64,000 nt of DNA, taken from Rhizobiales bacterium Ga0077524 (lineage in GTDB: Bacteria; Pseudomonadota; Alphaproteobacteria; Rhizobiales; Hyphomicrobiaceae). A model generated the notes under the pieces. That model saw only the letters and a program-made list of their open reading frames with translations. It had not been told where the DNA came from and did no database searches. The stretch spans positions 1 through 64,000 of the forward strand of contig LNDR01000415.1 of assembly GCA_001464755.1 (NCBI GenBank). The letters are read 5' to 3'. The translations under genes were made by a program, and so were the position numbers. Positions within the stretch are counted from its first letter, which is position 1; every line of letters starts with the position of its first letter. Shown piece by piece: positions 1-64,000 of the stretch.

Positions 1-95
1 GTCGTTGCCAGGTCTGCCAAGAGGTGAATGCAATCGATACAGCGTCAGCTGTAGCGGAAGTCGAGAATATCTCCTCTTTATAATGTCCAGGTTGC

Positions 96-130
96 AAAAC
101 CCCAATCCGCATCGCGGGTTGGGGTTTTTT
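96..130 (+). terminator. Rho-independent terminator of an upstream gene
   Basis: AAAACCCCAATCCGC and GCGGGTTGGGGTTTT pair as a stem of about 15 bp around the loop ATC, with one T-G wobble, and the right arm runs into TTTTTT. The strong stem plus U-tract is a textbook intrinsic terminator on the plus strand. The transcript it ends starts outside the window. The first 95 bases hold no gene I can recognise, and the only long plus frame through here is not convincing. Confidence 0.85.
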
Positions 131-233
131 GTTGTTGGCCGCCTTCTAAGCGGCGGAGGAAGCCGCCGCTCGACATCGGTCAACGAACGGCTGACGAGAA
201 TAGTGTCACCTTGGCCGTTGCGACATCCTACTT

Positions 234-1043
234 CTAGTCCGCTTCTGCTCTGCCAACGCAGGCAGATTTCACCGTTCTGAGCAGGAGCCCGATGTCTTCT
301 GGTCGCGAGAGCCGGTGGTCACCGTCCGGTACGGCGACAACACGCGTCCAGTCTCCATCCAGGTGGGCAACTAGGTCGAGCGTATGCTCCCACGGGACAT
401 CCGGATCCTGTAGTCCATGCAGAATGTGCACCGGCCGACCGGGATTGAACGGTGCCATCCCGATCTGATGTTGTTCCCCCTCGTCGAGTAGCCGACGAGT
501 AATCGGGTACGGTCCGTCGTCATATCGAGACGGTCGCAACCAAACGCCATTTTCCTCGATCTGCCGTCGCGCACTCTCTGACATCCGCGGCCTCATCAAC
601 CGTTCAGTCATGTCCCAGGCAGGCGCGATCAGCACCAGAGCGACGATACGGTCTGCTTGGATCGGCAGCTCGCGCATCAACGCTTGCACTAGAAGCAGCG
701 CGAGATAGCCGCCCATGCTGGAGCCGACCACAATAAGTTGCCCTCTCGTGTGCGACAGAACGACCTCGCGGACCTCCTCGAGCCACCTCCCGATCGTCCC
801 GTCCTCGACTCGCCCCGGCGACAGTCCGTGTCCAGAATAATCGAGCCGCGTCATCGACACGCCCACGGTCTCGGCCCAATCGGCAAGCGCGCTCGCTTTG
901 GTGCTCGTCATATTCGACTTGAACCCCGGAAGCCAAACGATGCCAGGGCCCTGCAATTTGCCCCTCGGCTCGAGGATGCACGCTATGCGGCGGCAATCCG
1001 CGCCATGGCCAACAATGACGAATTGCGGTTCCGCTGATGGCAT
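234..1043 (-). CDS. ABHD10-like alpha/beta hydrolase (thioesterase/esterase)
   Basis: Serine hydrolase of the alpha/beta fold, probably cytoplasmic, with no signal peptide. The order of motifs is that of the ABHD10-type family: oxyanion segment PGFKSNM, strand LDYSGHG, nucleophile elbow GSSMGG, acid loop GLQDPD and histidine in DGDH. Eukaryotic ABHD10 proteins act as acyl-protein thioesterases or acyl-glucuronide esterases; the substrate here is unknown. The track begins at a TTG at 1100. I prefer the ATG at 1043, which gives 269 residues and removes a 19-residue non-conserved leader. It is divergent from the glycosyltransferase gene, whose annotated ATG lies inside this start region. Confidence 0.8.
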   Translation of the reverse strand: MPSAEPQFVIVGHGADCRRIACILEPRGKLQGPGIVWLPGFKSNMTSTKASALADWAETVGVSMTRLDYSGHGLSPGRVEDGTIGRWLEEVREVVLSHTRGQLIVVGSSMGGYLALLLVQALMRELPIQADRIVALVLIAPAWDMTERLMRPRMSESARRQIEENGVWLRPSRYDDGPYPITRRLLDEGEQHQIGMAPFNPGRPVHILHGLQDPDVPWEHTLDLVAHLDGDWTRVVAVPDGDHRLSRPEDIGLLLRTVKSACVGRAEAD

Positions 1044-2290
1044 CCGTTCCGTTCCCCAGGCTTGAGGGAGCCCCGACCTTGGGCCGCACACGACCGACAA
1101 TACTCCAAATCATTCCGAGCCTCGACACGGGTGGCGCCGAACTCTCGACCGCTGAGATCGCCGAGGCCATCGTCGACGCCGGCGGCCGAGCGCTGGTTGC
1201 GACGGAAGGCGGGCGCTTGGCCGACCGTATCGCAAAGGCTGGTGGCGAGGTCATCATCTTCCCCGCCGCGAGCAAGAATCCGTTTCGGGTCATCGCGAAC
1301 GCCGCAACATTGAAGGCTATGATTGAGAAGGAAAATGTCGCTCTGGTGCACGCTCGCAGCCGCGCCCCGGCGTGGAGTGCCCTGATTGCTTCACGCTGCG
1401 CGCGGATCCCTTTCGTGACGACCTACCACGGCGCCTATGCCGAGGCCGACCGAATCAAGCGCTTCTACAATAGTGTAATGGCGCGCTCGGACCGCGTGAT
1501 CGCCAACTCAGGCTACACGGCAAGCCTGATCGAAGCGCGCTACGGCACGGATAAACAAAGAATTCGTGTCATCTATCGAGGCGTTGATATCGAGCGTTTC
1601 AGACCCGACGCGATCGAAGCCGAAAGGATCGAGACCCTGCGTCGGGCGTGGCAAATCGAGCCTGGACAGCGGATTGTCCTCCACCCTGCCCGCCTCACGT
1701 CTTGGAAGGGACAACATGTCCTCCTCGATGCGTCCGGCCTCCTTGCGGCAAGTGGCAAGCTTGGCTCGATCGTCATTGTTTTCGCAGGCGATGATCAAGG
1801 TCGAAAAGGGTACAAAAATGAATTGATTGCGCGTGCGGCGTCACTAGGAATTGCAGATCACGTCCGATTTCCGGGGCACGTCTCCGATATTGCTGCCGCC
1901 TTCGCTGCCGCCCATGTCGCGGTCGTCGCCTCCATCGAGCCGGAGGCGTTCGGGCGCACCGCAACTGAGGCTCAGGCCCTTGGTTGTCCCGTCATCGCGA
2001 CCGCTATCGGTGCCCCGCCGGAAACGGTAATCCCCGTTCGCGACGGAGAGAACGGGCTGGGAACAGGCTGGCTCGTCACTCCTGGCGATCCGGTGGCTCT
2101 GGCCGAGTGCTTGCACCGCGCCCTTGCCTTGAGTGAGTGCGAACGAATTGCCCTGGGCGCGCGCGCACGGGCCCACGTTGCCGCCAAATTCACACTTGAG
2201 GCCATGAAGCAGGCGACGCTCGCAGTCTACGACGAGCTGCTGGGAACGCGCCTCGCCAGCTTGACGAAAACAGGTACGCATTCCAACTGA
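1037..2290 (+). CDS. Glycosyltransferase family 4 (GT-B fold)
   Basis: Transfers a sugar from a nucleotide-sugar donor to a surface polysaccharide or lipid acceptor; the specific acceptor cannot be read from sequence. The N-terminal acceptor domain begins with ILQIIPSLDTGGAE, the glycine-rich turn typical of GT4 enzymes. The C-terminal donor domain has HPARLTSWKGQ and the donor-binding E-x7-E segment EPEAFGRTATEAQALG. Length is normal at 417 residues. The ATG at 1037 has no clear ribosome site and overlaps the divergent hydrolase start. An in-frame TTG at 1079 is preceded by GAGGGAG at good spacing and may be the true start, giving 403 residues. It is followed by a gap of about 180 bases before infC. 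Confidence 0.88.
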   Translation: MASVPFPRLEGAPTLGRTRPTILQIIPSLDTGGAELSTAEIAEAIVDAGGRALVATEGGRLADRIAKAGGEVIIFPAASKNPFRVIANAATLKAMIEKENVALVHARSRAPAWSALIASRCARIPFVTTYHGAYAEADRIKRFYNSVMARSDRVIANSGYTASLIEARYGTDKQRIRVIYRGVDIERFRPDAIEAERIETLRRAWQIEPGQRIVLHPARLTSWKGQHVLLDASGLLAASGKLGSIVIVFAGDDQGRKGYKNELIARAASLGIADHVRFPGHVSDIAAAFAAAHVAVVASIEPEAFGRTATEAQALGCPVIATAIGAPPETVIPVRDGENGLGTGWLVTPGDPVALAECLHRALALSECERIALGARARAHVAAKFTLEAMKQATLAVYDELLGTRLASLTKTGTHSN

Positions 2291-2376
2291 GCGGTGGCCA
2301 TTCGTGCGAGAGTGACTTGACTTGGGCCCCCCAAATGCGAGATTCGCGACATAAGCGTCGTGGTGCCGCTGCTTTT

Positions 2377-2390
2377 TTTGGTATCATTCG
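2377..2390 (+). promoter_or_regulatory. Possible extended -10 promoter for infC
   Basis: A TGG-TATCAT element lies about 85 bases ahead of the infC start, after a T7 run, in the 179-base gap between the glycosyltransferase and infC. TGn next to a near-consensus -10 hexamer suits an extended -10 promoter. No good -35 hexamer is visible, so this is weak. Confidence 0.3.
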
Positions 2391-2455
2391 CCGCTCGTGA
2401 GGTGCGCTTCGCGTTTGTCGCGGGCCCCCACAAACGTACTGATGTTGAAGCAACT

Positions 2456-2472
2456 AAAGGAGAGCGAACATC
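2456..2472 (+). promoter_or_regulatory. Strong ribosome site ahead of an AUC start codon (infC)
   Basis: AAAGGAGAG lies six bases ahead of ATC at 2470. The first ATG (2482) is four codons downstream and too far from this site. infC is the classic gene with a rare start codon (AUU in E. coli), which lets IF3 repress its own translation. The strong Shine-Dalgarno sequence therefore decides the start here. Confidence 0.7.
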
Positions 2473-3012
2473 CGCCGTCCAATGCGCGCCGCGCCTGAGC
2501 GCGAGCAGACCGGCCCCAGGATCAACGAGGCGATCCGGGTCCGAGAGGTCCGCCTGATCGATGAGACCGGCCAGAACGTTGGTGTCGTGGCGAGGCTCGA
2601 GGCGTTGAGCAAGGCCATCGACGCCGGCCTGGATCTCGTCGAGATTTCGCCTGATGCTACGCCGCCGGTCGCCAAGATCATGGACTACGGCAAGTTCAAG
2701 TATCAGGAGCAGAAAAAGGCGGCTGAGGCGCGAAAGAAGCAGAAGGTGGTCGAGGTCAAAGAGATCAAGATGCGCCCTGCGATCGACGACCACGACTACG
2801 AGACCAAGCTGAAGGCCATGCGCCGCTTCTTCGAGGAAGGCGACAAGGTGAAAATCACCCTGCGCTTCCGAGGCCGCGAAATGGCCCACACCGATCTCGG
2901 CATGCAGGTGCTCCAACGTGTCAAGTCGGACACTGAAGGCATTGCCAAGGTCGAGTATGAGCCCAAGTTCGAGGGCCGAAACCAGATGATCATGATCCTC
3001 GCTCCCAAGTAG
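2470..3012 (+). CDS. infC: Translation initiation factor IF-3
   Basis: IF3 binds the 30S subunit, blocks early 50S joining and checks the start codon and initiator tRNA. The N-domain carries [21 protein letters not shown] and the hallmark [13 protein letters not shown] just before the linker helix. The C-domain carries [30 protein letters not shown] and the closing MIMILAPK. Starting at ATC 2470 gives 180 residues beginning (M)RRPMRAAP; starting at ATG 2482 gives 176. The ATC is favoured by the well-placed AAAGGAGAG. The usual partners rpmI and rplT do not follow, so infC appears to stand alone here. Confidence 0.97.
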
Positions 3013-3041
3013 GAACGAGCCCGTTTTACTTCGCGCACCCA

Positions 3042-3066
3042 CGGTGTCAGACCCGGTCTGACACCG
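3042..3066. repeat. Perfect 25-bp palindrome downstream of infC (REP-like)
   Basis: CGGTGTCAGACC, one C, then GGTCTGACACCG: two perfect 12-bp arms with a single central base. It sits 30 bases after the infC stop. No U-tract follows, so it is not a classical terminator. GTGTCAGACC-type palindromes are a common form of dispersed REP element in bacteria; whether this one is repeated in the genome cannot be told from the window. Confidence 0.6.
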
Positions 3067-3221
3067 CTTTGCCGCGTCCGCACGCCGGAGCAGTCGCCTC
3101 CGGCTGCTCCGAAAACCCGTAGGCCATTGTCCTAGCATACCGTTCCCGCATAGAGTTGGGGGCGGGCGCGACGGCGCCTTTGTGCGAAACATCATGCCGG
3201 CAGACAGCGGGGCCGCTAGAG

Positions 3222-4538
3222 ATGATCCGAAACGAGCCCTATTGGTGGGAGGCAGCACCTCCCTCGATGCTACCCGAGACCTCGGTGCTGCCCCGCTGCG
3301 ATGTTGCCATCGTCGGTGCTGGCTATACGGGCTTGTCGGCGGGGCTGACGCTCGCTCGCGCCGGCCGTTCTGTCCAGATCTTCGATCGCATGCGACCAGG
3401 CGAGGGAGCCTCCACGCGCAACGGCGGCATCGCATCGGGCAGCCTTCGCCATAGCTTCGCCGAGCATGAAAAGCGCTTCGGACGCGAGCGCGCCGAAGGC
3501 ATCGATCGAGAAGGCAAGCTCGCCCGCGAGGATCTGGCGCGGTTCATCGCCGAGGAAAAAATAGACTGCGATTTCAAGCTGACGGGCCGCTTCACCGGCG
3601 CCTCCCAGCAGAAGGACTACGAAAGTTTGGCCCGCGAGGCAGACCGTCTCGTCAAGGTCCTCGGTGTCGAGGCATTTGCCGTCTCGCGCTCTGAGCAGCG
3701 GCAGGCGATCGGCACGGAATTCTACCACGGCGGTCTCGTGCGTCGCGACATCGGCGGTTTGCATCCAGCTAAGCTGCACGCTGGCATGCTGCGCCTTGTC
3801 ATCGAGGCCGGCGCCCGGGTGCACGGGGAGACGCCCGTCCTCGGCGTCCGAACGGAAGGCATTGGCTATGAGGTCGAGACTTCGCGCGGCCGCGTTCGTG
3901 CCGATCACGTCATCTTTGGCACCAACGGCTATACCGATCGCGTCGACAGCTGGCTGCGCCGCCGCTTGATCCCGGTCCGCAGCCGCATCATCGCCACGGC
4001 ACCGATCTCCGACAATCTGATGCGCGAGCTTTGTCCCAAGGGTTACATGATGGGCGAGACGCGCGCGCTGCACTACTACTATCGGCCGTCGCCGGACGGC
4101 ACCCGCATTCTGTTCGGCGGCCGCGACGGCACTATCGCTGGCGATCCGCAGTGGCCGACCCAGAGCCTCCAACGCGCCATGCTCGACATCTTCCCCGTGC
4201 TGGAGGACGTGCCGGTCACGCATAGCTGGTTCGGCCATGTCGCCATGAACCGCGATATGATTCCCCGGATCTTCACCAAGGATGGCGTGCGCTACGCCGC
4301 CGGCTATTGCGGATCGGGTGTGGTTTGGGCCCGGTGGGCCGGACAAAAGGCCGCTTTGACGGTGCTCGGCCATTCCGAGGCCACATCCGCCCTCGATTTC
4401 AGGCCGCCAAAGGCTGTGCCGCTTTACACTGGTCAGCCCTGGTTCATGCCGGCTGTGTTTGCTTGGTACACAGCGAAGGATCGCATGAATCACCCCCGCC
4501 GCGGGGCCCGCAAACCGCGCCCCAGCGGCGCTCGATAG
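3222..4538 (+). CDS. FAD-dependent amine oxidase, DAO superfamily (PuuB-like)
   Basis: Predicted flavoprotein oxidising a secondary or primary amine. The dinucleotide-binding motif VAIVGAGYTGLSAGLTLA lies near residue 30. The N-terminal YWW segment, the STRNGG motif after the FAD strand and the late GYCGSGVVWARWAGQ segment resemble gamma-glutamylputrescine oxidase (PuuB) and related glycine/sarcosine oxidases. The track start at 3156 adds a low-complexity leader. I use the ATG at 3222 (MIRNEPYWWE), giving 438 residues, close to the family length. The downstream transporter begins 16 bases after the stop, so they may share a transcript, but no functional link is evident. The substrate is unknown. 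Confidence 0.85.
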   Translation: MIRNEPYWWEAAPPSMLPETSVLPRCDVAIVGAGYTGLSAGLTLARAGRSVQIFDRMRPGEGASTRNGGIASGSLRHSFAEHEKRFGRERAEGIDREGKLAREDLARFIAEEKIDCDFKLTGRFTGASQQKDYESLAREADRLVKVLGVEAFAVSRSEQRQAIGTEFYHGGLVRRDIGGLHPAKLHAGMLRLVIEAGARVHGETPVLGVRTEGIGYEVETSRGRVRADHVIFGTNGYTDRVDSWLRRRLIPVRSRIIATAPISDNLMRELCPKGYMMGETRALHYYYRPSPDGTRILFGGRDGTIAGDPQWPTQSLQRAMLDIFPVLEDVPVTHSWFGHVAMNRDMIPRIFTKDGVRYAAGYCGSGVVWARWAGQKAALTVLGHSEATSALDFRPPKAVPLYTGQPWFMPAVFAWYTAKDRMNHPRRGARKPRPSGAR

Positions 4539-4554
4539 AGAGGCGCCCTAGCGC

Positions 4555-6381
4555 GTGTCGACGACGCCCCCCCCGAGCTTGGCCGAGGCCAAGGCACCAA
4601 GCGCATGGCCGGTCTATTGGCGCGCGTTGGGTCTGTTATCCACGGAGCGACGTCTGGCCGCTGCCCTGATCGTGGCGGGCATGGCGCTGGCCATCGTGCA
4701 GGTCATCGAGCAGCAGCTGTTCGGTCAGGTCGTCGACGCCCTTGCCAAGGGCCAGGGAGCGTTCTCGATCATCGCCCTGTGGGCCGCTCTCGGCTTCGTC
4801 GGAATCATCGCCAGCGTCGTGATCGCGGTCACGTCGGACAGGCTGTCTCACCGGCGCCGTCTCGCTGCCATGGGGGATGCGTTCGAGCGCGCCATCACGA
4901 TGCCGATCAGCTTCCACGCTCGCAAAGGCTCGGGGTCCGTCGTTCGAGCCATTCTGGCTGGAACCGATGCCCTGTTCTGGCTGTGGCTGTCGTTTTTGCG
5001 CGAGCAAATCACGGCCCTGATCGGAATTCTCTATCTGATCCCGACCGCCATCGCGATGGACTGGCGCATGGCCGCCATCTTGGGTGCCCTGGCGCTCCTC
5101 TACGTCCTCCTCAACATCTTCGTGGTCGAGAAGACGAGTAACGGCCAGGCTGCCGTCGAGCAGTATCACAACAACGTTTACGGCCGGGTCGGTGACGTGC
5201 TCGGCAATGTCACGGTCGTCCAGAGCTACCACCGCCTCGGCGCCGAGATGCAGGCCATGCGCGATATCATGGGCCAGCTGCTCGCCGCGCAATACCCTGT
5301 GCTGACCTGGTGGGGGCTGCTGACAGTTCTCACCCGGTCCGCTGCTACCATCACCATGGTCGCGATCTTCCTTGTCGGCGCAGTGCTCGCATCCAAGGGC
5401 GAGATCAGCGTCGGATCGATCGTAGCCTTCGTGGGGTTCGCCAACCTGATGATCGGCAAGCTCGACCAGCTTTCGGGCTTCATCGTCCGCGTCAACCAGC
5501 AGGCGCCGACATTGCGCACCTATTTCGAGCTGATGGATGCGCGCGAGCTGGTGATCGAGAAACCGGGTTCGGCCCCACTCGAGGCCGTGAAGGGGGAAGT
5601 GACCTTCGACAATGTCACCTTCCGCTACGGCCCGGGAGCGCAGGGCGTCTTCGGCCTCGATCTGACCGCTCGTCCCGGCCAGACCGTGGCGCTGGTCGGG
5701 CCGACAGGCTCTGGCAAGACGACGACGCTCGCCTTGCTCCAGCGGATACGGGAGCCCGACGGCGGGCAAATCCTCGTCGACGGCCGCGACATATCCGGCG
5801 TCACTCTGGGATCGCTCCGCCACGCTATCGCGGTGGTGTTCCAGGATGCGGGACTGTTCAACCGGACCATCGCCGAGAATATCCGTGTCGGCAGGCCGGA
5901 TGCCACCGCCGAGGAGATCGAGCGCGCCGCACGCCTTGCCGAGGCGCACGACTTCATCATGCGCAAGCCCGATGGCTACCAGTTCGTCATCGGCGAGCGT
6001 GGTCAGTCTCTGTCCGGGGGCGAGCGCCAGCGTATCGCCATCGCACGAGCCATCCTGAAGGATGCCCCGATCCTGATTCTGGACGAGGCCACCAGCGCTC
6101 TCGACGCCGAGACCGAAGCCAAGATCAAGCGAGCGCTGGATGCGCTGCGCAAGGGGCGCACGACATTCATCATTGCCCATCGCTTGTCGACCGTCGCCAA
6201 TGCCGACCGCATCCTCGTGCTCGACGAAGGTCGCGTTGTCGAGCGAGGTCGCTACCGCGAGCTCGTAGGGAAGGGAGGACTGTTCGCTCGCTTGGTCGCC
6301 GAGGGCGGCTTCACGGTCCCCGAGGAGACCGAGGAGGACCGGGCCGCAGCCGAGACAGGGCCCCCGGTCGTCGCAAGCTGA
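4555..6381 (+). CDS. ndvA: ABC exporter, NdvA/ChvA-type (cyclic beta-1,2-glucan exporter family)
   Basis: Half-transporter of the inner membrane with a six-helix permease domain (residues about 25-310) fused to an ATPase. Walker A GPTGSGKTT is near residue 382, signature LSGGERQR near 486, and Walker B ILILDEATSALD follows; the H-loop is IAHRLSTV. Similarity to rhizobial NdvA runs through the permease half, including LDQL in the last coupling region and VFQDAGLFNRTIAENIR in the ATPase half. NdvA exports cyclic beta-1,2-glucan to the periplasm. The start is GTG at 4555 with AGAGAGG upstream. No glucan synthase (ndvB/chvB) is in the window, so the substrate is inferred only. Confidence 0.85.
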   Translation: MSTTPPPSLAEAKAPSAWPVYWRALGLLSTERRLAAALIVAGMALAIVQVIEQQLFGQVVDALAKGQGAFSIIALWAALGFVGIIASVVIAVTSDRLSHRRRLAAMGDAFERAITMPISFHARKGSGSVVRAILAGTDALFWLWLSFLREQITALIGILYLIPTAIAMDWRMAAILGALALLYVLLNIFVVEKTSNGQAAVEQYHNNVYGRVGDVLGNVTVVQSYHRLGAEMQAMRDIMGQLLAAQYPVLTWWGLLTVLTRSAATITMVAIFLVGAVLASKGEISVGSIVAFVGFANLMIGKLDQLSGFIVRVNQQAPTLRTYFELMDARELVIEKPGSAPLEAVKGEVTFDNVTFRYGPGAQGVFGLDLTARPGQTVALVGPTGSGKTTTLALLQRIREPDGGQILVDGRDISGVTLGSLRHAIAVVFQDAGLFNRTIAENIRVGRPDATAEEIERAARLAEAHDFIMRKPDGYQFVIGERGQSLSGGERQRIAIARAILKDAPILILDEATSALDAETEAKIKRALDALRKGRTTFIIAHRLSTVANADRILVLDEGRVVERGRYRELVGKGGLFARLVAEGGFTVPEETEEDRAAAETGPPVVAS

Positions 6382-6390
6382 GGTTCGCTC

Positions 6391-7284
6391 CTAACGCTTG
6401 CCGCCACCGGGCACGGGCCTGATCGCCGTCTCCTGGTCGACTTGCGCCCTCAACTGAGGGTCGATGAATTCGAGTTGCGCCGCACCCCGCAGGTTCAATC
6501 CGATTTCCTGTGCGCGTCGGTGGATCAACGTCGCCATGATCCTGTCCTTGATCTTGTCGAATGGCGGCGCGCTGCGTTGGCGCTTGTCCTCGACCTTGAT
6601 CAGGTGCCAGCCAAACTGGCTCTGCACGGGCAGCGAAACCTCGCCCTTCTGTAGCTTGAAGGCGGCTTCCTCGAACTGGGGCACCATGCGTCCCCGCGCG
6701 AAGTAGCCGAGGTCGCCTCCATCCTCCTTGCTGCCTTGGTCTTTCGAGAACTGATTGGCCATCTTCAGGAAATCCGCGCCGTGCGCGATTTTCTCGTAGA
6801 TCTCCTTGGCCTTCTCCTCGCTCTCGACCAGGATGTGGCGCGCTTTCACTTCTTCCTGAGCTGGCGTAGCGGCAACTTGCGTGTCGTAGAACGTCTTGGC
6901 CTCGGCCTCGGTGATCGAGCCCTTCACCTTCGCGTCGAAGTAGGTGTCGCGCATCGCGCGGCGGTTCCAGTAGGTCTTGCGGTCCTCGAAGCCTTGCCCG
7001 GACCCGAGCTTCTCTTTTTCACCGGCTTCTGCGAACAGCATGTTTTCGATGAGGTATTCCACGAGGACGCGTCGCCGCTTGTCCGGTTCGAGCGTGCCGA
7101 GATCGTTGCCGATCTCACCTTCCGCGAAGCGCAGGTCAGCTTCCGTGATGGCACGCCCATTGACTTTGGCGACGATGGTGTCGTCCGCGGCGAGCGACCC
7201 CGTAGGGAAGGCGCTGGCCAGCGCCAGCACGGTGGCAAGCAGCGCGATGGCCGTCGGGGAGACTGAGGGCTTGCAGTGAATCAC
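6391..7284 (-). CDS. Periplasmic parvulin-type peptidyl-prolyl isomerase (PrsA/SurA-like)
   Basis: Secreted foldase for periplasmic or outer-membrane proteins. The N-terminus is a signal peptide (hydrophobic core AIALLATVLALASAF, cleavage likely near SLAADD). A SurA-N-like helical region is followed by a rotamase domain (VKARHILVESEEKAKEI, FSKDQGSKEDGGDLGYFARGRMVPQFEEAAF, FGWHLIKVEDKR). The start is GTG at 7284, with AAAGGATG seven bases ahead. It is divergent from secA across a 419-base gap, so export machinery and a folding helper are encoded back to back. Its 3' end meets the ndvA-like gene 9 bases away, tail to tail. 297 residues is a usual size. Confidence 0.9.
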   Translation of the reverse strand: MIHCKPSVSPTAIALLATVLALASAFPTGSLAADDTIVAKVNGRAITEADLRFAEGEIGNDLGTLEPDKRRRVLVEYLIENMLFAEAGEKEKLGSGQGFEDRKTYWNRRAMRDTYFDAKVKGSITEAEAKTFYDTQVAATPAQEEVKARHILVESEEKAKEIYEKIAHGADFLKMANQFSKDQGSKEDGGDLGYFARGRMVPQFEEAAFKLQKGEVSLPVQSQFGWHLIKVEDKRQRSAPPFDKIKDRIMATLIHRRAQEIGLNLRGAAQLEFIDPQLRAQVDQETAIRPVPGGGKR

Positions 7285-7485
7285 AAGGGCATCCTTTGCT
7301 CGTTTGACCTGCCGCGGCGCAGAGCCGAGTTCAGCGGCGGGTGGTAGCGCCTTCTCGAAGGACCGCCAAGAGGGCGCGCGATCTCATGGCCGAATGGTGG
7401 CGTCGGCATACTTCAGCGGCCGTCTCGACCGAGGCAAAGCGCCACGTCGCGCAGCTGCCGGTCGTGATCGCGACGAGCCCTCGCG

Positions 7486-7514
7486 TTGACAGCGTGGGGT
7501 ATGGTCCTTATCTC
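7486..7514 (+). promoter_or_regulatory. Putative sigma-70 promoter of secA in the 7285-7703 gap
   Basis: TTGACA, 17 bases, then TATCTC: a perfect -35 box and a partial -10 box, predicting transcription from about 7521 and a leader of roughly 180 bases. This is the clearest signal in the 419-base gap between the parvulin gene and secA. The remainder of the gap is open in the secA frame back to 7341, but that peptide does not look like a protein and lacks a ribosome site. Confidence 0.5.
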
Positions 7515-7703
7515 TTCGCCCATCCGGCTCGGCCGGATCGCCTTGGCGCCTATGGGTCGCGGGTCCATGCTCGTCGCAAGGTGAGTGCGAGCCCGTGGTC
7601 GCCCAGAGTGCGGTGCCGGACGGCCTTTCCCCGAATGCGCCGTCATGGCGCAGTGCCCGCTCCGGTCGCCGGTCGCGGGCCAACCGACTTGAGGCCCGAT
7701 TCC

Positions 7704-10946
<3,243 letters not shown>

Positions 10947-10979
10947 GACGGTAGCAGCTTCAAGTCCATCGACAATCTG

Positions 10980-11014
10980 ACGGCCGGTGCCTTGTGGCGC
11001 TGGCCGTTATTTTT
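10980..11014 (+). terminator. Rho-independent terminator of secA
   Basis: ACGGCCGGTGCC, loop TTGT, GGCGCTGGCCGT, then TATTTTTT. The 12-bp stem has two G-U wobbles and is followed by a U-rich tract 34 bases after the secA stop. Confidence 0.85.
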
Positions 11015-11149
11015 TCGCGGGAGATGGTCGTTGCAAAGGCCCTGTCGCCGGAGCAGGGCGCGCGGCCTCGGGCCGATCGCTGTCACCCGGAAAGGGCGCG
11101 GCTTCCTACCCTCTCGATTGCCTGATCCAACCGGTTGCGCGCTCGCAGC

Positions 11150-12913
11150 CTACCAGCCGACTGCATAGGTCGCGCGTCTGGGGTCGGCGGCAGCCGTCAG
11201 CACACCGGCCCGCGTATCCTTCACGATTGTGTTCACGGTCCCGGCGAGGCGCGTCCAGTCGGGCCAGCGCAGCACGTCGTGGCCGAGTGCCTCGAGGCCC
11301 TGGAACGTGGCCTCTTCCATGCGCCCTTCGACCGCCAGCCGGTTCGGATAGGCCTCATGGGGCTCGAAGCTCGACGGGAACGCATAGCTCGCAAACCGAG
11401 GCGCCTCGACCGCCGTCCTCAGATCCATGCCGAACACGCTCACGTTCAACAGAACCTGCAGCATCGCCTGCGTCTGCACGTCGCCGCCCGGCGTTCCGAA
11501 CGGCATCAGCGCGCGCCCGTCCTCGAGTATAGCGATGGCCGGATTGGGCGTCAGCCGCGGCCGCTTGCCGGGCATCACCTCCGATGGGTGCCCCGCATCG
11601 GCCCACGATTGGCTGCCGCGGCCCGAGGCGATCATACCCGTCCCCGGGATCAGTTCGGCATCGTAGGAAGCATCGCTCGGCGTCGCCGAGAACACATTAC
11701 CCGCGCTGTCGATCACGCAGCAGTAGGTCGTATCCGGCGACAGGGCGGGCGTCCGCTCGAACGGTACGTTCGGCACCGCCGCGCGCGCTCGGCCATCGAT
11801 CGCCACCGGCTCTCTCAGCCCCGGAAACGACCGTTCGGGATCAATCAAGGCGCGGCGCTTCGCTTGCAGCTCCGGCGACAGTAGCGCCTCCAGCGGCACG
11901 TCGACGAAGCGCGGGTCGCCGAAATAAGCCTCGCGATCGGCACACGCGAGCTTCACGGCCTCGGTCAGCAGATGCACGTAGGCCGGCGAGTTGTGGCCGA
12001 GGGCGGCGAGATCATCTTTCGCGAGCATCCGCATCAGCATCGGGAGCAGCGGTCCCTGGCTCCAAGCACCGCACGTGTAGAGGTCGAGCCGGCCCTGGCG
12101 GATGTGAACCGGCGCCTCGAGCCGAGCCCGGAAGCCTGCCATGTCCTCCCGCGTCAGCCAGCCACCGTTGTCCGCGTGGTATCGACAGATGGTCGCCGCG
12201 ATGTCGCCCTCGTAGAAGGCCCGGTGGGCGGCGGCGAGCCCGGCGGCGCGGCCTTTGCTGGCTGCAGCTTTCTCCTCGTCGACCATGTACTGGATCGATC
12301 GCGCGAGGTCGGTCTGCTGGAAGATCTCGCCGGGTGTCGGTGGCCGTCCGTTCGGCAGGAAAACGGCCGTGTTGCCGGGAAAGCGCCGGTACTTGTCCTG
12401 ATTGGCAACCAGGGTGTCGCAAAACCGCGGATCGGCCGCGAAACCTTCGCCTGCCAATCGGATCGCAGCGGCCGCAACCTCGCCGAAGCTCATTGTGCCG
12501 TATCGCTCGAGTGCCGTGATCCAGCCCGACGGCGCCCCCGGCACGACCGCTCGCATCAACCCGTCCGGAATGCGCCCGCCGTGCTTCTCGCGAAAATAGG
12601 CGGACGACGCCTTGGCTGGCCATACGCCGAGCCCATCGATGGTGATCACCTCGCCTGTCGCCGCGAGACGGATCATGGTCGGCGCCACGCCGGCGACATT
12701 CACCAGGTCGCAGCACGTCACGCCGAGTGCGAGCCCGGTGGCCACGCCGGCATCCACGGCATTGCCGCCCGCCTCGAGAATGAGAAACCCCGCGTGCGCC
12801 GCTGCATGGTGACCGGCCGAGACCATGTGGCGCGTGCCGGTCAGCACGTTGCCATGCGTTGTCAGCCCTCTGAGGCCGATGACGTCACCTGCCGTCTTGC
12901 TGAAGCCGCTCAT
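11150..12913 (-). CDS. Gamma-glutamyltransferase family protein (Ntn hydrolase)
   Basis: Autoprocessing Ntn-hydrolase that cleaves or transfers gamma-glutamyl groups, for example from glutathione. N-terminal landmarks are SAGHHAAAHAGFLILEAGGNAVDAGVA. The self-cleavage and catalytic threonine falls in SPDTTYCCVIDSAGN, where E. coli GGT has TTHYSVVD. The C-terminal GTPGGDVQTQAMLQV matches the small-subunit glycine loop. I start at ATG 12913 (MSGFSK), 587 residues. No signal peptide is seen, unlike periplasmic GGTs, so it may be a cytoplasmic homolog with another gamma-glutamyl or acyl substrate. It lies downstream of the VOC gene on the same strand with a 69-base gap. Confidence 0.88.
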   Translation of the reverse strand: MSGFSKTAGDVIGLRGLTTHGNVLTGTRHMVSAGHHAAAHAGFLILEAGGNAVDAGVATGLALGVTCCDLVNVAGVAPTMIRLAATGEVITIDGLGVWPAKASSAYFREKHGGRIPDGLMRAVVPGAPSGWITALERYGTMSFGEVAAAAIRLAGEGFAADPRFCDTLVANQDKYRRFPGNTAVFLPNGRPPTPGEIFQQTDLARSIQYMVDEEKAAASKGRAAGLAAAHRAFYEGDIAATICRYHADNGGWLTREDMAGFRARLEAPVHIRQGRLDLYTCGAWSQGPLLPMLMRMLAKDDLAALGHNSPAYVHLLTEAVKLACADREAYFGDPRFVDVPLEALLSPELQAKRRALIDPERSFPGLREPVAIDGRARAAVPNVPFERTPALSPDTTYCCVIDSAGNVFSATPSDASYDAELIPGTGMIASGRGSQSWADAGHPSEVMPGKRPRLTPNPAIAILEDGRALMPFGTPGGDVQTQAMLQVLLNVSVFGMDLRTAVEAPRFASYAFPSSFEPHEAYPNRLAVEGRMEEATFQGLEALGHDVLRWPDWTRLAGTVNTIVKDTRAGVLTAAADPRRATYAVGW

Positions 12914-12982
12914 TGTATGCGCTCCCGGTCCCGCGCGGCCAAATTGCCGCAATTGGAAGCATCCGGCAGGTGGGCCGCGGCT

Positions 12983-13414
12983 TCAAGCTCGAACTTCCTG
13001 CTCCATCAGCTCGATCGAGACGTTGTCAGGCGCCTGGATGTAGCAGAGCAGGCTGCCGCCCACGCCGTTCTTGAGGGGCACTGGGAAGGCGACGCCCTTC
13101 GCGGCGAGGCCTTCGCAGAAGGCTCTGAGATCGCCATGGTACATGAAGCCGAAGTGATCCGTACCCCACTCGTTGTGGCTCGAGAAATTGTCGAACCCGC
13201 GGATCGGTGTCGCGTCCTTCGGTGCTTCGCCGGGCCGTTGGCCGCGGATCAGGATGGTCATGCCGCCGAGCTCGACGAAGATCTGCGGCGCTCCGCGCGC
13301 CATGGTGTCGGCCGCGATCGTCGCGCCGAGCATCTCGACGTACCATCGTGCGCTCGCGTGCGGGTCACGGGCAATGATGTGCACGTGGTCGAACTTGAAT
13401 GCCGGATTGCTCAC
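12983..13414 (-). CDS. VOC-family (glyoxalase/dioxygenase-like) protein
   Basis: 143-residue vicinal oxygen chelate fold protein made of paired beta-alpha-beta-beta-beta units: FDHVHIIARDPHASARWYVEMLGA opens the first and DHFGFMYHGDLRAFCEGLAAKG the second. The closing CYIQAPDNVSIELME carries the usual C-terminal metal-ligand glutamate. His in DHVH and His in TDHFGF are further candidate ligands. The family includes glyoxalase I, bleomycin-binding proteins and ring-cleavage dioxygenases; the substrate is not identifiable. It lies on the same strand as the tup genes and ggt, but the 74-base gap to tupA gives no strong case for co-transcription. Confidence 0.8.
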   Translation of the reverse strand: MSNPAFKFDHVHIIARDPHASARWYVEMLGATIAADTMARGAPQIFVELGGMTILIRGQRPGEAPKDATPIRGFDNFSSHNEWGTDHFGFMYHGDLRAFCEGLAAKGVAFPVPLKNGVGGSLLCYIQAPDNVSIELMEQEVRA

Positions 13415-13488
13415 GCTGGACGCTCCAAACTTTTACTGCCGTCAATCATGGCGCGTGCGACGTGTTCGTGCCATCTCGCTCGTGCATT

Positions 13489-14337
13489 TTAGCCGGCCTT
13501 CTTCTGCCGAGCCGTCTCGGCATTCGGGAAAAACAATTGCTGACCGTCGATCCTGAAGCTCCGGATCGCGTTCTGCCCCTCCGCCGACAGCACCCAGTCG
13601 ATGAACGCCTGACCCGGCTTCGACTTCACGTGCGGATGCTTCTTCGGATCGACCAGAATGATGCCGTACTGGTTGAAGAGCCGCGTGTCGCCCTCCACGG
13701 CGATGTCGAGCGTTCCCTTGTTTTTGAACGAGATCCAAGTCGCGCGGTCCGACAGGACGTAGGCACCCATCGCCCCCGCCGTGTTGAGTGCCGCTCCCAT
13801 GCCTTGCCCGATCTCGCGATACCAGGCGGGTTTGTCTTTCTGCGGGTCGAGACCGGTCACCGTCCAAAGTTTCAGCTCGGCGGAGTGTGTGCCCGATTTG
13901 TCGCCACGCGAGACGAACGAGGTTTTCGCCTCCGCAATCGCATTGAGCGCGGCCACGACATCTTTGCCGCCCATAACCTTTGCGGGGTTGGACTTCGGCC
14001 CGATCAGAACAAAATCGTTATACATCACGTCGAAGCGCTCCACGCCGTAGCCATCGGCGACGAATTTCTCCTCCTGCGCTTTGGCGTGCACGAAGACGAC
14101 GTCGGCATCGCCGCGCCGTGCAGTGTCGAGAGCTTGTCCCGTGCCCTGCGCGACAACTTTCACATTGATCCCGCTCTTGGCTTTGAACAGGGGCAGGATG
14201 TGCCGGAAGAGCCCCGAGTCCTCTGTCGAGGTCGTCGACGCCACCACGATCGACGTTTCCTGCGCTGTGACGGAAGCCGCGCCCATCGGCGCAAGAACGA
14301 GTGCGAGTGTGAAAGCCGTGAGGACGTTGCGCTGCAT
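13489..14337 (-). CDS. tupA: Tungstate-binding protein of an ABC importer
   Basis: Periplasmic solute-binding protein that captures tungstate for the TupBC transporter. A signal peptide (VLTAFTLALVLAPMGAASVTA) precedes the mature start near QETSIVVASTTSTEDSGLF. The TTSTEDSG and GTGQALD motifs are the oxyanion-binding loops diagnostic of TupA rather than ModA or PstS. Length is 282 residues. The ATG at 14337 has AGGAGAC eight bases ahead. It is the last gene of the order tupB-tupC-tupA, with 15 bases after the tupC stop. The likely use is W or Mo cofactor supply to formate dehydrogenase or aldehyde oxidoreductases. Confidence 0.92.
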   Translation of the reverse strand: MQRNVLTAFTLALVLAPMGAASVTAQETSIVVASTTSTEDSGLFRHILPLFKAKSGINVKVVAQGTGQALDTARRGDADVVFVHAKAQEEKFVADGYGVERFDVMYNDFVLIGPKSNPAKVMGGKDVVAALNAIAEAKTSFVSRGDKSGTHSAELKLWTVTGLDPQKDKPAWYREIGQGMGAALNTAGAMGAYVLSDRATWISFKNKGTLDIAVEGDTRLFNQYGIILVDPKKHPHVKSKPGQAFIDWVLSAEGQNAIRSFRIDGQQLFFPNAETARQKKAG

Positions 14338-14352
14338 GGTTGGGTCTCCTGG

Positions 14353-15105
14353 CTAGGTCGAAAGCACGAGGTCGCCTGCCAGGAAGCGGCGCGCCGTCTC
14401 CGTGCGGGGGCTGGCGAAGAATTCGTCGGTCGATGCCCGTTCCGCGATGCGACCCCCAACGAGCAGCACCACCTCGCCGCCGAGCCTGCGCGCTTGGACC
14501 ATGTCGTGGGTGGCGATCACCACTTTCACGCCCGCGCGCGAAACATCGGCGACGATGTCCTCCACCGCCTTGGTCGCGGTCGGGTCGAGGCTCGCGGTGG
14601 GTTCGTCGAGCAGCAGCAGGTCCGGCTGGCGGGCCAGCGCTCGTGCCAGGGCGAGGCGTTGCTGCTCGCCGGCCGAAAGACGCCGCGCCGGTCGATCGCG
14701 CAGATGATCGAGTGCGACGCGGTCCAGCAGGCGGCGAACTGCGTCTCCGGTGGCCTGCATGCCTGCGGCCTCGAGCGCATAAGCGACGTTGGCGGCGGCC
14801 GAGCGGCGTAGCATCACCGGGCGCTGGAAGACGAAGGCCTTCCGGATCGGCCGGCCTTCCGGGGCATCGCCGGCTTCGAGCCTGCCCTCCGTCGGCGCAA
14901 CGAGCCCCATCAGCAGCTTAAGCAGGCTGGATTTGCCCGCCCCGTTCGGCCCGAGCAGAACTGTCGCCGAGCCCGGCGCAATGTCCAGGGACAGTTCGCT
15001 CAGGATGGTGGTGCCCCCCACGCGATAGCTGATCCGCTCGAGACTGACGATCGGCCCTCTGGCGGCAGCGTGGGCTGGGCCAACCTCGAAAATCCTATCC
15101 TGCAT
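14353..15105 (-). CDS. tupC: Tungstate ABC transporter ATPase
   Basis: Cytoplasmic ATPase powering tungstate import. Walker A is LLGPNGAGKSS, the signature is LSAGEQQRLALARALA (SAGEQ in place of SGGQ, common in this subfamily), and Walker B is LLLLDEPTASLDP; IATHDMVQARRL is the H-loop. At 250 residues it is short and lacks the C-terminal oxyanion-sensing domain of ModC. Its start overlaps the end of the permease gene by 11 bases, implying translational coupling. Confidence 0.92.
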   Translation of the reverse strand: MQDRIFEVGPAHAAARGPIVSLERISYRVGGTTILSELSLDIAPGSATVLLGPNGAGKSSLLKLLMGLVAPTEGRLEAGDAPEGRPIRKAFVFQRPVMLRRSAAANVAYALEAAGMQATGDAVRRLLDRVALDHLRDRPARRLSAGEQQRLALARALARQPDLLLLDEPTASLDPTATKAVEDIVADVSRAGVKVVIATHDMVQARRLGGEVVLLVGGRIAERASTDEFFASPRTETARRFLAGDLVLST

Positions 15106-15784
15106 GGCGCTCCGCCCAGGCCCTGAGCGCCCATGTCGCCGCGTTGATCGCGGTCACCAGCACGATCAGCACGACGCCAAGCCCAATGGCGAGCGCCAGG
15201 TTCCCCTTCGATGTCTCGAGGGCGATCGTCGTGGTCATGACGCGCGTGAAGCCGTCGATGTTGCCCCCGACGATCATCACCGCCCCCACCTCGGCGGCAG
15301 CGCGGCCAAAGCCGGCGAGCACGATAGTCGCGAGCGCAAACCGGCCCTCGTAGACCAGCGTCATCACGCGATTGATCGCACCGACCTGCATCGCCATCAG
15401 CTCGTGCGCGTACTCTGCCCAGAGGTCCTCGATCGCCTGTCTCGTCAGTGCGGCGATGATCGGCAGGATCAGCAGGGTTTGAGCGACAACCATTGCAGTG
15501 GGCGTGAACAGCAATCCAAGCTCGCCGAGAGGCCCCGACCGCGACAGCGCCAGGAACACCGCAAGGCCGACGACGACGGGCGGCAATCCCATCAAGGCGT
15601 TGAGGACCACGATCACCGCGCCTCGGCCCCGAAACCGGCTGGTCCCGACGATGGCGCCGAGTGGGATGCCGATTGCTGCCGCCGCGAGCGTGGCACTCAG
15701 CGTGATCGACAGCGAAAGCCCGACGATACGAAACAGCGTCGGATCGCCGCTCAGCACCAGCGTCAGGGCGTTTGCTCCGTCCAC
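15095..15784 (-). CDS. tupB: Tungstate ABC transporter permease
   Basis: Inner-membrane permease of 229 residues with about five hydrophobic segments. The EAA-like coupling loop is EYAHELMAMQVGAINRVMTLVYEGR and the conserved GFGRAAAEVGAVMIVGGNI follows, as in TupB. GTG start at 15784. First gene of the tupBCA operon, transcribed away from the HTH regulator gene, so the 82-base gap must carry both promoters. Confidence 0.92.
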   Translation of the reverse strand: MDGANALTLVLSGDPTLFRIVGLSLSITLSATLAAAAIGIPLGAIVGTSRFRGRGAVIVVLNALMGLPPVVVGLAVFLALSRSGPLGELGLLFTPTAMVVAQTLLILPIIAALTRQAIEDLWAEYAHELMAMQVGAINRVMTLVYEGRFALATIVLAGFGRAAAEVGAVMIVGGNIDGFTRVMTTTIALETSKGNLALAIGLGVVLIVLVTAINAATWALRAWAERHAG

Positions 15785-15866
15785 ACCGAACCTCGTCTTT
15801 GCATTGACCTGCGCTCAATCTCGTGTTCACGTCTGGAAAGTCAAAAAATAGAAAAAGAACATAATT
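15785..15866. promoter_or_regulatory. Divergent tup/regulator control region with two palindromes
   Basis: This AT-richer 82-base gap holds ATTGA-N7-TCAAT (15803-15819) and the perfect palindrome CATAATTATG, which ends on the regulator ATG (15860-15869). Either could be the operator for the tungstate-responsive regulator encoded alongside. The assignment to that protein is inference from position. Confidence 0.45.
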
Positions 15867-16766
15867 ATGCATACGACTAAGGGCATGCAGCTGCTCACCA
15901 CCTCCGAGGCGGCCGTGTACCTGCGCATCAAGGAGCGCAAGCTCTACGAACTGGTGGCGGAAGGCGCCGTGCCCTGCACCAAGGTCACGGGAAAGTGGCT
16001 GTTCCCCCGCGGAGACCTCGATCGGTGGCTCTTGGCGGGCATGGCGAGGCCCTTCGGCATTGTGCCAGCCGAGCCGCCAGCCGTGGTCGGCGGCAGCCAC
16101 GATCCGCTGTTGCAATGGGCGCTCGTCGAAAGCCGGTCGGGCCTCGCGATGCTGCCCGAGGGCAGCGAAGCCGGCTACCGGCGCTTCCTGCTGGGCGAGG
16201 TCGTCGCCGCCGCCATCCATTTCCACGATCTGGCCGACGCCTCGGCCGATTCCAACGTCGCCATCGTCTCGGCCGAGCCCGGACTCTTCGACGCCGTCCT
16301 CATCGGTTTCGCCGCACGGGAGCAGGGCCTGCTCGTTGCGGCGGGGAACCCTCTCGCGCTGACATGCCTCGGCGACGCATGCGCCCGTAAGGCCCGGCTC
16401 GCACAGCGTCCCGACGGCGCAGGCGCCCAGCAATTGCTCCTGGCCATGTTGGCGCGCGAAGGGCTCTCGCTCGCCGCGTTCGAGACCACATTGGTGGCGC
16501 CGACCGGCCCCGATATCGCACAGGCCATACGTGCCGGCCACGCCGACGTCGGCATCGCGACGCGCGCTGTCGCGGCGGCCGCCGGCGTCGACTTCGTGCC
16601 CGTCGCTCTGGAGCGGTTCGATCTCGTCATGCGCCAGCGCGACAGCTATCGTCCGCCCCTCCAGCGCTTGCTGGCCCTCGTTCGCTCGCCAGCCTTCGCT
16701 GTTCGAGCCCGCGAACTCGGCGGACTCGACGTTTCGGGCGCCGCACAAGTGCGCTGGGTGGCGTAG
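15867..16766 (+). CDS. Excisionase-type HTH regulator fused to a periplasmic-binding-protein-like domain
   Basis: One-component regulator, probably of tungstate or molybdate uptake. Residues 8-55 (LLTTSEAAVYLRIKERKLYELVAEGAVPCTKVTGKWLF) form a MerR/excisionase-like winged helix. The rest resembles a substrate-binding-protein domain of the ModA/TupA class (DADVGIA-like segment AGHADVGIATRAVAAAAG) without signal peptide, so it would bind its ligand in the cytoplasm. It is divergent from tupB. HTH-PBP fusions of this kind are known next to Mo/W transporters. A second ATG at 15885 (MQLLTT) is possible. 299 residues. Confidence 0.8.
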   Translation: MHTTKGMQLLTTSEAAVYLRIKERKLYELVAEGAVPCTKVTGKWLFPRGDLDRWLLAGMARPFGIVPAEPPAVVGGSHDPLLQWALVESRSGLAMLPEGSEAGYRRFLLGEVVAAAIHFHDLADASADSNVAIVSAEPGLFDAVLIGFAAREQGLLVAAGNPLALTCLGDACARKARLAQRPDGAGAQQLLLAMLAREGLSLAAFETTLVAPTGPDIAQAIRAGHADVGIATRAVAAAAGVDFVPVALERFDLVMRQRDSYRPPLQRLLALVRSPAFAVRARELGGLDVSGAAQVRWVA

Positions 16767-16787
16767 CCACCATCTTTGATCTCGGCG

Positions 16788-17852
16788 TCACGGCAGCACT
16801 TTTGCCTCACGATATTGCGCCAGCTGCCGCAGGATTTGATCCTCCGTGTCGACGGTGTCGTGGAATCCGGCGAGGCGTATCTTGGTCGTACTCGACACCA
16901 CGTCCGTCTCGAGCCCCCACAGGAAATCGCCGAAGTTCCAGGTGACGACATCGTCCATGCGCGACGAGACCAGCCCGTGCCGTTTCGCGATCGCCTCCCA
17001 CACGGGCGCCTTGTCCGACATCCAGAGACCGAGGTTGAGCGGCCTGACCTGGCCCACCTCCAACCCGTAGAATTTCGCGATTCGCGGCCACAATCGCTCC
17101 CACCGGAAGACTGTTCCGTCGGTCACGTTGAAGGCCTCGTTCCGCGCCGCTTTCGCAGTTGCCATCCACGCCACCGCCCGGCCGAGCTGGCTTGCGTCCG
17201 TGGCCTCGAACAGCGCCGTGTAGTTCTGGGGCTTCCCTGGGAAATCGAGTCGCGTGCCCATCTCCCGGCACATTGCGGCCCAAGCGCCGATGGTCGGCGG
17301 CAGGTTGCGCGCCCGCTCCGGCGCGAAATCATAAAGAAACCCCGGCCGCGATGCCGACCACGTCCACTTCTTTCCCTTCTGGTGCGCCCTGAGTAGATCT
17401 TCCTGCGCATAGTAGAAATTCGGCGGCATGTGGCGCGGATCGTCCTCGCGCGCTGGGCTCGACATGCGCCCGAGGTGCATGCCGTACCACTTCGTGCCTT
17501 CGACCAGATGCACATGCTCGAGGCTCTTCGCGGATGCTTCCGCGCCCTCGAGCAGGTTCCGCATCATGGCGGCGTTACCCTCGACGTCCTCGACGCCCTT
17601 CGAGGCATCGGAAAACTGCGCCCGCGCCGTGTAGAAAAGATGCGTCGCCTCCGGCACCTTGGCCAGCGCCGCCCGTGTGCTTTCGGCATTCGTCAGATCG
17701 GCCGCGAGGAACGTCAACCGCGGATCGACGGATTTCGGTGGGTTTCGCGACAGGCCGACGATGCGCCAGTCGGCATCCGCCAGCAGCGCCTCCTTCAGCC
17801 GCTTCGCCGCCGCTCCCGTCGCCCCCGCGATCACCGCCACTTTCACCGCCAT
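16788..17852 (-). CDS. PRISE-type SDR oxidoreductase (enone reductase-like)
   Basis: NAD(P)H-dependent reductase of the extended SDR superfamily resembling plant progesterone 5-beta-reductase/iridoid synthase. The Rossmann start is VAVIAGATGAAAKRL, with the last glycine of the usual GxxGxxG replaced by Ala. HLVEGTKWYGMHLG is the family KxY(G)-like strand, and the catalytic tyrosine is expected in PPNFYYAQEDLL, the NFYY motif specific to PRISE enzymes. The C-terminal FNVTDGTVFRWERLWPRIAKFYGL is also typical. 354 residues, normal length. Enzymes of this group reduce activated C=C bonds of enones. Convergent with the tup regulator, 21 bases apart. Confidence 0.85.
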   Translation of the reverse strand: MAVKVAVIAGATGAAAKRLKEALLADADWRIVGLSRNPPKSVDPRLTFLAADLTNAESTRAALAKVPEATHLFYTARAQFSDASKGVEDVEGNAAMMRNLLEGAEASAKSLEHVHLVEGTKWYGMHLGRMSSPAREDDPRHMPPNFYYAQEDLLRAHQKGKKWTWSASRPGFLYDFAPERARNLPPTIGAWAAMCREMGTRLDFPGKPQNYTALFEATDASQLGRAVAWMATAKAARNEAFNVTDGTVFRWERLWPRIAKFYGLEVGQVRPLNLGLWMSDKAPVWEAIAKRHGLVSSRMDDVVTWNFGDFLWGLETDVVSSTTKIRLAGFHDTVDTEDQILRQLAQYREAKVLP

Positions 17853-18020
17853 CTCGTGCTCCCGTTTCGATCCAAGCCGCGCATTGTGCCAGACTGTTCA
17901 GGCGAGGGGATAACCTGTCAATCGCTGCGACCCGCCCCTCTCGGTAAACCGCTTCCTTGCCTCAGTGGATCTGCTTACGATCTCGGCATATGCCGCGCCC
18001 CCCACCGATGGAGCCCTCCG

Positions 18021-18899
18021 ATGCGCGATCCCAAGGCCCTGATCACCACCGAGGCGCTCGCCGCTGCCCTGAGCGACCCGGCCATCCCCGTCTACGACTG
18101 TACCACCTACAACAACCCGCCGCCCCCCGGCGTCGACGAGCCCTACCTGCCGGAGCCAGGCCTCCGCACCTTCCGCGAGGCGCACATCCCCGGCGCCGAC
18201 TTCCTCGACCTGCAGGGGGAGTTCTCGGACAGGAGCCAGCGCCACTGGTTCATGATGCCGAAGGACCCCGCCCCGCTCGAGGCGGCATTCTCGCGGCACG
18301 GCATCGGCGAAGGCGTCCGCGTCGTCCTCTACAGCGTCGGAACCATGATGTGGGCGACGCGCTTCTGGTGGATGCTGCGAGCGCTGGGCTTCGACAATGT
18401 CGCGGTCCTGGATGGCGGCTTCGACAAGTGGAAGGCCGAGGGCCGCCCCACCGAGACCGGCAACCCGAAAGGCTATCCCGCGGCCGTCTTCAAGGCCCGC
18501 CCGCGCCCCGGTCTTTTTGTCGACGCCGCCACTGCCAAGTCCGCCATCGGCGCGCCCGGCGTCGCCACGGTCAATGCGCTGGGCCCGCAGTTCCACAACG
18601 GCCTCGAGCCGAGCCGCTACGGCCGGCCAGGCCGCATCCCCGGCAGCGTCAACGTCTCCGCCGCGACCCTCGTCGATCCCGCGACCAAGGGCTTCACCTC
18701 GCTTGCCGACGCTGCCGCAAAGCTCGAGGCCAAGGGCGTCACCAAGGACAAGCAGGTCATCTGCTATTGCGGCGGCGGCATCTCGGCCACCATCGACCTC
18801 TTCCTCATGCACCAGCTCGGCTACGACAACCTCGCCCTCTACGACGCCTCCATGGGCGAATGGGCCAAGGACACCAGCCTGCCCATCGAGACCAACTGA
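18021..18899 (+). CDS. Thiosulfate/3-mercaptopyruvate sulfurtransferase (tandem rhodanese)
   Basis: Two rhodanese domains; the second holds the active cysteine. The N-terminal domain runs from VYDCTTYNNPP to DNVAVLDGGFDKWKAEGR, with an inactive loop SVGTMMWATR. The C-terminal domain has the loop ICYCGGGISATI, where canonical SseA/TST enzymes have CGSGVTA or CRKGVTA, so the catalytic Cys is in YCGGGIS. The track merges 197 extra residues upstream; I start at ATG 18021 (MRDPKALI), with GGAG eight bases ahead, giving 292 residues. The SDR gene follows after 17 bases, so the two are probably an operon. Confidence 0.88.
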   Translation: MRDPKALITTEALAAALSDPAIPVYDCTTYNNPPPPGVDEPYLPEPGLRTFREAHIPGADFLDLQGEFSDRSQRHWFMMPKDPAPLEAAFSRHGIGEGVRVVLYSVGTMMWATRFWWMLRALGFDNVAVLDGGFDKWKAEGRPTETGNPKGYPAAVFKARPRPGLFVDAATAKSAIGAPGVATVNALGPQFHNGLEPSRYGRPGRIPGSVNVSAATLVDPATKGFTSLADAAAKLEAKGVTKDKQVICYCGGGISATIDLFLMHQLGYDNLALYDASMGEWAKDTSLPIETN

Positions 18900-18916
18900 T
18901 CAACGGAGCTTCCAAC

Positions 18917-19717
18917 GTGCGCGACATCAACGGCAAGATCGCCTGGGTCACTGGCGCTGGCACTGGCATCGGCGAGGCGGCGGCGAAGTCCCTCGCGGCC
19001 GAAGGCGCCATCGTCATTCTCACTGGTCGCCGCAAGGAGCCGCTGGAGAAAGTCCAGGCCATCATCACGCAAGCGGGCGGCAAGGCCGAGATCCAGTCGG
19101 GCGACCTCGGCAAGGCGGCGAGCGTCAAGCGCATCGTCGAGGCCATCATGGCCGCCCACGGCCGCATCGACATCGTCGTCTCCAACGCCGGCACCAATGT
19201 GCCGAACCGCTGGTGGCGCAACCTCACCACCGAGGCCATCGACACCCTCGTCTCCGGCAACCTGCAATCGGCGCTCTACGTCACCCACGCCGTGCTCCCG
19301 ATCATGCGCCAGCAGGGCGACGGCCAGCTCATCCACACCTCGTCCATGGCCGGCCGCAACATCGGCATGGTCTCGGGTCCGATTTACACCGCCGCCAAGC
19401 ACGGCGTCGTCGCCATGAGCCACACCATCAACCTCGAGGAGTGCGTGAACGGCATCCGCTCGACCGTCATTCTGCCCGGCGAGGTCGCCACCGAGATCAT
19501 GCAGTTCCGCGATCCGCCGGAGTTGCCCGAGACGCTGGCGAAAATGGTCCAGCCCGAGGACATGGGCACCGTTGTCGCCTTCGTGGCCAAGCAACCGCCG
19601 CACGTTTGCGTCAACGAGATGTGGGTCACCCCCACCCACAACCGCGGTTACATCGCCATGGTCAAAGGCCGCCAGGCTCAATGGGACGAAGCCCGCGCCA
19701 AAGGCGGGAAGGGGTAA
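18917..19717 (+). CDS. Classical SDR-family oxidoreductase
   Basis: NAD(P)-dependent dehydrogenase of 266 residues. Cofactor motif TGAGTGIG, structural NAG (VVSNAGTN), catalytic Ser in HTSSMAG and catalytic YxxxK as YTAAKHG. Arg in LTGRRKE after the second strand suggests NADP preference. GTG start at 18917 (VRDINGKIAWVTGAG) with GGAG eight bases ahead; the track ORF starting at 17957 is mostly a shadow of the sulfurtransferase. The C-terminal MWVTPTHNRGYI is typical of RbsD/YciK-like SDRs of unknown substrate. Co-transcribed with the sulfurtransferase; the RraA-like gene follows after about 230 bases. Confidence 0.85.
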   Translation: MRDINGKIAWVTGAGTGIGEAAAKSLAAEGAIVILTGRRKEPLEKVQAIITQAGGKAEIQSGDLGKAASVKRIVEAIMAAHGRIDIVVSNAGTNVPNRWWRNLTTEAIDTLVSGNLQSALYVTHAVLPIMRQQGDGQLIHTSSMAGRNIGMVSGPIYTAAKHGVVAMSHTINLEECVNGIRSTVILPGEVATEIMQFRDPPELPETLAKMVQPEDMGTVVAFVAKQPPHVCVNEMWVTPTHNRGYIAMVKGRQAQWDEARAKGGKG

Positions 19718-19949
19718 GCGCGGGGGCGAAGCTCCGCCCCGCCCGCGAGGCCGTCATCGGGCAAGTCGTCCAAGGCCTGCCCAGGGTTTTGAGGGGACCT
19801 CGGCGTCATGCCCGCGAACTCGGGGACCCGCGTCGGCGTCCGAGACGGGCCACATCCACCGCATCCCACTCGCCCTCCCCGTGCTCCCCCGCTACAGTCC
19901 GCCCACCACGCGCATCACCATGCCTCACAACACGCCCGAGGGAACACCC

Positions 19950-20660
19950 ATGACTGCCGCCCCCCACACCGCCGCGCTCCTGGCAAAACTCGCGGAGTTC
20001 GACACCCCCACCATCTGCAACGCCCTCGAGATCGTGGCGCCCGAACGCCGCCTGACCGGCTTCACGACGAAGCCGCTCGTCTGCCCGTTCCCGGATCTCG
20101 CCCCCATCGTCGGCTACGCCCGCACGGCGACGGTCCGCGCCAGCCACGCTCATGAACTGTCCGGCAAACCAGCCCGCGACCAGCGCCTCGCCTACTACGA
20201 GTACATCGCCTCGAAGCCCGCCCCGACCATCACCTGCATCCAGGATCTCGACGGCCACGATGTCGGCTTCGGCGCCTTCTGGGGCGAGGTCCAGTCGACC
20301 GTGCACAAGGCGCTGGGCTCGCTGGGCGTCATTACCGACGGCTGCATTCGCGACATCCCAGCCTGGGCACCCGGCTTCCAGGCGCTTGCCGGCTCCATCG
20401 CGCCCAGCCACGGCTTCACCCACCTCGCCGGCTTTGGCCAGGAGATCCGCATCCACGGCATGTTGGTGCGCCACGGCGACCTGATCCACGCCGACCGCCA
20501 CGGCGCCGTCGTCATCCCGGCCGCCGCCGCCGAGAAGATCCCCGCCGCCTGCGATCTGCTGACCCGCAAAGAGGCCGCGATCCTCGACAAGGCCAGGAAG
20601 CCCGGCTTCACGGTCGCGGACCTGAAGAAAGCCTTCGAGGAGCAGGACGACATCCACTAA
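19950..20660 (+). CDS. RraA/HMG-aldolase-like family protein
   Basis: Class II aldolase-like fold shared by 4-hydroxy-4-methyl-2-oxoglutarate aldolase and the RNase E inhibitor RraA. FDTPTICNALE opens the fold; GEVQSTVHKALGSLGVITDGCIRDIPAW contains the metal/substrate segment around DGCIRD, and GDLIHADRHGAVVIP is the conserved closing strand region. The ATG at 19950 has GAGGGAA six bases ahead, giving 236 residues; an ATG at 19920 is an unlikely alternative. The gene context (sulfurtransferase, SDR) gives a catabolic flavour and favours an aldolase or decarboxylase role over RNase regulation. The 232-base gap upstream shows no other feature. Confidence 0.82.
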   Translation: MTAAPHTAALLAKLAEFDTPTICNALEIVAPERRLTGFTTKPLVCPFPDLAPIVGYARTATVRASHAHELSGKPARDQRLAYYEYIASKPAPTITCIQDLDGHDVGFGAFWGEVQSTVHKALGSLGVITDGCIRDIPAWAPGFQALAGSIAPSHGFTHLAGFGQEIRIHGMLVRHGDLIHADRHGAVVIPAAAAEKIPAACDLLTRKEAAILDKARKPGFTVADLKKAFEEQDDIH

Positions 20661-20665
20661 CCCGC

Positions 20666-20700
20666 AAAAATGGCCCCGACGGATATCTCCAGCGGGGCCA
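20666..20700 (-). terminator. Rho-independent terminator of the BA14K-like gene
   Basis: On the minus strand TGGCCCCG and CGGGGCCA flank a 14-base loop and run into TTTTT. Oriented to end the leftward BA14K transcript. The stem also lies just after the rightward RraA-like stop but has no U-tract on that strand. Confidence 0.8.
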
Positions 20701-20728
20701 CGCCTCATGACATGCGGATCAAGTCGTC

Positions 20729-21211
20729 TCAGCGGGAAAGATAAGGGCAGAGCTGCCGCGACCCGCCGCCATACGGCTGGAAGGTGCCGTCGCTCCAGCG
20801 GAACGAGTTGTATCTGTTGTCACACCGCTGCCAGGCATCACCGTACCCGCTCTGCGAAGCGACGATCGACCCACCGATGATGGCACTCGCGATGCCGCCT
20901 ACGATCGCCGGCCCATAGCCGTACTGCCTGTAGCCGTATCCGCGCCGGTTGCCCCAGTGCCCCTGGCGCCAGCCGCCGCGGCCCCAGTAACGCCCGCCAT
21001 GCCGGCCGCCGCGCCAGTGGTGTCCTCGGTACTGGACCTGCTCGGCTTTTCCACCACCATGCGATCCCGCCAAAGCCGGTGCCTGCACAGCGCTATTCAT
21101 GCTCGCCGGTGAGACCGGAGCCGCCGTCGCCGGCAAAGCAAAGGCCGCCGCCGAAGCAATTGCCGCGAACGCCGTGACGACGCTCATGCGCCGGGTCGGA
21201 AATACAGTCAT
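20729..21211 (-). CDS. Secreted BA14K-family lectin-like protein
   Basis: Small exported protein. A signal peptide (MTVFPTRRMSVVTAFAAIASAAAFALPATA) precedes a Gly/Arg/Tyr/His-rich middle (HHWRGGRHGGRYWGRGGWRQGHWGN) and a short hydrophobic segment (AIVGGIASAIIGGSIVA). The C-terminal cysteine domain (CDNRYNSFRWSDGTFQPYGGGSRQLC) matches the BA14K signature, whose Brucella namesake is an immunoreactive lectin-like protein. I start at ATG 21211, preceded by AAAGGAGCGAC, which is far better than the track start at 21409. That gives 160 residues. It ends at a strong terminator. Confidence 0.8.
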   Translation of the reverse strand: MTVFPTRRMSVVTAFAAIASAAAFALPATAAPVSPASMNSAVQAPALAGSHGGGKAEQVQYRGHHWRGGRHGGRYWGRGGWRQGHWGNRRGYGYRQYGYGPAIVGGIASAIIGGSIVASQSGYGDAWQRCDNRYNSFRWSDGTFQPYGGGSRQLCPYLSR

Positions 21212-21395
21212 GTCGCTCCTTTCTGCCGGAGCGATCGCGACCACCCGATGCAGCCAGCACACTCCGATCATCTGCGTTGATGCTTGGGCAACGTCGAAAG
21301 GCGCCATGGGTTCCGCCGCGTTTGGAGTTGGAAGGCTCAGCCTCGCACCCGCCCCAAGGCCCGTAGGCCGTCCACTTCCGTCTGACAGGCCCCGA

Positions 21396-21409
21396 TTGAT
21401 CGAGATCAA
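21396..21409. promoter_or_regulatory. Perfect FNR/FixK-type box upstream of ppk2
   Basis: TTGAT-CGAG-ATCAA matches the FNR/FixK/Anr consensus TTGAT-N4-ATCAA at every defined position. A -10-like CATGAT lies at 21433-21438, so a start site near 21445 would put the box centre at about -42, the class II activator position. It lies in the gap between the BA14K-like gene and ppk2; the spacing favours ppk2 as target. Confidence 0.7.
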
Positions 21410-21448
21410 GGTTCCGCGAGGGCGCTACCTCCCATGATTTGTGACAAA

Positions 21449-21480
21449 TGGGACCACTTCGGAGCATTTCGCTGGTCCCA
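21449..21480 (+). promoter_or_regulatory. Stem-loop in the ppk2 leader
   Basis: TGGGACCA and TGGTCCCA form a perfect 8-bp stem around a 16-base loop, followed five bases later by TTTTT. It lies between the predicted start site and the GTG start, so it could be an attenuator or an mRNA-stability hairpin. The overlapping palindrome ATTTGTGACAAAT (21437-21449) may be a further protein site. Confidence 0.4.
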
Positions 21481-21526
21481 CGACTTTTTGCGCCCTCCCA
21501 AGCCCAATCAAGGACCACCCCTCATC

Positions 21527-22630
21527 GTGGCTCAAACCCGCAGGCAAGGCCCGAGCGCCCCACGCGCCGCATCGTCCGTCAATGGCCAGGACGCCCCGAC
21601 TGCGACAGATGACGTCGACAGCGCCGAGTTGACGCTCTCCGCTGCCGAGGGAACGGACACAACTGAGACGCTCTCCGCGCCAGCGCCCGAGCCCCAGCCG
21701 GCGGCGTTGCATCCGGAGGGCGAAGCCGCGGGGCATACGCCCATCAGCACGCTCAGTCTCGCGGAGCGCAGGCGCAACCCGGACGTCATTCGCCACGGCT
21801 TCGAGACTGGCGAGTATCCCTACCAGAGCCGCGTCCGGACCAGGGACTACGAGAGCCAGATGGCAGCGCTCCAGGTCGAGCTGCTGAAGGCTCAGCGCTA
21901 CATCAAGGAGACCGGCGAGCGCATCATCGTGCTCTTCGAGGGCCGTGACGCCGCTGGCAAGGGCGGCACGATCAAACGCTTCATGGAGCACCTCAACCCG
22001 CGTGGTGCCCGCGTCGTCGCCCTCGAGAAGCCCTCCGAGCGCGAGCAGTCCCAATGGTATTTCCAGCGTTACATCGAGCACCTTCCCGCCGGCGGCGAGA
22101 TCGTCCTGTTCGACCGCTCCTGGTACAACCGGGCTGGCGTCGAGCGCGTCATGGGGTTTTGTAAGCCGAACGACTATCTCGAGTTCATGCGCCAGTGCCC
22201 CGACCTCGAGCGCATGCTCGTTCGCTCCGGCGTCCGCCTTTTCAAGTACTGGTTCTCGGTCACCCGCGACGAGCAGCGCCGCCGTTTCGAGGCGCGCAAG
22301 ACCGACCCGCTGAAGCAATGGAAGCTGTCGCCCATCGACCTCGCCTCGCTCGATAAGTGGGACGACTACACCGAGGCCAAGGAGGCGATGTTCTTCTACA
22401 CCGACACCGCCGACGCCCCCTGGACTATCATCAAGTCCGACGACAAGAAGCGTGCCCGCCTGAATGCCATGGTGCATTTCCTCTCGGAGATCGACTATCC
22501 CGAGAAGGACCGTTCCGTCGCCCGTGGGCCCGACCCGCTGATCGTCGGCTCCACGGTCCACGTCATCGGCAAGGACCAGCACATCCTCGGCAAGTCGCTC
22601 CACCCCGACAAGCGGCGCACGACGAAATAG
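21527..22630 (+). CDS. ppk2: Polyphosphate kinase 2
   Basis: Transfers phosphate between polyphosphate and nucleotides, usually making GTP or ATP from NDP. Walker A is FEGRDAAGKGGTIKRF; the lid and catalytic segment FDRSWYNRAGVERVMGFC and the conserved KYWFSVTRDEQRRRF and DKWDDYTEA follow, as in one-domain class I PPK2. The track begins at ATG 21434, but the predicted FixK-driven start site is near 21445 and the first 90 residues are not conserved. The GTG at 21527 gives 367 residues with a disordered N-terminus of about 60. The perfect FNR/FixK box suggests induction under low oxygen, which would fit an energy-storage role. Confidence 0.93.
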   Translation: MAQTRRQGPSAPRAASSVNGQDAPTATDDVDSAELTLSAAEGTDTTETLSAPAPEPQPAALHPEGEAAGHTPISTLSLAERRRNPDVIRHGFETGEYPYQSRVRTRDYESQMAALQVELLKAQRYIKETGERIIVLFEGRDAAGKGGTIKRFMEHLNPRGARVVALEKPSEREQSQWYFQRYIEHLPAGGEIVLFDRSWYNRAGVERVMGFCKPNDYLEFMRQCPDLERMLVRSGVRLFKYWFSVTRDEQRRRFEARKTDPLKQWKLSPIDLASLDKWDDYTEAKEAMFFYTDTADAPWTIIKSDDKKRARLNAMVHFLSEIDYPEKDRSVARGPDPLIVGSTVHVIGKDQHILGKSLHPDKRRTTK

Positions 22631-22646
22631 TCTGACGCTCGGCTCG

Positions 22647-23423
22647 TCAGCTGTCAAGCCGCATCGCGAGGCCTGCGTTGGCCATGTGCCGCTTGGCCTC
22701 GCCGATCGAGTAAGTGCCGAAATGGAAGATCGAAGCGGCGAGCACGGCGCTCGCATGCCCGTCCCTCACGCCCTCGACGAGATGGTCGAGCGTGCCCACG
22801 CCGCCCGATGCGATCACTGGCACCGACACCGCATCGGCAACGGCCCGCGTCAGCGCGATGTCGAACCCGGCCTTGGTCCCGTCCCGGTCCATCGACGTGA
22901 GCAGGATCTCGCCGGCCCCGAGGGCCACCACCTCGCGTGCGTACGCGACCGCGTCGATGCCTGTCGGCTTCCGGCCGCCGTGCGTGAAAATCTCCCAGCG
23001 GGGTGTCTCGCCGTCGCCCGACACGCGCTTGGCATCGATCGCGACGACGATGCACTGGGCGCCAAATTTCTCCGCCCCCTCGGCGACGAACTGGCGCCGG
23101 TTGACCGCAGCCGTGTTGATCGAGACCTTGTCGGCACCCGCTTTTAGCAGCCGCCGGATGTCATCGAGCGTGCGCACGCCGCCGCCCACCGTCAGTGGCA
23201 TGAAGCAGCGCTCCGCCGTCTGCTCGACGATGTGGAAGATCGTATCCCGGTTCTCGTGGCTGGCGGTGATGTCGAGGAAACACAGCTCGTCCGCTCCCGC
23301 CGCATCATAGGCCGCCGCCGCCTCCACCGGGTCGCCGGCATCGATCAGGTCGACGAAGCTCACGCCCTTGACGACGCGGCCGTCCTTGACGTCGAGGCAG
23401 GGGATCAGGCGAACCTTCAGCAT
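22647..23423 (-). CDS. hisF: Imidazole glycerol phosphate synthase subunit HisF
   Basis: Cyclase subunit of the HisFH complex; converts PRFAR plus ammonia from HisH to IGP and AICAR in histidine biosynthesis. (beta/alpha)8 barrel with both phosphate loops and the catalytic aspartates: [19 protein letters not shown] (Asp11 equivalent in CLDVKDG), [35 protein letters not shown] (second Asp) and [11 protein letters not shown]. Start at ATG 23423 (MLKVRL), the family N-terminus, rather than ATG 23432. Overlaps the upstream DUF1194 gene by 7 bases. No other his gene is in the window. Confidence 0.97.
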
Positions 23424-24184
23424 TGCTTGCATATCCTGGCGGTGTGGCCCACCAGTCGTACCCGCCCGGCAGGCAGATCGGCAATCTCGATGATGAGCTT
23501 CTTGAGGATCGCGTCGGCGAATTCCGCAAAGCTGTGCGCTGGCACCATGAACGAGTTCGGCCCACCGATCACGTTGTTGAGGTAGTGCTCGTCGAGCGTC
23601 GGATCGAGCTCCAGGATCGGCAGCCCATTGATCACCACGCCGGCTGCGACCGCCTCGTCCCGCGCCGCGCTTGCGGGTCGTCCCCTGTTGTTGCCGCCGT
23701 CACTCGAGACGTCGATCACGCTCCGTGTCGCCTGGTGTGGGCATTCCGACAGAAGTCTCACGCCATGATCGATCGCCCCGCTGATCGATGTGCCACCCGA
23801 GAAAAGCCGCCGCGGCGCAGCTTCGATCGCTGCGGCGAACGCGCTCGTCTCGACCTCGTTCGAGATGACTGTCCAGGGTATCACCTGCACCTGCAACGCC
23901 GGGCCAGTCCACTGCACCATCGTGACGGCGATTTTGCCGAGCGCGCCTGATTCGATGGCCTTCAGCACCTGCCGATTGCGAAAGGCCGCAGCATAACCCT
24001 GCTTCTGCAACTCGAAGCGCGCCTCGCTCACGCTGCCAGAGGCGTCGACGGCCAGCACCAGCCGGAGATCGACCGTCTCGGCCAGAGCCGGGCGTGCCAG
24101 CCCGATCACGATGGCGATCAGCGCGGCCGCCATGACGGCGATCCGCACTGTCCATACTGCCTTTTTGCGCACGCTACGGCCCAT
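23417..24184 (-). CDS. DUF1194 exported von Willebrand A-like protein
   Basis: Secreted protein of 255 residues with a signal peptide ([20 protein letters not shown]) and a vWA-like fold. The metal-site motif [16 protein letters not shown] has the classic DxSxS, and [15 protein letters not shown] provides the later threonine. DUF1194 proteins are widespread in alphaproteobacteria and uncharacterised; they often lie beside hisF or hisA by position only. The stop overlaps the hisF start by 7 bases, suggesting coupling. The 178 bases between this gene and glnD carry no recognisable feature. Confidence 0.85.
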
Positions 24185-24362
24185 GGCTGACGAACCACCT
24201 CGGCGTCCTGCCCGCTGGCTTATTAGAGCCCAGCCCGCCTTCGGCGAGAAGAGACGATCGCGTGATGGTTGCTCGCAAGCATTGCCGGCCAGGGCAGTGA
24301 TTGCGCGCGAGCTGCGAAATGGCCCATACCGCGCCGTGTCAGTCTGGCTTGCCAGGGCCGCA

Positions 24363-27131
24363 TCAGGCGGACACGGCCTCGCCGCGCAGCGCGCCGACCA
24401 ACCGCTCCCGGATTGCCTTCTGACGCTCCGGGGACTCGATCTTCTTGTTCGTCAGGTCGGTCACGTAGAAGGCATCGACCGCGCGCTCGCCGAATGTTGT
24501 GATGTGCGCCGACGTGATGTCGAGGTTGAGATCTGACAGCGCCGAGGTGACCTCGTAGAGCAGGCCGGGGCGGTCGAGACCGACCACCTCGATCACCGTG
24601 AACTGGTCCGAAACCCCATTGTCGATCACCACCTCGGGGTCCACGCTGAAGGCCTGCAAAGGCCCCTTTGCCTCGCGTCGCTTGGCCATCAGGGCATCGA
24701 GGCGCGTTTCGCCCTTCAGCAGCTTCTCGATCGTCTCGCCGATCCGGCGCGCCCGGCGCTCCTCGTCCTCATCATGATCGAGCTCGCGCTTCAGCAGGAA
24801 TGTGTCCAGAGCAGCTCCGTCCCGTGTTGTCGTGATGTATGCCCCGACGATGTTCGCTCCCGCTGCCGCGCAGGCCCCTGCAAACATCGACAAGAGCCGC
24901 GCATGGTTCGGCGCGAGCACGGTAAGCTCCGTCACGGCCGTGAATGCATCCGTTGCATGCTGCGTCGCGAATGGAATGTTGCGACCCGCTGCCGAGGTTG
25001 CAAGCTTGAGGTGCTGCAGCTGCCGTTTGGTGTCCGTTCTCAGCCAGTAGTCGTCGTAGTGGCGATCCATGAAATGCTCGATCGTCGCCGCGTTGACGCT
25101 CGCCGCCGCTTTCCGCAGCGCCGCCTTGGCCTCTGCCACGCGCTCAGCCGCACCCGTGCTCGTCTTCCGTCCTTCGACCAGCGGTAGCGTCTCATGGTAG
25201 AGCGTGCGCAGAAGCTGCCCCTTCCATCCGTTCCACGTCGTCGGCCCGACAGCCCGAATGTCGGCGACAGTCAGGATCAGCAGCAGCTTCAGCCGCTCCG
25301 CAGTCTCGGCGATGTCGGCGAAATCGCGGCTGGTCTTCGCATCGGACAGATCGCGACTTTGCGCGATGGTGCTCATATCGAGGTGATGCAGCACCAGCCA
25401 CTCGACGAGATCCGTCTCGGTCGTACTGAGGCCGAGCCGCGGACAGATGCTGCGCGCGACCCGTGCCCCCGCGATCGAGTGGTCCTCCTCACGCCCCTTT
25501 GCGATGTCGTGCAGGAGTGCCGCCACGTAGAGGACGCGCGGGTTCTCGAGCGAGTTGATGAGCTGGTGCGAGAGGGGATGCGCTTTTTGCGCTTCCCCGC
25601 GAAGGATCTCTGACACCACCCCGACCGTGCGGATGAGATGCTCGTCGACTGTAAAGTGATGATACATGTTGAACTGCATCATCGACACGACTGCGCCGAA
25701 TTCAGGCACGAACCGGCCGAGCACGCCCGCCTCGTTCATCCGTCTGAGCGTCGCCTCGGGATTGCCCGGTGCGGTCAGCAGCGACAGGAAGATGCGGTTG
25801 GCCTCCGCATCGTTGCGCACCGTATCGTCGATCAGCCTCAGCGATTGCCATATCAGGCGCAGTGCGGCCGGGTGCACCCGAGCGTGAGCTTCCTCCGCGT
25901 AGGCGAAGAACCGGATCAGGTTGACTGGATCGCGCTCGAAGGCCTTGGCGTCGGCGACGTTGAGGCGTCCGTTGTCGATCCGGAAATCGCTGGTCCGCCG
26001 GATTCGCCGCCGCATTCGCCAGCCCAGCGGATCGAGTAGCGCGTCGAGTGCGGGCGTCCTGACCAGCTGCTGCATCTCGAGCGTCGCGCACAGGATCGTC
26101 GTCAGGTCGCCGACGTTCTTGGCGACCAGAAAGTAGTGCTTCATGAAGCGCTCGACGGCGCGTAGCCCGCCGCGATCCACGTAGCCAAGCCGCCCCGCGA
26201 GCGCCGGCTGGCGGTCGAACGACAGCCGCTCCTCAGGGCGTCCAGCCAAGAAATGGAGGTGGCAGCGCACCGTCCAAAGGAATTCCTCGCAGCGGCGGAA
26301 GGTGCTTTGCTCGGCGCTCGTGAAAATCGCCGGCGCATGACTATCGCCGTTGGCGGCGCCGATGGTGAGATATCGGACCAGCCAGTGCAGGGTGTGCAGA
26401 TCCCTCAGCCCGCCCTTGCCGTCCTTGATGTTCGGCTCGACGAGGTATCGCGAGGCACCCGACCGCTGATGGCGTTGGTCCCGCTCCGTGAGCTTTGCCT
26501 CGAAGAACTGGCTGGCAGTTCCGCGCACCACTTCCGCTGCAAAGCGCCGTTCGAGTTCTGCGGCTAGGCCCCGGTCGCCCAGGATGAGGCGCGTATCGAG
26601 CAGCGACGTTCGGATCGTCATGTCGGCGTTGGCGAAGCGGATCGTCTGGTCGACGGTGCGGACCGCATGTCCCACCTTCTGCCCGAGATCCCAGAGCAGC
26701 ATGAGCATGTACTCGATCACGCTCTCGCCCCAGGCCGTCTGCTTGTAGGGCAGCAGAAACAGAAGATCGATGTCCGAGCCGGGCGCCATCAGGTTGCGCC
26801 CATAGCCGCCGGTCGCAATGATCGCCATGCGCTCGGCATCATCCGGATTGTCGGTCCGGTAGACGTGAGCCGTTGTGTAGTCGTAGAGCAGCCGGATCAG
26901 CTCGTCCTGGAACTGGCTGAGCCCCTCGGCGCACTGCCGCCCCTTGCCGTCGGCCTCCAGCGCGAGGCGCGCGAGATCACGCGAATCCTTGAGCAGCGTC
27001 TTAAGACGATCGAGCACCATAGGCCGCGCAGCCGTTTCGTTGTCCCCACTGGCACGAAACAGCGCCGTGAGTTCGACGCGAAGCGCTTTCGGGTCGAAGT
27101 AGGGGGCGGTAAAGACGCTCACGAAGCTCAT
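24363..27131 (-). CDS. glnD: [Protein-PII] uridylyltransferase/uridylyl-removing enzyme
   Basis: Senses glutamine and uridylylates or de-uridylylates PII proteins (GlnB/GlnK), controlling nitrogen assimilation. The nucleotidyltransferase site is GSDIDLL (residues 118-124) in GGYGRNLMAPGSDIDLLFLLPY. The HD phosphohydrolase domain has LLHDIAKGREEDHS. Two C-terminal ACT domains follow (VLAPNHARLLSMFAGACAAAGANI and VVGLDRPGLLYEVTSALSDLNLDI), which bind glutamine. Start at ATG 27131 (MSFVSVFTAPYFDPK) gives 922 residues, typical of alphaproteobacterial GlnD. The track start 102 codons upstream runs into non-conserved sequence. Confidence 0.97.
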   Translation of the reverse strand: MSFVSVFTAPYFDPKALRVELTALFRASGDNETAARPMVLDRLKTLLKDSRDLARLALEADGKGRQCAEGLSQFQDELIRLLYDYTTAHVYRTDNPDDAERMAIIATGGYGRNLMAPGSDIDLLFLLPYKQTAWGESVIEYMLMLLWDLGQKVGHAVRTVDQTIRFANADMTIRTSLLDTRLILGDRGLAAELERRFAAEVVRGTASQFFEAKLTERDQRHQRSGASRYLVEPNIKDGKGGLRDLHTLHWLVRYLTIGAANGDSHAPAIFTSAEQSTFRRCEEFLWTVRCHLHFLAGRPEERLSFDRQPALAGRLGYVDRGGLRAVERFMKHYFLVAKNVGDLTTILCATLEMQQLVRTPALDALLDPLGWRMRRRIRRTSDFRIDNGRLNVADAKAFERDPVNLIRFFAYAEEAHARVHPAALRLIWQSLRLIDDTVRNDAEANRIFLSLLTAPGNPEATLRRMNEAGVLGRFVPEFGAVVSMMQFNMYHHFTVDEHLIRTVGVVSEILRGEAQKAHPLSHQLINSLENPRVLYVAALLHDIAKGREEDHSIAGARVARSICPRLGLSTTETDLVEWLVLHHLDMSTIAQSRDLSDAKTSRDFADIAETAERLKLLLILTVADIRAVGPTTWNGWKGQLLRTLYHETLPLVEGRKTSTGAAERVAEAKAALRKAAASVNAATIEHFMDRHYDDYWLRTDTKRQLQHLKLATSAAGRNIPFATQHATDAFTAVTELTVLAPNHARLLSMFAGACAAAGANIVGAYITTTRDGAALDTFLLKRELDHDEDEERRARRIGETIEKLLKGETRLDALMAKRREAKGPLQAFSVDPEVVIDNGVSDQFTVIEVVGLDRPGLLYEVTSALSDLNLDITSAHITTFGERAVDAFYVTDLTNKKIESPERQKAIRERLVGALRGEAVSA

Positions 27132-27241
27132 GGTCGGCCTATGGCGGCATGTCAGGCGATGCCAGCCCACTGTTACCGGCGCTAGCCGCCTTGACTTTAA
27201 ACCGCATCGCGGCCGAGGCGCCAGCGCAGCGTGCCTCTGAA

Positions 27242-28525
27242 CTAACCGTTTTGAGCTTTCCGCCAACCTGCGGCCTCGGCTTCGTCCTGCGTGCAGAACC
27301 AACGCTCGCCGCGCCCCTTCCGCACCCGCACCCGCGCGTAATTCGACGTCCAGGGCAGCAGGTAGACGCGCTCGTCGCCCTGCACTCGCCCTTTGATCGG
27401 GCACCCATCGGGCGCCTCCCTCTTCGCCGCAGCCCATAGCCGATCACGCCAAACCGCTGGACGTTCGGGCTCGGCCGAACTCCAGATCCCAGTCTTCGCT
27501 GCCTTGGCGACGTCCTCGGCTGCGCGATACGAGGCCATCACCCCGGCGTCGGCGAATACATGCCCCGCCTTGACCAGCATTTCTCCGATATCAGCGTCCT
27601 TGACGCGGCATCGGCCAGTCGCGACCTCCGCCGCGTCCTTGCCGCCAACATCGCAATTGATCACCTGCCCTTGCACCAGGCGTTGCATCGCCTCGCGCGC
27701 GTCCTGCCCGCACGGCCATGTCCGGCCGCCTGGACGTGCTCCGGCTCTGAGGCAGCGTTGATTGGCATCCGGCGCCTCGATCCCTGCGAGTCGCACCTTC
27801 CGTTCGCCGATCCGCAGAAGATCCGGCGCGATCACGGTGGCCCGCCCTGACACGGTCTCGGCGCTCGTGAATGGCAACGTCGGCAGGCTTGCCAGTCGCG
27901 GCAGTGCCAAGCCCCCTGGCATCAGCGTAAAGCCGATCGCGCCGATCAGGGTCACCGCCGCCGCCGCGCCCGCGACCAGCCATGGCCGCCGCGGCAATCC
28001 AGTAACCGGCGCAATGAGGCGCGTCGGCAAGGCAGCGTGACCAAGCCAGAGTGCGGGACCGACACCGAGCGCAACGCAAGCGCCTCCAATGCTCAGCGCA
28101 GCGATGGCTTCCCCGTCGAGGCCCCTCGCCCCGAGCAGCGCGCGCGCAATCCCGGCCACTGTCGCGATCAACCCGATGAACGTCAGCGGACCCCCGACCC
28201 CCGGTCGCCCGAGGAGGTCGGTGCCCTTTGCGATCCATGTACCCAAGCCCCGCGCGAGCCCGCCGAGCCCAACCCCGGCATAGACCATCATCCCAACCGC
28301 TGATTGACCGAGCCGCGCGGCGGCAAGGCGCGCGACACTCCCGATCCGCTCTGCGCCGCTCTTGGCGAGCCCGTCCGCCACGGCACCCGCGGCTCTCGCA
28401 CCATCGGCCACCTGTGCGCCGAGCGCGTGAGCCTTGTCGCGGCGTGCCTCCCGGCGCAGTTTGATCGTTGTACGAACGTACTTATGCCACTCGAAACCCT
28501 CGTCGCGCTTCTTCCAGCGGAACAT
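27242..28525 (-). CDS. Membrane-linked thermonuclease-like (SNase fold) protein
   Basis: Staphylococcal-nuclease-like domain at the C-terminus: SGRATVIAPDLLRIGERKVRLAGIEAPDANQRC, then CGQDAREAMQRLVQGQVINC and YRAAEDVAKAAKTGIW. The usual calcium-binding DGDT loop is replaced by APDL, so nuclease activity is uncertain. The N-terminal 250 residues are unusual: a basic helical segment with Ala-rich repeats (GAQVADGARAAGAVADGLAKSG) and about four hydrophobic segments, the last being PWLVAGAAAAVTLIGAIGFTLMPGG. This predicts a membrane anchor with the SNase domain on one side. Start at ATG 28525 (MFRWKKRDEGFEW), 427 residues. Its stop is 110 bases ahead of glnD. Confidence 0.75.
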   Translation of the reverse strand: MFRWKKRDEGFEWHKYVRTTIKLRREARRDKAHALGAQVADGARAAGAVADGLAKSGAERIGSVARLAAARLGQSAVGMMVYAGVGLGGLARGLGTWIAKGTDLLGRPGVGGPLTFIGLIATVAGIARALLGARGLDGEAIAALSIGGACVALGVGPALWLGHAALPTRLIAPVTGLPRRPWLVAGAAAAVTLIGAIGFTLMPGGLALPRLASLPTLPFTSAETVSGRATVIAPDLLRIGERKVRLAGIEAPDANQRCLRAGARPGGRTWPCGQDAREAMQRLVQGQVINCDVGGKDAAEVATGRCRVKDADIGEMLVKAGHVFADAGVMASYRAAEDVAKAAKTGIWSSAEPERPAVWRDRLWAAAKREAPDGCPIKGRVQGDERVYLLPWTSNYARVRVRKGRGERWFCTQDEAEAAGWRKAQNG

Positions 28526-28739
28526 GCGGCTCGATCCCCTCGCTGGTCGCGAAGCCCGACCTTCGCCTTGGCGGCTCGCAATGTCGGTCCCGCGCCGGCG
28601 TCGACGAATCGTCGAACACCGTCGCTCGCGCATCAAATATGGCGGAATGTGACGTTACCGTGTCCGGTCACGACGCAGATCTGCGCCCTGACCGGCTCGA
28701 GCATGGATCGTGATCGATGAGCCTGGCCCCAGCGGCTCG

Positions 28740-29180
28740 TCACGCCGCGTCCAGCCCCGCTAAAAACTTGGCCATCTCCAGGATACGGGCGCGGGCGTCG
28801 ACGTTCCGGGTCGAGCAGAACGCTTGAACGAGTTCGAGCACCTCTTGCGCTGACGGCTGATCCGCCCTTGCAGCATCGCTCCGTGCAATGTGGGACGGTC
28901 CGTCGGCGCGGCCATCCACGAGAAGATCACTGACGGCAACATTGAACAGGCGGCCGATCTGGACGAGCCGCGACGCGCTGATGCGGGTGGTTCCGTTCTC
29001 GTACTTCTGGATCTGCTGACACGACAGCCCGAGCTTCTCCGCCAGCGAATCCTGCGTCATCCGATGTTCGGTGCGAATCTGTCTGATGCGGCGTCCGATC
29101 TCCGCGTCAGCCGATCCGGCGCGCCGGCCGCTGGCCGGATCAGATGCTCCGGTCGCCGCCGCTCTTAACCTCTTATTCAT
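28740..29180 (-). CDS. XRE/Cro-CI family transcriptional regulator
   Basis: 146-residue DNA-binding protein. The helix-turn-helix is IGRRIRQIRTEHRMTQDSLAEKLGLSCQQIQKYENGTTRIS (about residues 27-68), followed by the capping LVQIGRLFNVAVSDLL. The C-terminal EVLELVQAFCSTRNVDARARILEMAKFLA is a short helical dimerisation tail of the type seen in alphaproteobacterial XRE regulators. It is divergent from an unknown GNAT-like gene, and the gap carries a perfect 17-bp palindrome and a partial second copy. It is the natural candidate to bind these and to control both genes. Confidence 0.85.
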   Translation of the reverse strand: MNKRLRAAATGASDPASGRRAGSADAEIGRRIRQIRTEHRMTQDSLAEKLGLSCQQIQKYENGTTRISASRLVQIGRLFNVAVSDLLVDGRADGPSHIARSDAARADQPSAQEVLELVQAFCSTRNVDARARILEMAKFLAGLDAA

Positions 29181-29235
29181 GAAATCAAATCTCTGCCGGT
29201 GTTTTTGATGCCCTCATCGTAGATCATCGCTGTTG

Positions 29236-29256
29236 CAGGTCAACTACTTCAGGTCA
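29236..29256. repeat. Direct repeat CAGGTCA in the XRE/GNAT-like gap
   Basis: CAGGTCA occurs twice, 14 bases apart start to start, with CAGGTCA-actactt-CAGGTCA. It lies nearer the XRE start than the palindromes do and could be a separate regulator site. Short enough to be chance. Confidence 0.3.
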
Positions 29257-29273
29257 CGGAACGAGGCGGACAG

Positions 29274-29290
29274 ACCAACCCAGGGTTGGT
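29274..29290. promoter_or_regulatory. Operator candidate 1: perfect 17-bp palindrome
   Basis: ACCAACCC-A-GGGTTGGT, perfect 8-bp arms about one central base, in the gap between the XRE repressor and the GNAT-like gene. A near copy lies 33 bp downstream centre to centre, about three helical turns, as expected for cooperative repressor dimers. Confidence 0.65.
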
Positions 29291-29306
29291 AAAGAGCGTC
29301 CGTCGC

Positions 29307-29323
29307 ACCAACCCAAGGGGTGA
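29307..29323. promoter_or_regulatory. Operator candidate 2: half-conserved copy over the ribosome site
   Basis: ACCAACCC-A-AGGGGTGA shares the entire left arm of the upstream palindrome and most of the right. Its AAGGGG also serves as the Shine-Dalgarno sequence of the GNAT-like gene (ATG 29328), so the second arm may be constrained by translation. Confidence 0.55.
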
Positions 29324-29327
29324 TTCC

Positions 29328-30152
29328 ATGTCCACCAATGCATCGAAGACCAAACGTTCCTCGTCCCTGCCAATCAAGGTCCAGAGTTCGCGCTCTCAGC
29401 CTGCGAAGAAGTTGACCGATATTCGCATCGACTACGGTCCCCGAGAGGAGCTCGCACGATTTTTCCTGATGGCCGACACTGCGTTGCGCGAAAAGGGCAT
29501 ATCTCTTGGCTTCGGCACGTTCGAGGAGCTGGTGGAGACGAACCGGCGCAATCGAGACAGCTGGCTGCCGATCGTGCCGTCATACGATCCGGCCAACGGG
29601 CTGTGTGATCTCGACAAGGGCTACGTTCTGATCGGCCGTAACGCAGCCGGTGAGGTTGTTGTCGCTCAGGGCACCATTGTTTTCGACTGGACGGGGACCA
29701 ATTTCAAGGACGAGGCGGAAAGCATGCGCGTTTTCTACGCGTCTCCCGAACGGAGATTGCGTCCCCAGGAACGATGCATCGTGACTGCACCTTCTGCAGC
29801 CTCCATATCCGGAAAGGTCGCGCTTCACGGTGCAGCTTGGTGGCATCCAAGTGTCCGGGGTCGCTTGCTCGGAGCATTGGTGGCGAGAGTGTCGAGATTG
29901 TACGCCTACGCGCGATGGAGAACGGATCTCTCGCTGGCGATCAACTCTGAGAAACTCATAGCCAGCGGCTTTCCAAGGCGTAACGGCTATCAACACATCG
30001 AACTCGGGGTAGCCTTCCGCGATTTCGAGATGGGCAGCTATGAAGGCGGCATGGTCTGGATCGCCGAGGACGAGCTTTTTGTCGAGCTATCCAACTTCAT
30101 GAGCGAGCTTGAGGCCGGGCTCGACCAGAGCAATGTCCTGCGAACTGCTTAG
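29328..30152 (+). CDS. Unknown protein, possibly GNAT-like acyltransferase
   Basis: I do not recognise a named family. After a Ser/Lys-rich N-terminus of about 30 residues there is a compact domain. GYVLIGRNAAGEVVVAQGTIVFDW looks like GNAT beta strands, and HPSVRGRLLGALVARVSRLYAYARW resembles the acyl-CoA-binding R-x-x-G-x-G/A turn and helix. The domain closes with SGFPRRNGYQHIELGV. Start at ATG 29328 (MSTNASKTKR) with AAGGGG seven bases ahead, 274 residues; the track start at 29286 lies within operator DNA. Divergent from an XRE repressor and convergent with the PAS-like gene, overlapping its 3' end by 66 bases. A signalling-molecule synthase is one idea but only inference. Confidence 0.6.
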   Translation: MSTNASKTKRSSSLPIKVQSSRSQPAKKLTDIRIDYGPREELARFFLMADTALREKGISLGFGTFEELVETNRRNRDSWLPIVPSYDPANGLCDLDKGYVLIGRNAAGEVVVAQGTIVFDWTGTNFKDEAESMRVFYASPERRLRPQERCIVTAPSAASISGKVALHGAAWWHPSVRGRLLGALVARVSRLYAYARWRTDLSLAINSEKLIASGFPRRNGYQHIELGVAFRDFEMGSYEGGMVWIAEDELFVELSNFMSELEAGLDQSNVLRTA

Positions 30153-30953
30153 CACGTAGGTGCCCCTGCCCGCGATGTTCAGTGGGACAAGCAGGCGCGT
30201 GTAGGTAAACCGCGTGCGACCTCGACCTGGCCACCAAGTCGAGGTCGCCACATCCTCGACGACCGTTTCCCCCCGATGGAACGCCTCGCGATAGCCGACA
30301 GAGGCGAAGCGCGCGTAGGCGCGGTCGGGCTGTTCCTCGAAGGCTTGGCCAGTCTTTCTGAGAGCCCAGTCTGGAGTGTACCGCTTGTACCCGGAGCCCC
30401 ACGTGACGACCGGCAGTGACGGCTTGCCTTGGTCGGGCTTCACGAGCACGTAGCGCCCATTCCCGAGTTTCTCGAGCACCGACCAGACGGTGAGCGGCGT
30501 AACCTGGTCCCCCGCCATTTCGAGCGCATTGAGCAGGCGAGGCAGGTGATCGCCGGATCTGAGGCTTTCGACCCTCCGGCGCCGCGCCAGGTAGTGGCCT
30601 TCCTGCTCGCATGTCGCCGTGTTGAAGACGTGGATCAGCCGCCGTCTTGCCGCGTCGATCGATGGCACCAGCTCATAGGCCCAATCCTCGGCGAGTGTTG
30701 CGATCGAGACGCGCGCTTGTCGCTCGTCCGACAGCGCCATCATGAGGCCAGCGAAGGTTGCACCCGTGAGGGTCGTTGGACGCCAGGACAACGCGAGCCC
30801 GTTCCGCGACTTCCCGATATGGGCGAAGCCCAGATTCAGCACACAGAACTTGCAGAACTCCGGGGTTGGCAGTTTCGCCCGGAATGCGGCTTGGAGGGTC
30901 GGAGATGTGTCGGGCCATAGCTCCCCGGCCGCATCGACGAGAATGCCGGTCAT
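30087..30953 (-). CDS. Unknown protein with a C-terminal PAS-like domain
   Basis: No named family recognised. The N-terminal part (MTGILVDAAGELWPDTSPTLQ, VLNLGFAHIGKS) and the middle helical region (DHLPRLLNALEMAGDQVTPLTVWSVLEKL) lead to a C-terminal module: RFASVGYREAFHRGETVVEDVATSTWWPGRGRTRFTYTRLLVPLNIAGRGTYVLSSSQ. The pattern of a Y-x-R-L-(L/V)-P-L strand before a small-residue strand resembles the PAS-like sensor domains frequent in alphaproteobacteria. The start is unsure: ATG 30953 gives 288 residues, ATG 31007 adds 18. Same strand as the tRNA-Gly just upstream. Its last 66 bases overlap the convergent GNAT-like gene. Confidence 0.55.
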   Translation of the reverse strand: MTGILVDAAGELWPDTSPTLQAAFRAKLPTPEFCKFCVLNLGFAHIGKSRNGLALSWRPTTLTGATFAGLMMALSDERQARVSIATLAEDWAYELVPSIDAARRRLIHVFNTATCEQEGHYLARRRRVESLRSGDHLPRLLNALEMAGDQVTPLTVWSVLEKLGNGRYVLVKPDQGKPSLPVVTWGSGYKRYTPDWALRKTGQAFEEQPDRAYARFASVGYREAFHRGETVVEDVATSTWWPGRGRTRFTYTRLLVPLNIAGRGTYVLSSSQDIALVEPGLKLAHEVG

Positions 30954-31157
30954 CTTGCGCCGTCCATCAAGTCTAGTTGCACTCCGCATGTCGCACTGGC
31001 GAAGCATCGACCGGATGGTTGTAGTTTGGTTACCGAGATACCACAAGCACTCTGCAGCGAAGCAATCGATCCAACGCCAAGAGGGATGTGTTGCCATGCG
31101 CAATGGCGGCCGCCACCCGTGCGGACCAAATCGAGGAAGTTGCTCGAAGACCGATAT

Positions 31158-31232
31158 TGGAGCGGGCGAAGGGGATCGAACCCTCGACCCTCACGTTGGC
31201 AACGTGATGCTCTACCGCTGAGCTACACCCGC
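31158..31232 (-). tRNA. tRNA-Gly (anticodon GCC)
   Basis: Read on the minus strand the 75-base sequence starts GCGGGTGTAGCTCAGCGGTAGAGC and ends TTCGATCCCCTTCGCCCGCTCCA. The acceptor stem GCGGGTG/CGCCCGC pairs with one G-U. The anticodon arm TCACG-TTGCCAA-CGTGA shows anticodon GCC, decoding GGC and GGU. The T-loop TTCGATC is intact and CCA is encoded. A 7-bp GC hairpin lies upstream at 31246-31264, after the PurA-like gene. No duplicated 3' fragment that would mark an integrated element is visible in the window. Confidence 0.96.
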
Positions 31233-31298
31233 ATCCGGAGGATCACGGCGCATTCGTTGCGCCGCAATCGACAGGCACGCCTTATGGCGCAAACCCGC

Positions 31299-32582
31299 TC
31301 ACGATGCAAGTGCCTCCGAGCGCGGTAACGCTGCCGCTGCCGACCGAACGTCGCCGAACCGTGCGGCTCGCGTCTCGCGCTCGATCGTGGCCCGCGTGGG
31401 GCCTCGGCTCCGCAGCAGCAGCGCAGCCCCTACGGCATCCGCCGCGGCCGATGCGACATCCTCCGGCGACAGGTACCGCGCCGCTCCGCGCTCCCGGTAT
31501 TCCACCGCCCGGCCGACTTGATCGAGGCACGTCACCGCGAGGCCCAGGGAATGCGTGAGATCCGATCCGCCGAGGTCGTCGAGATCCGCACGGATCGCCC
31601 CGCTCAACAGATCGAGGTCCAGTGGCGCAAAGCGCAACGCCCCCTGCCATGAGTTGGCGATATTCGTCCGGTCGACGATGCCCGGATAGGGTGCGCCTGC
31701 GTAGGCATGGGCGAGAGGTCCAGCGCCATGCCGCGTCGTATAGATCCGCGTCGCATAGACGATATCGAGGTGCCCGATGCCGAGGTCACGAGCGAGGGAA
31801 ATCATGTTTTTGAGGCCGGTATTCGACCGCGTAACGTGCGGGAACGCGCCGCGATCCTGGTCGAGCAGCAAGCCTTGCGCACCCTCGAAAACGATCCCTC
31901 GCCCTGCGAGGCGTGGCCGCCCGATCGCCACCGCCTCGACGAAAGCCGCGACGTCCTGCAGCCATCGCTCCTCGATTGCCTCGGAATGCAGCAGGCTCCG
32001 CTCCTCCTCGGTGAGCGAGGCGACGCCGAGCCGGTGAAGCCGTGCCGAAACCCACGTCGCGCGCACCCGGCCGAGGATCATGCGCAGCCGCGGCTCGTCG
32101 ACCAGGTCGCCCGCGCGGACCACGAGGCCCGGCTGTTGGCTGCGCTCCATCGTTTCCCCGAGCCCGAGCCCGCAGCTCCCGTGGCGTGCCGCCCCCCTAG
32201 ACCTCTCGACGACCTGATTGATCATCATGTCAAAGGGGATTGTGACCGGAGCCGCCGGATCGATCATCAGTCGCGGCGCGACGCCCAGTGCACCGAGTGC
32301 GGCAAGCTCCTCCCGCAGTACGATCGGATGCGCCACGAAAAACCGTGACAGGAAGGTCGCGGCGCCCGCAAGCGCACCACTTCCCACGTGGTGAAAGACG
32401 TGCCTGCGCCCATCGGGCAGCTCGACCGTGTGGCCGGCCTGCGCGCCGCCATTGCTGCGAATGACGACCCCGTCGCTGCCGAGCGGCGCTGCCAGCGCAT
32501 CGGTCAGCAGCCCCTTCCCTTCGTCGCCGTAGGCCGCTCCGACGACAGCGGCGGCTGCGAACGTCTGCACAGACTTGCTCAT
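31299..32582 (-). CDS. Divergent adenylosuccinate synthetase (PurA) paralog
   Basis: PurA-superfamily GTP-dependent ligase, 427 residues. Retained: P-loop-like VVGAAYGDEGKGLLTD with the catalytic Asp (D20), SNGGAQAGHTV with the catalytic His (H51), FEGAQGLLLDQDRGAFPHVTRSNT, and YTTRHGAGPLAH. Changed: the IMP-loop TTGRGIGP becomes HGSCGLGLGET, and the aspartate-binding TTGRRRRTGW becomes RTNIANSWQGALRF. It keeps the GTP/catalytic core but probably uses a different amino donor or base, so it is unlikely to be the housekeeping enzyme. Start ATG 32582 with AGGAG ahead. Last gene of a J-pseudokinase/vWA/PurA-like operon, 29 bases after the vWA gene. Confidence 0.8.
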   Translation of the reverse strand: MSKSVQTFAAAAVVGAAYGDEGKGLLTDALAAPLGSDGVVIRSNGGAQAGHTVELPDGRRHVFHHVGSGALAGAATFLSRFFVAHPIVLREELAALGALGVAPRLMIDPAAPVTIPFDMMINQVVERSRGAARHGSCGLGLGETMERSQQPGLVVRAGDLVDEPRLRMILGRVRATWVSARLHRLGVASLTEEERSLLHSEAIEERWLQDVAAFVEAVAIGRPRLAGRGIVFEGAQGLLLDQDRGAFPHVTRSNTGLKNMISLARDLGIGHLDIVYATRIYTTRHGAGPLAHAYAGAPYPGIVDRTNIANSWQGALRFAPLDLDLLSGAIRADLDDLGGSDLTHSLGLAVTCLDQVGRAVEYRERGAARYLSPEDVASAAADAVGAALLLRSRGPTRATIERETRAARFGDVRSAAAALPRSEALAS

Positions 32583-32611
32583 GGTTGCGCTCCTGCATGG
32601 ACGGGTGAAAG

Positions 32612-33541
32612 TCAGCGGCCGAAAAAGTGGACGAGGCTTTGGCCTTTCGCGGGTGGCACGGGGGCCAGGCTTTTGACGGCACGCGCCACGGTCGCGCTGG
32701 TCGAGCCGCCCCACGAGCCCGAGACGGCGCGAGCATCGGCCCCTTCCGCCACCTGGATCGTCGACACGATCACCTCCGCGATCTTTGTGTGGTCGTCGCA
32801 GGCGATCACGCGCTGTCCGAGTAGCGGCCGCCAGGTCTCCATGACCTCGTCGGGATGCGAGGCCGCGTAGCCGACGTTGGTCAGCAAGACGTGGAACACC
32901 TCGTAGCTGCGCGCCGCCATCGCCAGCATCTCGGCGGAGGAGAGGTCACGCTCCACCGGCTTTCCGAGCACCCGGCCGAGGTTGCGCCGCGTGATGCCAC
33001 CGAGGATCGGCTCGTCGCCGATGGTGAAAAGGTAGCCCTTCCTGCCGCGCATCTCGAGGCAGTCGATCGAGGTCTGCATCGCCGCGAAGTACCAGGGGAG
33101 GTGATAGGATTCGCCCGCGTTGCCACCGCCGCCACCCTCGATCCACAGCTCCTTCAGCTGCTCGGCGAGCCGCACATCCGCCTCGAACTCGGTGGCCTGC
33201 AAGGGCGCCCGGTCGCATTCGGCATCGCCCACCGCCATCACCATCACATGCGGGTCCGTGACCGGACGGCGCGCATGGATCTCGCGCATCGTCGTGTCGA
33301 GACCACTGCGGATCATCACCTCGGCGATGGCGCCCATCGAGCCGGTGACGTCGCTCGCCAGGATGATCGCGGTCGATGCCGGGTTGTCGGGGCTGTCCCG
33401 CGATTCCCGCACGGTGATCGATGCCGGATCGAAACGGCTACTCATCCCGCGGGCCGCGAAGATCTCGTGGGCTGCCCTGCCCTTGGTCGTCCGGGCCGCG
33501 TAGCTCGCCCAGTCGCTCGCATCCCAACGTCCGTGTCCCAT
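32612..33541 (-). CDS. vWA-domain protein of the PurA-like/J-domain cluster
   Basis: 309-residue cytoplasmic protein built round a von Willebrand A fold. The metal site is ILASDVTGSMG (D64-x-T-x-S68, a Thr variant of DxSxS). An N-terminal signature precedes it (DWASYAARTTKGRAAHEIFAARG, then FDPASITVRESRDSPDNPAST). A Gly-rich loop follows (IEGGGGGNAGESYHLPWYFAA), and GYLFTIGDEPILGGIT. No signal peptide. vWA proteins commonly act as metal-dependent docking factors beside ATPases or kinases; here the partner may be the pseudokinase. Start at ATG 33541 with GAGGAG upstream; 11 bases after the J-domain gene and 29 before the PurA-like gene. Confidence 0.82.
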   Translation of the reverse strand: MGHGRWDASDWASYAARTTKGRAAHEIFAARGMSSRFDPASITVRESRDSPDNPASTAIILASDVTGSMGAIAEVMIRSGLDTTMREIHARRPVTDPHVMVMAVGDAECDRAPLQATEFEADVRLAEQLKELWIEGGGGGNAGESYHLPWYFAAMQTSIDCLEMRGRKGYLFTIGDEPILGGITRRNLGRVLGKPVERDLSSAEMLAMAARSYEVFHVLLTNVGYAASHPDEVMETWRPLLGQRVIACDDHTKIAEVIVSTIQVAEGADARAVSGSWGGSTSATVARAVKSLAPVPPAKGQSLVHFFGR

Positions 33542-33552
33542 GACGCAACTCC

Positions 33553-34614
33553 TCATCGTCTTGTGGCTAGGGGGGAGGGGTAGATGTCGCCGGCGGTGAC
33601 GCCGGTCTCCGAGAAGCGGCGTGGGCCGAAGCTCGCCTCGCGAGCAGCCTCCCAAGCCGCATAGTCCTCGTGCGCGGTGGGATGGGGCGCCGAGAGCACC
33701 CAGTCCGACAGGGCTGAAGGCACCTGCGGGTCAGTGCGCAGCCGTGTGCCGGAGCGATCGCCGAGGCATTCGCGGGCCGTCAGCCGGATCAGCTCGAGAT
33801 CGATTTCCGTCACGGCACGCCCGCCGTCGAGCGCGGTCGGCGGCATCAGTCTGAGCGTCCGTTCCGGCAGTGCGATCAGCGGTCGGGCTGTCCCGGTCGC
33901 GTACCACCACCCCCCGAGTAGTGCCACCCGGTGCGAGACGGGATCGACCAGGACGGTGTCGGGTCCGATCGCCCCATGCACCAGATCTTGCGTTCCGAGG
34001 TAGCAGGCGAGGTGCTCGAGCCCGCTGACGATCCAGGCGACATGGCGCGGCTCGATTCTGCCGCCGAGATGCTCGATGAAATCGGCAAGCAGCACCAGTT
34101 CCGGATCGCGCTCCAGGATGACGACGCGGAGATCTACCGTTTCCGTTACCGCTTGCACGCGCGGCAGCAGGCGCGCCAGCTCGCGGCGCATGGCGAGATC
34201 GGCAAAGCCGAGCGAGCGCATTCGGTCCACCGCGGCTTCCGCCAGCTCGCGCGCTTCGTGATGGATCGCAAAGGCCAGCGTCGAGCGCCCGACGTAGCAT
34301 ACCCCCAGCTCGAACGGCCGGACCCTGAGATACTTGAGCCGGAAATGTCGACCGTCGCGGGTAATCAGGTGCCGTTCGCCCGCACTGGGCCAGGTGCCGG
34401 CCTTGATCCTTGCCTGAGCTGCCTCCCGAAGCGCAACGAGGTGCTGGAAGGCGCGCGCCGCCTCGGCGTTGGCCGGATTGTTGTCGGGGTGGAACTGGGC
34501 GGCGAGGCGCCGCCACTGACCGCGAATGTCGTTTGGTGTGCCCGAGAAGATCAGCTCCGGCTGATCGAGTGGCACCGCCAGGACGGCTTCGGGAGATGTG
34601 TGCTCGTTGCTCAT
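33553..34614 (-). CDS. J-domain protein fused to a degenerate protein-kinase-like domain
   Basis: 353 residues. Residues about 20-65 form a J-domain with the essential HPD at 42-44 (WRRLAAQFHPDNNPANAEAARAFQHL), so it should stimulate an Hsp70. A kinase-like region follows. At the catalytic loop, consensus HRDLKPDN aligns without gaps to HGAIGPDT (213-220): Asp, Lys and Asn are all lost, and LLGGW sits where DFG is expected, so it is predicted to be a pseudokinase. It is first in the operon with vWA and PurA-like genes and is divergent from the NUDIX regulator. The start lies only 21 bases from the TTGCAAT array, and its Shine-Dalgarno is weak. The pseudokinase call is my inference from one loop. 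Confidence 0.72.
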   Translation of the reverse strand: MSNEHTSPEAVLAVPLDQPELIFSGTPNDIRGQWRRLAAQFHPDNNPANAEAARAFQHLVALREAAQARIKAGTWPSAGERHLITRDGRHFRLKYLRVRPFELGVCYVGRSTLAFAIHHEARELAEAAVDRMRSLGFADLAMRRELARLLPRVQAVTETVDLRVVILERDPELVLLADFIEHLGGRIEPRHVAWIVSGLEHLACYLGTQDLVHGAIGPDTVLVDPVSHRVALLGGWWYATGTARPLIALPERTLRLMPPTALDGGRAVTEIDLELIRLTARECLGDRSGTRLRTDPQVPSALSDWVLSAPHPTAHEDYAAWEAAREASFGPRRFSETGVTAGDIYPSPLATRR

Positions 34615-34634
34615 GCGACAGACTATAGCCTAGT

Positions 34635-34663
34635 AAATTGCAATTTGCAATTTGCAATTTAAA
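34635..34663. promoter_or_regulatory. Tandem palindromic TTGCAAT array between divergent operons
   Basis: AAA followed by three perfect copies of the 7-mer TTGCAAT, then TTTAAA; AAATTGCAATTT within it is a perfect 12-bp palindrome. It fills the centre of the 72-base gap between the J-pseudokinase gene and the NUDIX-winged-helix gene and stands out as AT-rich in GC-rich surroundings. Likely operator for the adjacent NrtR-type regulator, and possibly part of both promoters. Confidence 0.6.
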
Positions 34664-34686
34664 CGAAGAGGTCTATCCAGCGAAGC

Positions 34687-35358
34687 ATGGCCGAGCCGAT
34701 CGACTACGAGCGCCCCATTCTGACCATCGACGTGGTCCTCCTGACCCTTGGGCCGGAAGGCCTTCTGGTGGGGGTCCAGAAGCGCGAGGCCGAGCCGTTC
34801 CGGGGCACGATGGCTCTGATCGGCGGCTACGTTCACGTCGACGAGGACGCCGACACATTGGCCACGGCGCGGCGCGTGCTCGCGCAGAAGGCCGGGCTGA
34901 GCGGCATTTATTGCGAGCAGTTGATGACGTTCTCGGGCCCCCGGCGCGATCCTCGCGGGTGGGCTGCGACAGTCGCCTACTACGCGCTGGCGCCTGGCAA
35001 GCAGTTGGAGGCGGCCGGCGCGCGAGGTCTGGTCTGGCGCTCTGCCAATGATCCCGGGGCGCTGGCTTTCGACCATAACCTCATCGTGATCACCGCCATG
35101 GACCGGCTGCGCACGAAGGGCGCCTATTCAACCCTGCCGGCGTTCCTGTTGGCCGAGACGTTCACACTCTCCGAGTTGAGGTCGGTCTACGAGCGCGTCA
35201 TGGACACCTCGCTCAACGATAGCGCCTTCCGCCGGAAAATGGACGAACTGCGTATTCTCGAGCCGGTCGTCGGCGAGCGCAGCCGCGCCTCGGCTCGGCC
35301 GGCCCAGCTTTTCCAGCTTCGGCAGGATACGCTCCAGTCCTTCGACCGGCGGATTTAG
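34687..35358 (+). CDS. NrtR-type NUDIX/winged-helix regulator with degenerate NUDIX box
   Basis: 223 residues. The N-terminal NUDIX fold (DVVLLTLGPEGLLVGVQKREAEPFRG, then ALIGGYVHVDEDADTLATARRVLAQKAGL) lacks the paired catalytic glutamates: the consensus REUxEExGU reads RVLAQKAGL, with Q67-K68 in place of EE. The C-terminal winged helix (LLAETFTLSELRSVYERVMDTSLNDSAFRRKMDELRILEPV, then RPAQLFQL) is the signature DNA-binding half of NrtR-family regulators of NAD metabolism. NrtR proteins respond to ADP-ribose-like ligands, so this is probably a ligand-sensing repressor rather than a hydrolase. It is divergent from the J/vWA/PurA-like operon. Confidence 0.85.
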   Translation: MAEPIDYERPILTIDVVLLTLGPEGLLVGVQKREAEPFRGTMALIGGYVHVDEDADTLATARRVLAQKAGLSGIYCEQLMTFSGPRRDPRGWAATVAYYALAPGKQLEAAGARGLVWRSANDPGALAFDHNLIVITAMDRLRTKGAYSTLPAFLLAETFTLSELRSVYERVMDTSLNDSAFRRKMDELRILEPVVGERSRASARPAQLFQLRQDTLQSFDRRI

Positions 35359-35373
35359 GGCTGCGGCTTCGGC

Positions 35374-36279
35374 CTACTCTCCGGGCCGGGGCGCGCTCAC
35401 CACGGGCACCACGTCAACCGCGACGTCGACGTGGTGCCGGCCGCCGCCGAGCAGAACACCGCTGATCGGGCTGATGTCGCCGTACTCTCGGCCGTAGGCG
35501 AAGGCGATGTGCTCGTCGCTGGGCATCAATCGGTTCGTCGGGTCGAAGTCCACCCAGCCGGTCTCCGGTGCCCACACCGAGAACCACGCGTGCGAGGCGT
35601 CCGCGCCCTGCATCCGCACCATGCCCGGCGGCGGCCGTGTGAGAATATACCCACTGACGTAGCGAGCCGAGATGCGGTGCGCCCGCAAGCACGCCAGTGC
35701 CAGATGCGCAAAATCCTGGCACACCCCGCGACGCTTCCGCAGCACCTCGATGGCCGGGGTCGACACGTCCGTCGCCTGGCTGTCGAATTCGAAGTCGTCA
35801 TAGATCCGGCACGTGAGATCCCACGCCACCGCCAGAACAGACCGTCCCGGTTGGGCGGACGGACGCGCATAGTCGAGTACGGCCGCGCCGGTCGCCGTTG
35901 CTGGCGACGGCAGCGCGTACTGTGCGACGTCGAGATCGGTGTCGTGATTGCGCCCGCCAGATCGCTGACGCGCCTCGTCCCAGGCTTTCCCGGCCTTGAC
36001 GTCGATCGGTCCGCGCGCCGCGACATCGATCGTGCTGCGTGCATGCATCACGAGTTCGCGATGCTCGTTGTCGATGCCAAGCACCGAGACGGGATTGCCA
36101 AAGTAGTCGGTGAAGTCGTGACGCCACGTCGGCGTCGGCTCGATCAGCAGCATGTGCCGCTGCACCGTTTGCCGGGCAACCGCGCGCGGCGCCAGGTGGA
36201 TCAGATGCTGCGACTGGGTAACGGTCGACTCGTAGCGGTAGGACGTCCGATGGCTCACCTCGTAGATCATGTTGCTCAC
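35374..36279 (-). CDS. Transglutaminase-like cysteine peptidase/amidase (copy 2 cluster)
   Basis: 301-residue cytoplasmic protein with a bacterial transglutaminase N-domain (YEVSHRTSYRYESTVTQSQHLIHLAPR) and a transglutaminase-like core. The catalytic triad is seen as Cys in RGVCQDFAHLALACLR, His in DASHAWFSVW and Asp in GWVDFDPTN. Members of this family accompany ATP-grasp and alpha-E proteins and may hydrolyse or transfer peptide bonds. GTG start at 36279 overlaps the stop of the ATP-grasp/alpha-E gene in GTGA, a strong sign of translational coupling. Tail to tail with the NUDIX regulator, 15 bases apart. Confidence 0.88.
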   Translation of the reverse strand: MSNMIYEVSHRTSYRYESTVTQSQHLIHLAPRAVARQTVQRHMLLIEPTPTWRHDFTDYFGNPVSVLGIDNEHRELVMHARSTIDVAARGPIDVKAGKAWDEARQRSGGRNHDTDLDVAQYALPSPATATGAAVLDYARPSAQPGRSVLAVAWDLTCRIYDDFEFDSQATDVSTPAIEVLRKRRGVCQDFAHLALACLRAHRISARYVSGYILTRPPPGMVRMQGADASHAWFSVWAPETGWVDFDPTNRLMPSDEHIAFAYGREYGDISPISGVLLGGGRHHVDVAVDVVPVVSAPRPGE

Positions 36280-38840
36280 GCCTCGTGGCGAAGCACGACG
36301 CGGTGCGGCTGGTCGTCGACAAGCCTGAAGTAGCGCCGCGAGATCGCATCGGAAAGTTCGGGCAGGTCCTTCAGCGCCTGCCGCAACAGGGTCGCCAACG
36401 CGGGGCGGACCTTGTCGGACCCCACGGTCGCAAGCTCGGTCACGTCGGCAAGCCGGATCGCGGTTTGCAGCGCCAGCACGATGCGACGTTCGCGCGTCAG
36501 CGCATTGCCGCCGGACTGCTGCGGCAGCGCCTCGAGATGGCGCATGAGACCCGCGACCTGATAGGCGACGCTTCTCGGGTTTGTCTCATCCATGACCAGC
36601 AGATCGAGCACGAGCGGCAGCATAGGCTGGAGACGGTAGCGCGATCGGTAGGTGATGTAGCTGTCGGCGAGCCGCAGTATGAAGTTCAGGTGCTCGTTGC
36701 TCTCATCCTCGCTCTGTCCGGCATGGAACAGCAGATGCAGCACGTCGCAGAGATTGTAGGCCCGCTCCAGCCGCCGTCCCATGTCGAGGAAGAACCAGCC
36801 GAAATTGCGGGTCATGTTCTCGTGCAAGTGCCCGCTGAAGGTCGCCACCAGCGATAGCTTGTCCTCGATCTCGTCCTGCAGTTCGCTGGCGCTTGCTTCA
36901 GCCATTCTGCGCCGCCACGTCTCGTCGACTCGGAACGAAGCCAGCGTCCGCCACGCTTCGAGTGACAACCGATCTCGGGTCAGGCTGGCAACCCGGTAGA
37001 TGCCATCGAACGAGTTGATCACGCTGTAGGTGCTGTCCCGCTCCGAGACCAGTTGCCCGGCGAGCGTCGCGGAGCGTCCTGACACCCGCCGCGACCCGGC
37101 CGGGATGCTGAGTGCGGCGCCCTTCGAGATCAGCATCTCGAGGCACACGTCCCCCGCGTGCCGGGTCGGGGCGGACTCGAGATATTCGAGTCGCCGGCCA
37201 AGGCTCGAGCGGATCACGCGCATCGTCCAGTCCGCTCGCTCGAGGTAGCGGCCGAGCCAGAACAGGTTGTCGGCGACGCGGCTCTGGAGTGTCCGCTGCG
37301 AGCGTTGCACCAGCGCCGATTCCAGGCGCGGGCGCCAAAGGCTCGAATGCGGTCGCTCGGGCTCGCTGGCCATCACCCAGACGTCGTGCGTCTCGCCGTC
37401 GGACGTGCTCAGCGCAACCGCCGTTTCTGCATCGACGCCCATCGCGAGCCCGCCGGGCATCACGCTGAAGCCATCGCTCGATGCCGCCGCGAACAGTCTC
37501 AGCCCGAAGGCTTTCTGCTGCAACCCCTGGCTGGTCAGCGACGGCATAGTGCCGAAACCGGCCCGTTGCTCGGCGACGAGGGCCTCGCCGTGACGCTTGA
37601 GGTCGATGATCAGCTGCGTGCGCTCGTCGGCCGAAAGAACGCCCGCCACGCGCCCTCTCACGGCTTGCCCTGGGCGGCCCGTGCCTTCGCTGGCGGGCCG
37701 TATCACGAACTCGTCGAGCCGATCCTCTACGTGCTGCCGGGCTGTCTCGTCGCCGAGCCACCAGCGCGGAGCGTCGTGCAGCATCAAGGCTTCTCCGAGC
37801 AACTCCTCGCAGAGCCCGGGCAGGTACGCACCGAGCGCGCGGTTCTCGATCACAGCCGAACCGATCGCGTTGATCATGAGTCCTGGAGACCGGCGACTGG
37901 CGTGGACCAGTCCTGAAGGCCCGAGGAAGCTCGACGGATCGAGTTCCAGTGGGTCGGCTTTGCCACCCTCGATGCAGCGCACCAGGAGATCGAGCTTTTT
38001 CAAGCCTTCCAGCGTCTTGAGAAACACCTCGTCGCCCACCACCCGGAGGTCGCCGCCTTCGACCAGCGCTAGGTCGAGGTACCGTGCGAGGTAGGCATGG
38101 CTGAAATAGTCGCCGTGCGCTGGGCCGGGCGTCAGCAGCGCGACCGTCGGGTCGCCGCGTCCCGAGCGCTCGGCGAGTGCCGACTGCAGATTGCTGAAAT
38201 GGGTCGAGATCCGTCGCGCGCGACACTCTGAGAAAAGATCGTCCGTCACGTCGGCATGCATCACACGGTTGGCCACCGCATAGCCGACGCCGGCCGGCGT
38301 CTCGGCATGATTGTCGATCACCCGCCAGCTTCCATCGTAGGATCGGGCGAGATCGGCCGCATAGAACTGGAGGTGTCCCTCCGCCGGCTGGATGCCTTGG
38401 CAGGCCCTCAGATAAGACGCATCGCCGAACACCAGGGTCGGCGGTATTTTGCCCCGCCTGAGCAGTCGCTGCGGGCCGTAGACGTCGGCAAGAATGGCGT
38501 TGAACAGCCGTGCCCTCTGGCTGATGGCCCGCTCGAGCCAGCTCCATTCGTCCGCCGAAAGGATCAGCGGCATCAGGTTGAGGCGCCACTGCTGTTGCGG
38601 CTTTTCGGGATCTGCAAACACGTCGTGAACGAGGCCCGTCTCGCGCACCTGGCGATCGAGCCGCGAGGCGCGTGCCAAGCGGTCCCGCGGCGTCAGCCGC
38701 CGCAAAGCGTGCAGAAACGTCGACCAATGCGGGCGCGGAGTCCGATCAGGCCCGACCAACTCGTCATAGGCGCCGCTGGCAGGGCAATATCCTTCGAGCA
38801 GATCCAACTCGCGTTCCTGCGTGTGGGCGTCGACCGTCAT
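36276..38840 (-). CDS. Fused circularly permuted ATP-grasp and alpha-E protein
   Basis: 854 residues. The N-terminal part (to about residue 470) is a circularly permuted ATP-grasp ligase: NAILADVYGPQRLLRRGKIPPTLVFG, WRVIDNHAETPAGVGYAVANR and TPGPAHGDYFSHAYLARYLDLALVEGGDL. The C-terminal part is an alpha-E domain (LQSRVADNLFWLGRYLERADWTMRVIRSSLG) of helical repeats. In the neighbouring cluster the same two domains are separate genes. ATP-grasp ligases of this type are predicted to form peptide or amide bonds. Start ATG 38840 (MTVDAHTQ); the track start is 20 codons upstream. Coupled to the downstream transglutaminase gene by a 4-base overlap. Confidence 0.85.
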   Translation of the reverse strand: MTVDAHTQERELDLLEGYCPASGAYDELVGPDRTPRPHWSTFLHALRRLTPRDRLARASRLDRQVRETGLVHDVFADPEKPQQQWRLNLMPLILSADEWSWLERAISQRARLFNAILADVYGPQRLLRRGKIPPTLVFGDASYLRACQGIQPAEGHLQFYAADLARSYDGSWRVIDNHAETPAGVGYAVANRVMHADVTDDLFSECRARRISTHFSNLQSALAERSGRGDPTVALLTPGPAHGDYFSHAYLARYLDLALVEGGDLRVVGDEVFLKTLEGLKKLDLLVRCIEGGKADPLELDPSSFLGPSGLVHASRRSPGLMINAIGSAVIENRALGAYLPGLCEELLGEALMLHDAPRWWLGDETARQHVEDRLDEFVIRPASEGTGRPGQAVRGRVAGVLSADERTQLIIDLKRHGEALVAEQRAGFGTMPSLTSQGLQQKAFGLRLFAAASSDGFSVMPGGLAMGVDAETAVALSTSDGETHDVWVMASEPERPHSSLWRPRLESALVQRSQRTLQSRVADNLFWLGRYLERADWTMRVIRSSLGRRLEYLESAPTRHAGDVCLEMLISKGAALSIPAGSRRVSGRSATLAGQLVSERDSTYSVINSFDGIYRVASLTRDRLSLEAWRTLASFRVDETWRRRMAEASASELQDEIEDKLSLVATFSGHLHENMTRNFGWFFLDMGRRLERAYNLCDVLHLLFHAGQSEDESNEHLNFILRLADSYITYRSRYRLQPMLPLVLDLLVMDETNPRSVAYQVAGLMRHLEALPQQSGGNALTRERRIVLALQTAIRLADVTELATVGSDKVRPALATLLRQALKDLPELSDAISRRYFRLVDDQPHRVVLRHEA

Positions 38841-38976
38841 GTCCCGGTTTTCCCGATTGTTCAGCGCGGAGACACGCCCGCGGCGCACCTTGCGTGGCAA
38901 TCTAGCCTACCCGAACTCCTGTGATGTTGCGCAAATGTCGCGGTTGGTTGAATTGCAACGATCAATGCCAAAAGGC

Positions 38977-41900
38977 TCAGCGACTGCGCCTCAAATCCAG
39001 CGTCAATGGGTAGTCGGGGTTGGGCGCCGTCGGGACGACCGGTCGCAGAGGCCCTGGTGAATGGCCCGTATCCTCGAACCGGGCGAGACGCCGACCTTCG
39101 GCCTCATAGGAGTTGACCGGAAACACCTCGAAGTTGCGCCCGCCGGGATGCGAGACGTGATAACGCGCCCCTCCGATGGACCGCCTTGACCACATATCGA
39201 CCACGTCGAACACCAACGGCACATGCGTAGGCACGGTCGGATGCAGCGCTGAGGGTGGCCACCAGGCCCGGTAACGCACGCCGGCAACTTTCTCGCCCCG
39301 CACCCCCGTCCCCGTCAGGGGCAACATGGCGCCATTGCAGGTCACCGCGTAGCGGTCGTCGGTTCCGCCGGAGACACGCACCTGCGCTCGTTCCAGCGAG
39401 CTGTCCACGTATCGGGCTGTCCCGCCGATCACGTTTTCCTCGCCGAGCACATGCCAGGGCTCGAGAGCCTGTCGAATCTCAACCGCGATCCCGCCGGCCT
39501 CGATGGTCCCGTAGCGCGGAAAACGAAACTCCAAGTGCGGCAGGAACCACGCGGCCTCGATCGGGAAGCCGGCATCCCGGATGTCGCCGATCACATCCAG
39601 GAAATCCGTCCAGACGAAATGCGGCAGCATGAACCGGTCGTGCAGGGCGGTGCCCCATCTCACCAGCCCGTTGCGGTAGGGCCGCTCCCAGAACCGCGCA
39701 ATCAGCGCGCGCAGCAGCAGTTGCTGGGCGAGACTCATGCGCGCGTGCGGCGGCATTTCGAATGAGCGGAACTCGACGAGGCCCAGCCGCCCCGTTGGCC
39801 CTTCCGGCGAGTAGAGCTTGTCGATACAGATCTCGGAACGATGCGTGTTGCCGGTGGAATCGACCAACAGGTTGCGGAAGATGCGGTCGACCAGCCACGG
39901 CGGCACTGTGCCCGCAACCGGGTCGGGGATCTGCGCGAGCGCGATCTCCATTTCGTAGAGGCTCTCGTGGCGCGCCTCGTCGATGCGTGGAGCCTGGCTT
40001 GTCGGACCAATGAACAGCCCCGAAAACAGATACGAAAGCGATGGATGATTTTGCCAGTAGGCGATGATGCTGGCGAGGAGGTCGGGGCGCCGCAGGAACG
40101 GACTGTCCTGCGGGGTCCGCCCGCCGAGCACGATGTGGTTGCCGCCGCCGGTGCCGGTGTGGCGGCCATCCAGCATGAACTTCTCGGTTCCAAGCCGCGA
40201 CAGGTGCGCTTCCTCGTAGAGCGCCGTCGTGATCGTCACTGCCTCGTCCCAGCTCCCCGCCGGCTGCACGTTCACCTCGATCACACCCGGGTCCGGTGTC
40301 ACCTTGATCACGTTGAGGCGCGGATCATTTGGCGGCGTGTAGCCCTCGACGTGCACGGGAAGCCCCGTCTTGCGCGCCGCTTCCTCCACGGCCGCGATCA
40401 GTGCGGCATAGTCGTCGGCATCCTCGAGCGGCGGCATGAACACGCAAAGATGCCCGTCGCGAGGCTCGACGGTCAGCGCGGTCCGGACGCTGCCCCCGAC
40501 GTCACTTGGCGCCGCGGGCGTTACTTGCGACGCATCCGCGAGGCCGCTGCGTCGGCGCTGCATCAACGTCTGCCGCTCCTGCAGTGGCGGTGCCGCATCG
40601 AATGGATCGCGCGGCACCACCTGCGGCGTCTCCAGCGGCGGAAGATAGGGCAGCGATCCGAGCGGCAACCTGAATCCGGCCGGCGAGTCGCCAGGAATGA
40701 GGAACAGCTTGTCGCGCCTGAGCGACCACCGCTCCGTCACCCAGCGTCGCTTGCGGTCGCGCGTTTGCCAGGCTTGAATCGGCAGCACGAAGCTGACCGG
40801 CGCTTCGAGGCCGCGATCAAACACGGAGATGAGCCGCTTTCGCTCGGCGGGATCCGCGAGCTTGTTTTCCGCCGGCGTCGTGCTGATCGGCAGCTTCTGC
40901 TCGATCAGGACGAAGTGACCGGTGTCCTCGTAGGCTGGTAGTGCGCTCGCAGACGGAAGATCCAGCTCTTCGCAGAGGTTGGCCGCGAACGTCTCCGCCT
41001 CCGCGATGCTCGGCGTTCTGGTCGTCACCTCGCGCGCGATCAGCGCTTGGTCTTCCCAGAGCGGCTGGGCGTCCGCCCGCCAATAGAGCGCGAATGCCCA
41101 GCGAGGCAACTGCTCGCCCGGGTACCATTTGCCTTGCCCGTAATGCAGCAGCCCGCCCGGCGCGAACCGCCGCTCCAGGCGCCGCACGAGGTCTTCGGCA
41201 AGGCGCCGCTTCGTCGGCCCGACAGCGGCTGTGCTCCACTCCGCGCCGTCCATGTCGTCCACCGAGACGAAGGTCGGCTCGCCGCCCATCGTCAGGCGCA
41301 CGTCACCATCCGATAGACGGCGGTCGACGGCATGGCCGACGTCGAGAATTCGCGCCCACTGCTCGTCCGAGTAGGGCTTCGTGACGCGCGGGCTCTCTGC
41401 GATGCGTGCCACGCTCATGTCGAACGCGAACGTCACCTCTGCCTTCTCGTGGCTGCCGCTGATCGGCGCCGCGCTCGATGGCGCCGGTGTCGCAGCGAGC
41501 GGGATGTGTCCTTCGCCCGTCAGCAGGCCCGACGTTGGGTCGAGCCCGATCCACCCCGCCCCCGCTACGTAGATCTCGGTCCAAGCATGCAGGTCCGTGA
41601 AGTCGCTCTCGGCCCCCGAAGGCCCGTCCAGCGACTTCACGTCGGGAACGAGCTGGATCAGATAGCCCGAGACGAAGCGCGCTGCGAGGCCGAGGTGCCG
41701 CGCGATCTGCACGAGCAGCCAGCCCGAGTCGCGGCACGAGCCGGCCGCCTTGCCGAGCGTCTCCTCCGGGGTCTGCACACCCGGCTCCATCCGGATCAGG
41801 TACTTGATGTCCTGCTGCAACTGGCGATTGAGGTCGCACAGGAAATCGATCGTGGTGCGGGGCGTGCGGTCGATGCCCGCGAGATAGGCAGCGAGCCGCG

Positions 41901-42273
41901 GCCCAGCTGGGTCCGGAATGAGATACGGCTGCAACTCCTTGGCAAGGCCCGCCTCGTAGGCGAACGGCCACTCCGTCGACCCTTCCTCCATGAAGAAGTC
42001 GAAAGGATTGATCACCGCCATGTCGGCCACGAGATCGACGGTGACCGAAAGCTCTCGCGTCTTCTCGGGAATGACGACACGCGCCAGGAAATTGCCGAAC
42101 GGGTCCTGCTGCCAGTTCAGGAAATGCAGTTTCGGCTCGAGCGTCAAGCTGTAGCTGAGGATGGGTGTCCGGCAGTGTGGCGCTGGGCGAAGCCGGATCA
42201 CCTGCGGAGAGACGCCGATCAGACGGTCGTAGGTGTAGCTGGTGCGGTGGGTGAGCGCGACGTTGAGCGTCAT
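38977..42273 (-). CDS. Large transglutaminase/DUF2126 protein
   Basis: 1098 residues. The N-terminal transglutaminase-like region starts like the smaller copy (VALTHRTSYTYDRLIGVSPQVIRLRPAP). Its triad is Cys in AGSCRDSGWLLVQIARHLGLA, His in DLHAWTEIYV and Asp in GLDPTSG. The remaining 800 residues form the DUF2126 region, with LTMGGEPTFVSVDDMDGAEW, GQGKWYPGEQLPRWAFALYWR and GGGNHIVLGGRTPQDSPFLRRPDLLAS, the last of which resembles a carboxylate-amine ligase core. Fusion of a protease-like and a ligase-like half suggests both making and trimming of the same amide bond. It lies between the two ATP-grasp genes on the same strand, 52 bases after the alpha-E gene. Confidence 0.88.
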   Translation of the reverse strand: MTLNVALTHRTSYTYDRLIGVSPQVIRLRPAPHCRTPILSYSLTLEPKLHFLNWQQDPFGNFLARVVIPEKTRELSVTVDLVADMAVINPFDFFMEEGSTEWPFAYEAGLAKELQPYLIPDPAGPRLAAYLAGIDRTPRTTIDFLCDLNRQLQQDIKYLIRMEPGVQTPEETLGKAAGSCRDSGWLLVQIARHLGLAARFVSGYLIQLVPDVKSLDGPSGAESDFTDLHAWTEIYVAGAGWIGLDPTSGLLTGEGHIPLAATPAPSSAAPISGSHEKAEVTFAFDMSVARIAESPRVTKPYSDEQWARILDVGHAVDRRLSDGDVRLTMGGEPTFVSVDDMDGAEWSTAAVGPTKRRLAEDLVRRLERRFAPGGLLHYGQGKWYPGEQLPRWAFALYWRADAQPLWEDQALIAREVTTRTPSIAEAETFAANLCEELDLPSASALPAYEDTGHFVLIEQKLPISTTPAENKLADPAERKRLISVFDRGLEAPVSFVLPIQAWQTRDRKRRWVTERWSLRRDKLFLIPGDSPAGFRLPLGSLPYLPPLETPQVVPRDPFDAAPPLQERQTLMQRRRSGLADASQVTPAAPSDVGGSVRTALTVEPRDGHLCVFMPPLEDADDYAALIAAVEEAARKTGLPVHVEGYTPPNDPRLNVIKVTPDPGVIEVNVQPAGSWDEAVTITTALYEEAHLSRLGTEKFMLDGRHTGTGGGNHIVLGGRTPQDSPFLRRPDLLASIIAYWQNHPSLSYLFSGLFIGPTSQAPRIDEARHESLYEMEIALAQIPDPVAGTVPPWLVDRIFRNLLVDSTGNTHRSEICIDKLYSPEGPTGRLGLVEFRSFEMPPHARMSLAQQLLLRALIARFWERPYRNGLVRWGTALHDRFMLPHFVWTDFLDVIGDIRDAGFPIEAAWFLPHLEFRFPRYGTIEAGGIAVEIRQALEPWHVLGEENVIGGTARYVDSSLERAQVRVSGGTDDRYAVTCNGAMLPLTGTGVRGEKVAGVRYRAWWPPSALHPTVPTHVPLVFDVVDMWSRRSIGGARYHVSHPGGRNFEVFPVNSYEAEGRRLARFEDTGHSPGPLRPVVPTAPNPDYPLTLDLRRSR

Positions 42274-42325
42274 ACGGTGTGGGCTCTATGTGTTCGCAAT
42301 GGCCGGGACGCGACCATCGGGCTTC

Positions 42326-43345
42326 TCAGGTCGACGATTGGCGTTGCGATTGCGATTGCGCCCCGGTTGCGAGCTGTGAAGGCTCGACGGCCTCCGGTGG
42401 GGGGTGTCCGAAGAAGCGCAGCCCAAGTTCGTTCGTGAGCTCGATCAGGCTGCGCTGCAGGCTGTCGTTGATCGCGTGCAGTTTGCTGACGAGATCCGGC
42501 TCCATCGCAGCGACCTGTAGCACCTCGAGCAATGCCTCGATCTTCTCTTGCGCGTGCCGCGATTGCCTGAGGCCGTAGCCTGACCCAAGCTCGTGCAGCA
42601 GCATCTTGATCTGCATGACGCTGAAGGCGACCGAGCGGGGGTGGCTCGAGTTGATCAGCAGGAACCGGGCGACCCTGTTCGGGTCGGCGCCGCGCCGCTC
42701 CAGCCTGACGAAAGCCTGATAGGCGGCCGCCGACCGAAGCACGAGCGACCAGAACGTGGCGTCTCCAGCCCGATCCGCTGGCTGCAGGCCGGTCGCGAGT
42801 TGTGCAAACTTGACGTCGAGAAGGCGGCTGGTCTGGTCCGCGCGCTCCAGCATCAATCCGATGCGAAAGAACCGCCACCCCTCGTCGCGATAGAGCGTGC
42901 TTTCCGCGACACCGATCTGCGCATAGCAGCCATCCTTGATCTGCGCGCACGTGCGCCACAGCCGGATCGGCTCCAGATCGGCATCCGAGACAATCAGGAA
43001 GCGGTTATAGAACTCGTTGAGATGGTTCCACATTTCGGTGGGGATTACGGCCCTCAGTGCACGCGCGTTCTCACGCGCCGCTCTGAGCGAGAAACGCACC
43101 GAGCCGGCATTCTCCATGTCGGCGACGTAGAACCGGATCACGTTGGCGAACGACGCGTCGCCATACGACTTGTTGAATCGCTCCTGGTCCGAGTGCAGTG
43201 CGACCAGCCAGGCCCACGACACGTCCTCGTCGCGGCCCCGGTCGTAGGCCACTTGCGTCTCGACGATGCGGGCAAGGTTCGAGGCTCGTTCGATGTAGCG
43301 AGCGAGCCAGAACAAGTCCTCGGCATACCGCGAAAGCAGGCTCAT
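42326..43345 (-). CDS. Stand-alone alpha-E domain protein
   Basis: 339-residue all-helical alpha-E protein: [34 protein letters not shown] opens the domain, and internal helices with repeated Leu/Arg patterns follow (FFRIGLMLERADQTSRLLDVKFAQL, NSSHPRSVAFSVMQIKMLLHELGSGYGL). The function of alpha-E domains is unknown; they accompany ATP-grasp ligases and may carry or hold the product. The C-terminal Gln/Ser-rich tail is probably disordered. Start ATG 43345 overlaps the ATP-grasp stop as ATGA, so the pair is coupled; the track start 64 codons earlier is in the wrong region. Confidence 0.88.
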   Translation of the reverse strand: MSLLSRYAEDLFWLARYIERASNLARIVETQVAYDRGRDEDVSWAWLVALHSDQERFNKSYGDASFANVIRFYVADMENAGSVRFSLRAARENARALRAVIPTEMWNHLNEFYNRFLIVSDADLEPIRLWRTCAQIKDGCYAQIGVAESTLYRDEGWRFFRIGLMLERADQTSRLLDVKFAQLATGLQPADRAGDATFWSLVLRSAAAYQAFVRLERRGADPNRVARFLLINSSHPRSVAFSVMQIKMLLHELGSGYGLRQSRHAQEKIEALLEVLQVAAMEPDLVSKLHAINDSLQRSLIELTNELGLRFFGHPPPEAVEPSQLATGAQSQSQRQSST

Positions 43346-44805
43346 GACTGGGCCCCCTCGAGCACCCAGGTGTCCTTGGTGCCGCCCCCCTGCGACGAGT
43401 TCACGATCAGAGAGCCGCGCTTTAGCGCGACGCGAGTGAGACCGCCGGGCAGCACCCACGTGCTGCGGCCGGTCACGGCATAGGGTCGTAGGTCGACGTG
43501 GCGCGGCTCCACCTTGCCGTCGACCAGCGTCGGACACACCGACAGGTCGATCATGGGCTGGCTGATGAAGTTGGCCGGATCCGCCTCGATCTGGCGGCGG
43601 CAGGCTTCGCGCTCCATCTGCGTCGCCTTCGGTCCGACGACGATGCCGTAGCCGCCGGATTCCCCGACCGGCTTGACGACCAGCTCTGCCAAATGGTCGA
43701 GCGTATACTTGAGCCCGACCTCGGTGCCGCAGATGTGCGTGTCCACATTCTTCAGGATCGGCTCTTCCGTCAGGTAATAGCGGATAATGTCGGGCACGTA
43801 GGCATAGACCGCCTTGTCGTCAGCGACGCCCGTTCCGACCGCGTTGGCGAGTGTCAGGTTACCTTTCCGCGCCGCCCGCATCAGTCCCGCCACGCCGAGC
43901 ATGCTCTTCTTGTTGAAGGCCTCGGGGTCGAGAAAATCGTCGTTGATGCGACGGTAGATCACGTGCACGGGCTGCAGCCCGGCCAGCGTCCGCATGAACA
44001 CGCGGTCGTTCTCGACGATGAGGTCCCGTCCCTCGACCAGCGGTACGCCCATCTCTCGGGCGAGGAAGATGTGCTCGAAGTAGGCCGAATTGTACACACC
44101 GGGTGACAGGAGCACGATCGACGGATCATCCACACCGGCGGGCGCCACTTCCCGCAGCTTGGCGACCAGTTGCTCGCCGTAGTTGGAAACCGGCTGCACC
44201 TTGAGCCCCCGCATCAGGTCGGGGAAGGCACGCTGCATCAGGTGACGGTTCTCGACCACATAGGACACGCCCGACGGTGATCGCCCGTTGTCCTCCAGCA
44301 CCTGGAATTCGCCATTGCGGTTGCGCACGATGTCCGTGCCGTTGATGTGGATGTAGGTTCCGCAGGGCGGGTCCAGGCCCTCCATTTCCGGCCGGTAGTT
44401 GCTGTTGCCGAGCACCAGATCACGGGGAACGATGCCATCCTTGAGAATTTTCTGGTCGTGGTAGACATCCCAGAGAAACAGGTTGAGCGCCTGCACCCGC
44501 TGCGTCACGCCGCTCTCGATCTGGCGCCATTCGGCGGCCGTCAGAATGCGAGGGATGACGTCGAATGGCAGGATGCGATCGATCGCGTCCTTGTCCGTGT
44601 AGACAGTGAACGTGATCCCGAGGTTGAACAGCTCGTTCTCGGCTTCCCGGGCTCGCTGCATCAGGGTGGCGACATCGTGCCCCTCGAGGCGCTTGCGGAT
44701 CATAGCAAGATCGGCCGCATCTTGGCCGGTCCGCCCGGTCAACTCGCAGAAGAATGGCGCCGGATCGTAATCCGCGAGGGGACGGCTGGCTGTAGGCTCG
44801 GTCAA
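43342..44805 (-). CDS. Circularly permuted ATP-grasp ligase
   Basis: 487 residues, type 2 circularly permuted ATP-grasp. Key segments are [93 protein letters not shown] and, late in the chain, [18 protein letters not shown], which is the ATP-binding lysine and glycine loop. Predicted to form amide or peptide bonds using ATP, possibly on a small peptide. First gene of the run 44805-38977 (ATP-grasp, alpha-E, transglutaminase/DUF2126); the upstream gap carries no obvious promoter. Same domain as the N-terminal half of the fusion protein at 36276-38840. Confidence 0.9.
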
Positions 44806-45104
44806 GACGGCGTCGCCTCCCGGCTCGGGTTGACGCCCAACCCACCTTCGCGGACGGACGTCGGATCATCGTCTGGCAAGATGTGCCTGTTTTCAAGCAC
44901 GCGCGGGCAGCTTTCGGTGCATGATTTTCAGGCACAGAGGATCGAAAGCAGGCGAAGGCCTAGCTTCATGCCTGTTTCCTCATCGTTTGGTCGCGACCCG
45001 GCGATAGCGCTGGGTGCGACGTGACGATTCGAGGTCGCCTGGCTCGTGATTCGGCCGTTCGATAAATTGCTGCCGATGTAGGCCGACGGGTATCGTCGAT
45101 GGAG
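44806..45104. other. Intergenic stretch without a recognisable gene
   Basis: About 300 bases between the ATP-grasp gene and an alpha/beta hydrolase stop, both on the minus strand. It should hold the promoter of the ATP-grasp run. I see no convincing -35/-10 pair and no hairpin with a U-tract. Frames reading through it are shadows. Confidence 0.5.
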
Positions 45105-45917
45105 CTATTTCTCCGCGAGAAATCCGAGCACGATCTCTGAGAAGTAGACGGGCGCCTGCTCGAACATGCTGTGCGCCGCGTTTGGGATCATGGCGCTACG
45201 CGCGTCGGGAATCGCGCCCGTCAGTGCCTTTAGGACCACCGGCAGCATGCCGCGTGTCAGCGCCCCCCCGATCAGTAGCGTGGGGTTGCGGATGCTCTCC
45301 GCCTGGGCCCTCGTGAACGGCTTGCGATCCTCGTGGATCTGCCCGATCAGCGTGTGCGCATTGTCGCGCCGCATCTGCATGGATGCAGCCGGCCGTTTTG
45401 CCCAGGCGCCCGCGCCATAAATCCGATCGACGAAATGCTCGAGCCCTTTGTCCACGTCGCCATCGGCGATGATCTTCGCCGCCTCCACGATACTCTCCAC
45501 ACGTTCCGCCGACGGTGCCTCACCCGGCGGCATCAGCGAGGCATCGAGTTCCCCGCCCGGTTCGGCCAGGATCAGCTTCCGCACCAGGTCCGGCCGCTGC
45601 TGCGCCACACGAAACGCGATATGCCCCCCGCGCGAATGCCCCATCAGGTGGACAGGGCCGAGACGCAAGCCTTCAAGGAAGGCGATGCAGTCGGCCGTAT
45701 GCTCGCCGATGGTGAAGCCAGCACCTTTTCCGTCCCAATGCTCGGGAAAGAAGCGCCGCAAGCTCGGCACGATCAGACGATAGTCCCGTGACAGCGGCCC
45801 CATTACCGGCGACCACGACCGGAAATCCCCGAGCGAGCCGTGAATGGCGACGAGCGGCGGACCCTTGCCCAGTTCGACGTAGACCATCTCGTGGTCGTCG
45901 ATCTTGATCGATTTCAT
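45105..45917 (-). CDS. Alpha/beta hydrolase
   Basis: 270-residue serine hydrolase. Oxyanion HGSLGD, nucleophile elbow GHSRGG (Ser near residue 94), and catalytic His in PNAAHSMFEQAP near the C-terminus; the acid is probably in the strand before IGGALTRG. A short cap region lies between residues about 130 and 200. The substrate cannot be inferred; general esterase or C-C hydrolase. Stands alone between the ATP-grasp cluster and the vapBC pair on the same strand, 58 bases after vapC. Confidence 0.82.
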   Translation of the reverse strand: MKSIKIDDHEMVYVELGKGPPLVAIHGSLGDFRSWSPVMGPLSRDYRLIVPSLRRFFPEHWDGKGAGFTIGEHTADCIAFLEGLRLGPVHLMGHSRGGHIAFRVAQQRPDLVRKLILAEPGGELDASLMPPGEAPSAERVESIVEAAKIIADGDVDKGLEHFVDRIYGAGAWAKRPAASMQMRRDNAHTLIGQIHEDRKPFTRAQAESIRNPTLLIGGALTRGMLPVVLKALTGAIPDARSAMIPNAAHSMFEQAPVYFSEIVLGFLAEK

Positions 45918-45975
45918 GCTTCGAACTTCTCTTCCTTCGAGCCGCTGGATCGTGGTCGAGCCCAGCCTGCGGAGA

Positions 45976-46404
45976 TCAGATTGTAACCAGGCTCTCGCCC
46001 TTGGCGTCTGTTACCGAGGTTACTGAGAGTCCACGATCGAGGGTCACGAGGCAGCCGCCGTTCTTGACCGCGAGGGCCAGCAGATAGACGTCCGTGATTT
46101 GCTTGGGGCCGAGTAGCCTTCCATAGTCGAAGCGCGTCGCATCCAGGAGAGATATGTCGTCGGGCCAGAACGCGTGGCGGGGAGGCACAGCCCAAGCCTG
46201 GAGTTGAATGCGGGCATCTGCCAGCCGAATGCTCCCCGGGTAGCTCTTCTGAGACACGATGCGCAAGTAGCCGTTCTCGGTCAACGGACAGCTGGCCCAG
46301 CCGCCATCTCGGTTGTTGCGCCACCAACTCCGCGCCCGAGAGTGAAACAGGTGCCCGGGATCGAACAACGCGAGCAGAACGTTCACATCGAGCAGTGCCC
46401 GCAT
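45976..46404 (-). CDS. vapC: VapC-family PIN-domain toxin
   Basis: 142-residue PIN endoribonuclease, the toxin of a type II pair. Acidic site: Asp6 in LLDVNVLLALF, Glu in PLTENGYLRI, Asp in QITDVYLLALAVKNGG and Asp in LVTLDRGL. The ITDVYLLALA...LVTLDRG pattern is that of the TA-system VapC subgroup. It starts three bases after the antitoxin stop, with AAAGGA as ribosome site. The target RNA (often initiator tRNA or 23S rRNA) is unknown. Confidence 0.88.
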   Translation of the reverse strand: MRALLDVNVLLALFDPGHLFHSRARSWWRNNRDGGWASCPLTENGYLRIVSQKSYPGSIRLADARIQLQAWAVPPRHAFWPDDISLLDATRFDYGRLLGPKQITDVYLLALAVKNGGCLVTLDRGLSVTSVTDAKGESLVTI

Positions 46405-46407
46405 GCG

Positions 46408-46713
46408 TCAGTCCTTTCGCGGCTGATCGGTCTCATGGTCCCAGGCCAAGGCATCTTCCTCGTCCAGCTCATCCTGGATGCGCTCGACGGTGTCCGGAGT
46501 GACGAGCACGCCTTCGCGCCCAGGTAGGGTCGGCCAATCGTCCAAATCGAACGTCACGGAGGGCTCGCGGAGACCCAGATAAACCTGCGTCGGCGCAGTG
46601 AGGCCCCGCCGTGCAAGGCCCGAGATGATTTCGCCCATGGTCTTGTCCTCCGCTTTTGCCAACTCTCGGGCGGCCTCCAGGATGTCGTCGTCGATGTCGA
46701 GCGTGGTACGCAT
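46408..46713 (-). CDS. vapB: Ribbon-helix-helix antitoxin of the vapBC pair
   Basis: 101 residues starting at ATG 46713 (MRTTLDIDDDILEAARELAKAEDKTMGEIISGLARRGL). The short beta strand followed by two helices is an RHH DNA-binding domain like VapB antitoxins. The acidic C-terminus (VERIQDELDEEDALAWDHETDQ) is the likely toxin-binding tail. The track start 37 codons earlier runs into promoter DNA. Expected to repress its own operon; AGATG-N6-CATCT 28 bases upstream is a candidate site. Confidence 0.82.
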   Translation of the reverse strand: MRTTLDIDDDILEAARELAKAEDKTMGEIISGLARRGLTAPTQVYLGLREPSVTFDLDDWPTLPGREGVLVTPDTVERIQDELDEEDALAWDHETDQPRKD

Positions 46714-46740
46714 AGAGAACAAATAGCTCATTTGATGCGC

Positions 46741-46756
46741 AGATGCTAGAACATCT
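46741..46756. promoter_or_regulatory. Possible operator of the minus-strand vapBC pair
   Basis: AGATG-CTAGAA-CATCT: 5-bp inverted arms around a 6-base centre, 28 bases ahead of the antitoxin ATG. Position suits autoregulation by an RHH antitoxin. The arms are short and chance is possible. Confidence 0.35.
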
Positions 46757-46934
46757 CGTGATTCAAGCCACCATTCGGATATGTTCGCGCGCCTCGGCCC
46801 AAGCCGACTTCCGCCGGCCGCCAAGCCGATGCCTGGATGAGCATGATTGCTTCCGCCGCCTCAATTCCGACGCGTTTGCGCGTCGGGCTGCAAGCGCAGG
46901 CGCCTGAAAAGTGTCGCAACAAATGAGGATGGCG

Positions 46935-47672
46935 ATGCCGGGCCCAAGTCGAACAGTGAGCCGGGATTTTCAAGCGTTGATGAGTGACATGAACGATTAC
47001 GCCACCACAGCCGCTGGCGATTTAGACCAATCTGGCCGTCGCAAAGTGCCTGTCGAGCGTGGCTCACGCCTGTCCGACGTCGGCGCTGGCCTGGCCACGC
47101 TCGTCTCCATCGTGGCGCTCGCGTTTTCCGGCTACAGCTTCTACGAGACCGTCTTGAAGCAGGCCGAGCTGAGGGTCTACCCGCCTCCGCTCATCTATAT
47201 GTATCGCCAGGATTTTCGCGACGTCTTCGCCATTCCCCTGACCATCTCGAACGACGGTGCGCAACGCGGCACGGTGCTTTCCTTCGATCTGGAGGTGGCT
47301 CACCGCAAGACCGGCCAAACGCAGCGCTTCCAGAACCTTCACTTCGGGTCGTCGCCCAAGGCCGGCGACATAAAGCTCTTCACGCCGGTGACGGTGGCTG
47401 GCGGCAGCGCGGCAACGAATGTCGTGCTCTTCCACGCTCTGGAGACGGGAACTCTGATCGGCGAGACGACGGGTGGCGTCGAGTTGCCCCTGAAGCTGAC
47501 CCTCAAGCTGAACATCGATTCGAGCGGCGACTGGTTGGCGCCCAAGTCGCCGGCGCCCGTCACCTTCGACATGACCGCCAACTACATCGCCAGCCACCGC
47601 GACATGGAGTCCGGCCGCCCGACCCAGCTCCATGACGCAAGGTGGACGGCGGCGAAGGCGAAGAAGGAGTAG
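46935..47672 (+). CDS. Unknown single-pass membrane protein
   Basis: No family recognised. A polar N-terminus of about 45 residues is followed by one membrane helix (GLATLVSIVALAFSGYSFYETVL). A soluble C-domain predicted to be beta-rich follows (LRVYPPPLIYMYRQDFRDVFAIPLTISNDGAQRGTVLSFDLEVAH, then LPLKLTLKLNIDS). This resembles an immunoglobulin-like sandwich displayed on one side of the membrane. Start uncertain: ATG 46935 has GAGG at good spacing; GTG 46911 and ATG 46980 are alternatives. It lies between two vapBC pairs and has no operon partners. Confidence 0.65.
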   Translation: MPGPSRTVSRDFQALMSDMNDYATTAAGDLDQSGRRKVPVERGSRLSDVGAGLATLVSIVALAFSGYSFYETVLKQAELRVYPPPLIYMYRQDFRDVFAIPLTISNDGAQRGTVLSFDLEVAHRKTGQTQRFQNLHFGSSPKAGDIKLFTPVTVAGGSAATNVVLFHALETGTLIGETTGGVELPLKLTLKLNIDSSGDWLAPKSPAPVTFDMTANYIASHRDMESGRPTQLHDARWTAAKAKKE

Positions 47673-47699
47673 CTCATTGAAGCGGCTTGCCCGCTATGG

Positions 47700-47718
47700 T
47701 ATCTATCAATGATAGATA
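47700..47718. promoter_or_regulatory. Perfect 19-bp palindrome: operator of the plus-strand vapBC pair
   Basis: TATCTATCA-A-TGATAGATA, arms of 9 bp, 22 bases ahead of the antitoxin ATG. AT-rich against its surroundings and probably overlapping the promoter. AbrB-fold antitoxins with their toxin partners typically bind such sites for autoregulation. Confidence 0.7.
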
Positions 47719-47740
47719 TCATGCAGCAGGGAGGCTCCGC

Positions 47741-48031
47741 ATGTCAGCGCCGACCGCCAAGATCTTCATGCACGGCCGTAGCCAAGCCGTCCGCCTGCCG
47801 AAGGAGTTCCGCCTCCCCGGCAAGGAATGCCGCGTGCGGCGCGTCGGGAAGGCGGTCATCCTCGAGCCGCTCGATGAGCCGTTCGACGTCGATTCGTGGT
47901 GGGCCAGCATCGATGCCTTGCGCGGAGGACATGAGTTCCTGCCCGAAGGTGTTCCCGAGCCCGAGCTTCCTGCGGATGAAATCGACTTGGACGCCAACGG
48001 CGAAGCGGCGGGCGGGAATGACGTGCGGTGA
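47741..48031 (+). CDS. vapB: AbrB-fold (SpoVT/AbrB) antitoxin of a vapBC pair
   Basis: 96 residues from ATG 47741 ([43 protein letters not shown]). The swapped-hairpin motif [13 protein letters not shown] is that of VapB antitoxins with AbrB-type DNA binding. GGGAGG lies six bases ahead; the track start at 47687 is inside operator DNA. The acidic tail ([17 protein letters not shown]) should neutralise the PIN toxin. Stop overlaps the toxin GTG in GTGA. A different fold from the RHH antitoxin at 46408-46713, so the two pairs are not duplicates. Confidence 0.9.
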
Positions 48032-48435
48032 TCTTTCTTGATACCAACGTCGTCGTCGCGCTCATCAATCGGCCCGTGCCCTCGGTGCGCCAAGCGTACA
48101 ACGCGGCACGCGCCTCGGGCACGACGCTGCACCTGTCCTCGATCGTCGTTTTCGATTTGCACTATGGCGTTGCTCGGAGCGCCGCGCGCGGCAGGAACGC
48201 ATCCGTCTTGAGTGCATTCCTCGCCGATGGCCCGGAGATCGCGACTTTCGATGCGGAGGACGCCATCCTGGCCGGACGTGTCCGCGCCACACTGGCCGCC
48301 GCTGGCACGCCCATCGGCTCCTACGATGTCCTCATCGCCGGCCAAGCCCTCCGCCACGGCGCGACGCTCGTGACCTCGAACACGCGCGAGTTCGAAAGAG
48401 TGCCGGGGCTTAAGTTGGAAGATTGGGCGTCCTGA
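48028..48435 (+). CDS. vapC: VapC-family PIN-domain toxin (FitB-like)
   Basis: 135 residues. Acidic site Asp5 in [11 protein letters not shown], Asp in [15 protein letters not shown], and Asn-Thr-Arg-Glu-Phe in [12 protein letters not shown], the FitB/VapC closing motif. The usual Glu of helix 3 (ELxYG) is Asp in [12 protein letters not shown], a conservative change. GTG start overlaps the antitoxin stop by four bases, so expression is coupled. Confidence 0.9.
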
Positions 48436-48593
48436 ATCCTTTCGGGCAGGTCTCGGGTCGGAGCCGACGCCACACCGTCGCGACACGTCGATGGGGCGGG
48501 CGGACGGTGGCGACTGATCGATGGTGCCTCACCCGCTGAGTTCCGATGTGCCAAAAATCGTCGCAGTAAAGCCGACCAACTGCACGAGTTGCC

Positions 48594-49151
48594 TTAGACG
48601 ATGAGTTTCAAAACCATCGCCGCGAATCGGCCAATTTCGATGAGCCCGAGGATCAGCGCGATCACGATCAAACAAAGGCCGGCTGCCAGGCACGAAGCAA
48701 TTAGCCGCTCTTTAAGGCGGCTGTCTGGTGCACCGGATTTGCCAAGGTCGCTCAGCTTTACAAAGGGAACGGCCTCGATGGGCAGCTGCGTGGCATCATT
48801 GAGTTTTTCGGCCGCTCGTAATAACTCGATCGTGCCGTCAGGTGTAGTATGAGACGGGTCGCACCGTCGGGCTGCCTTTGGCATTGTTAGCCAGATCTGC
48901 GCGACACTCGCCTCGCGCCGACGATCCAGAAAGTGGCGGGCAAGTTCTCCACCCCTACCGTCCGTCGCACCGCTCAAGAGATAGTAGCGCCCGGCTTCAT
49001 CGTCATCGCGCATACCATCCAAGACGATCGCCAGTTTGCCGAATAAAGCAGGATCGTAGTTTGAGCTCGCAAGCCGACCCGTCAATATCTCCTTCGCTCG
49101 CCAAAGGCGACCGTTAGAAATCTCGGCATCGATCCGAGAATAGTCCACCAC
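48594..49151 (-). CDS. Unknown protein with C-terminal membrane helix (DUF6584-like)
   Basis: About 185 residues. The N-terminal region (YSRIDAEISNGRLWRAKEILTGRLASSNYDPALFGKLAIVLDGMRDDDEAGRYYLLSG) looks like a short tetratricopeptide-type helical domain seen in DUF6584-like proteins of scattered occurrence. The C-terminus has one strong membrane helix (LIASCLAAGLCLIVIALILGLIEIGRFAAMVL). The track start at 49319 is not credible. AGGGGA upstream points to GTG 49151 or the neighbouring GTG codons at 49157 and 49148. AT content appears a little higher than its neighbours, and it sits between a toxin pair and pccB, so transfer is possible. Confidence 0.65.
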   Translation of the reverse strand: MVDYSRIDAEISNGRLWRAKEILTGRLASSNYDPALFGKLAIVLDGMRDDDEAGRYYLLSGATDGRGGELARHFLDRRREASVAQIWLTMPKAARRCDPSHTTPDGTIELLRAAEKLNDATQLPIEAVPFVKLSDLGKSGAPDSRLKERLIASCLAAGLCLIVIALILGLIEIGRFAAMVLKLIV

Positions 49152-49275
49152 TTTCACTCCCCTAAGATCACCGAACAATAGAGATTGAAAGAAACCAAAC
49201 GTTAATATTCTAGCCACTGAGAGGGATATACTTGTAGCGAATCCCTGCTGGGGAATCGCCACCCCCCACCCCCGC

Positions 49276-49316
49276 GCGCATGGCGGCCGGCTCCCCGCAG
49301 GGGAGTCGCCATGCGC
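49276..49316. repeat. Long imperfect hairpin directly after pccB
   Basis: GCGCATGGCG...CTCCCC pairs with GGGGAG...CGCCATGCGC across GCA, with an unpaired GCCG-type bulge: 16 paired bases. It starts three bases after the pccB stop on that strand. No U-tract, so more like a REP or stability hairpin than an intrinsic terminator. GGGGAATCGCCA a little further on is a partial direct copy of its right arm. Confidence 0.5.
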
Positions 49317-49318
49317 CA

Positions 49319-50851
<1,533 letters not shown>

Positions 50852-50948
50852 GGCGAAAGCCGACCCCGGGTTGATTGACCTCAGGATCGGCTCTCTAGCA
50901 CGGGCCGGGGGAACCGCAAATCAGGTGGCGGAGGCTTGGTTGAGCAGG

Positions 50949-51269
50949 TCAGTCCCTGACCGTGACCGCCGAGCGGACGCTCCTGATCAGGGTGAAGCCT
51001 GGCGCCGCGACGAGGGCCAGGCCAACCGCGGTCGACTGGATGATCCGGGGCGGAAAGCCGTCGGCGGCACAGACGATGGCGAGATGCGCGATCCCGAACA
51101 GGCCACCACCAAGGAGCGCCAGGCCGATGCGGCGGACGAGGCCCGTGGCGGGTGCCCTGCTGGCAATGCGTGTCTCGAGCATCGGGAACAGGATTGCAAA
51201 CAGCGCGCCGAACACGAGGCTCTTGAGGGCGCAGGCCGCGATCACGGGGCCGAAGGCGATCTCCATCAT
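50949..51269 (-). CDS. Small integral membrane protein
   Basis: 106 residues from ATG 51269 (MMEIAFGPVIAACALKSLVFGALFAILFPMLETRIASRAPATGLVRRIGLALLGGGLFGIAHLAIVCAADGFPPRIIQSTAVGLALVAAPGFTLIRSV), with three hydrophobic helices and no known domain. AAGGAG lies eight bases ahead, and a plausible promoter sits 50 bases upstream, so it looks expressed on its own. Function unknown. Confidence 0.6.
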   Translation of the reverse strand: MMEIAFGPVIAACALKSLVFGALFAILFPMLETRIASRAPATGLVRRIGLALLGGGLFGIAHLAIVCAADGFPPRIIQSTAVGLALVAAPGFTLIRSVRSAVTVRD

Positions 51270-51326
51270 GGCAGGTGCTCCTTGTTTGCGGCGCCAGCCG
51301 GCGGCCTTTGGTGAACCGCGATCAAT

Positions 51327-51355
51327 TTGTATTGTGAGATCCACTTAGATGCAAT
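51327..51355 (-). promoter_or_regulatory. Putative promoter of the small membrane protein gene
   Basis: On the minus strand TTGCAT, 17 bases, TACAAA, predicting a start near 51320 and a leader of about 50 bases. The surrounding 51320-51385 stretch is AT-rich and includes ATACGTATCGTATCGATAT, with overlapping short palindromes. The rest of the 287-base gap to the rhodanese gene shows nothing clear. Confidence 0.45.
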
Positions 51356-51556
51356 ACGTATCGTATCGATATGTGATCACGTTTTCGTGAGCAATGGACA
51401 GAGCAGAGGCGGACGGTGGGCCTCAAGGAGCTTTCATCGTTCGCTCTCGGAGGTGGCGGCACGGGCTGTTTCGGGCAGTGACGCCATGGTGAATTGTCCG
51501 CTAGACTGACCACCAGCACGCCATAACAGCCAGCCACGCCAAGGAGCGCTCCGGCC

Positions 51557-51973
51557 ATGCCGCAACAGATCACCAACGGCTTCAAGAAGATGCTCGAGAA
51601 CGCCAAGGGTCAGATCGAGGAGATTGAGGCGACTGACGCCGTCAAACTGGCCGGCCGCGACGACGTGGTGCTGGTCGATCTTCGCGATCCTCGTGAGCTC
51701 GAGCGCGAGGGCAAGGTGCCCGGCGCCTTCCACTGCCCGCGCGGCATGCTCGAGTTCTGGATTGATCCGGAGAGCCCCTACCACAAGGCCCAGTTCGCCG
51801 AGGACAAGAAGTTCGTCTTCTTCTGCGCCGCCGGCTGGCGCTCGGCCCTCTCCGCCAAGACCGCCCAGGACATGGGCCTCAAGCCCGTCGCCCACATTCT
51901 CGGCGGCTTCAAGGGTTGGAAAGACGCCGGCGGCCCCGTCGAAGCCTACGAGATAAAGCACCCGAAGAAGTAG
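51557..51973 (+). CDS. Single-domain rhodanese-like sulfurtransferase
   Basis: 138 residues. Rhodanese fold with DDVVLVDLRDPRELEREGKVPGAFHCPRGMLEFWID and the active loop CAAGWRSALSAKTAQDMGL (Cys near residue 95), then HILGGFKGWKDAGGPVE. Single-domain rhodaneses carry sulfane sulfur to various acceptors. AAGGAG ten bases ahead of ATG 51557. Monocistronic by the look of the flanks; the TAXI gene follows after about 120 bases. Confidence 0.9.
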   Translation: MPQQITNGFKKMLENAKGQIEEIEATDAVKLAGRDDVVLVDLRDPRELEREGKVPGAFHCPRGMLEFWIDPESPYHKAQFAEDKKFVFFCAAGWRSALSAKTAQDMGLKPVAHILGGFKGWKDAGGPVEAYEIKHPKK

Positions 51974-52095
51974 GCGGGCCCATCGCCGCCGCGAACGGCC
52001 GCGCGCTCTCTCGCGTTCAAATGACGCGTTCGACCACGTTTTTGTCGCGTTCCGCTGCTTTGTCGGGGCGGACTGAGTGGCCATGGTGGAATGAT

Positions 52096-53499
52096 ATGCT
52101 GACGCAATTGCGGGCGGCCGGAGAGCGGCGCGATCCGGCTGGCCGTGGCGCAAAGCCACCAGTCGTCCGCTGGCTCATCGTATTGCTTGGGCTGGCTGTG
52201 GTCGCTTTTCAGGTCTGGTCATACGCCACGCGGCCATCGACGCTGACAATTGCCGTCGGACCGCCCGGCAGCAGCCGCGAGGCTTTCGTCGTGGCGCTCG
52301 CCAAATCTCTGGCCGAGAATGCGACGCCGCATCGAGTCAAGCTCGTGCCCGTCGGCAGCGCCGACGAGGCCGCAGCTTATCTCGACGACGACAAGGTCAA
52401 GCTCGCTGTCGTACGAAGTGATGAGGCCCGGAAGTTCGATGCCCGCTCGATCGCCATCGTAGACCGTCGCGCCGTGTTCTTAGTCGCCCGATCCAACGAA
52501 CGCGTCGCGGCAGGTGTCTCGGAGGAATATGCGGGTGACGCCGGCGAAAAGCCTGCATTGCCCGAGGTGTTGAAGCCGGATCGCTTGCTCGGCAAGCGTA
52601 TCGTCGTAGGAATCGACGATCTCGGCTCGAATCGAGCCTTAGTGGCGAGACTGCTGGCACACTCGGGTCTAGCTGAGCCGGCCATTACCCTCACGGAAAG
52701 TCCATCGGCAAGCATCGCCGGATTGCTCGCGGAGAATAAGGCCGACGTCGCCGCGCTCGTGCTCGATGTCACCGAACCGGCGGCCCGCGCGTTGATGATG
52801 GGAATTTCCAAAGCCCTCTCGGGTGCCATCGCGATCGGTGGCCCGCCGTCGCCCGAGGCGCTCGCGGCGCTTTACCGCGATATCACTGTAACGAAGATTG
52901 CGGCCGGCATTTTCGGCGGTCTTCATCTCCTCCCGAGCCACCCGGTCTCGACGGTTGCCATAACTGACGAGTTGGTCGGCGATAGCGATCTATCCGATGC
53001 TGTCGCCGCGCAATTGACGAAAGCTATCCTCGAACGCCGCGGCCGCATGCTGGCAGAGAACGTGTCGTTTGAGATCGAATCTCCTCCGCTGGATGCACTG
53101 CGCCGTTACATGCCGCACGCGGGTGTCGCGGCGCACCTGAACGAGCGCTCGACGTCATTCCTCGAGACATACTCGGACCAGATCTGGCTTGGCCTTTTTG
53201 CGCTCGGCCTGATCGGCTCTTCGCTTGCCGGCCTATGGAACCGCCTTGGCCTTTTTGGCAGGGACGAGCCTGACGCGACGGCCGCCCGCATCGAGCAGCT
53301 CGCCGACGAAATCGAGTCGGCGACGACGGTGGACGAGATCGACAATATGCGCGGCGAGTTGCGTAGGCTGGCCAATGCGCAACTCAAGATGGCGGTGAAT
53401 GCTAAAAGCCCGAGTCTTGAATCCAAGCTCCCGGCGAACTGGTTCCAGACGCTGGACGATCTCGCGCTCCGTCGAGCGCAGGAACTCTCCAAGTCGTAG
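52096..53499 (+). CDS. TAXI-family solute-binding protein anchored at both ends
   Basis: 467 residues. N-terminal membrane helix (WLIVLLGLAVVAFQVWSYA), then a TAXI/NMT1-like periplasmic binding domain (LTIAVGPPGSSREAFVVALAKSLAEN, VKLAVVRSDEARKF, RIVVGIDDLGSNRALVARLLAHSGL, ALYRDITVTKIAAGIF). A second membrane helix near residue 370 (IWLGLFALGLIGSSLAGLW) follows, and a cytoplasmic helical tail with E/R-rich coiled-coil character (AARIEQLADEIESATTVDEIDNMRGELRRLANAQL). TAXI proteins usually feed TRAP permeases; none is nearby, so a sensor role is possible. Start ATG 52096 chosen over 52021 and the track start. Confidence 0.8.
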   Translation: MLTQLRAAGERRDPAGRGAKPPVVRWLIVLLGLAVVAFQVWSYATRPSTLTIAVGPPGSSREAFVVALAKSLAENATPHRVKLVPVGSADEAAAYLDDDKVKLAVVRSDEARKFDARSIAIVDRRAVFLVARSNERVAAGVSEEYAGDAGEKPALPEVLKPDRLLGKRIVVGIDDLGSNRALVARLLAHSGLAEPAITLTESPSASIAGLLAENKADVAALVLDVTEPAARALMMGISKALSGAIAIGGPPSPEALAALYRDITVTKIAAGIFGGLHLLPSHPVSTVAITDELVGDSDLSDAVAAQLTKAILERRGRMLAENVSFEIESPPLDALRRYMPHAGVAAHLNERSTSFLETYSDQIWLGLFALGLIGSSLAGLWNRLGLFGRDEPDATAARIEQLADEIESATTVDEIDNMRGELRRLANAQLKMAVNAKSPSLESKLPANWFQTLDDLALRRAQELSKS

Positions 53500-53543
53500 T
53501 GGTGGAATGTCCCATAGCGGCCTTGTCGGGAGTGGCTCCGTTC

Positions 53544-55475
53544 TCACGCCTCTCCGCCAGCAGAGTGCGATGTCCGTCCAGCAAGCCTGCGTAGACCTTC
53601 CACCGACTCCGGATTGACCAGCGAGCTGAGGTCGCCTGCGTCCTGGCCCAGCAGCGCGGCCCTCACCACCCGGCGCATGATCTTCATATTCCGTGTCTTC
53701 GGCAGGTCGCCGCAGAGCACCACCTGCTTCGGTCGGAAGGCGGTGCCGAGACCCTTCAAGACGGCGGCTGAAATCGTGTCGGCAGCGGTGTCCGTGGGCG
53801 CCGCCTCGCGCAGCACGCAGACGCACACGATGGCGGTGCCCTTGACCGGATCGGGCACACCGATCGCGGCCACCTCTTTCACGAGGCCGGTCGACAGCAC
53901 GAGGCCTTCGATCTCGGACGGTCCCGTCCGCTTACCGGCGATCTTCAACGTGTCGTCGGAGCGACCGAGGATGTAGTAGAAGCCGTCCGCATCGCGCATG
54001 GCGAAATCGCCGTGATGCCAGACGTTGGGCCATGTCGACCAATAGGTTTCGATGTAGCGAGCGTCGTCGTGCCAGAGCCCTTGCGTCAGGCCGATCGGCG
54101 CGCGCCGCATGACCAACTCGCCGACCTCGCCGGGCTTGGCCTCCTGCCGCGTGAACGAGCCGGGTTTGATCGGATGCGTGACGACGGAGGTGAGAATGCC
54201 GCCCATCTCAGTGCCGCCAGAGAAGTTGACGATGGGCGTACGCTTCTTGCCGATCACCTCGAACAGCCAATGCCAGGCCTCGGGGGTCCATGCTTCCCCG
54301 GTCGAGCAGAAGACGCGCAGTGAATCGAGATCGTAGCGCCCCGCGTCGAACGACGGGTCGGCCATGAACGTCCGCGCGATCGTCGGCGCGATGCCGAGAT
54401 AGCTGACGCGGTGGTCCGACACGATCCGCCAGATGCGATCGGAGCGCGGATAGTCCGGCGTGCCTTCGGCGAGGACCATCGTGCCGCCCATCAGCGTGGT
54501 CCCGTAGACCAGGATCGGCCCGACCAGCCAGCCCATGTCCGACATCCACAGGATGCGGTCACTCGGCTTGAACTCCATGCAGATGCCAAGATCGAGCACC
54601 GTCTTCACCGGGAAACCGCAGTGCGTGTGCACCACGCCTTTGGGCTTGCCGGTGGTGCCTGACGTGTAGACCAGCAGATACGGCGAGTCGGCCGGCATCG
54701 AGGCGGTCGAGCCGTCGCCTTCCGGACCCTGTGCGACCAGCTCGTGCCAATGATGGTCGACGCCGGGCGTCCAGCTGAGTTCGACATCCGCGCGATGGCA
54801 GACGATGACGTGCTGCAAGCTCGGCACGTCCGCCCGCACCTGATCGACCACGGGCTTGGCCGCGACCACCTTCCCGCGCCGGTACGAGCCGTCGACCGTG
54901 ATCACCGCCTTGGCACAGGCATTGTTGAGCCGCGCGGCAACCGCGTCCGGCCCGAAGCCTGAGAACAGCGGCAGCACGATGCCGCCGATCTTGGGTACGG
55001 CGAGCAACGTCGTCACGGCCTCGGGCACATTGGGCAGGTACATGGCGACGACATCGCCGGTTCCGAGCCCCAAGCGCCGCAGCCCCGCGGCCAACCGGCA
55101 GGCCTCGTCATCGAGCTCGCGGTAGGTTCGGGTCAGCCGCTCGCCATTCTCACCCAGCCATTCGAGTGCGGTTTTCTCGTAGGTCGGCGCCCCACGCCAC
55201 TTGTCGAGGCAATTGAGGGCGACGTTGGTCTCGGCCCCGATGCACCAGCGCGTGCGCTCGATGCCTTGTGAGGTGTCGATCGCCTGCGTGAAGGGCTTCG
55301 TGAAGCGGTAGTCGATGTGCTCGAGCAGCGACCGATAAAACGCCTCTGGCTGGTCGATGGACCAGCGCAGCAGATCATCGTAGTCGGTGCGGCCGCAGTA
55401 TGAGATGAGCTTGGTGAGGTTGGCCTCGGCAACCATCTCGGGCGACGGCATCCAGGCGATCCCATGCTCCGCCAT
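53544..55475 (-). CDS. AMP-forming acyl-CoA synthetase (acetyl-CoA synthetase-like)
   Basis: 643 residues, ANL superfamily. P-loop YTSGTTGKPKGVVHTHCG, aromatic/acyl pocket FSGGTEMGG, hinge region YYILGRSDDTLKIAGKRTGPSEIEGLV, and C-terminal catalytic Lys context KTRNMKIMRRVVRAAL. The size and the W/E-rich N-terminus (LTKLISYCGRTDYDDLLRWSIDQPEAFY) match acetyl/propionyl-type synthetases of the AcsA/PrpE branch, but residues that set chain length are not certain. It activates a carboxylate to acyl-AMP then acyl-CoA. Probably co-transcribed with the frameshifted hydrolase gene 12 bases upstream. Confidence 0.88.
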   Translation of the reverse strand: MAEHGIAWMPSPEMVAEANLTKLISYCGRTDYDDLLRWSIDQPEAFYRSLLEHIDYRFTKPFTQAIDTSQGIERTRWCIGAETNVALNCLDKWRGAPTYEKTALEWLGENGERLTRTYRELDDEACRLAAGLRRLGLGTGDVVAMYLPNVPEAVTTLLAVPKIGGIVLPLFSGFGPDAVAARLNNACAKAVITVDGSYRRGKVVAAKPVVDQVRADVPSLQHVIVCHRADVELSWTPGVDHHWHELVAQGPEGDGSTASMPADSPYLLVYTSGTTGKPKGVVHTHCGFPVKTVLDLGICMEFKPSDRILWMSDMGWLVGPILVYGTTLMGGTMVLAEGTPDYPRSDRIWRIVSDHRVSYLGIAPTIARTFMADPSFDAGRYDLDSLRVFCSTGEAWTPEAWHWLFEVIGKKRTPIVNFSGGTEMGGILTSVVTHPIKPGSFTRQEAKPGEVGELVMRRAPIGLTQGLWHDDARYIETYWSTWPNVWHHGDFAMRDADGFYYILGRSDDTLKIAGKRTGPSEIEGLVLSTGLVKEVAAIGVPDPVKGTAIVCVCVLREAAPTDTAADTISAAVLKGLGTAFRPKQVVLCGDLPKTRNMKIMRRVVRAALLGQDAGDLSSLVNPESVEGLRRLAGRTSHSAGGEA

Positions 55476-55487
55476 CTTGCGCCCTCC

Positions 55488-56335
55488 TCAGGCCTCGAGA
55501 AAGTCTCTCACGGTCTTGATCTGGTTCGCTACGTTCAGCGCTGGCGCGTGCCCGCATCCCTCGATCTCGACGATCTTCGCCTTCGGGCCGCGCACCGTCA
55601 TCTCGCGTGCCGCATCGGGGAGCAATAGATCGGACTCGACTCCGCGCAGTACCAGCGTCGGCGCCGTGATCCGATCCCAGTGCTCCCACTGCTCGTAGTC
55701 GCGCGGATGCACGAACATCTGCCGCACGATGGCCGGGTCGTAATGCGTCGTGATCTTCCCCGATGGCAGCCGCCTGAGCGACGTCTCGGCCATGTGGCGC
55801 CATTGGGCGTCGGTGTGGTGTCCGAACGGCTTGTAGATCGTGCGGAAGTAGGCCTCCAGCTCGGTCACGGTGGCGAACTCGGGTGGGCTGCCGATGTAGG
55901 TCTTGATGCGCTCGTAGGGCGCCTGGGGGAAGGTCGGGCCGATATCGTTGATCACCAATTTACCGATCCGGCTCTTCAGCGTCGTCGCTGCCGCACGAAT
56001 GCCGAGTGACCCGCCCATCGAAGTGCCCACCCAGTGCATTGTCGTGAAGCCGACTGCATCTGCAACCGACGCCGCGAGGCGGGCATAGACGTCGAGGCAA
56101 TAATCCTCGTCCGGCTTGTCGCTCCACTCCGACAGCCCGCGCCCTATGGTGTCTGGGCAGACGATATGGAAACGGTCGGATAAGGCCGACGCGATCGCAT
56201 CGAAATCGCGCCCCGTGCGGGCGAGCCCATCCCCGGCCGTCCCCACTCCATGTAATGGACCTCCCGGCCAAGAGCCTTGACATAGCGCGAGCGGGGCTGG
56301 CCTGCTTGCGTGTCGTGACCGGTCGGGCTCGTCAT
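55488..56335 (-). pseudogene. Frameshifted alpha/beta hydrolase
   Basis: A hydrolase split between two frames. The start is ATG 56335 with GGAG ahead, reading MTSPTGHDTQAG...RSRYVKALGREVHYMEWG. The reading then continues in another frame from GLARTGRDFDAIASALSDRFHIVCPDTIGRGLSEW to the stop at 55488. Homologs normally have MEWG, a strand, then HGLARTGRDFDA. Here the strand and the oxyanion His-Gly are absent, so about 20-30 bases near 56228-56240 seem to have been lost. The elbow GTSMGGS, GVESD and His in GCGHAP remain. Either a true pseudogene or a sequence error in a GC-rich run; upstream of and in line with the acyl-CoA synthetase gene. Confidence 0.75.
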
Positions 56336-56439
56336 GGGGGTCTCCGTCGCGTGAAGGGCACGAAAGTCTCACACGCCATCCCGCATGCTGCCAAGACGCG
56401 GCTGCGATGGCACGAGACCGAGACAGGGAGAGACTGCGC

Positions 56440-57072
56440 ATGCCATACGCGTTCCGGCCGGATCTGAGGGGACGCCTCGCCGGCAACATCGGCGCGTTCG
56501 AGCGGCGCCCCATCGAGGATCCCGAGCTGCGGCGCGCGGGTGTCGCCATCGTCGTCGTGAAGAGCGACACGGGCGACGAGGCGTGCATACTGCTTACGAA
56601 GCGGCCCGAGAGCCTGCGGCGCCATGCCGGCCAGTGGGCGTTGCCGGGCGGGCGCCTTGACGACGGCGAGACGCCGGAGCAGGCCGCGCTCCGGGAGTTG
56701 CACGAGGAGTTGCGCCTCGAACTGCAGCCGGACGCCATACTTGGCATCCTCGACGACTATCCCACCCGATCGGGCTTCCGCATCACACCTGTTGTCGTCT
56801 GGGGCGGCGTGGTGAAGCACATCGACCCCGATCCCGTCGAGGTCGCTTTTGCGGTCCGCATTCCCTTCAGCCAGCTCGATAGCCCGAACATTCCGCGCCT
56901 CAGGCCGACGGAGGAGGGCAAGCCTCCCGTGCTCTCGGCGCCGCTGCCGATCATGGGCAGCGAGGTGTTCGCGCCGACCGCCGCCATGCTCTACCAATTC
57001 CGCGAGGTCGCGATGCGCGGGCTGGCGACGCGCGTCGCCCATTTCGATCAGCCGCGCTTTGCGTGGAAGTGA
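56440..57072 (+). CDS. NUDIX hydrolase, CoA pyrophosphatase-like
   Basis: 210 residues. Intact NUDIX box GGRLDDGETPEQAALRELHEEL: the catalytic REL and EE are present, unlike the NrtR-type protein at 34687. Preceded by LLTKRPESLRRHAGQWALP, the strand-loop typical of CoA-type NudL/YeaB hydrolases; those cleave CoA to 3',5'-ADP and phosphopantetheine. Start ATG 56440 (MPYAFRPDLRG) with GGGAGAG ahead rather than 56407. Six bases ahead of the next hydrolase gene, so likely co-transcribed. Confidence 0.88.
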   Translation: MPYAFRPDLRGRLAGNIGAFERRPIEDPELRRAGVAIVVVKSDTGDEACILLTKRPESLRRHAGQWALPGGRLDDGETPEQAALRELHEELRLELQPDAILGILDDYPTRSGFRITPVVVWGGVVKHIDPDPVEVAFAVRIPFSQLDSPNIPRLRPTEEGKPPVLSAPLPIMGSEVFAPTAAMLYQFREVAMRGLATRVAHFDQPRFAWK

Positions 57073-57078
57073 GAGGCC

Positions 57079-58065
57079 ATGCAAGAGATCAAGCTTGATG
57101 TCGTCGGTGAGGATCTATCCGTCGATCTGGCCCCGTGGGGTCGCATTCACGTGCGCAACAAGCGCCCGGCAGGCGTCGAGCGGTTCGCGGCCGACAAGGT
57201 GGTCATCTTCCAGCACGGCGCCACCTATGGCGGCGAGGCCTTCGACCTGCCCTTCGGCGGCATGTCGTGGATGGACTATGTAGCCGCCCGCGGCTTCGAT
57301 TGCTACTACCTCGACCTTCCAGGATATGGTCGTTCGCAGCGCCCGCCCCAGATGGACGAGCCAGCCGACCGCAGTCCGCCCTTCATGCGTACCCCCGACG
57401 CCGCCGGCTGCCTCGGTGCCGTGGTCGACTTCGTCCGCGCCCGCCGCGGTGTCGGGAAAGTCTGCCTCGTCGGCTGGTCTTGGGGTACGGCGATCACCAG
57501 CTTCTACACGGCCGGCCACAACGACGCCGTCGAGCGCCTGACGCTCTACGCGCCCGTCTGGGATCGGTCGGGCTCGAGCCCATCCGCGATCCATGTCGAA
57601 GGCAAGGTCGGCGCCTATCGCACCGTTGATCGAGAAGCCACGCTCAAGCGCCGCCTCGGCGGCCTCGATGACCGGCAGAAGGTCAACATCATCCCGGCCG
57701 GTTGGTTCGACCAATGGTGGAAGGCTGTCTCTGCAACCGATCCCAAAGGCGGCGGCAAGACCGTCCGCGCCCCGAACGGCGTCGTGCTCGATGGCATCGA
57801 GTATTGGAGCGCCGGTAAGCCTTTGTATGATCCTGCGCGCATCACCGTGCCATTGCTTGTCGTGGTCGGCGAATGGGACCACGATACGCCCCGCTCCATG
57901 GCCGAGACCGTGTTTCCACTCTTCACCAAGGCTCCCTGGAAGCGCCTCTCCGTCCTTGGCGGCGGCACTCACGCCATGCTGATGGAGCGCAACCGCATTC
58001 TCCTGTTCCGCAGCGTCCAGCAGTTCCTCGAGGAGCCGCCGCCGGGGCCGGAGGTCTTGGCCTAG
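57079..58065 (+). CDS. Alpha/beta hydrolase
   Basis: 328 residues. Oxyanion HGATYGGEAFD, strand YYLDLPGYGRSQRP, nucleophile elbow GWSWGT (Ser near residue 134), acid in VVGEWDHDTP, and His in GGGTHAMLME. A cap insertion lies at about 160-235 (KVNIIPAGWFDQWWKAV). Family resembles epoxide hydrolase or C-C hydrolase-like enzymes; substrate unknown. Starts six bases after the NUDIX stop with GAGAGG as ribosome site, suggesting a two-gene operon. Confidence 0.86.
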   Translation: MQEIKLDVVGEDLSVDLAPWGRIHVRNKRPAGVERFAADKVVIFQHGATYGGEAFDLPFGGMSWMDYVAARGFDCYYLDLPGYGRSQRPPQMDEPADRSPPFMRTPDAAGCLGAVVDFVRARRGVGKVCLVGWSWGTAITSFYTAGHNDAVERLTLYAPVWDRSGSSPSAIHVEGKVGAYRTVDREATLKRRLGGLDDRQKVNIIPAGWFDQWWKAVSATDPKGGGKTVRAPNGVVLDGIEYWSAGKPLYDPARITVPLLVVVGEWDHDTPRSMAETVFPLFTKAPWKRLSVLGGGTHAMLMERNRILLFRSVQQFLEEPPPGPEVLA

Positions 58066-58166
58066 GCAGGCCGACGTCCCTATTGTCCTATTCACAACAC
58101 CCCGCGGATGCGGAAAGCTCTCCAAAGCGGCTACCGCCAAGCACACACGTCAGGAATCTGATCGCC

Positions 58167-59234
58167 ATGTCCAAACCCCGCATCGTCATCGTCGGCGCCG
58201 GCGCCGTGGGCGGCTATATCGGCGCGCACATGACCCATGCCGGCCACGACGTCACCATGGTCGACCCCTGGCCCGAGCACGTCCGGACGATGCGCACCAA
58301 AGGCCTCTCCATCTCGGGAATGAGCCCTGCGGAAAGCCTCACCGTGAAGATGCAGGCGAAGCACCTCACGGAGCTGCAGGACCTCGTCAAGGAGCGCGCG
58401 ATCGACATCGCCATCGTTGCCGTGAAGTCCTACGACACCATCTGGGCGACCCACATGATCGCCCAGTATCTGGCGCCACTCGGCTACGTCGTCTCCGCCC
58501 AGAACTGCGTCAACGAGGAGCGCATCGCCAGCGTCGTAGGCTGGGGCAAGACGGTTGGCTGCATGGTCGGCAACAACTTCGCCGTCGAGCTTTACGAGCC
58601 GGGCGCTATCCGGCGCACCATGCCGAAGGACGGCAAAATCGCGACCCTCGAAGCCGGCGAGGTGCACGGACGCATTACGCCGCGTATCGAGCAGCTTGCC
58701 GAGATACTGTCATCGGTCGACAAGGCCCGCGCGACCACCAACCTCTGGGGCGTCCGCTGGTCCAAGCTCTGCGTCAACGGCATGCGCAACGGCGTTTCGG
58801 CTGCGACCGGCCTCGGCGGCAACGCCCGCGACCGCCACGACCGTATCCGGCGCGTTGTGGTCAAGCTCGCCGGCGAGGCGGTCAAGGTCGGCCGCGCCAT
58901 GGGCCTCGACCTCGAGCCCATCGCCAAGATCGATCCCGATCTCTGGGTGCGTGCCACAGATAACGACGCCGCTGCCGTCAAGGAGCTCGACGAACTCATC
59001 CTCGCCGGCACCTCGGGCGCCGCGCGCAGCGACCTCCAGCGCCCGTCCATGGCCCAGGATATCGCCAAGGGCCGCCGCACCGAGATCGACTACATGAACG
59101 GCTACATCGCCGAGAAGGGCCAGGCGGCCGGTGTCCCCGCGCCGACCCACGCGGCCCTCACGCGCATCGTCCGAGACGTCGAGCGCGGCCGTCTCGAGGC
59201 GAAGCCGGAGAACCTGTTCAGCCTGACGAACTAG
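58167..59234 (+). CDS. Ketopantoate reductase-like (PanE/ApbA family) dehydrogenase
   Basis: 355 residues. Rossmann N-domain MSKPRIVIVGAGAVGGYIGAHMTHAGHDVTMVD with GxGxxG; catalytic Lys is expected in VRWSKLCVNGMRNGVSA (K-x3-N). C-terminal helical domain with TEIDYMNGYIAEKGQAAGVPAPTH, the family's conserved closing motif (exact in PanE relatives). It would reduce a 2-oxo acid with NADPH. True PanE is usually about 300 residues, so the longer chain suggests a paralog with a different oxo-acid. Start at ATG 58167, AGGA ahead; track start is upstream. Confidence 0.86.
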   Translation: MSKPRIVIVGAGAVGGYIGAHMTHAGHDVTMVDPWPEHVRTMRTKGLSISGMSPAESLTVKMQAKHLTELQDLVKERAIDIAIVAVKSYDTIWATHMIAQYLAPLGYVVSAQNCVNEERIASVVGWGKTVGCMVGNNFAVELYEPGAIRRTMPKDGKIATLEAGEVHGRITPRIEQLAEILSSVDKARATTNLWGVRWSKLCVNGMRNGVSAATGLGGNARDRHDRIRRVVVKLAGEAVKVGRAMGLDLEPIAKIDPDLWVRATDNDAAAVKELDELILAGTSGAARSDLQRPSMAQDIAKGRRTEIDYMNGYIAEKGQAAGVPAPTHAALTRIVRDVERGRLEAKPENLFSLTN

Positions 59235-59907
59235 CCTGTCTCGGCTGAAGCATCTCGACGAGGTGCTGGCGCACCGCGAGCCTCCTGTTGGCCACGGCGC
59301 TGTCGCGATTCCGCAAGGGAATCATCGTGCTCGCAGCCTTGTGCGTAGACGTTGCGCTCCGGTGCGTATGCCGCTGTCACATTTCGGCGACGACAATACC
59401 CCCTGAAGCCCCGATGCAACAGGCGCCGGCACGTCGGCAGCACGTGCTAGGCGAGAAACACATAACAGATTGAAAAACAAAAGAATATTTGCCAAGGCGC
59501 CGGCTGCGATGCCGGCGCCGGGTGTTGCTCGGCGGCCGATCCGCACCCGGTTGCCCACAAATCGCCAATTGAATGCCTTAAGAATCCGTTGACTCCCATA
59601 CAAACCCATGAGATCCCATGAATGCCCGTCCGCACCGGGCCAAGGGACGCGGGCAGCGGCGCTAGGCACCGAAAGAGGGACGGGGCCTGTGCGACCGCCC
59701 GCTCCCGGCCGGCGCGGACAGGCACAGTGCAGGGGTTCGTCGGGCGCCGGGGGACGTCCGGCGAGCCCCATTTAGTCCAAGGCGGCGAGTTCGAGTTGGA
59801 AAGGTGTTGAGGCCGTGTCGGCCCATGTCAGCCCCGCGCTAGGTCAGTTGTGTCGAGAGGTGCTCCGGCGTTTCCGGAGCGCGTTCAACGAGGCTTGACG
59901 CAAAGGG
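59235..59907. other. Long non-coding stretch ahead of the dcw cluster
   Basis: 673 bases with no convincing gene. Contents: a perfect hairpin GGCGCCGGC-TGCGAT-GCCGGCGCC (59496-59519), with a T-rich stretch on its minus-strand side; a CtrA-like TTAA-N7-TTGA (59578-59592); three MraZ-type repeats (59594-59618); and a 9-bp stem-loop in the mraZ leader (59860-59882). Frames through it on both strands look like shadows. Confidence 0.6.
59594..59618. promoter_or_regulatory. MraZ operator: three TGGG repeats at 10-bp spacing
   Basis: On the minus strand TGGGA-TCTCA-TGGGT-TTGTA-TGGGA, exactly the TGGGN-N5 repeat bound by MraZ in E. coli. Plus-strand NCCCA copies begin at 59594, 59604 and 59614, and a weaker GCCCG lies at the next step. 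It lies about 290 bases ahead of mraZ, which encodes the predicted binding protein. Confidence 0.75.
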
Positions 59908-60426
59908 ATGGACCGCTTTGTCTCGACATTCACGAACAAGATCGACGCCAAAGGGCGGCTCTCGATCCCGGCGTCGTTCCGCGCCGTCCTCGAGCGCGAC
60001 CGCTACACCGGCGCGGCAGGTCCCGGCCTCTATTGCTACCCCTCGCTCGACGCTCCGGCCCTCGATGCAGGCGGCGAGAGGCTTGCACAGAAAATCGATG
60101 GGCTTCTCGGTGGCTTGCCGGATTATTCGGACGAGCGGGACGAACTCGCTGTCGCGCTCTATGGTGAGGCACAGTTCATCGCCATCGACGCGGACGGCCG
60201 TATCGTGCTTCCGAAAGAGCTACGCGCCCGGGTCGGGCTTACCGAAGGTATCGCCGAGGTCGCTTTTGTCGGCTTGGGCGACAAGTTCCAGCTCTGGTCG
60301 CCGGAGCGCTTCGAAGAGCGTCGCGCCAGAGCCCGCGAGAAGGTCCGCCAGCACCGACAGTTGCTTGGCGCGGGGCGTGGTCCACCGCCGGGGTCCGCTG
60401 GCGACGGCGGCGGAGAGCGGGAATGA
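59908..60426 (+). CDS. mraZ: Transcriptional regulator MraZ
   Basis: DNA-binding regulator of the division and cell-wall cluster. Two SpoVT/AbrB-like MraZ repeats: [25 protein letters not shown] at the start and [22 protein letters not shown] in the middle, each with the DxKGR/DxDGR core. 172 residues, with a longer Arg/Gly-rich tail than E. coli MraZ (152). The Shine-Dalgarno is poorly placed (AAAGGG abuts the ATG) and a stem-loop precedes it, so translation may be weak or regulated. Overlaps rsmH by four bases (ATGA). Confidence 0.96.
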
Positions 60427-61478
60427 CGGCGGAGCCGGAGGCCGCTTCGGGCGATAGCGCCCCAGTCGCGGCGTTGCGCCATATTCCCGTTCTGCTCGAC
60501 GAGGTCCTACAGCATTTGGCGCCGTCCGCGGGGTCGCGCATCGTTGACGGCACCTTTGGCGCGGGCGGCTACACGGGCGCCCTGCTCGCGGCAGCGCCCG
60601 ATGTGCGAGTTCTCGCCATCGAGCGCGATCCAGACGCCCTGGCCGCTGGACAGCCACTCGTTGCCCAAGTCGGCGGCCGTCTGACGCTCGTCGCCGGTCG
60701 CTTCGGCGATTTGGCCGACATCGCCAGCGCCAACGCATTCTTGCCGGTCGACGGCGTCGTCCTCGACGTCGGCGTCTCGTCGATGCAGCTCGATCAGGCC
60801 GCACGCGGCTTCTCGTTCATGGCGGACGGCCCGCTCGACATGCGCATGGAGCGCGACGGGTCGAGCGCCGCAACCCTCGTCAACGAGAGCGATGAGGCAG
60901 ATCTCGCCAACCTGATCTTCGCCTTCGGCGAGGAGCGCCAGTCCCGCCGCGTTGCCCGCGCCATTGTCCGCGCGCGCGGTGTAAAACCGATCGAGACCAC
61001 CCGCGAGCTGGCGGCCGTCGTCGAGCGCGCGCTGGGCCGACGCCACGACGACGATCGACACCCGGCCACCCGCACGTTCCAGGCGCTCCGCATCGCCGTC
61101 AACGACGAGCTTGGAGAGCTTGCCCGTGGCCTCGCTGCCGCCGAGCAGATACTGGCGCCCGGCGGCTGCCTCGTCGTCGTCACGTTCCATTCTCTCGAGG
61201 ACCGTATCGTAAAGCGCTTTCTGGCCCGTCGCTCCGGCCGCCTCGGCACCGGTTCGCGCCACGGCCCGCCGATGACGGGAGGCGAGCGCGCACCGAGTTT
61301 CCAACTCGTTAACCATCGACCTGTTACCCCTTCAGATGCCGAGCAAGGCGCGAATCCGCGTGCGCGCTCAGCCAAGCTGCGGGCGGCGATCCGCGCCGAG
61401 GCACCCGCCTGGGAGGCCGAAAGCGCGGCCGAGCTCGGTCTGCCGACGGCTCCCCTGCCGGAGCGCCGCCGGTCGTGA
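60423..61478 (+). CDS. rsmH: 16S rRNA (cytosine(1402)-N4)-methyltransferase
   Basis: Methylates N4 of C1402 in the ribosomal P site using SAM. 351 residues. SAM loop [30 protein letters not shown], then [49 protein letters not shown] and [15 protein letters not shown], all signature blocks of RsmH/MraW. Coupled to mraZ by an ATGA overlap; ftsL follows after 27 bases. Confidence 0.97.
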
Positions 61479-61505
61479 CGTCACGCTTCACGGAGGTCAC
61501 GCGTC

Positions 61506-61772
61506 ATGGGCCGATTTCTTGCCATTGTCGCCAGTCTGATGACGGTGGCCTCGGCTGTGGCGCTGTACGCGCTGAAGCATGACACCCGCCGCCTCGAAGC
61601 CGAGGTGCAAGCGACCGAGCGCGCCATCGAAAAGGCCCAGAGCGACATCGCCGCTCTGAAAGCCGAACGCGCTTGGCTCGGCCGCCCTGAGCGCATTGAC
61701 AACCTCGCCCGCGAGCAGGGCCTCGCCCCGATCCGCCCCGAGCAGTATGGTCGTATCGGGGCCGCCCCGTGA
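61506..61772 (+). CDS. ftsL: Cell division protein FtsL
   Basis: 88-residue bitopic divisome protein. Short cytoplasmic start, membrane helix FLAIVASLMTVASAVALYAL, then a periplasmic coiled coil (TRRLEAEVQATERAIEKAQSDIAALKAERAWLGRPERIDNLAREQGLAPI). FtsL pairs with FtsB and helps activate FtsWI. Sequence conservation is always low; position between rsmH and ftsI makes the call safe. GTGA overlap with ftsI. Confidence 0.9.
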   Translation: MGRFLAIVASLMTVASAVALYALKHDTRRLEAEVQATERAIEKAQSDIAALKAERAWLGRPERIDNLAREQGLAPIRPEQYGRIGAAP

Positions 61773-63415
61773 CGGTCGCGGCGACACGCCGAACCACGGC
61801 CTCGATTCGCCTGCGCATGCTGGCGGTTGCCGGAGGACTGGCGTTCGCGACGCTCGCCGTGACTGCCCAACTGGTACGGCTCGGGACGGCGAGTCTCGGC
61901 GAGACCCGGAGCGCGTCGGCCGAGCCCGTTTCGCGGATCTTCTCGCGTCCCGACATCGTCGATCGCAACGGCCGCGTCGTTGCGACCGACGTCGCCTCGA
62001 GTTCGTTGTTCGCCGATCCGGCTCTCGTTCTCGACCGCGACGAGGTCGCCGAGCAGCTGGCCCGTACCCTTGCCGGCCTCGATGCCAACGAGTTGCGCAC
62101 GCAGCTCGCCGACCGCACGCGGCGCTTCGTGTGGATTCGCCGCGGCCTTGCGCCCGTCGAGGCGCAGCGCGTTCACGATCTCGGTCTCCCCGGCCTCGCG
62201 TTTCGGCGTGAGCCCAAGCGCGTCTATCCGTCGGGCGCGCTTCTCGGGCACATCATCGGTCAGGTCGATCCGGACAATCGCGGCACTACCGGCATCGAAC
62301 GCCACATCGACGATGCCGGCGGCGTCGAGGCTGTGCATGGCGCGGTATCATCGGATGCCCGTCCCGTGCGCCTCTCCATCGATCTCGGCGTACAGCACGC
62401 CGTCGCCAACGAGCTGGCTGCCGCAGCCGACCGCTATCGTGCGTCGGGCGCCGCGGGGCTCGTTTTGGATGCAGCGACTGGCGAGATCGTTTCGGCCGCG
62501 TCCTGGCCGCCGATCGACCCCACCGTCCCCGGCGCTCATCTCGATCCGGCGAGCCCGGATCGCTTGCAGGGCGGTGTCTACGAGCTCGGCTCCATCTTCA
62601 AGGCACTGACCGTCGCGATGGCGCTCGACGACGGCCTCGCCACACTCGACAAAAGCTACGATGTCACCCGGCCGCTCGTCTTCGGCCGCCACCAGATCCG
62701 CGACCTCCATCCCGTGGGACGGCCGCTGACGGTGCGCGACATCTTCATCCACTCGTCCAACGTCGGCGCGGCCATGCTGGCGATGGAAGCAGGCAACTCA
62801 CGCCAGCTCGTCTTCCTCGCACGCATGGGCCTGACCGAGCCTATCCGAACCGAGGTCGGACCGGTGGCGCCTCCACTCCTTCCGCAGCGCTGGGGCGACG
62901 TCGAGACGGCGACCATCGGATTCGGACATGGCCTTGCCGTCGCCCCCCTCCAGTTCGCAGCCGTCATGGCGTCGCTGGTCAACGGTGGCCACCGCGTCGC
63001 GCCTACCTACCTCGCGCGCACGGCCCAGCCACCGCCGACGGTCGAAGGCATTCTCCGCCCCGAGACCAGCGCCGCCATGCGGGAGTTGATGCGCCTGAAC
63101 GTCACGATGGCTCACGGCACGGGGCGACGCGCCGAGGCTCCTGGATACCGTGTCGGTGGCAAGACCGGCACAGCCGAGATGCCCGGCAAGGGCGGCTATC
63201 AGGCGAAGTCGGTCATCTCGTCGTTCATCGGCGCCATGCCGATGGATCAGCCGCGTTATGTGCTGCTCGTCTCCTTGTTCGAGCCGCAGCCGGAGGACGC
63301 CGCGAAGGGCGGTATCACCGCGGGGCTCAATGCGGCGCCGGTGACGGCGGCGATCGTGGCCCGCATCGCGCCGATCCTCGGCGTGCTGCCGCGCAAAATG
63401 GCGGGGGCGCCCTGA
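61769..63415 (+). CDS. ftsI: Peptidoglycan transpeptidase FtsI (PBP3)
   Basis: Septal class B penicillin-binding protein, 548 residues. One N-terminal membrane helix (MLAVAGGLAFATLAVTAQLV), a dimerisation/pedestal domain with IFSRPDIVDRNGRVVATDV and TGIERHIDD, and a transpeptidase domain. Active motifs: SxxK as S275-I-F-K278, SxN as S329-S-N331 and KTG as K465-T-G467. GTG start overlaps the ftsL stop. It crosslinks septal wall with FtsW. MurE follows after 134 bases. Confidence 0.97.
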   Translation: MTVAATRRTTASIRLRMLAVAGGLAFATLAVTAQLVRLGTASLGETRSASAEPVSRIFSRPDIVDRNGRVVATDVASSSLFADPALVLDRDEVAEQLARTLAGLDANELRTQLADRTRRFVWIRRGLAPVEAQRVHDLGLPGLAFRREPKRVYPSGALLGHIIGQVDPDNRGTTGIERHIDDAGGVEAVHGAVSSDARPVRLSIDLGVQHAVANELAAAADRYRASGAAGLVLDAATGEIVSAASWPPIDPTVPGAHLDPASPDRLQGGVYELGSIFKALTVAMALDDGLATLDKSYDVTRPLVFGRHQIRDLHPVGRPLTVRDIFIHSSNVGAAMLAMEAGNSRQLVFLARMGLTEPIRTEVGPVAPPLLPQRWGDVETATIGFGHGLAVAPLQFAAVMASLVNGGHRVAPTYLARTAQPPPTVEGILRPETSAAMRELMRLNVTMAHGTGRRAEAPGYRVGGKTGTAEMPGKGGYQAKSVISSFIGAMPMDQPRYVLLVSLFEPQPEDAAKGGITAGLNAAPVTAAIVARIAPILGVLPRKMAGAP

Positions 63416-63549
63416 AATTTGGCGGGCACATCCCCGGCACGAGGCGCCCGTTTGACGCTTCGTGCCGCGACTCATATTAGGATCGTTGCGCCGGTGAGGA
63501 GCTACAACCCACCGAGGTTTGAAATTGACGCGTGGATCGGGGGGACGGC

Positions 63550-64000
63550 GTGCACCTTTCTGCTCTGATCGGCTTGGAGGTTACCCGCGAAGGGACGGCG
63601 TTCGACCCGGACGTGCAAGGCCTGACCGCCGATAGCCGAGCGGTGAAGCCCGGCTGGCTTTTTGCAGCGATGGCAGGCAGTCGCACCGACGGCAGCCGCT
63701 TCGTGGCCGACGCTGTCGCCAAGGGCGCTGTCGCCATCCTGCTCGGCGAGGGCATCCCTGCGAATGTCCCTCCCGGAATTGCCGTCCTGCGTGCCCGAGA
63801 GCCGCGCCGGGCATTGACACTGATGGCCGCCCGCTTCTACCCGCGGCAACCCGCGACCATCGTTGCCGTCACCGGAACCAACGGCAAGACCTCCATCGCC
63901 GAATTCACCCGCCAGATCTTCGCCGCCTGCGGTCATTGCGCCGCCTCGCTCGGCACGATCGGCGTCGTGAAGCCGGACGGCGCCGTCTACGGCTCGCTCA
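63550..64000 (+). CDS. murE: UDP-MurNAc-tripeptide synthetase MurE (5' part, runs off the window)
   Basis: Not in the ORF track because it lacks a stop before the window end; I translated it. Reading from GTG 63550: VHLSALIGLEV, then LTADSRAVKPGWLFAAMAG (the DSR motif of Mur ligase N-domains) and ATIVAVTGTNGKTSIAEF, the ATP-binding GTNGKT loop of MurE, followed by CAASLGTIGVV. It adds the third residue, meso-diaminopimelate in most Gram-negatives, to UDP-MurNAc-dipeptide. GGGGGGA lies five bases ahead; GTG 63532 is an alternative. Order mraZ-rsmH-ftsL-ftsI-murE is standard. Confidence 0.93.
   Translation, partial: MHLSALIGLEVTREGTAFDPDVQGLTADSRAVKPGWLFAAMAGSRTDGSRFVADAVAKGAVAILLGEGIPANVPPGIAVLRAREPRRALTLMAARFYPRQPATIVAVTGTNGKTSIAEFTRQIFAACGHCAASLGTIGVVKPDGAVYGSL

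Follow-up and report, generated by a model that had tools for sequence, protein, structure and literature searches.

A J-domain/pseudokinase fusion of bacteria and phages whose conserved operon also encodes a vWA protein and a divergent PurA paralog

Genes and features at the locus

The window analyzed here is a stretch of 64,000 nucleotides at the start of contig LNDR01000415.1 of Rhizobiales bacterium Ga0077524. Near its center lies an operon whose first gene encodes a J-domain joined to a degenerate kinase domain, followed by genes for a von Willebrand factor A (vWA) protein and a divergent PurA paralog, while a gene for an NrtR-like NUDIX regulator is transcribed in the opposite direction (Table 1). 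The first gene (hereafter J-pseudokinase) is present as a single copy in the 5.1-Mb, 415-contig assembly. Beyond the regulator, positions 35374-42273 encode a transglutaminase-like protein (Pfam Bact_transglu_N and Transglut_core) and two long neighboring genes, which we take to resemble an alpha-E/circularly permuted ATP-grasp and transglutaminase cluster. On the other side, a tRNA-Gly at 31158 was considered as an integration site and rejected, since the window shows neither a second copy of its 3' end nor a change in GC content.

Table 1 Features of the J-pseudokinase locus in the window
Feature	Position	Strand	Evidence
PurA-like paralog, likely start ATG at 32582, 29 bp past the vWA gene	31299..32582	-	Pfam Adenylsucc_synt 1.9e-42
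vWA protein, 309 aa, begins 11 bp past the J-pseudokinase stop	32612..33541	-	AlphaFold pLDDT 93; Foldseek
J-domain/pseudokinase gene, 353 aa, first gene of the operon	33553..34614	-	ATG start
Pseudokinase domain (about residues 78-340)	33595..34383	-	AlphaFold; Foldseek kinases; profile vs kinases
DFG position, reads G-W-W (residues 235-237)	33904..33912	-	W236 in 94/99, Asp at 235 in 3/99 relatives
Degenerate catalytic loop HGAIGPDT (residues 213-220)	33955..33978	-	
J-domain (about residues 20-75)	34390..34557	-	Pfam DnaJ 6.2e-6; PDB DnaJ chains
HPD (residues 42-44)	34483-34491	-	H and D each in 88/99 relatives
Predicted promoter TTGCAA-17-TATAGT, -35 within the operator repeats	34622..34650	-	Consensus scan only
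Predicted operator AAATTGCAATTTGCAATTTGCAATTTAAA, TTGCAA repeats, between the J-pseudokinase and NrtR-like genes	34634..34663	.	Genome scan
Divergent NrtR-like regulator (NUDIX + winged helix)	34687..35358	+	NrtR_WHD 1e-16; NCBIfam NtrR-like 1.7e-42, below cut-off

A J-domain followed by a predicted kinase fold

When the window protein was searched singly, its sequence matches in the PDB were exclusively J-domains, its Pfam DnaJ score of 26.7 bits narrowly missed the gathering cut-off of 27.8, and Pfam returned no kinase match. The intact HPD reported by the initial annotation was borne out by the translated reading frame, and in the predicted structure it sits in the loop between helices II and III (residues 27-41 and 50-71), the arrangement typical of a J-domain motif.

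An AlphaFold2 model built from 74 family sequences reached a pLDDT of 94.1 and a pTM of 0.84, with pLDDT values mostly >95 in the kinase region, and showed the J-domain helices followed by a bilobal protein-kinase fold with the kinase order of strands and helices. When this model was compared to the PDB with Foldseek, the DNAJB1-PRKACA (J-PKAc) chimeras ranked first (E 1e-7), ahead of Aurora, TAO3, NIK, and others, and 1417 matches were found at E<=1e-3, with target-normalized TM-scores of up to about 0.5-0.66. Hence residues 70-340, for which the initial annotation had staked its reading beforehand on a kinase fold, were found to adopt one in both the AlphaFold model and the Foldseek comparison. 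A profile search against protein kinases, also proposed there, gave the same answer when the 74-sequence family profile was used, with matches to DnaJ chains (2e-8) and to the kinase chain STK33 (2.8e-7), whereas the single-sequence search had not detected kinases. Together, profile and model display the N-lobe sheet, alphaC, alphaE, and alphaF of the kinase superfamily, and thereby support a predicted architecture in which a J-domain precedes a kinase fold.

Family-wide loss of kinase motifs

We then evaluated motif retention across 99 near-full-length relatives from Pseudomonadota, Firmicutes, other bacteria, and phages. The His and Asp of HPD were kept at the frequency given in Table 1, the structural kinase positions were similarly well preserved (HRD His in 89/99 and alphaF Asp in 91/99), and a family-specific Trp, W194, was found in 97/99, alongside W236. 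Meanwhile, the catalytic Asp was lost in 82 relatives and retained in 17, Asn was retained in 25, and the DFG position mostly read G-W-W. Catalytic Asp and Asn occurred together in two relatives, both without the DFG Asp, and a complete catalytic set, as expected of an active kinase, was seen in none of the 99. The window protein itself lacks the HRD Asp, the catalytic Lys and Asn, the DFG Asp, and the beta3 Lys (the last at a position inferred from the alignment). The gap-free pairing of HRDLKPDN with H213-G-A-I-G-P-D-T220, in which Asp, Lys, and Asn disappear together, had been proposed initially and held; the family profile, the homologs, and the predicted structure ruled out an artifact or chance match. 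The recurrence of motif loss across 99 relatives points to a pseudokinase family rather than one decayed gene, so that the likely non-catalytic character first assigned to this single protein appears to extend to the family as a kinase fold without catalytic motifs.

The former active site is nevertheless not featureless, and two functions for it were weighed. The first is catalysis by a non-canonical chemistry, in the manner of SelO-type pseudokinases, which AMPylate. Conservation of the cleft residues exceeds what would be expected for a pure scaffold, and the HRD Asp persists in the minority counted above, but a conserved acidic residue is absent at both metal-binding positions (Asn and DFG Asp) and no relative carries the full catalytic set, making this reading quite improbable. 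Alternatively, the domain could act as a ligand sensor whose altered cleft binds either a nucleotide or what the PurA-like enzyme produces and gates the J-domain. Preservation of the fold, a former active site surrounded by strongly conserved residues (W236/W237, G235, P225, and H228), and the link of the operon to nucleotide metabolism are all in line with a sensor, which we still consider unlikely: the glycine loop and the inferred beta3 Lys position are not conserved in the alignment of relatives, nor are the DFG Asp and Asn, and ordinary Mg-ATP binding is therefore improbable. The same losses at beta3, the glycine loop, and DFG divide the initial suggestion of a nucleotide- or partner-binding module, weakening its nucleotide half and leaving partner binding as the likelier role.

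Distribution of the family

Scanning genome contigs and searching the order returned either J-domain matches or nothing, as might be expected of a lone orphan gene; this possibility was dismissed once plasmid and vWA-based searches recovered the family. With tblastn, near-full-length relatives at 31-42% identity were identified on eight alphaproteobacterial plasmids, and others at 25% identity in the mycobacteriophages Colt and Blubba, where the gene is annotated as a serine/threonine kinase. The Colt protein scored 35.9 against Pfam Pkinase, above the cut-off of 31.7, and also matched DnaJ weakly. Using the more conserved vWA (hypothetical) protein as bait yielded 80 bacterial and 80 viral loci, and a total of 102 J-pseudokinase relatives was retained after duplicate removal. 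Both proteins are rare and patchy, the J-pseudokinase being detected in 3 of 385 genomes of the class and the vWA protein in 6 of 399 genomes of the phylum. No published description of the J-pseudokinase fusion or its operon was found in the open-licence literature, and the family is apparently both widespread in bacteria and phages and undescribed. In ten loci from Clostridia, mostly Lachnospiraceae (L107, L109, L110, L112, L114, L116, and L118-L121), the pseudokinase and operon are kept and the recognizable HPD/J-domain is lost; two of these (L118 and L120) have a separate, weak J-domain-like ORF upstream.

A conserved operon with vWA and PurA-like partners

The order J-pseudokinase, vWA protein, divergent PurA paralog, often with an NrtR-like NUDIX gene adjacent, is a recurrent one. 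This operon context, the phage homologs, and the spread of the motif loss through the family go beyond what the initial annotation noted. Annotated records repeat it as J-kinase, hypothetical protein, and PurA-like protein, with a divergent NUDIX/NrtR-like gene on Agrobacterium/Allorhizobium plasmids. Across the neighborhoods of 173 loci, a PurA-like gene was found in 150, usually in the +1 (downstream) position, a J-pseudokinase in about 93 (main cluster), usually at -1 just upstream of the vWA gene, and an NrtR-like NUDIX protein in 51. Rhizobium and many phage loci encode the vWA and PurA-like pair without a J-pseudokinase; genes at position -1 of such phage loci showed no profile similarity that would mark them as hidden homologs, and a recurrent nine-locus cluster near NrtR, which resembled antisense ORFs, was not similar to any operon protein. 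Since the gene is missing from some operons and HPD is lost in Lachnospiraceae, the J-pseudokinase is best seen as an accessory subunit rather than the catalytic core. Pairwise distances of the three operon proteins are correlated (r 0.87, 0.91, and 0.86 across 79 loci), an expected pattern that any co-inherited operon would give. Decayed copies were also observed: the vWA gene is interrupted on the Methylorubrum extorquens AM1 megaplasmid (L030:9030-9300), and the vWA frame of Rhodovulum sp. MB263 continues into sequence resembling a TonB receptor (L033:8973-10086).

Neither Pfam nor PDB sequence searches gave a match for the vWA protein. Foldseek matched its model to the vWA domains of integrin beta-I and Ku80, and in its MIDAS, DVTGS, the D, T, G, and S of D-x-T-G-S are invariant in the family. 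For the PurA-like protein, the equivalents of Asp13, Lys16, His41, and Gln224 (numbering that we take to follow E. coli PurA) are kept in nearly all 139 members and the GTP/phosphoryl-transfer core is intact, while the IMP and aspartate pockets are altered throughout the family (T129 to Cys, N38 to Gln, and a new Asp-loop). It is not the sole purA of the genome, as a canonical purA sits on another contig, nor is it PurZ, scoring 44.5 bits against a family cut-off of 300; it likewise stays below the PurA cut-off (116 vs 396). With its core kept, its pockets replaced, and a canonical purA elsewhere, this paralog probably has a different substrate from that of canonical PurA. Separately, 10 viral contigs (L200:9288-10679 and nine others) carry a NAMPT/NAPRTase-like (NadV) gene close to the vWA and PurA-like genes, a hint that the pair may be connected with NAD or pyridine nucleotides.

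A candidate operator between the divergent genes

The predicted operator is present once in the genome, and TTGCAATTTGCAA sites occur nowhere else in it. The predicted -10 ends 8 bp upstream of the J-pseudokinase start codon (34614-34650), so that a leaderless operon transcript is possible. In the 40 loci where the NrtR gene is divergent, 63 TTGCA-type motifs were seen upstream of the operon vs 4.2 expected, a somewhat optimistic enrichment given that the motif was picked after viewing the window and some other loci, although the window supplies only 6 of the 63. Where NrtR was not divergent (125 loci), motifs were hardly enriched, with 31 vs 24.9 expected. This distribution is consistent with repression of the operon by the NrtR-like protein at the candidate operator.

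Relation to known systems and possible function

J-domain proteins and pseudokinases are both established protein types, and the operon that brings them together here is possibly an undescribed system. Class C J-domain proteins likewise combine a J-domain carrying HPD with a specialized module, but here that module is a kinase fold free of catalytic residues and encoded with vWA and PurA-like partners. J-PKAc of fibrolamellar carcinoma shares the domain order; however, it arises somatically in humans and its kinase is active, whereas the window family is an inherited pseudokinase found in bacteria and phages. Another relative is phrog_3043 from Bixzunavirus mycobacteriophages (Colt gp251), a full-length homolog that shares the three-gene order and about 23-25% identity with the window protein, which itself matches this "kinase" family at 2e-8 over residues 183-239; the phage protein is labeled a serine/threonine kinase yet lacks the catalytic Asp and Lys. 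Compared with PurA and PurZ, the third gene of the operon has the phosphoryl-transfer core of PurA and replaced IMP/Asp pockets.

Inactive kinases also accompany vWA-MoxR conflict systems (Kaur et al. 2020, PMC7159879), in which, as here, a dead kinase domain is genetically linked to a vWA protein, and both J-domains and vWA-MoxR pairs occur in jumbo phages (PMC7824862). These systems differ from the window operon in carrying a MoxR ATPase: no ATPase, and so no MoxR AAA+ protein beside vWA, was found among the recurrent neighbors, PurA-like and NrtR-like proteins are found instead, and the chaperone link would be to Hsp70 through the J-domain. An AAA ATPase was annotated only beyond the operon, on A. 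vitis/ampelinum plasmids; the Agrobacterium vitis set of AAA ATPase, DUF5682, and DUF4132 genes (L031:11421-16996) directly past the operon is perhaps an adjoining vWA-MoxR-type system. The resemblance to conflict systems, the patchy distribution, the carriage on plasmids and phages, and the NadV-like genes near viral loci would all fit an operon serving phage-bacteria conflict (defence or counter-defence), with the J-pseudokinase as a recognition or regulatory part. Such a role has a low probability in our assessment, since NadV is common in large phages, the conserved members include no toxin-like effector, and PADLOC returned no match for the J-pseudokinase, vWA, or PurA-like proteins.

We favor instead, with roughly even confidence, a non-catalytic cochaperone or scaffold that recruits Hsp70 to the vWA/PurA-like pair, produced from an NrtR-like-repressed operon. 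The near-constant pairing with the same two partner genes suggests a scaffold of a nucleotide-handling machine, and the retention of HPD while the catalytic set is lost, along with that of structural kinase residues, W194, and W236, argues for it; counted against it are the Lachnospiraceae operons without HPD, which imply that DnaK recruitment is not always needed, the Rhizobium and phage loci that do without the gene, and the 17 members with a catalytic Asp. Under this scaffold model, the J-pseudokinase would be made together with its vWA and PurA-like partners, and the dead kinase fold would act as a client-binding module docking on either partner or both. The J-domain, whose conserved HPD points to recruitment of Hsp70, would then bring host DnaK to assemble, remodel, or release the complex, in which the PurA-like protein may use GTP to drive a ligation on a nucleotide that is purine-like or related, unlike the reaction of IMP with Asp. 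More tentatively, and rather doubtful as a whole, the four genes may form a bacterial and phage system in which the J-pseudokinase brings Hsp70 to the vWA/PurA-like complex, in the place that the MoxR ATPase has elsewhere among vWA systems, while the complex produces a novel modified nucleotide that the NrtR-like repressor senses.

The present analysis corrects the "kinase" label carried by the phage homologs and flags a conserved operon around a PurA paralog. If the scaffold model is true, this family would represent a naturally inherited fusion of a J-domain and a kinase fold, in which phages and distant bacterial phyla alike have retained a dead kinase, and it would offer a direct test of pseudokinases as Hsp70 client adaptors.
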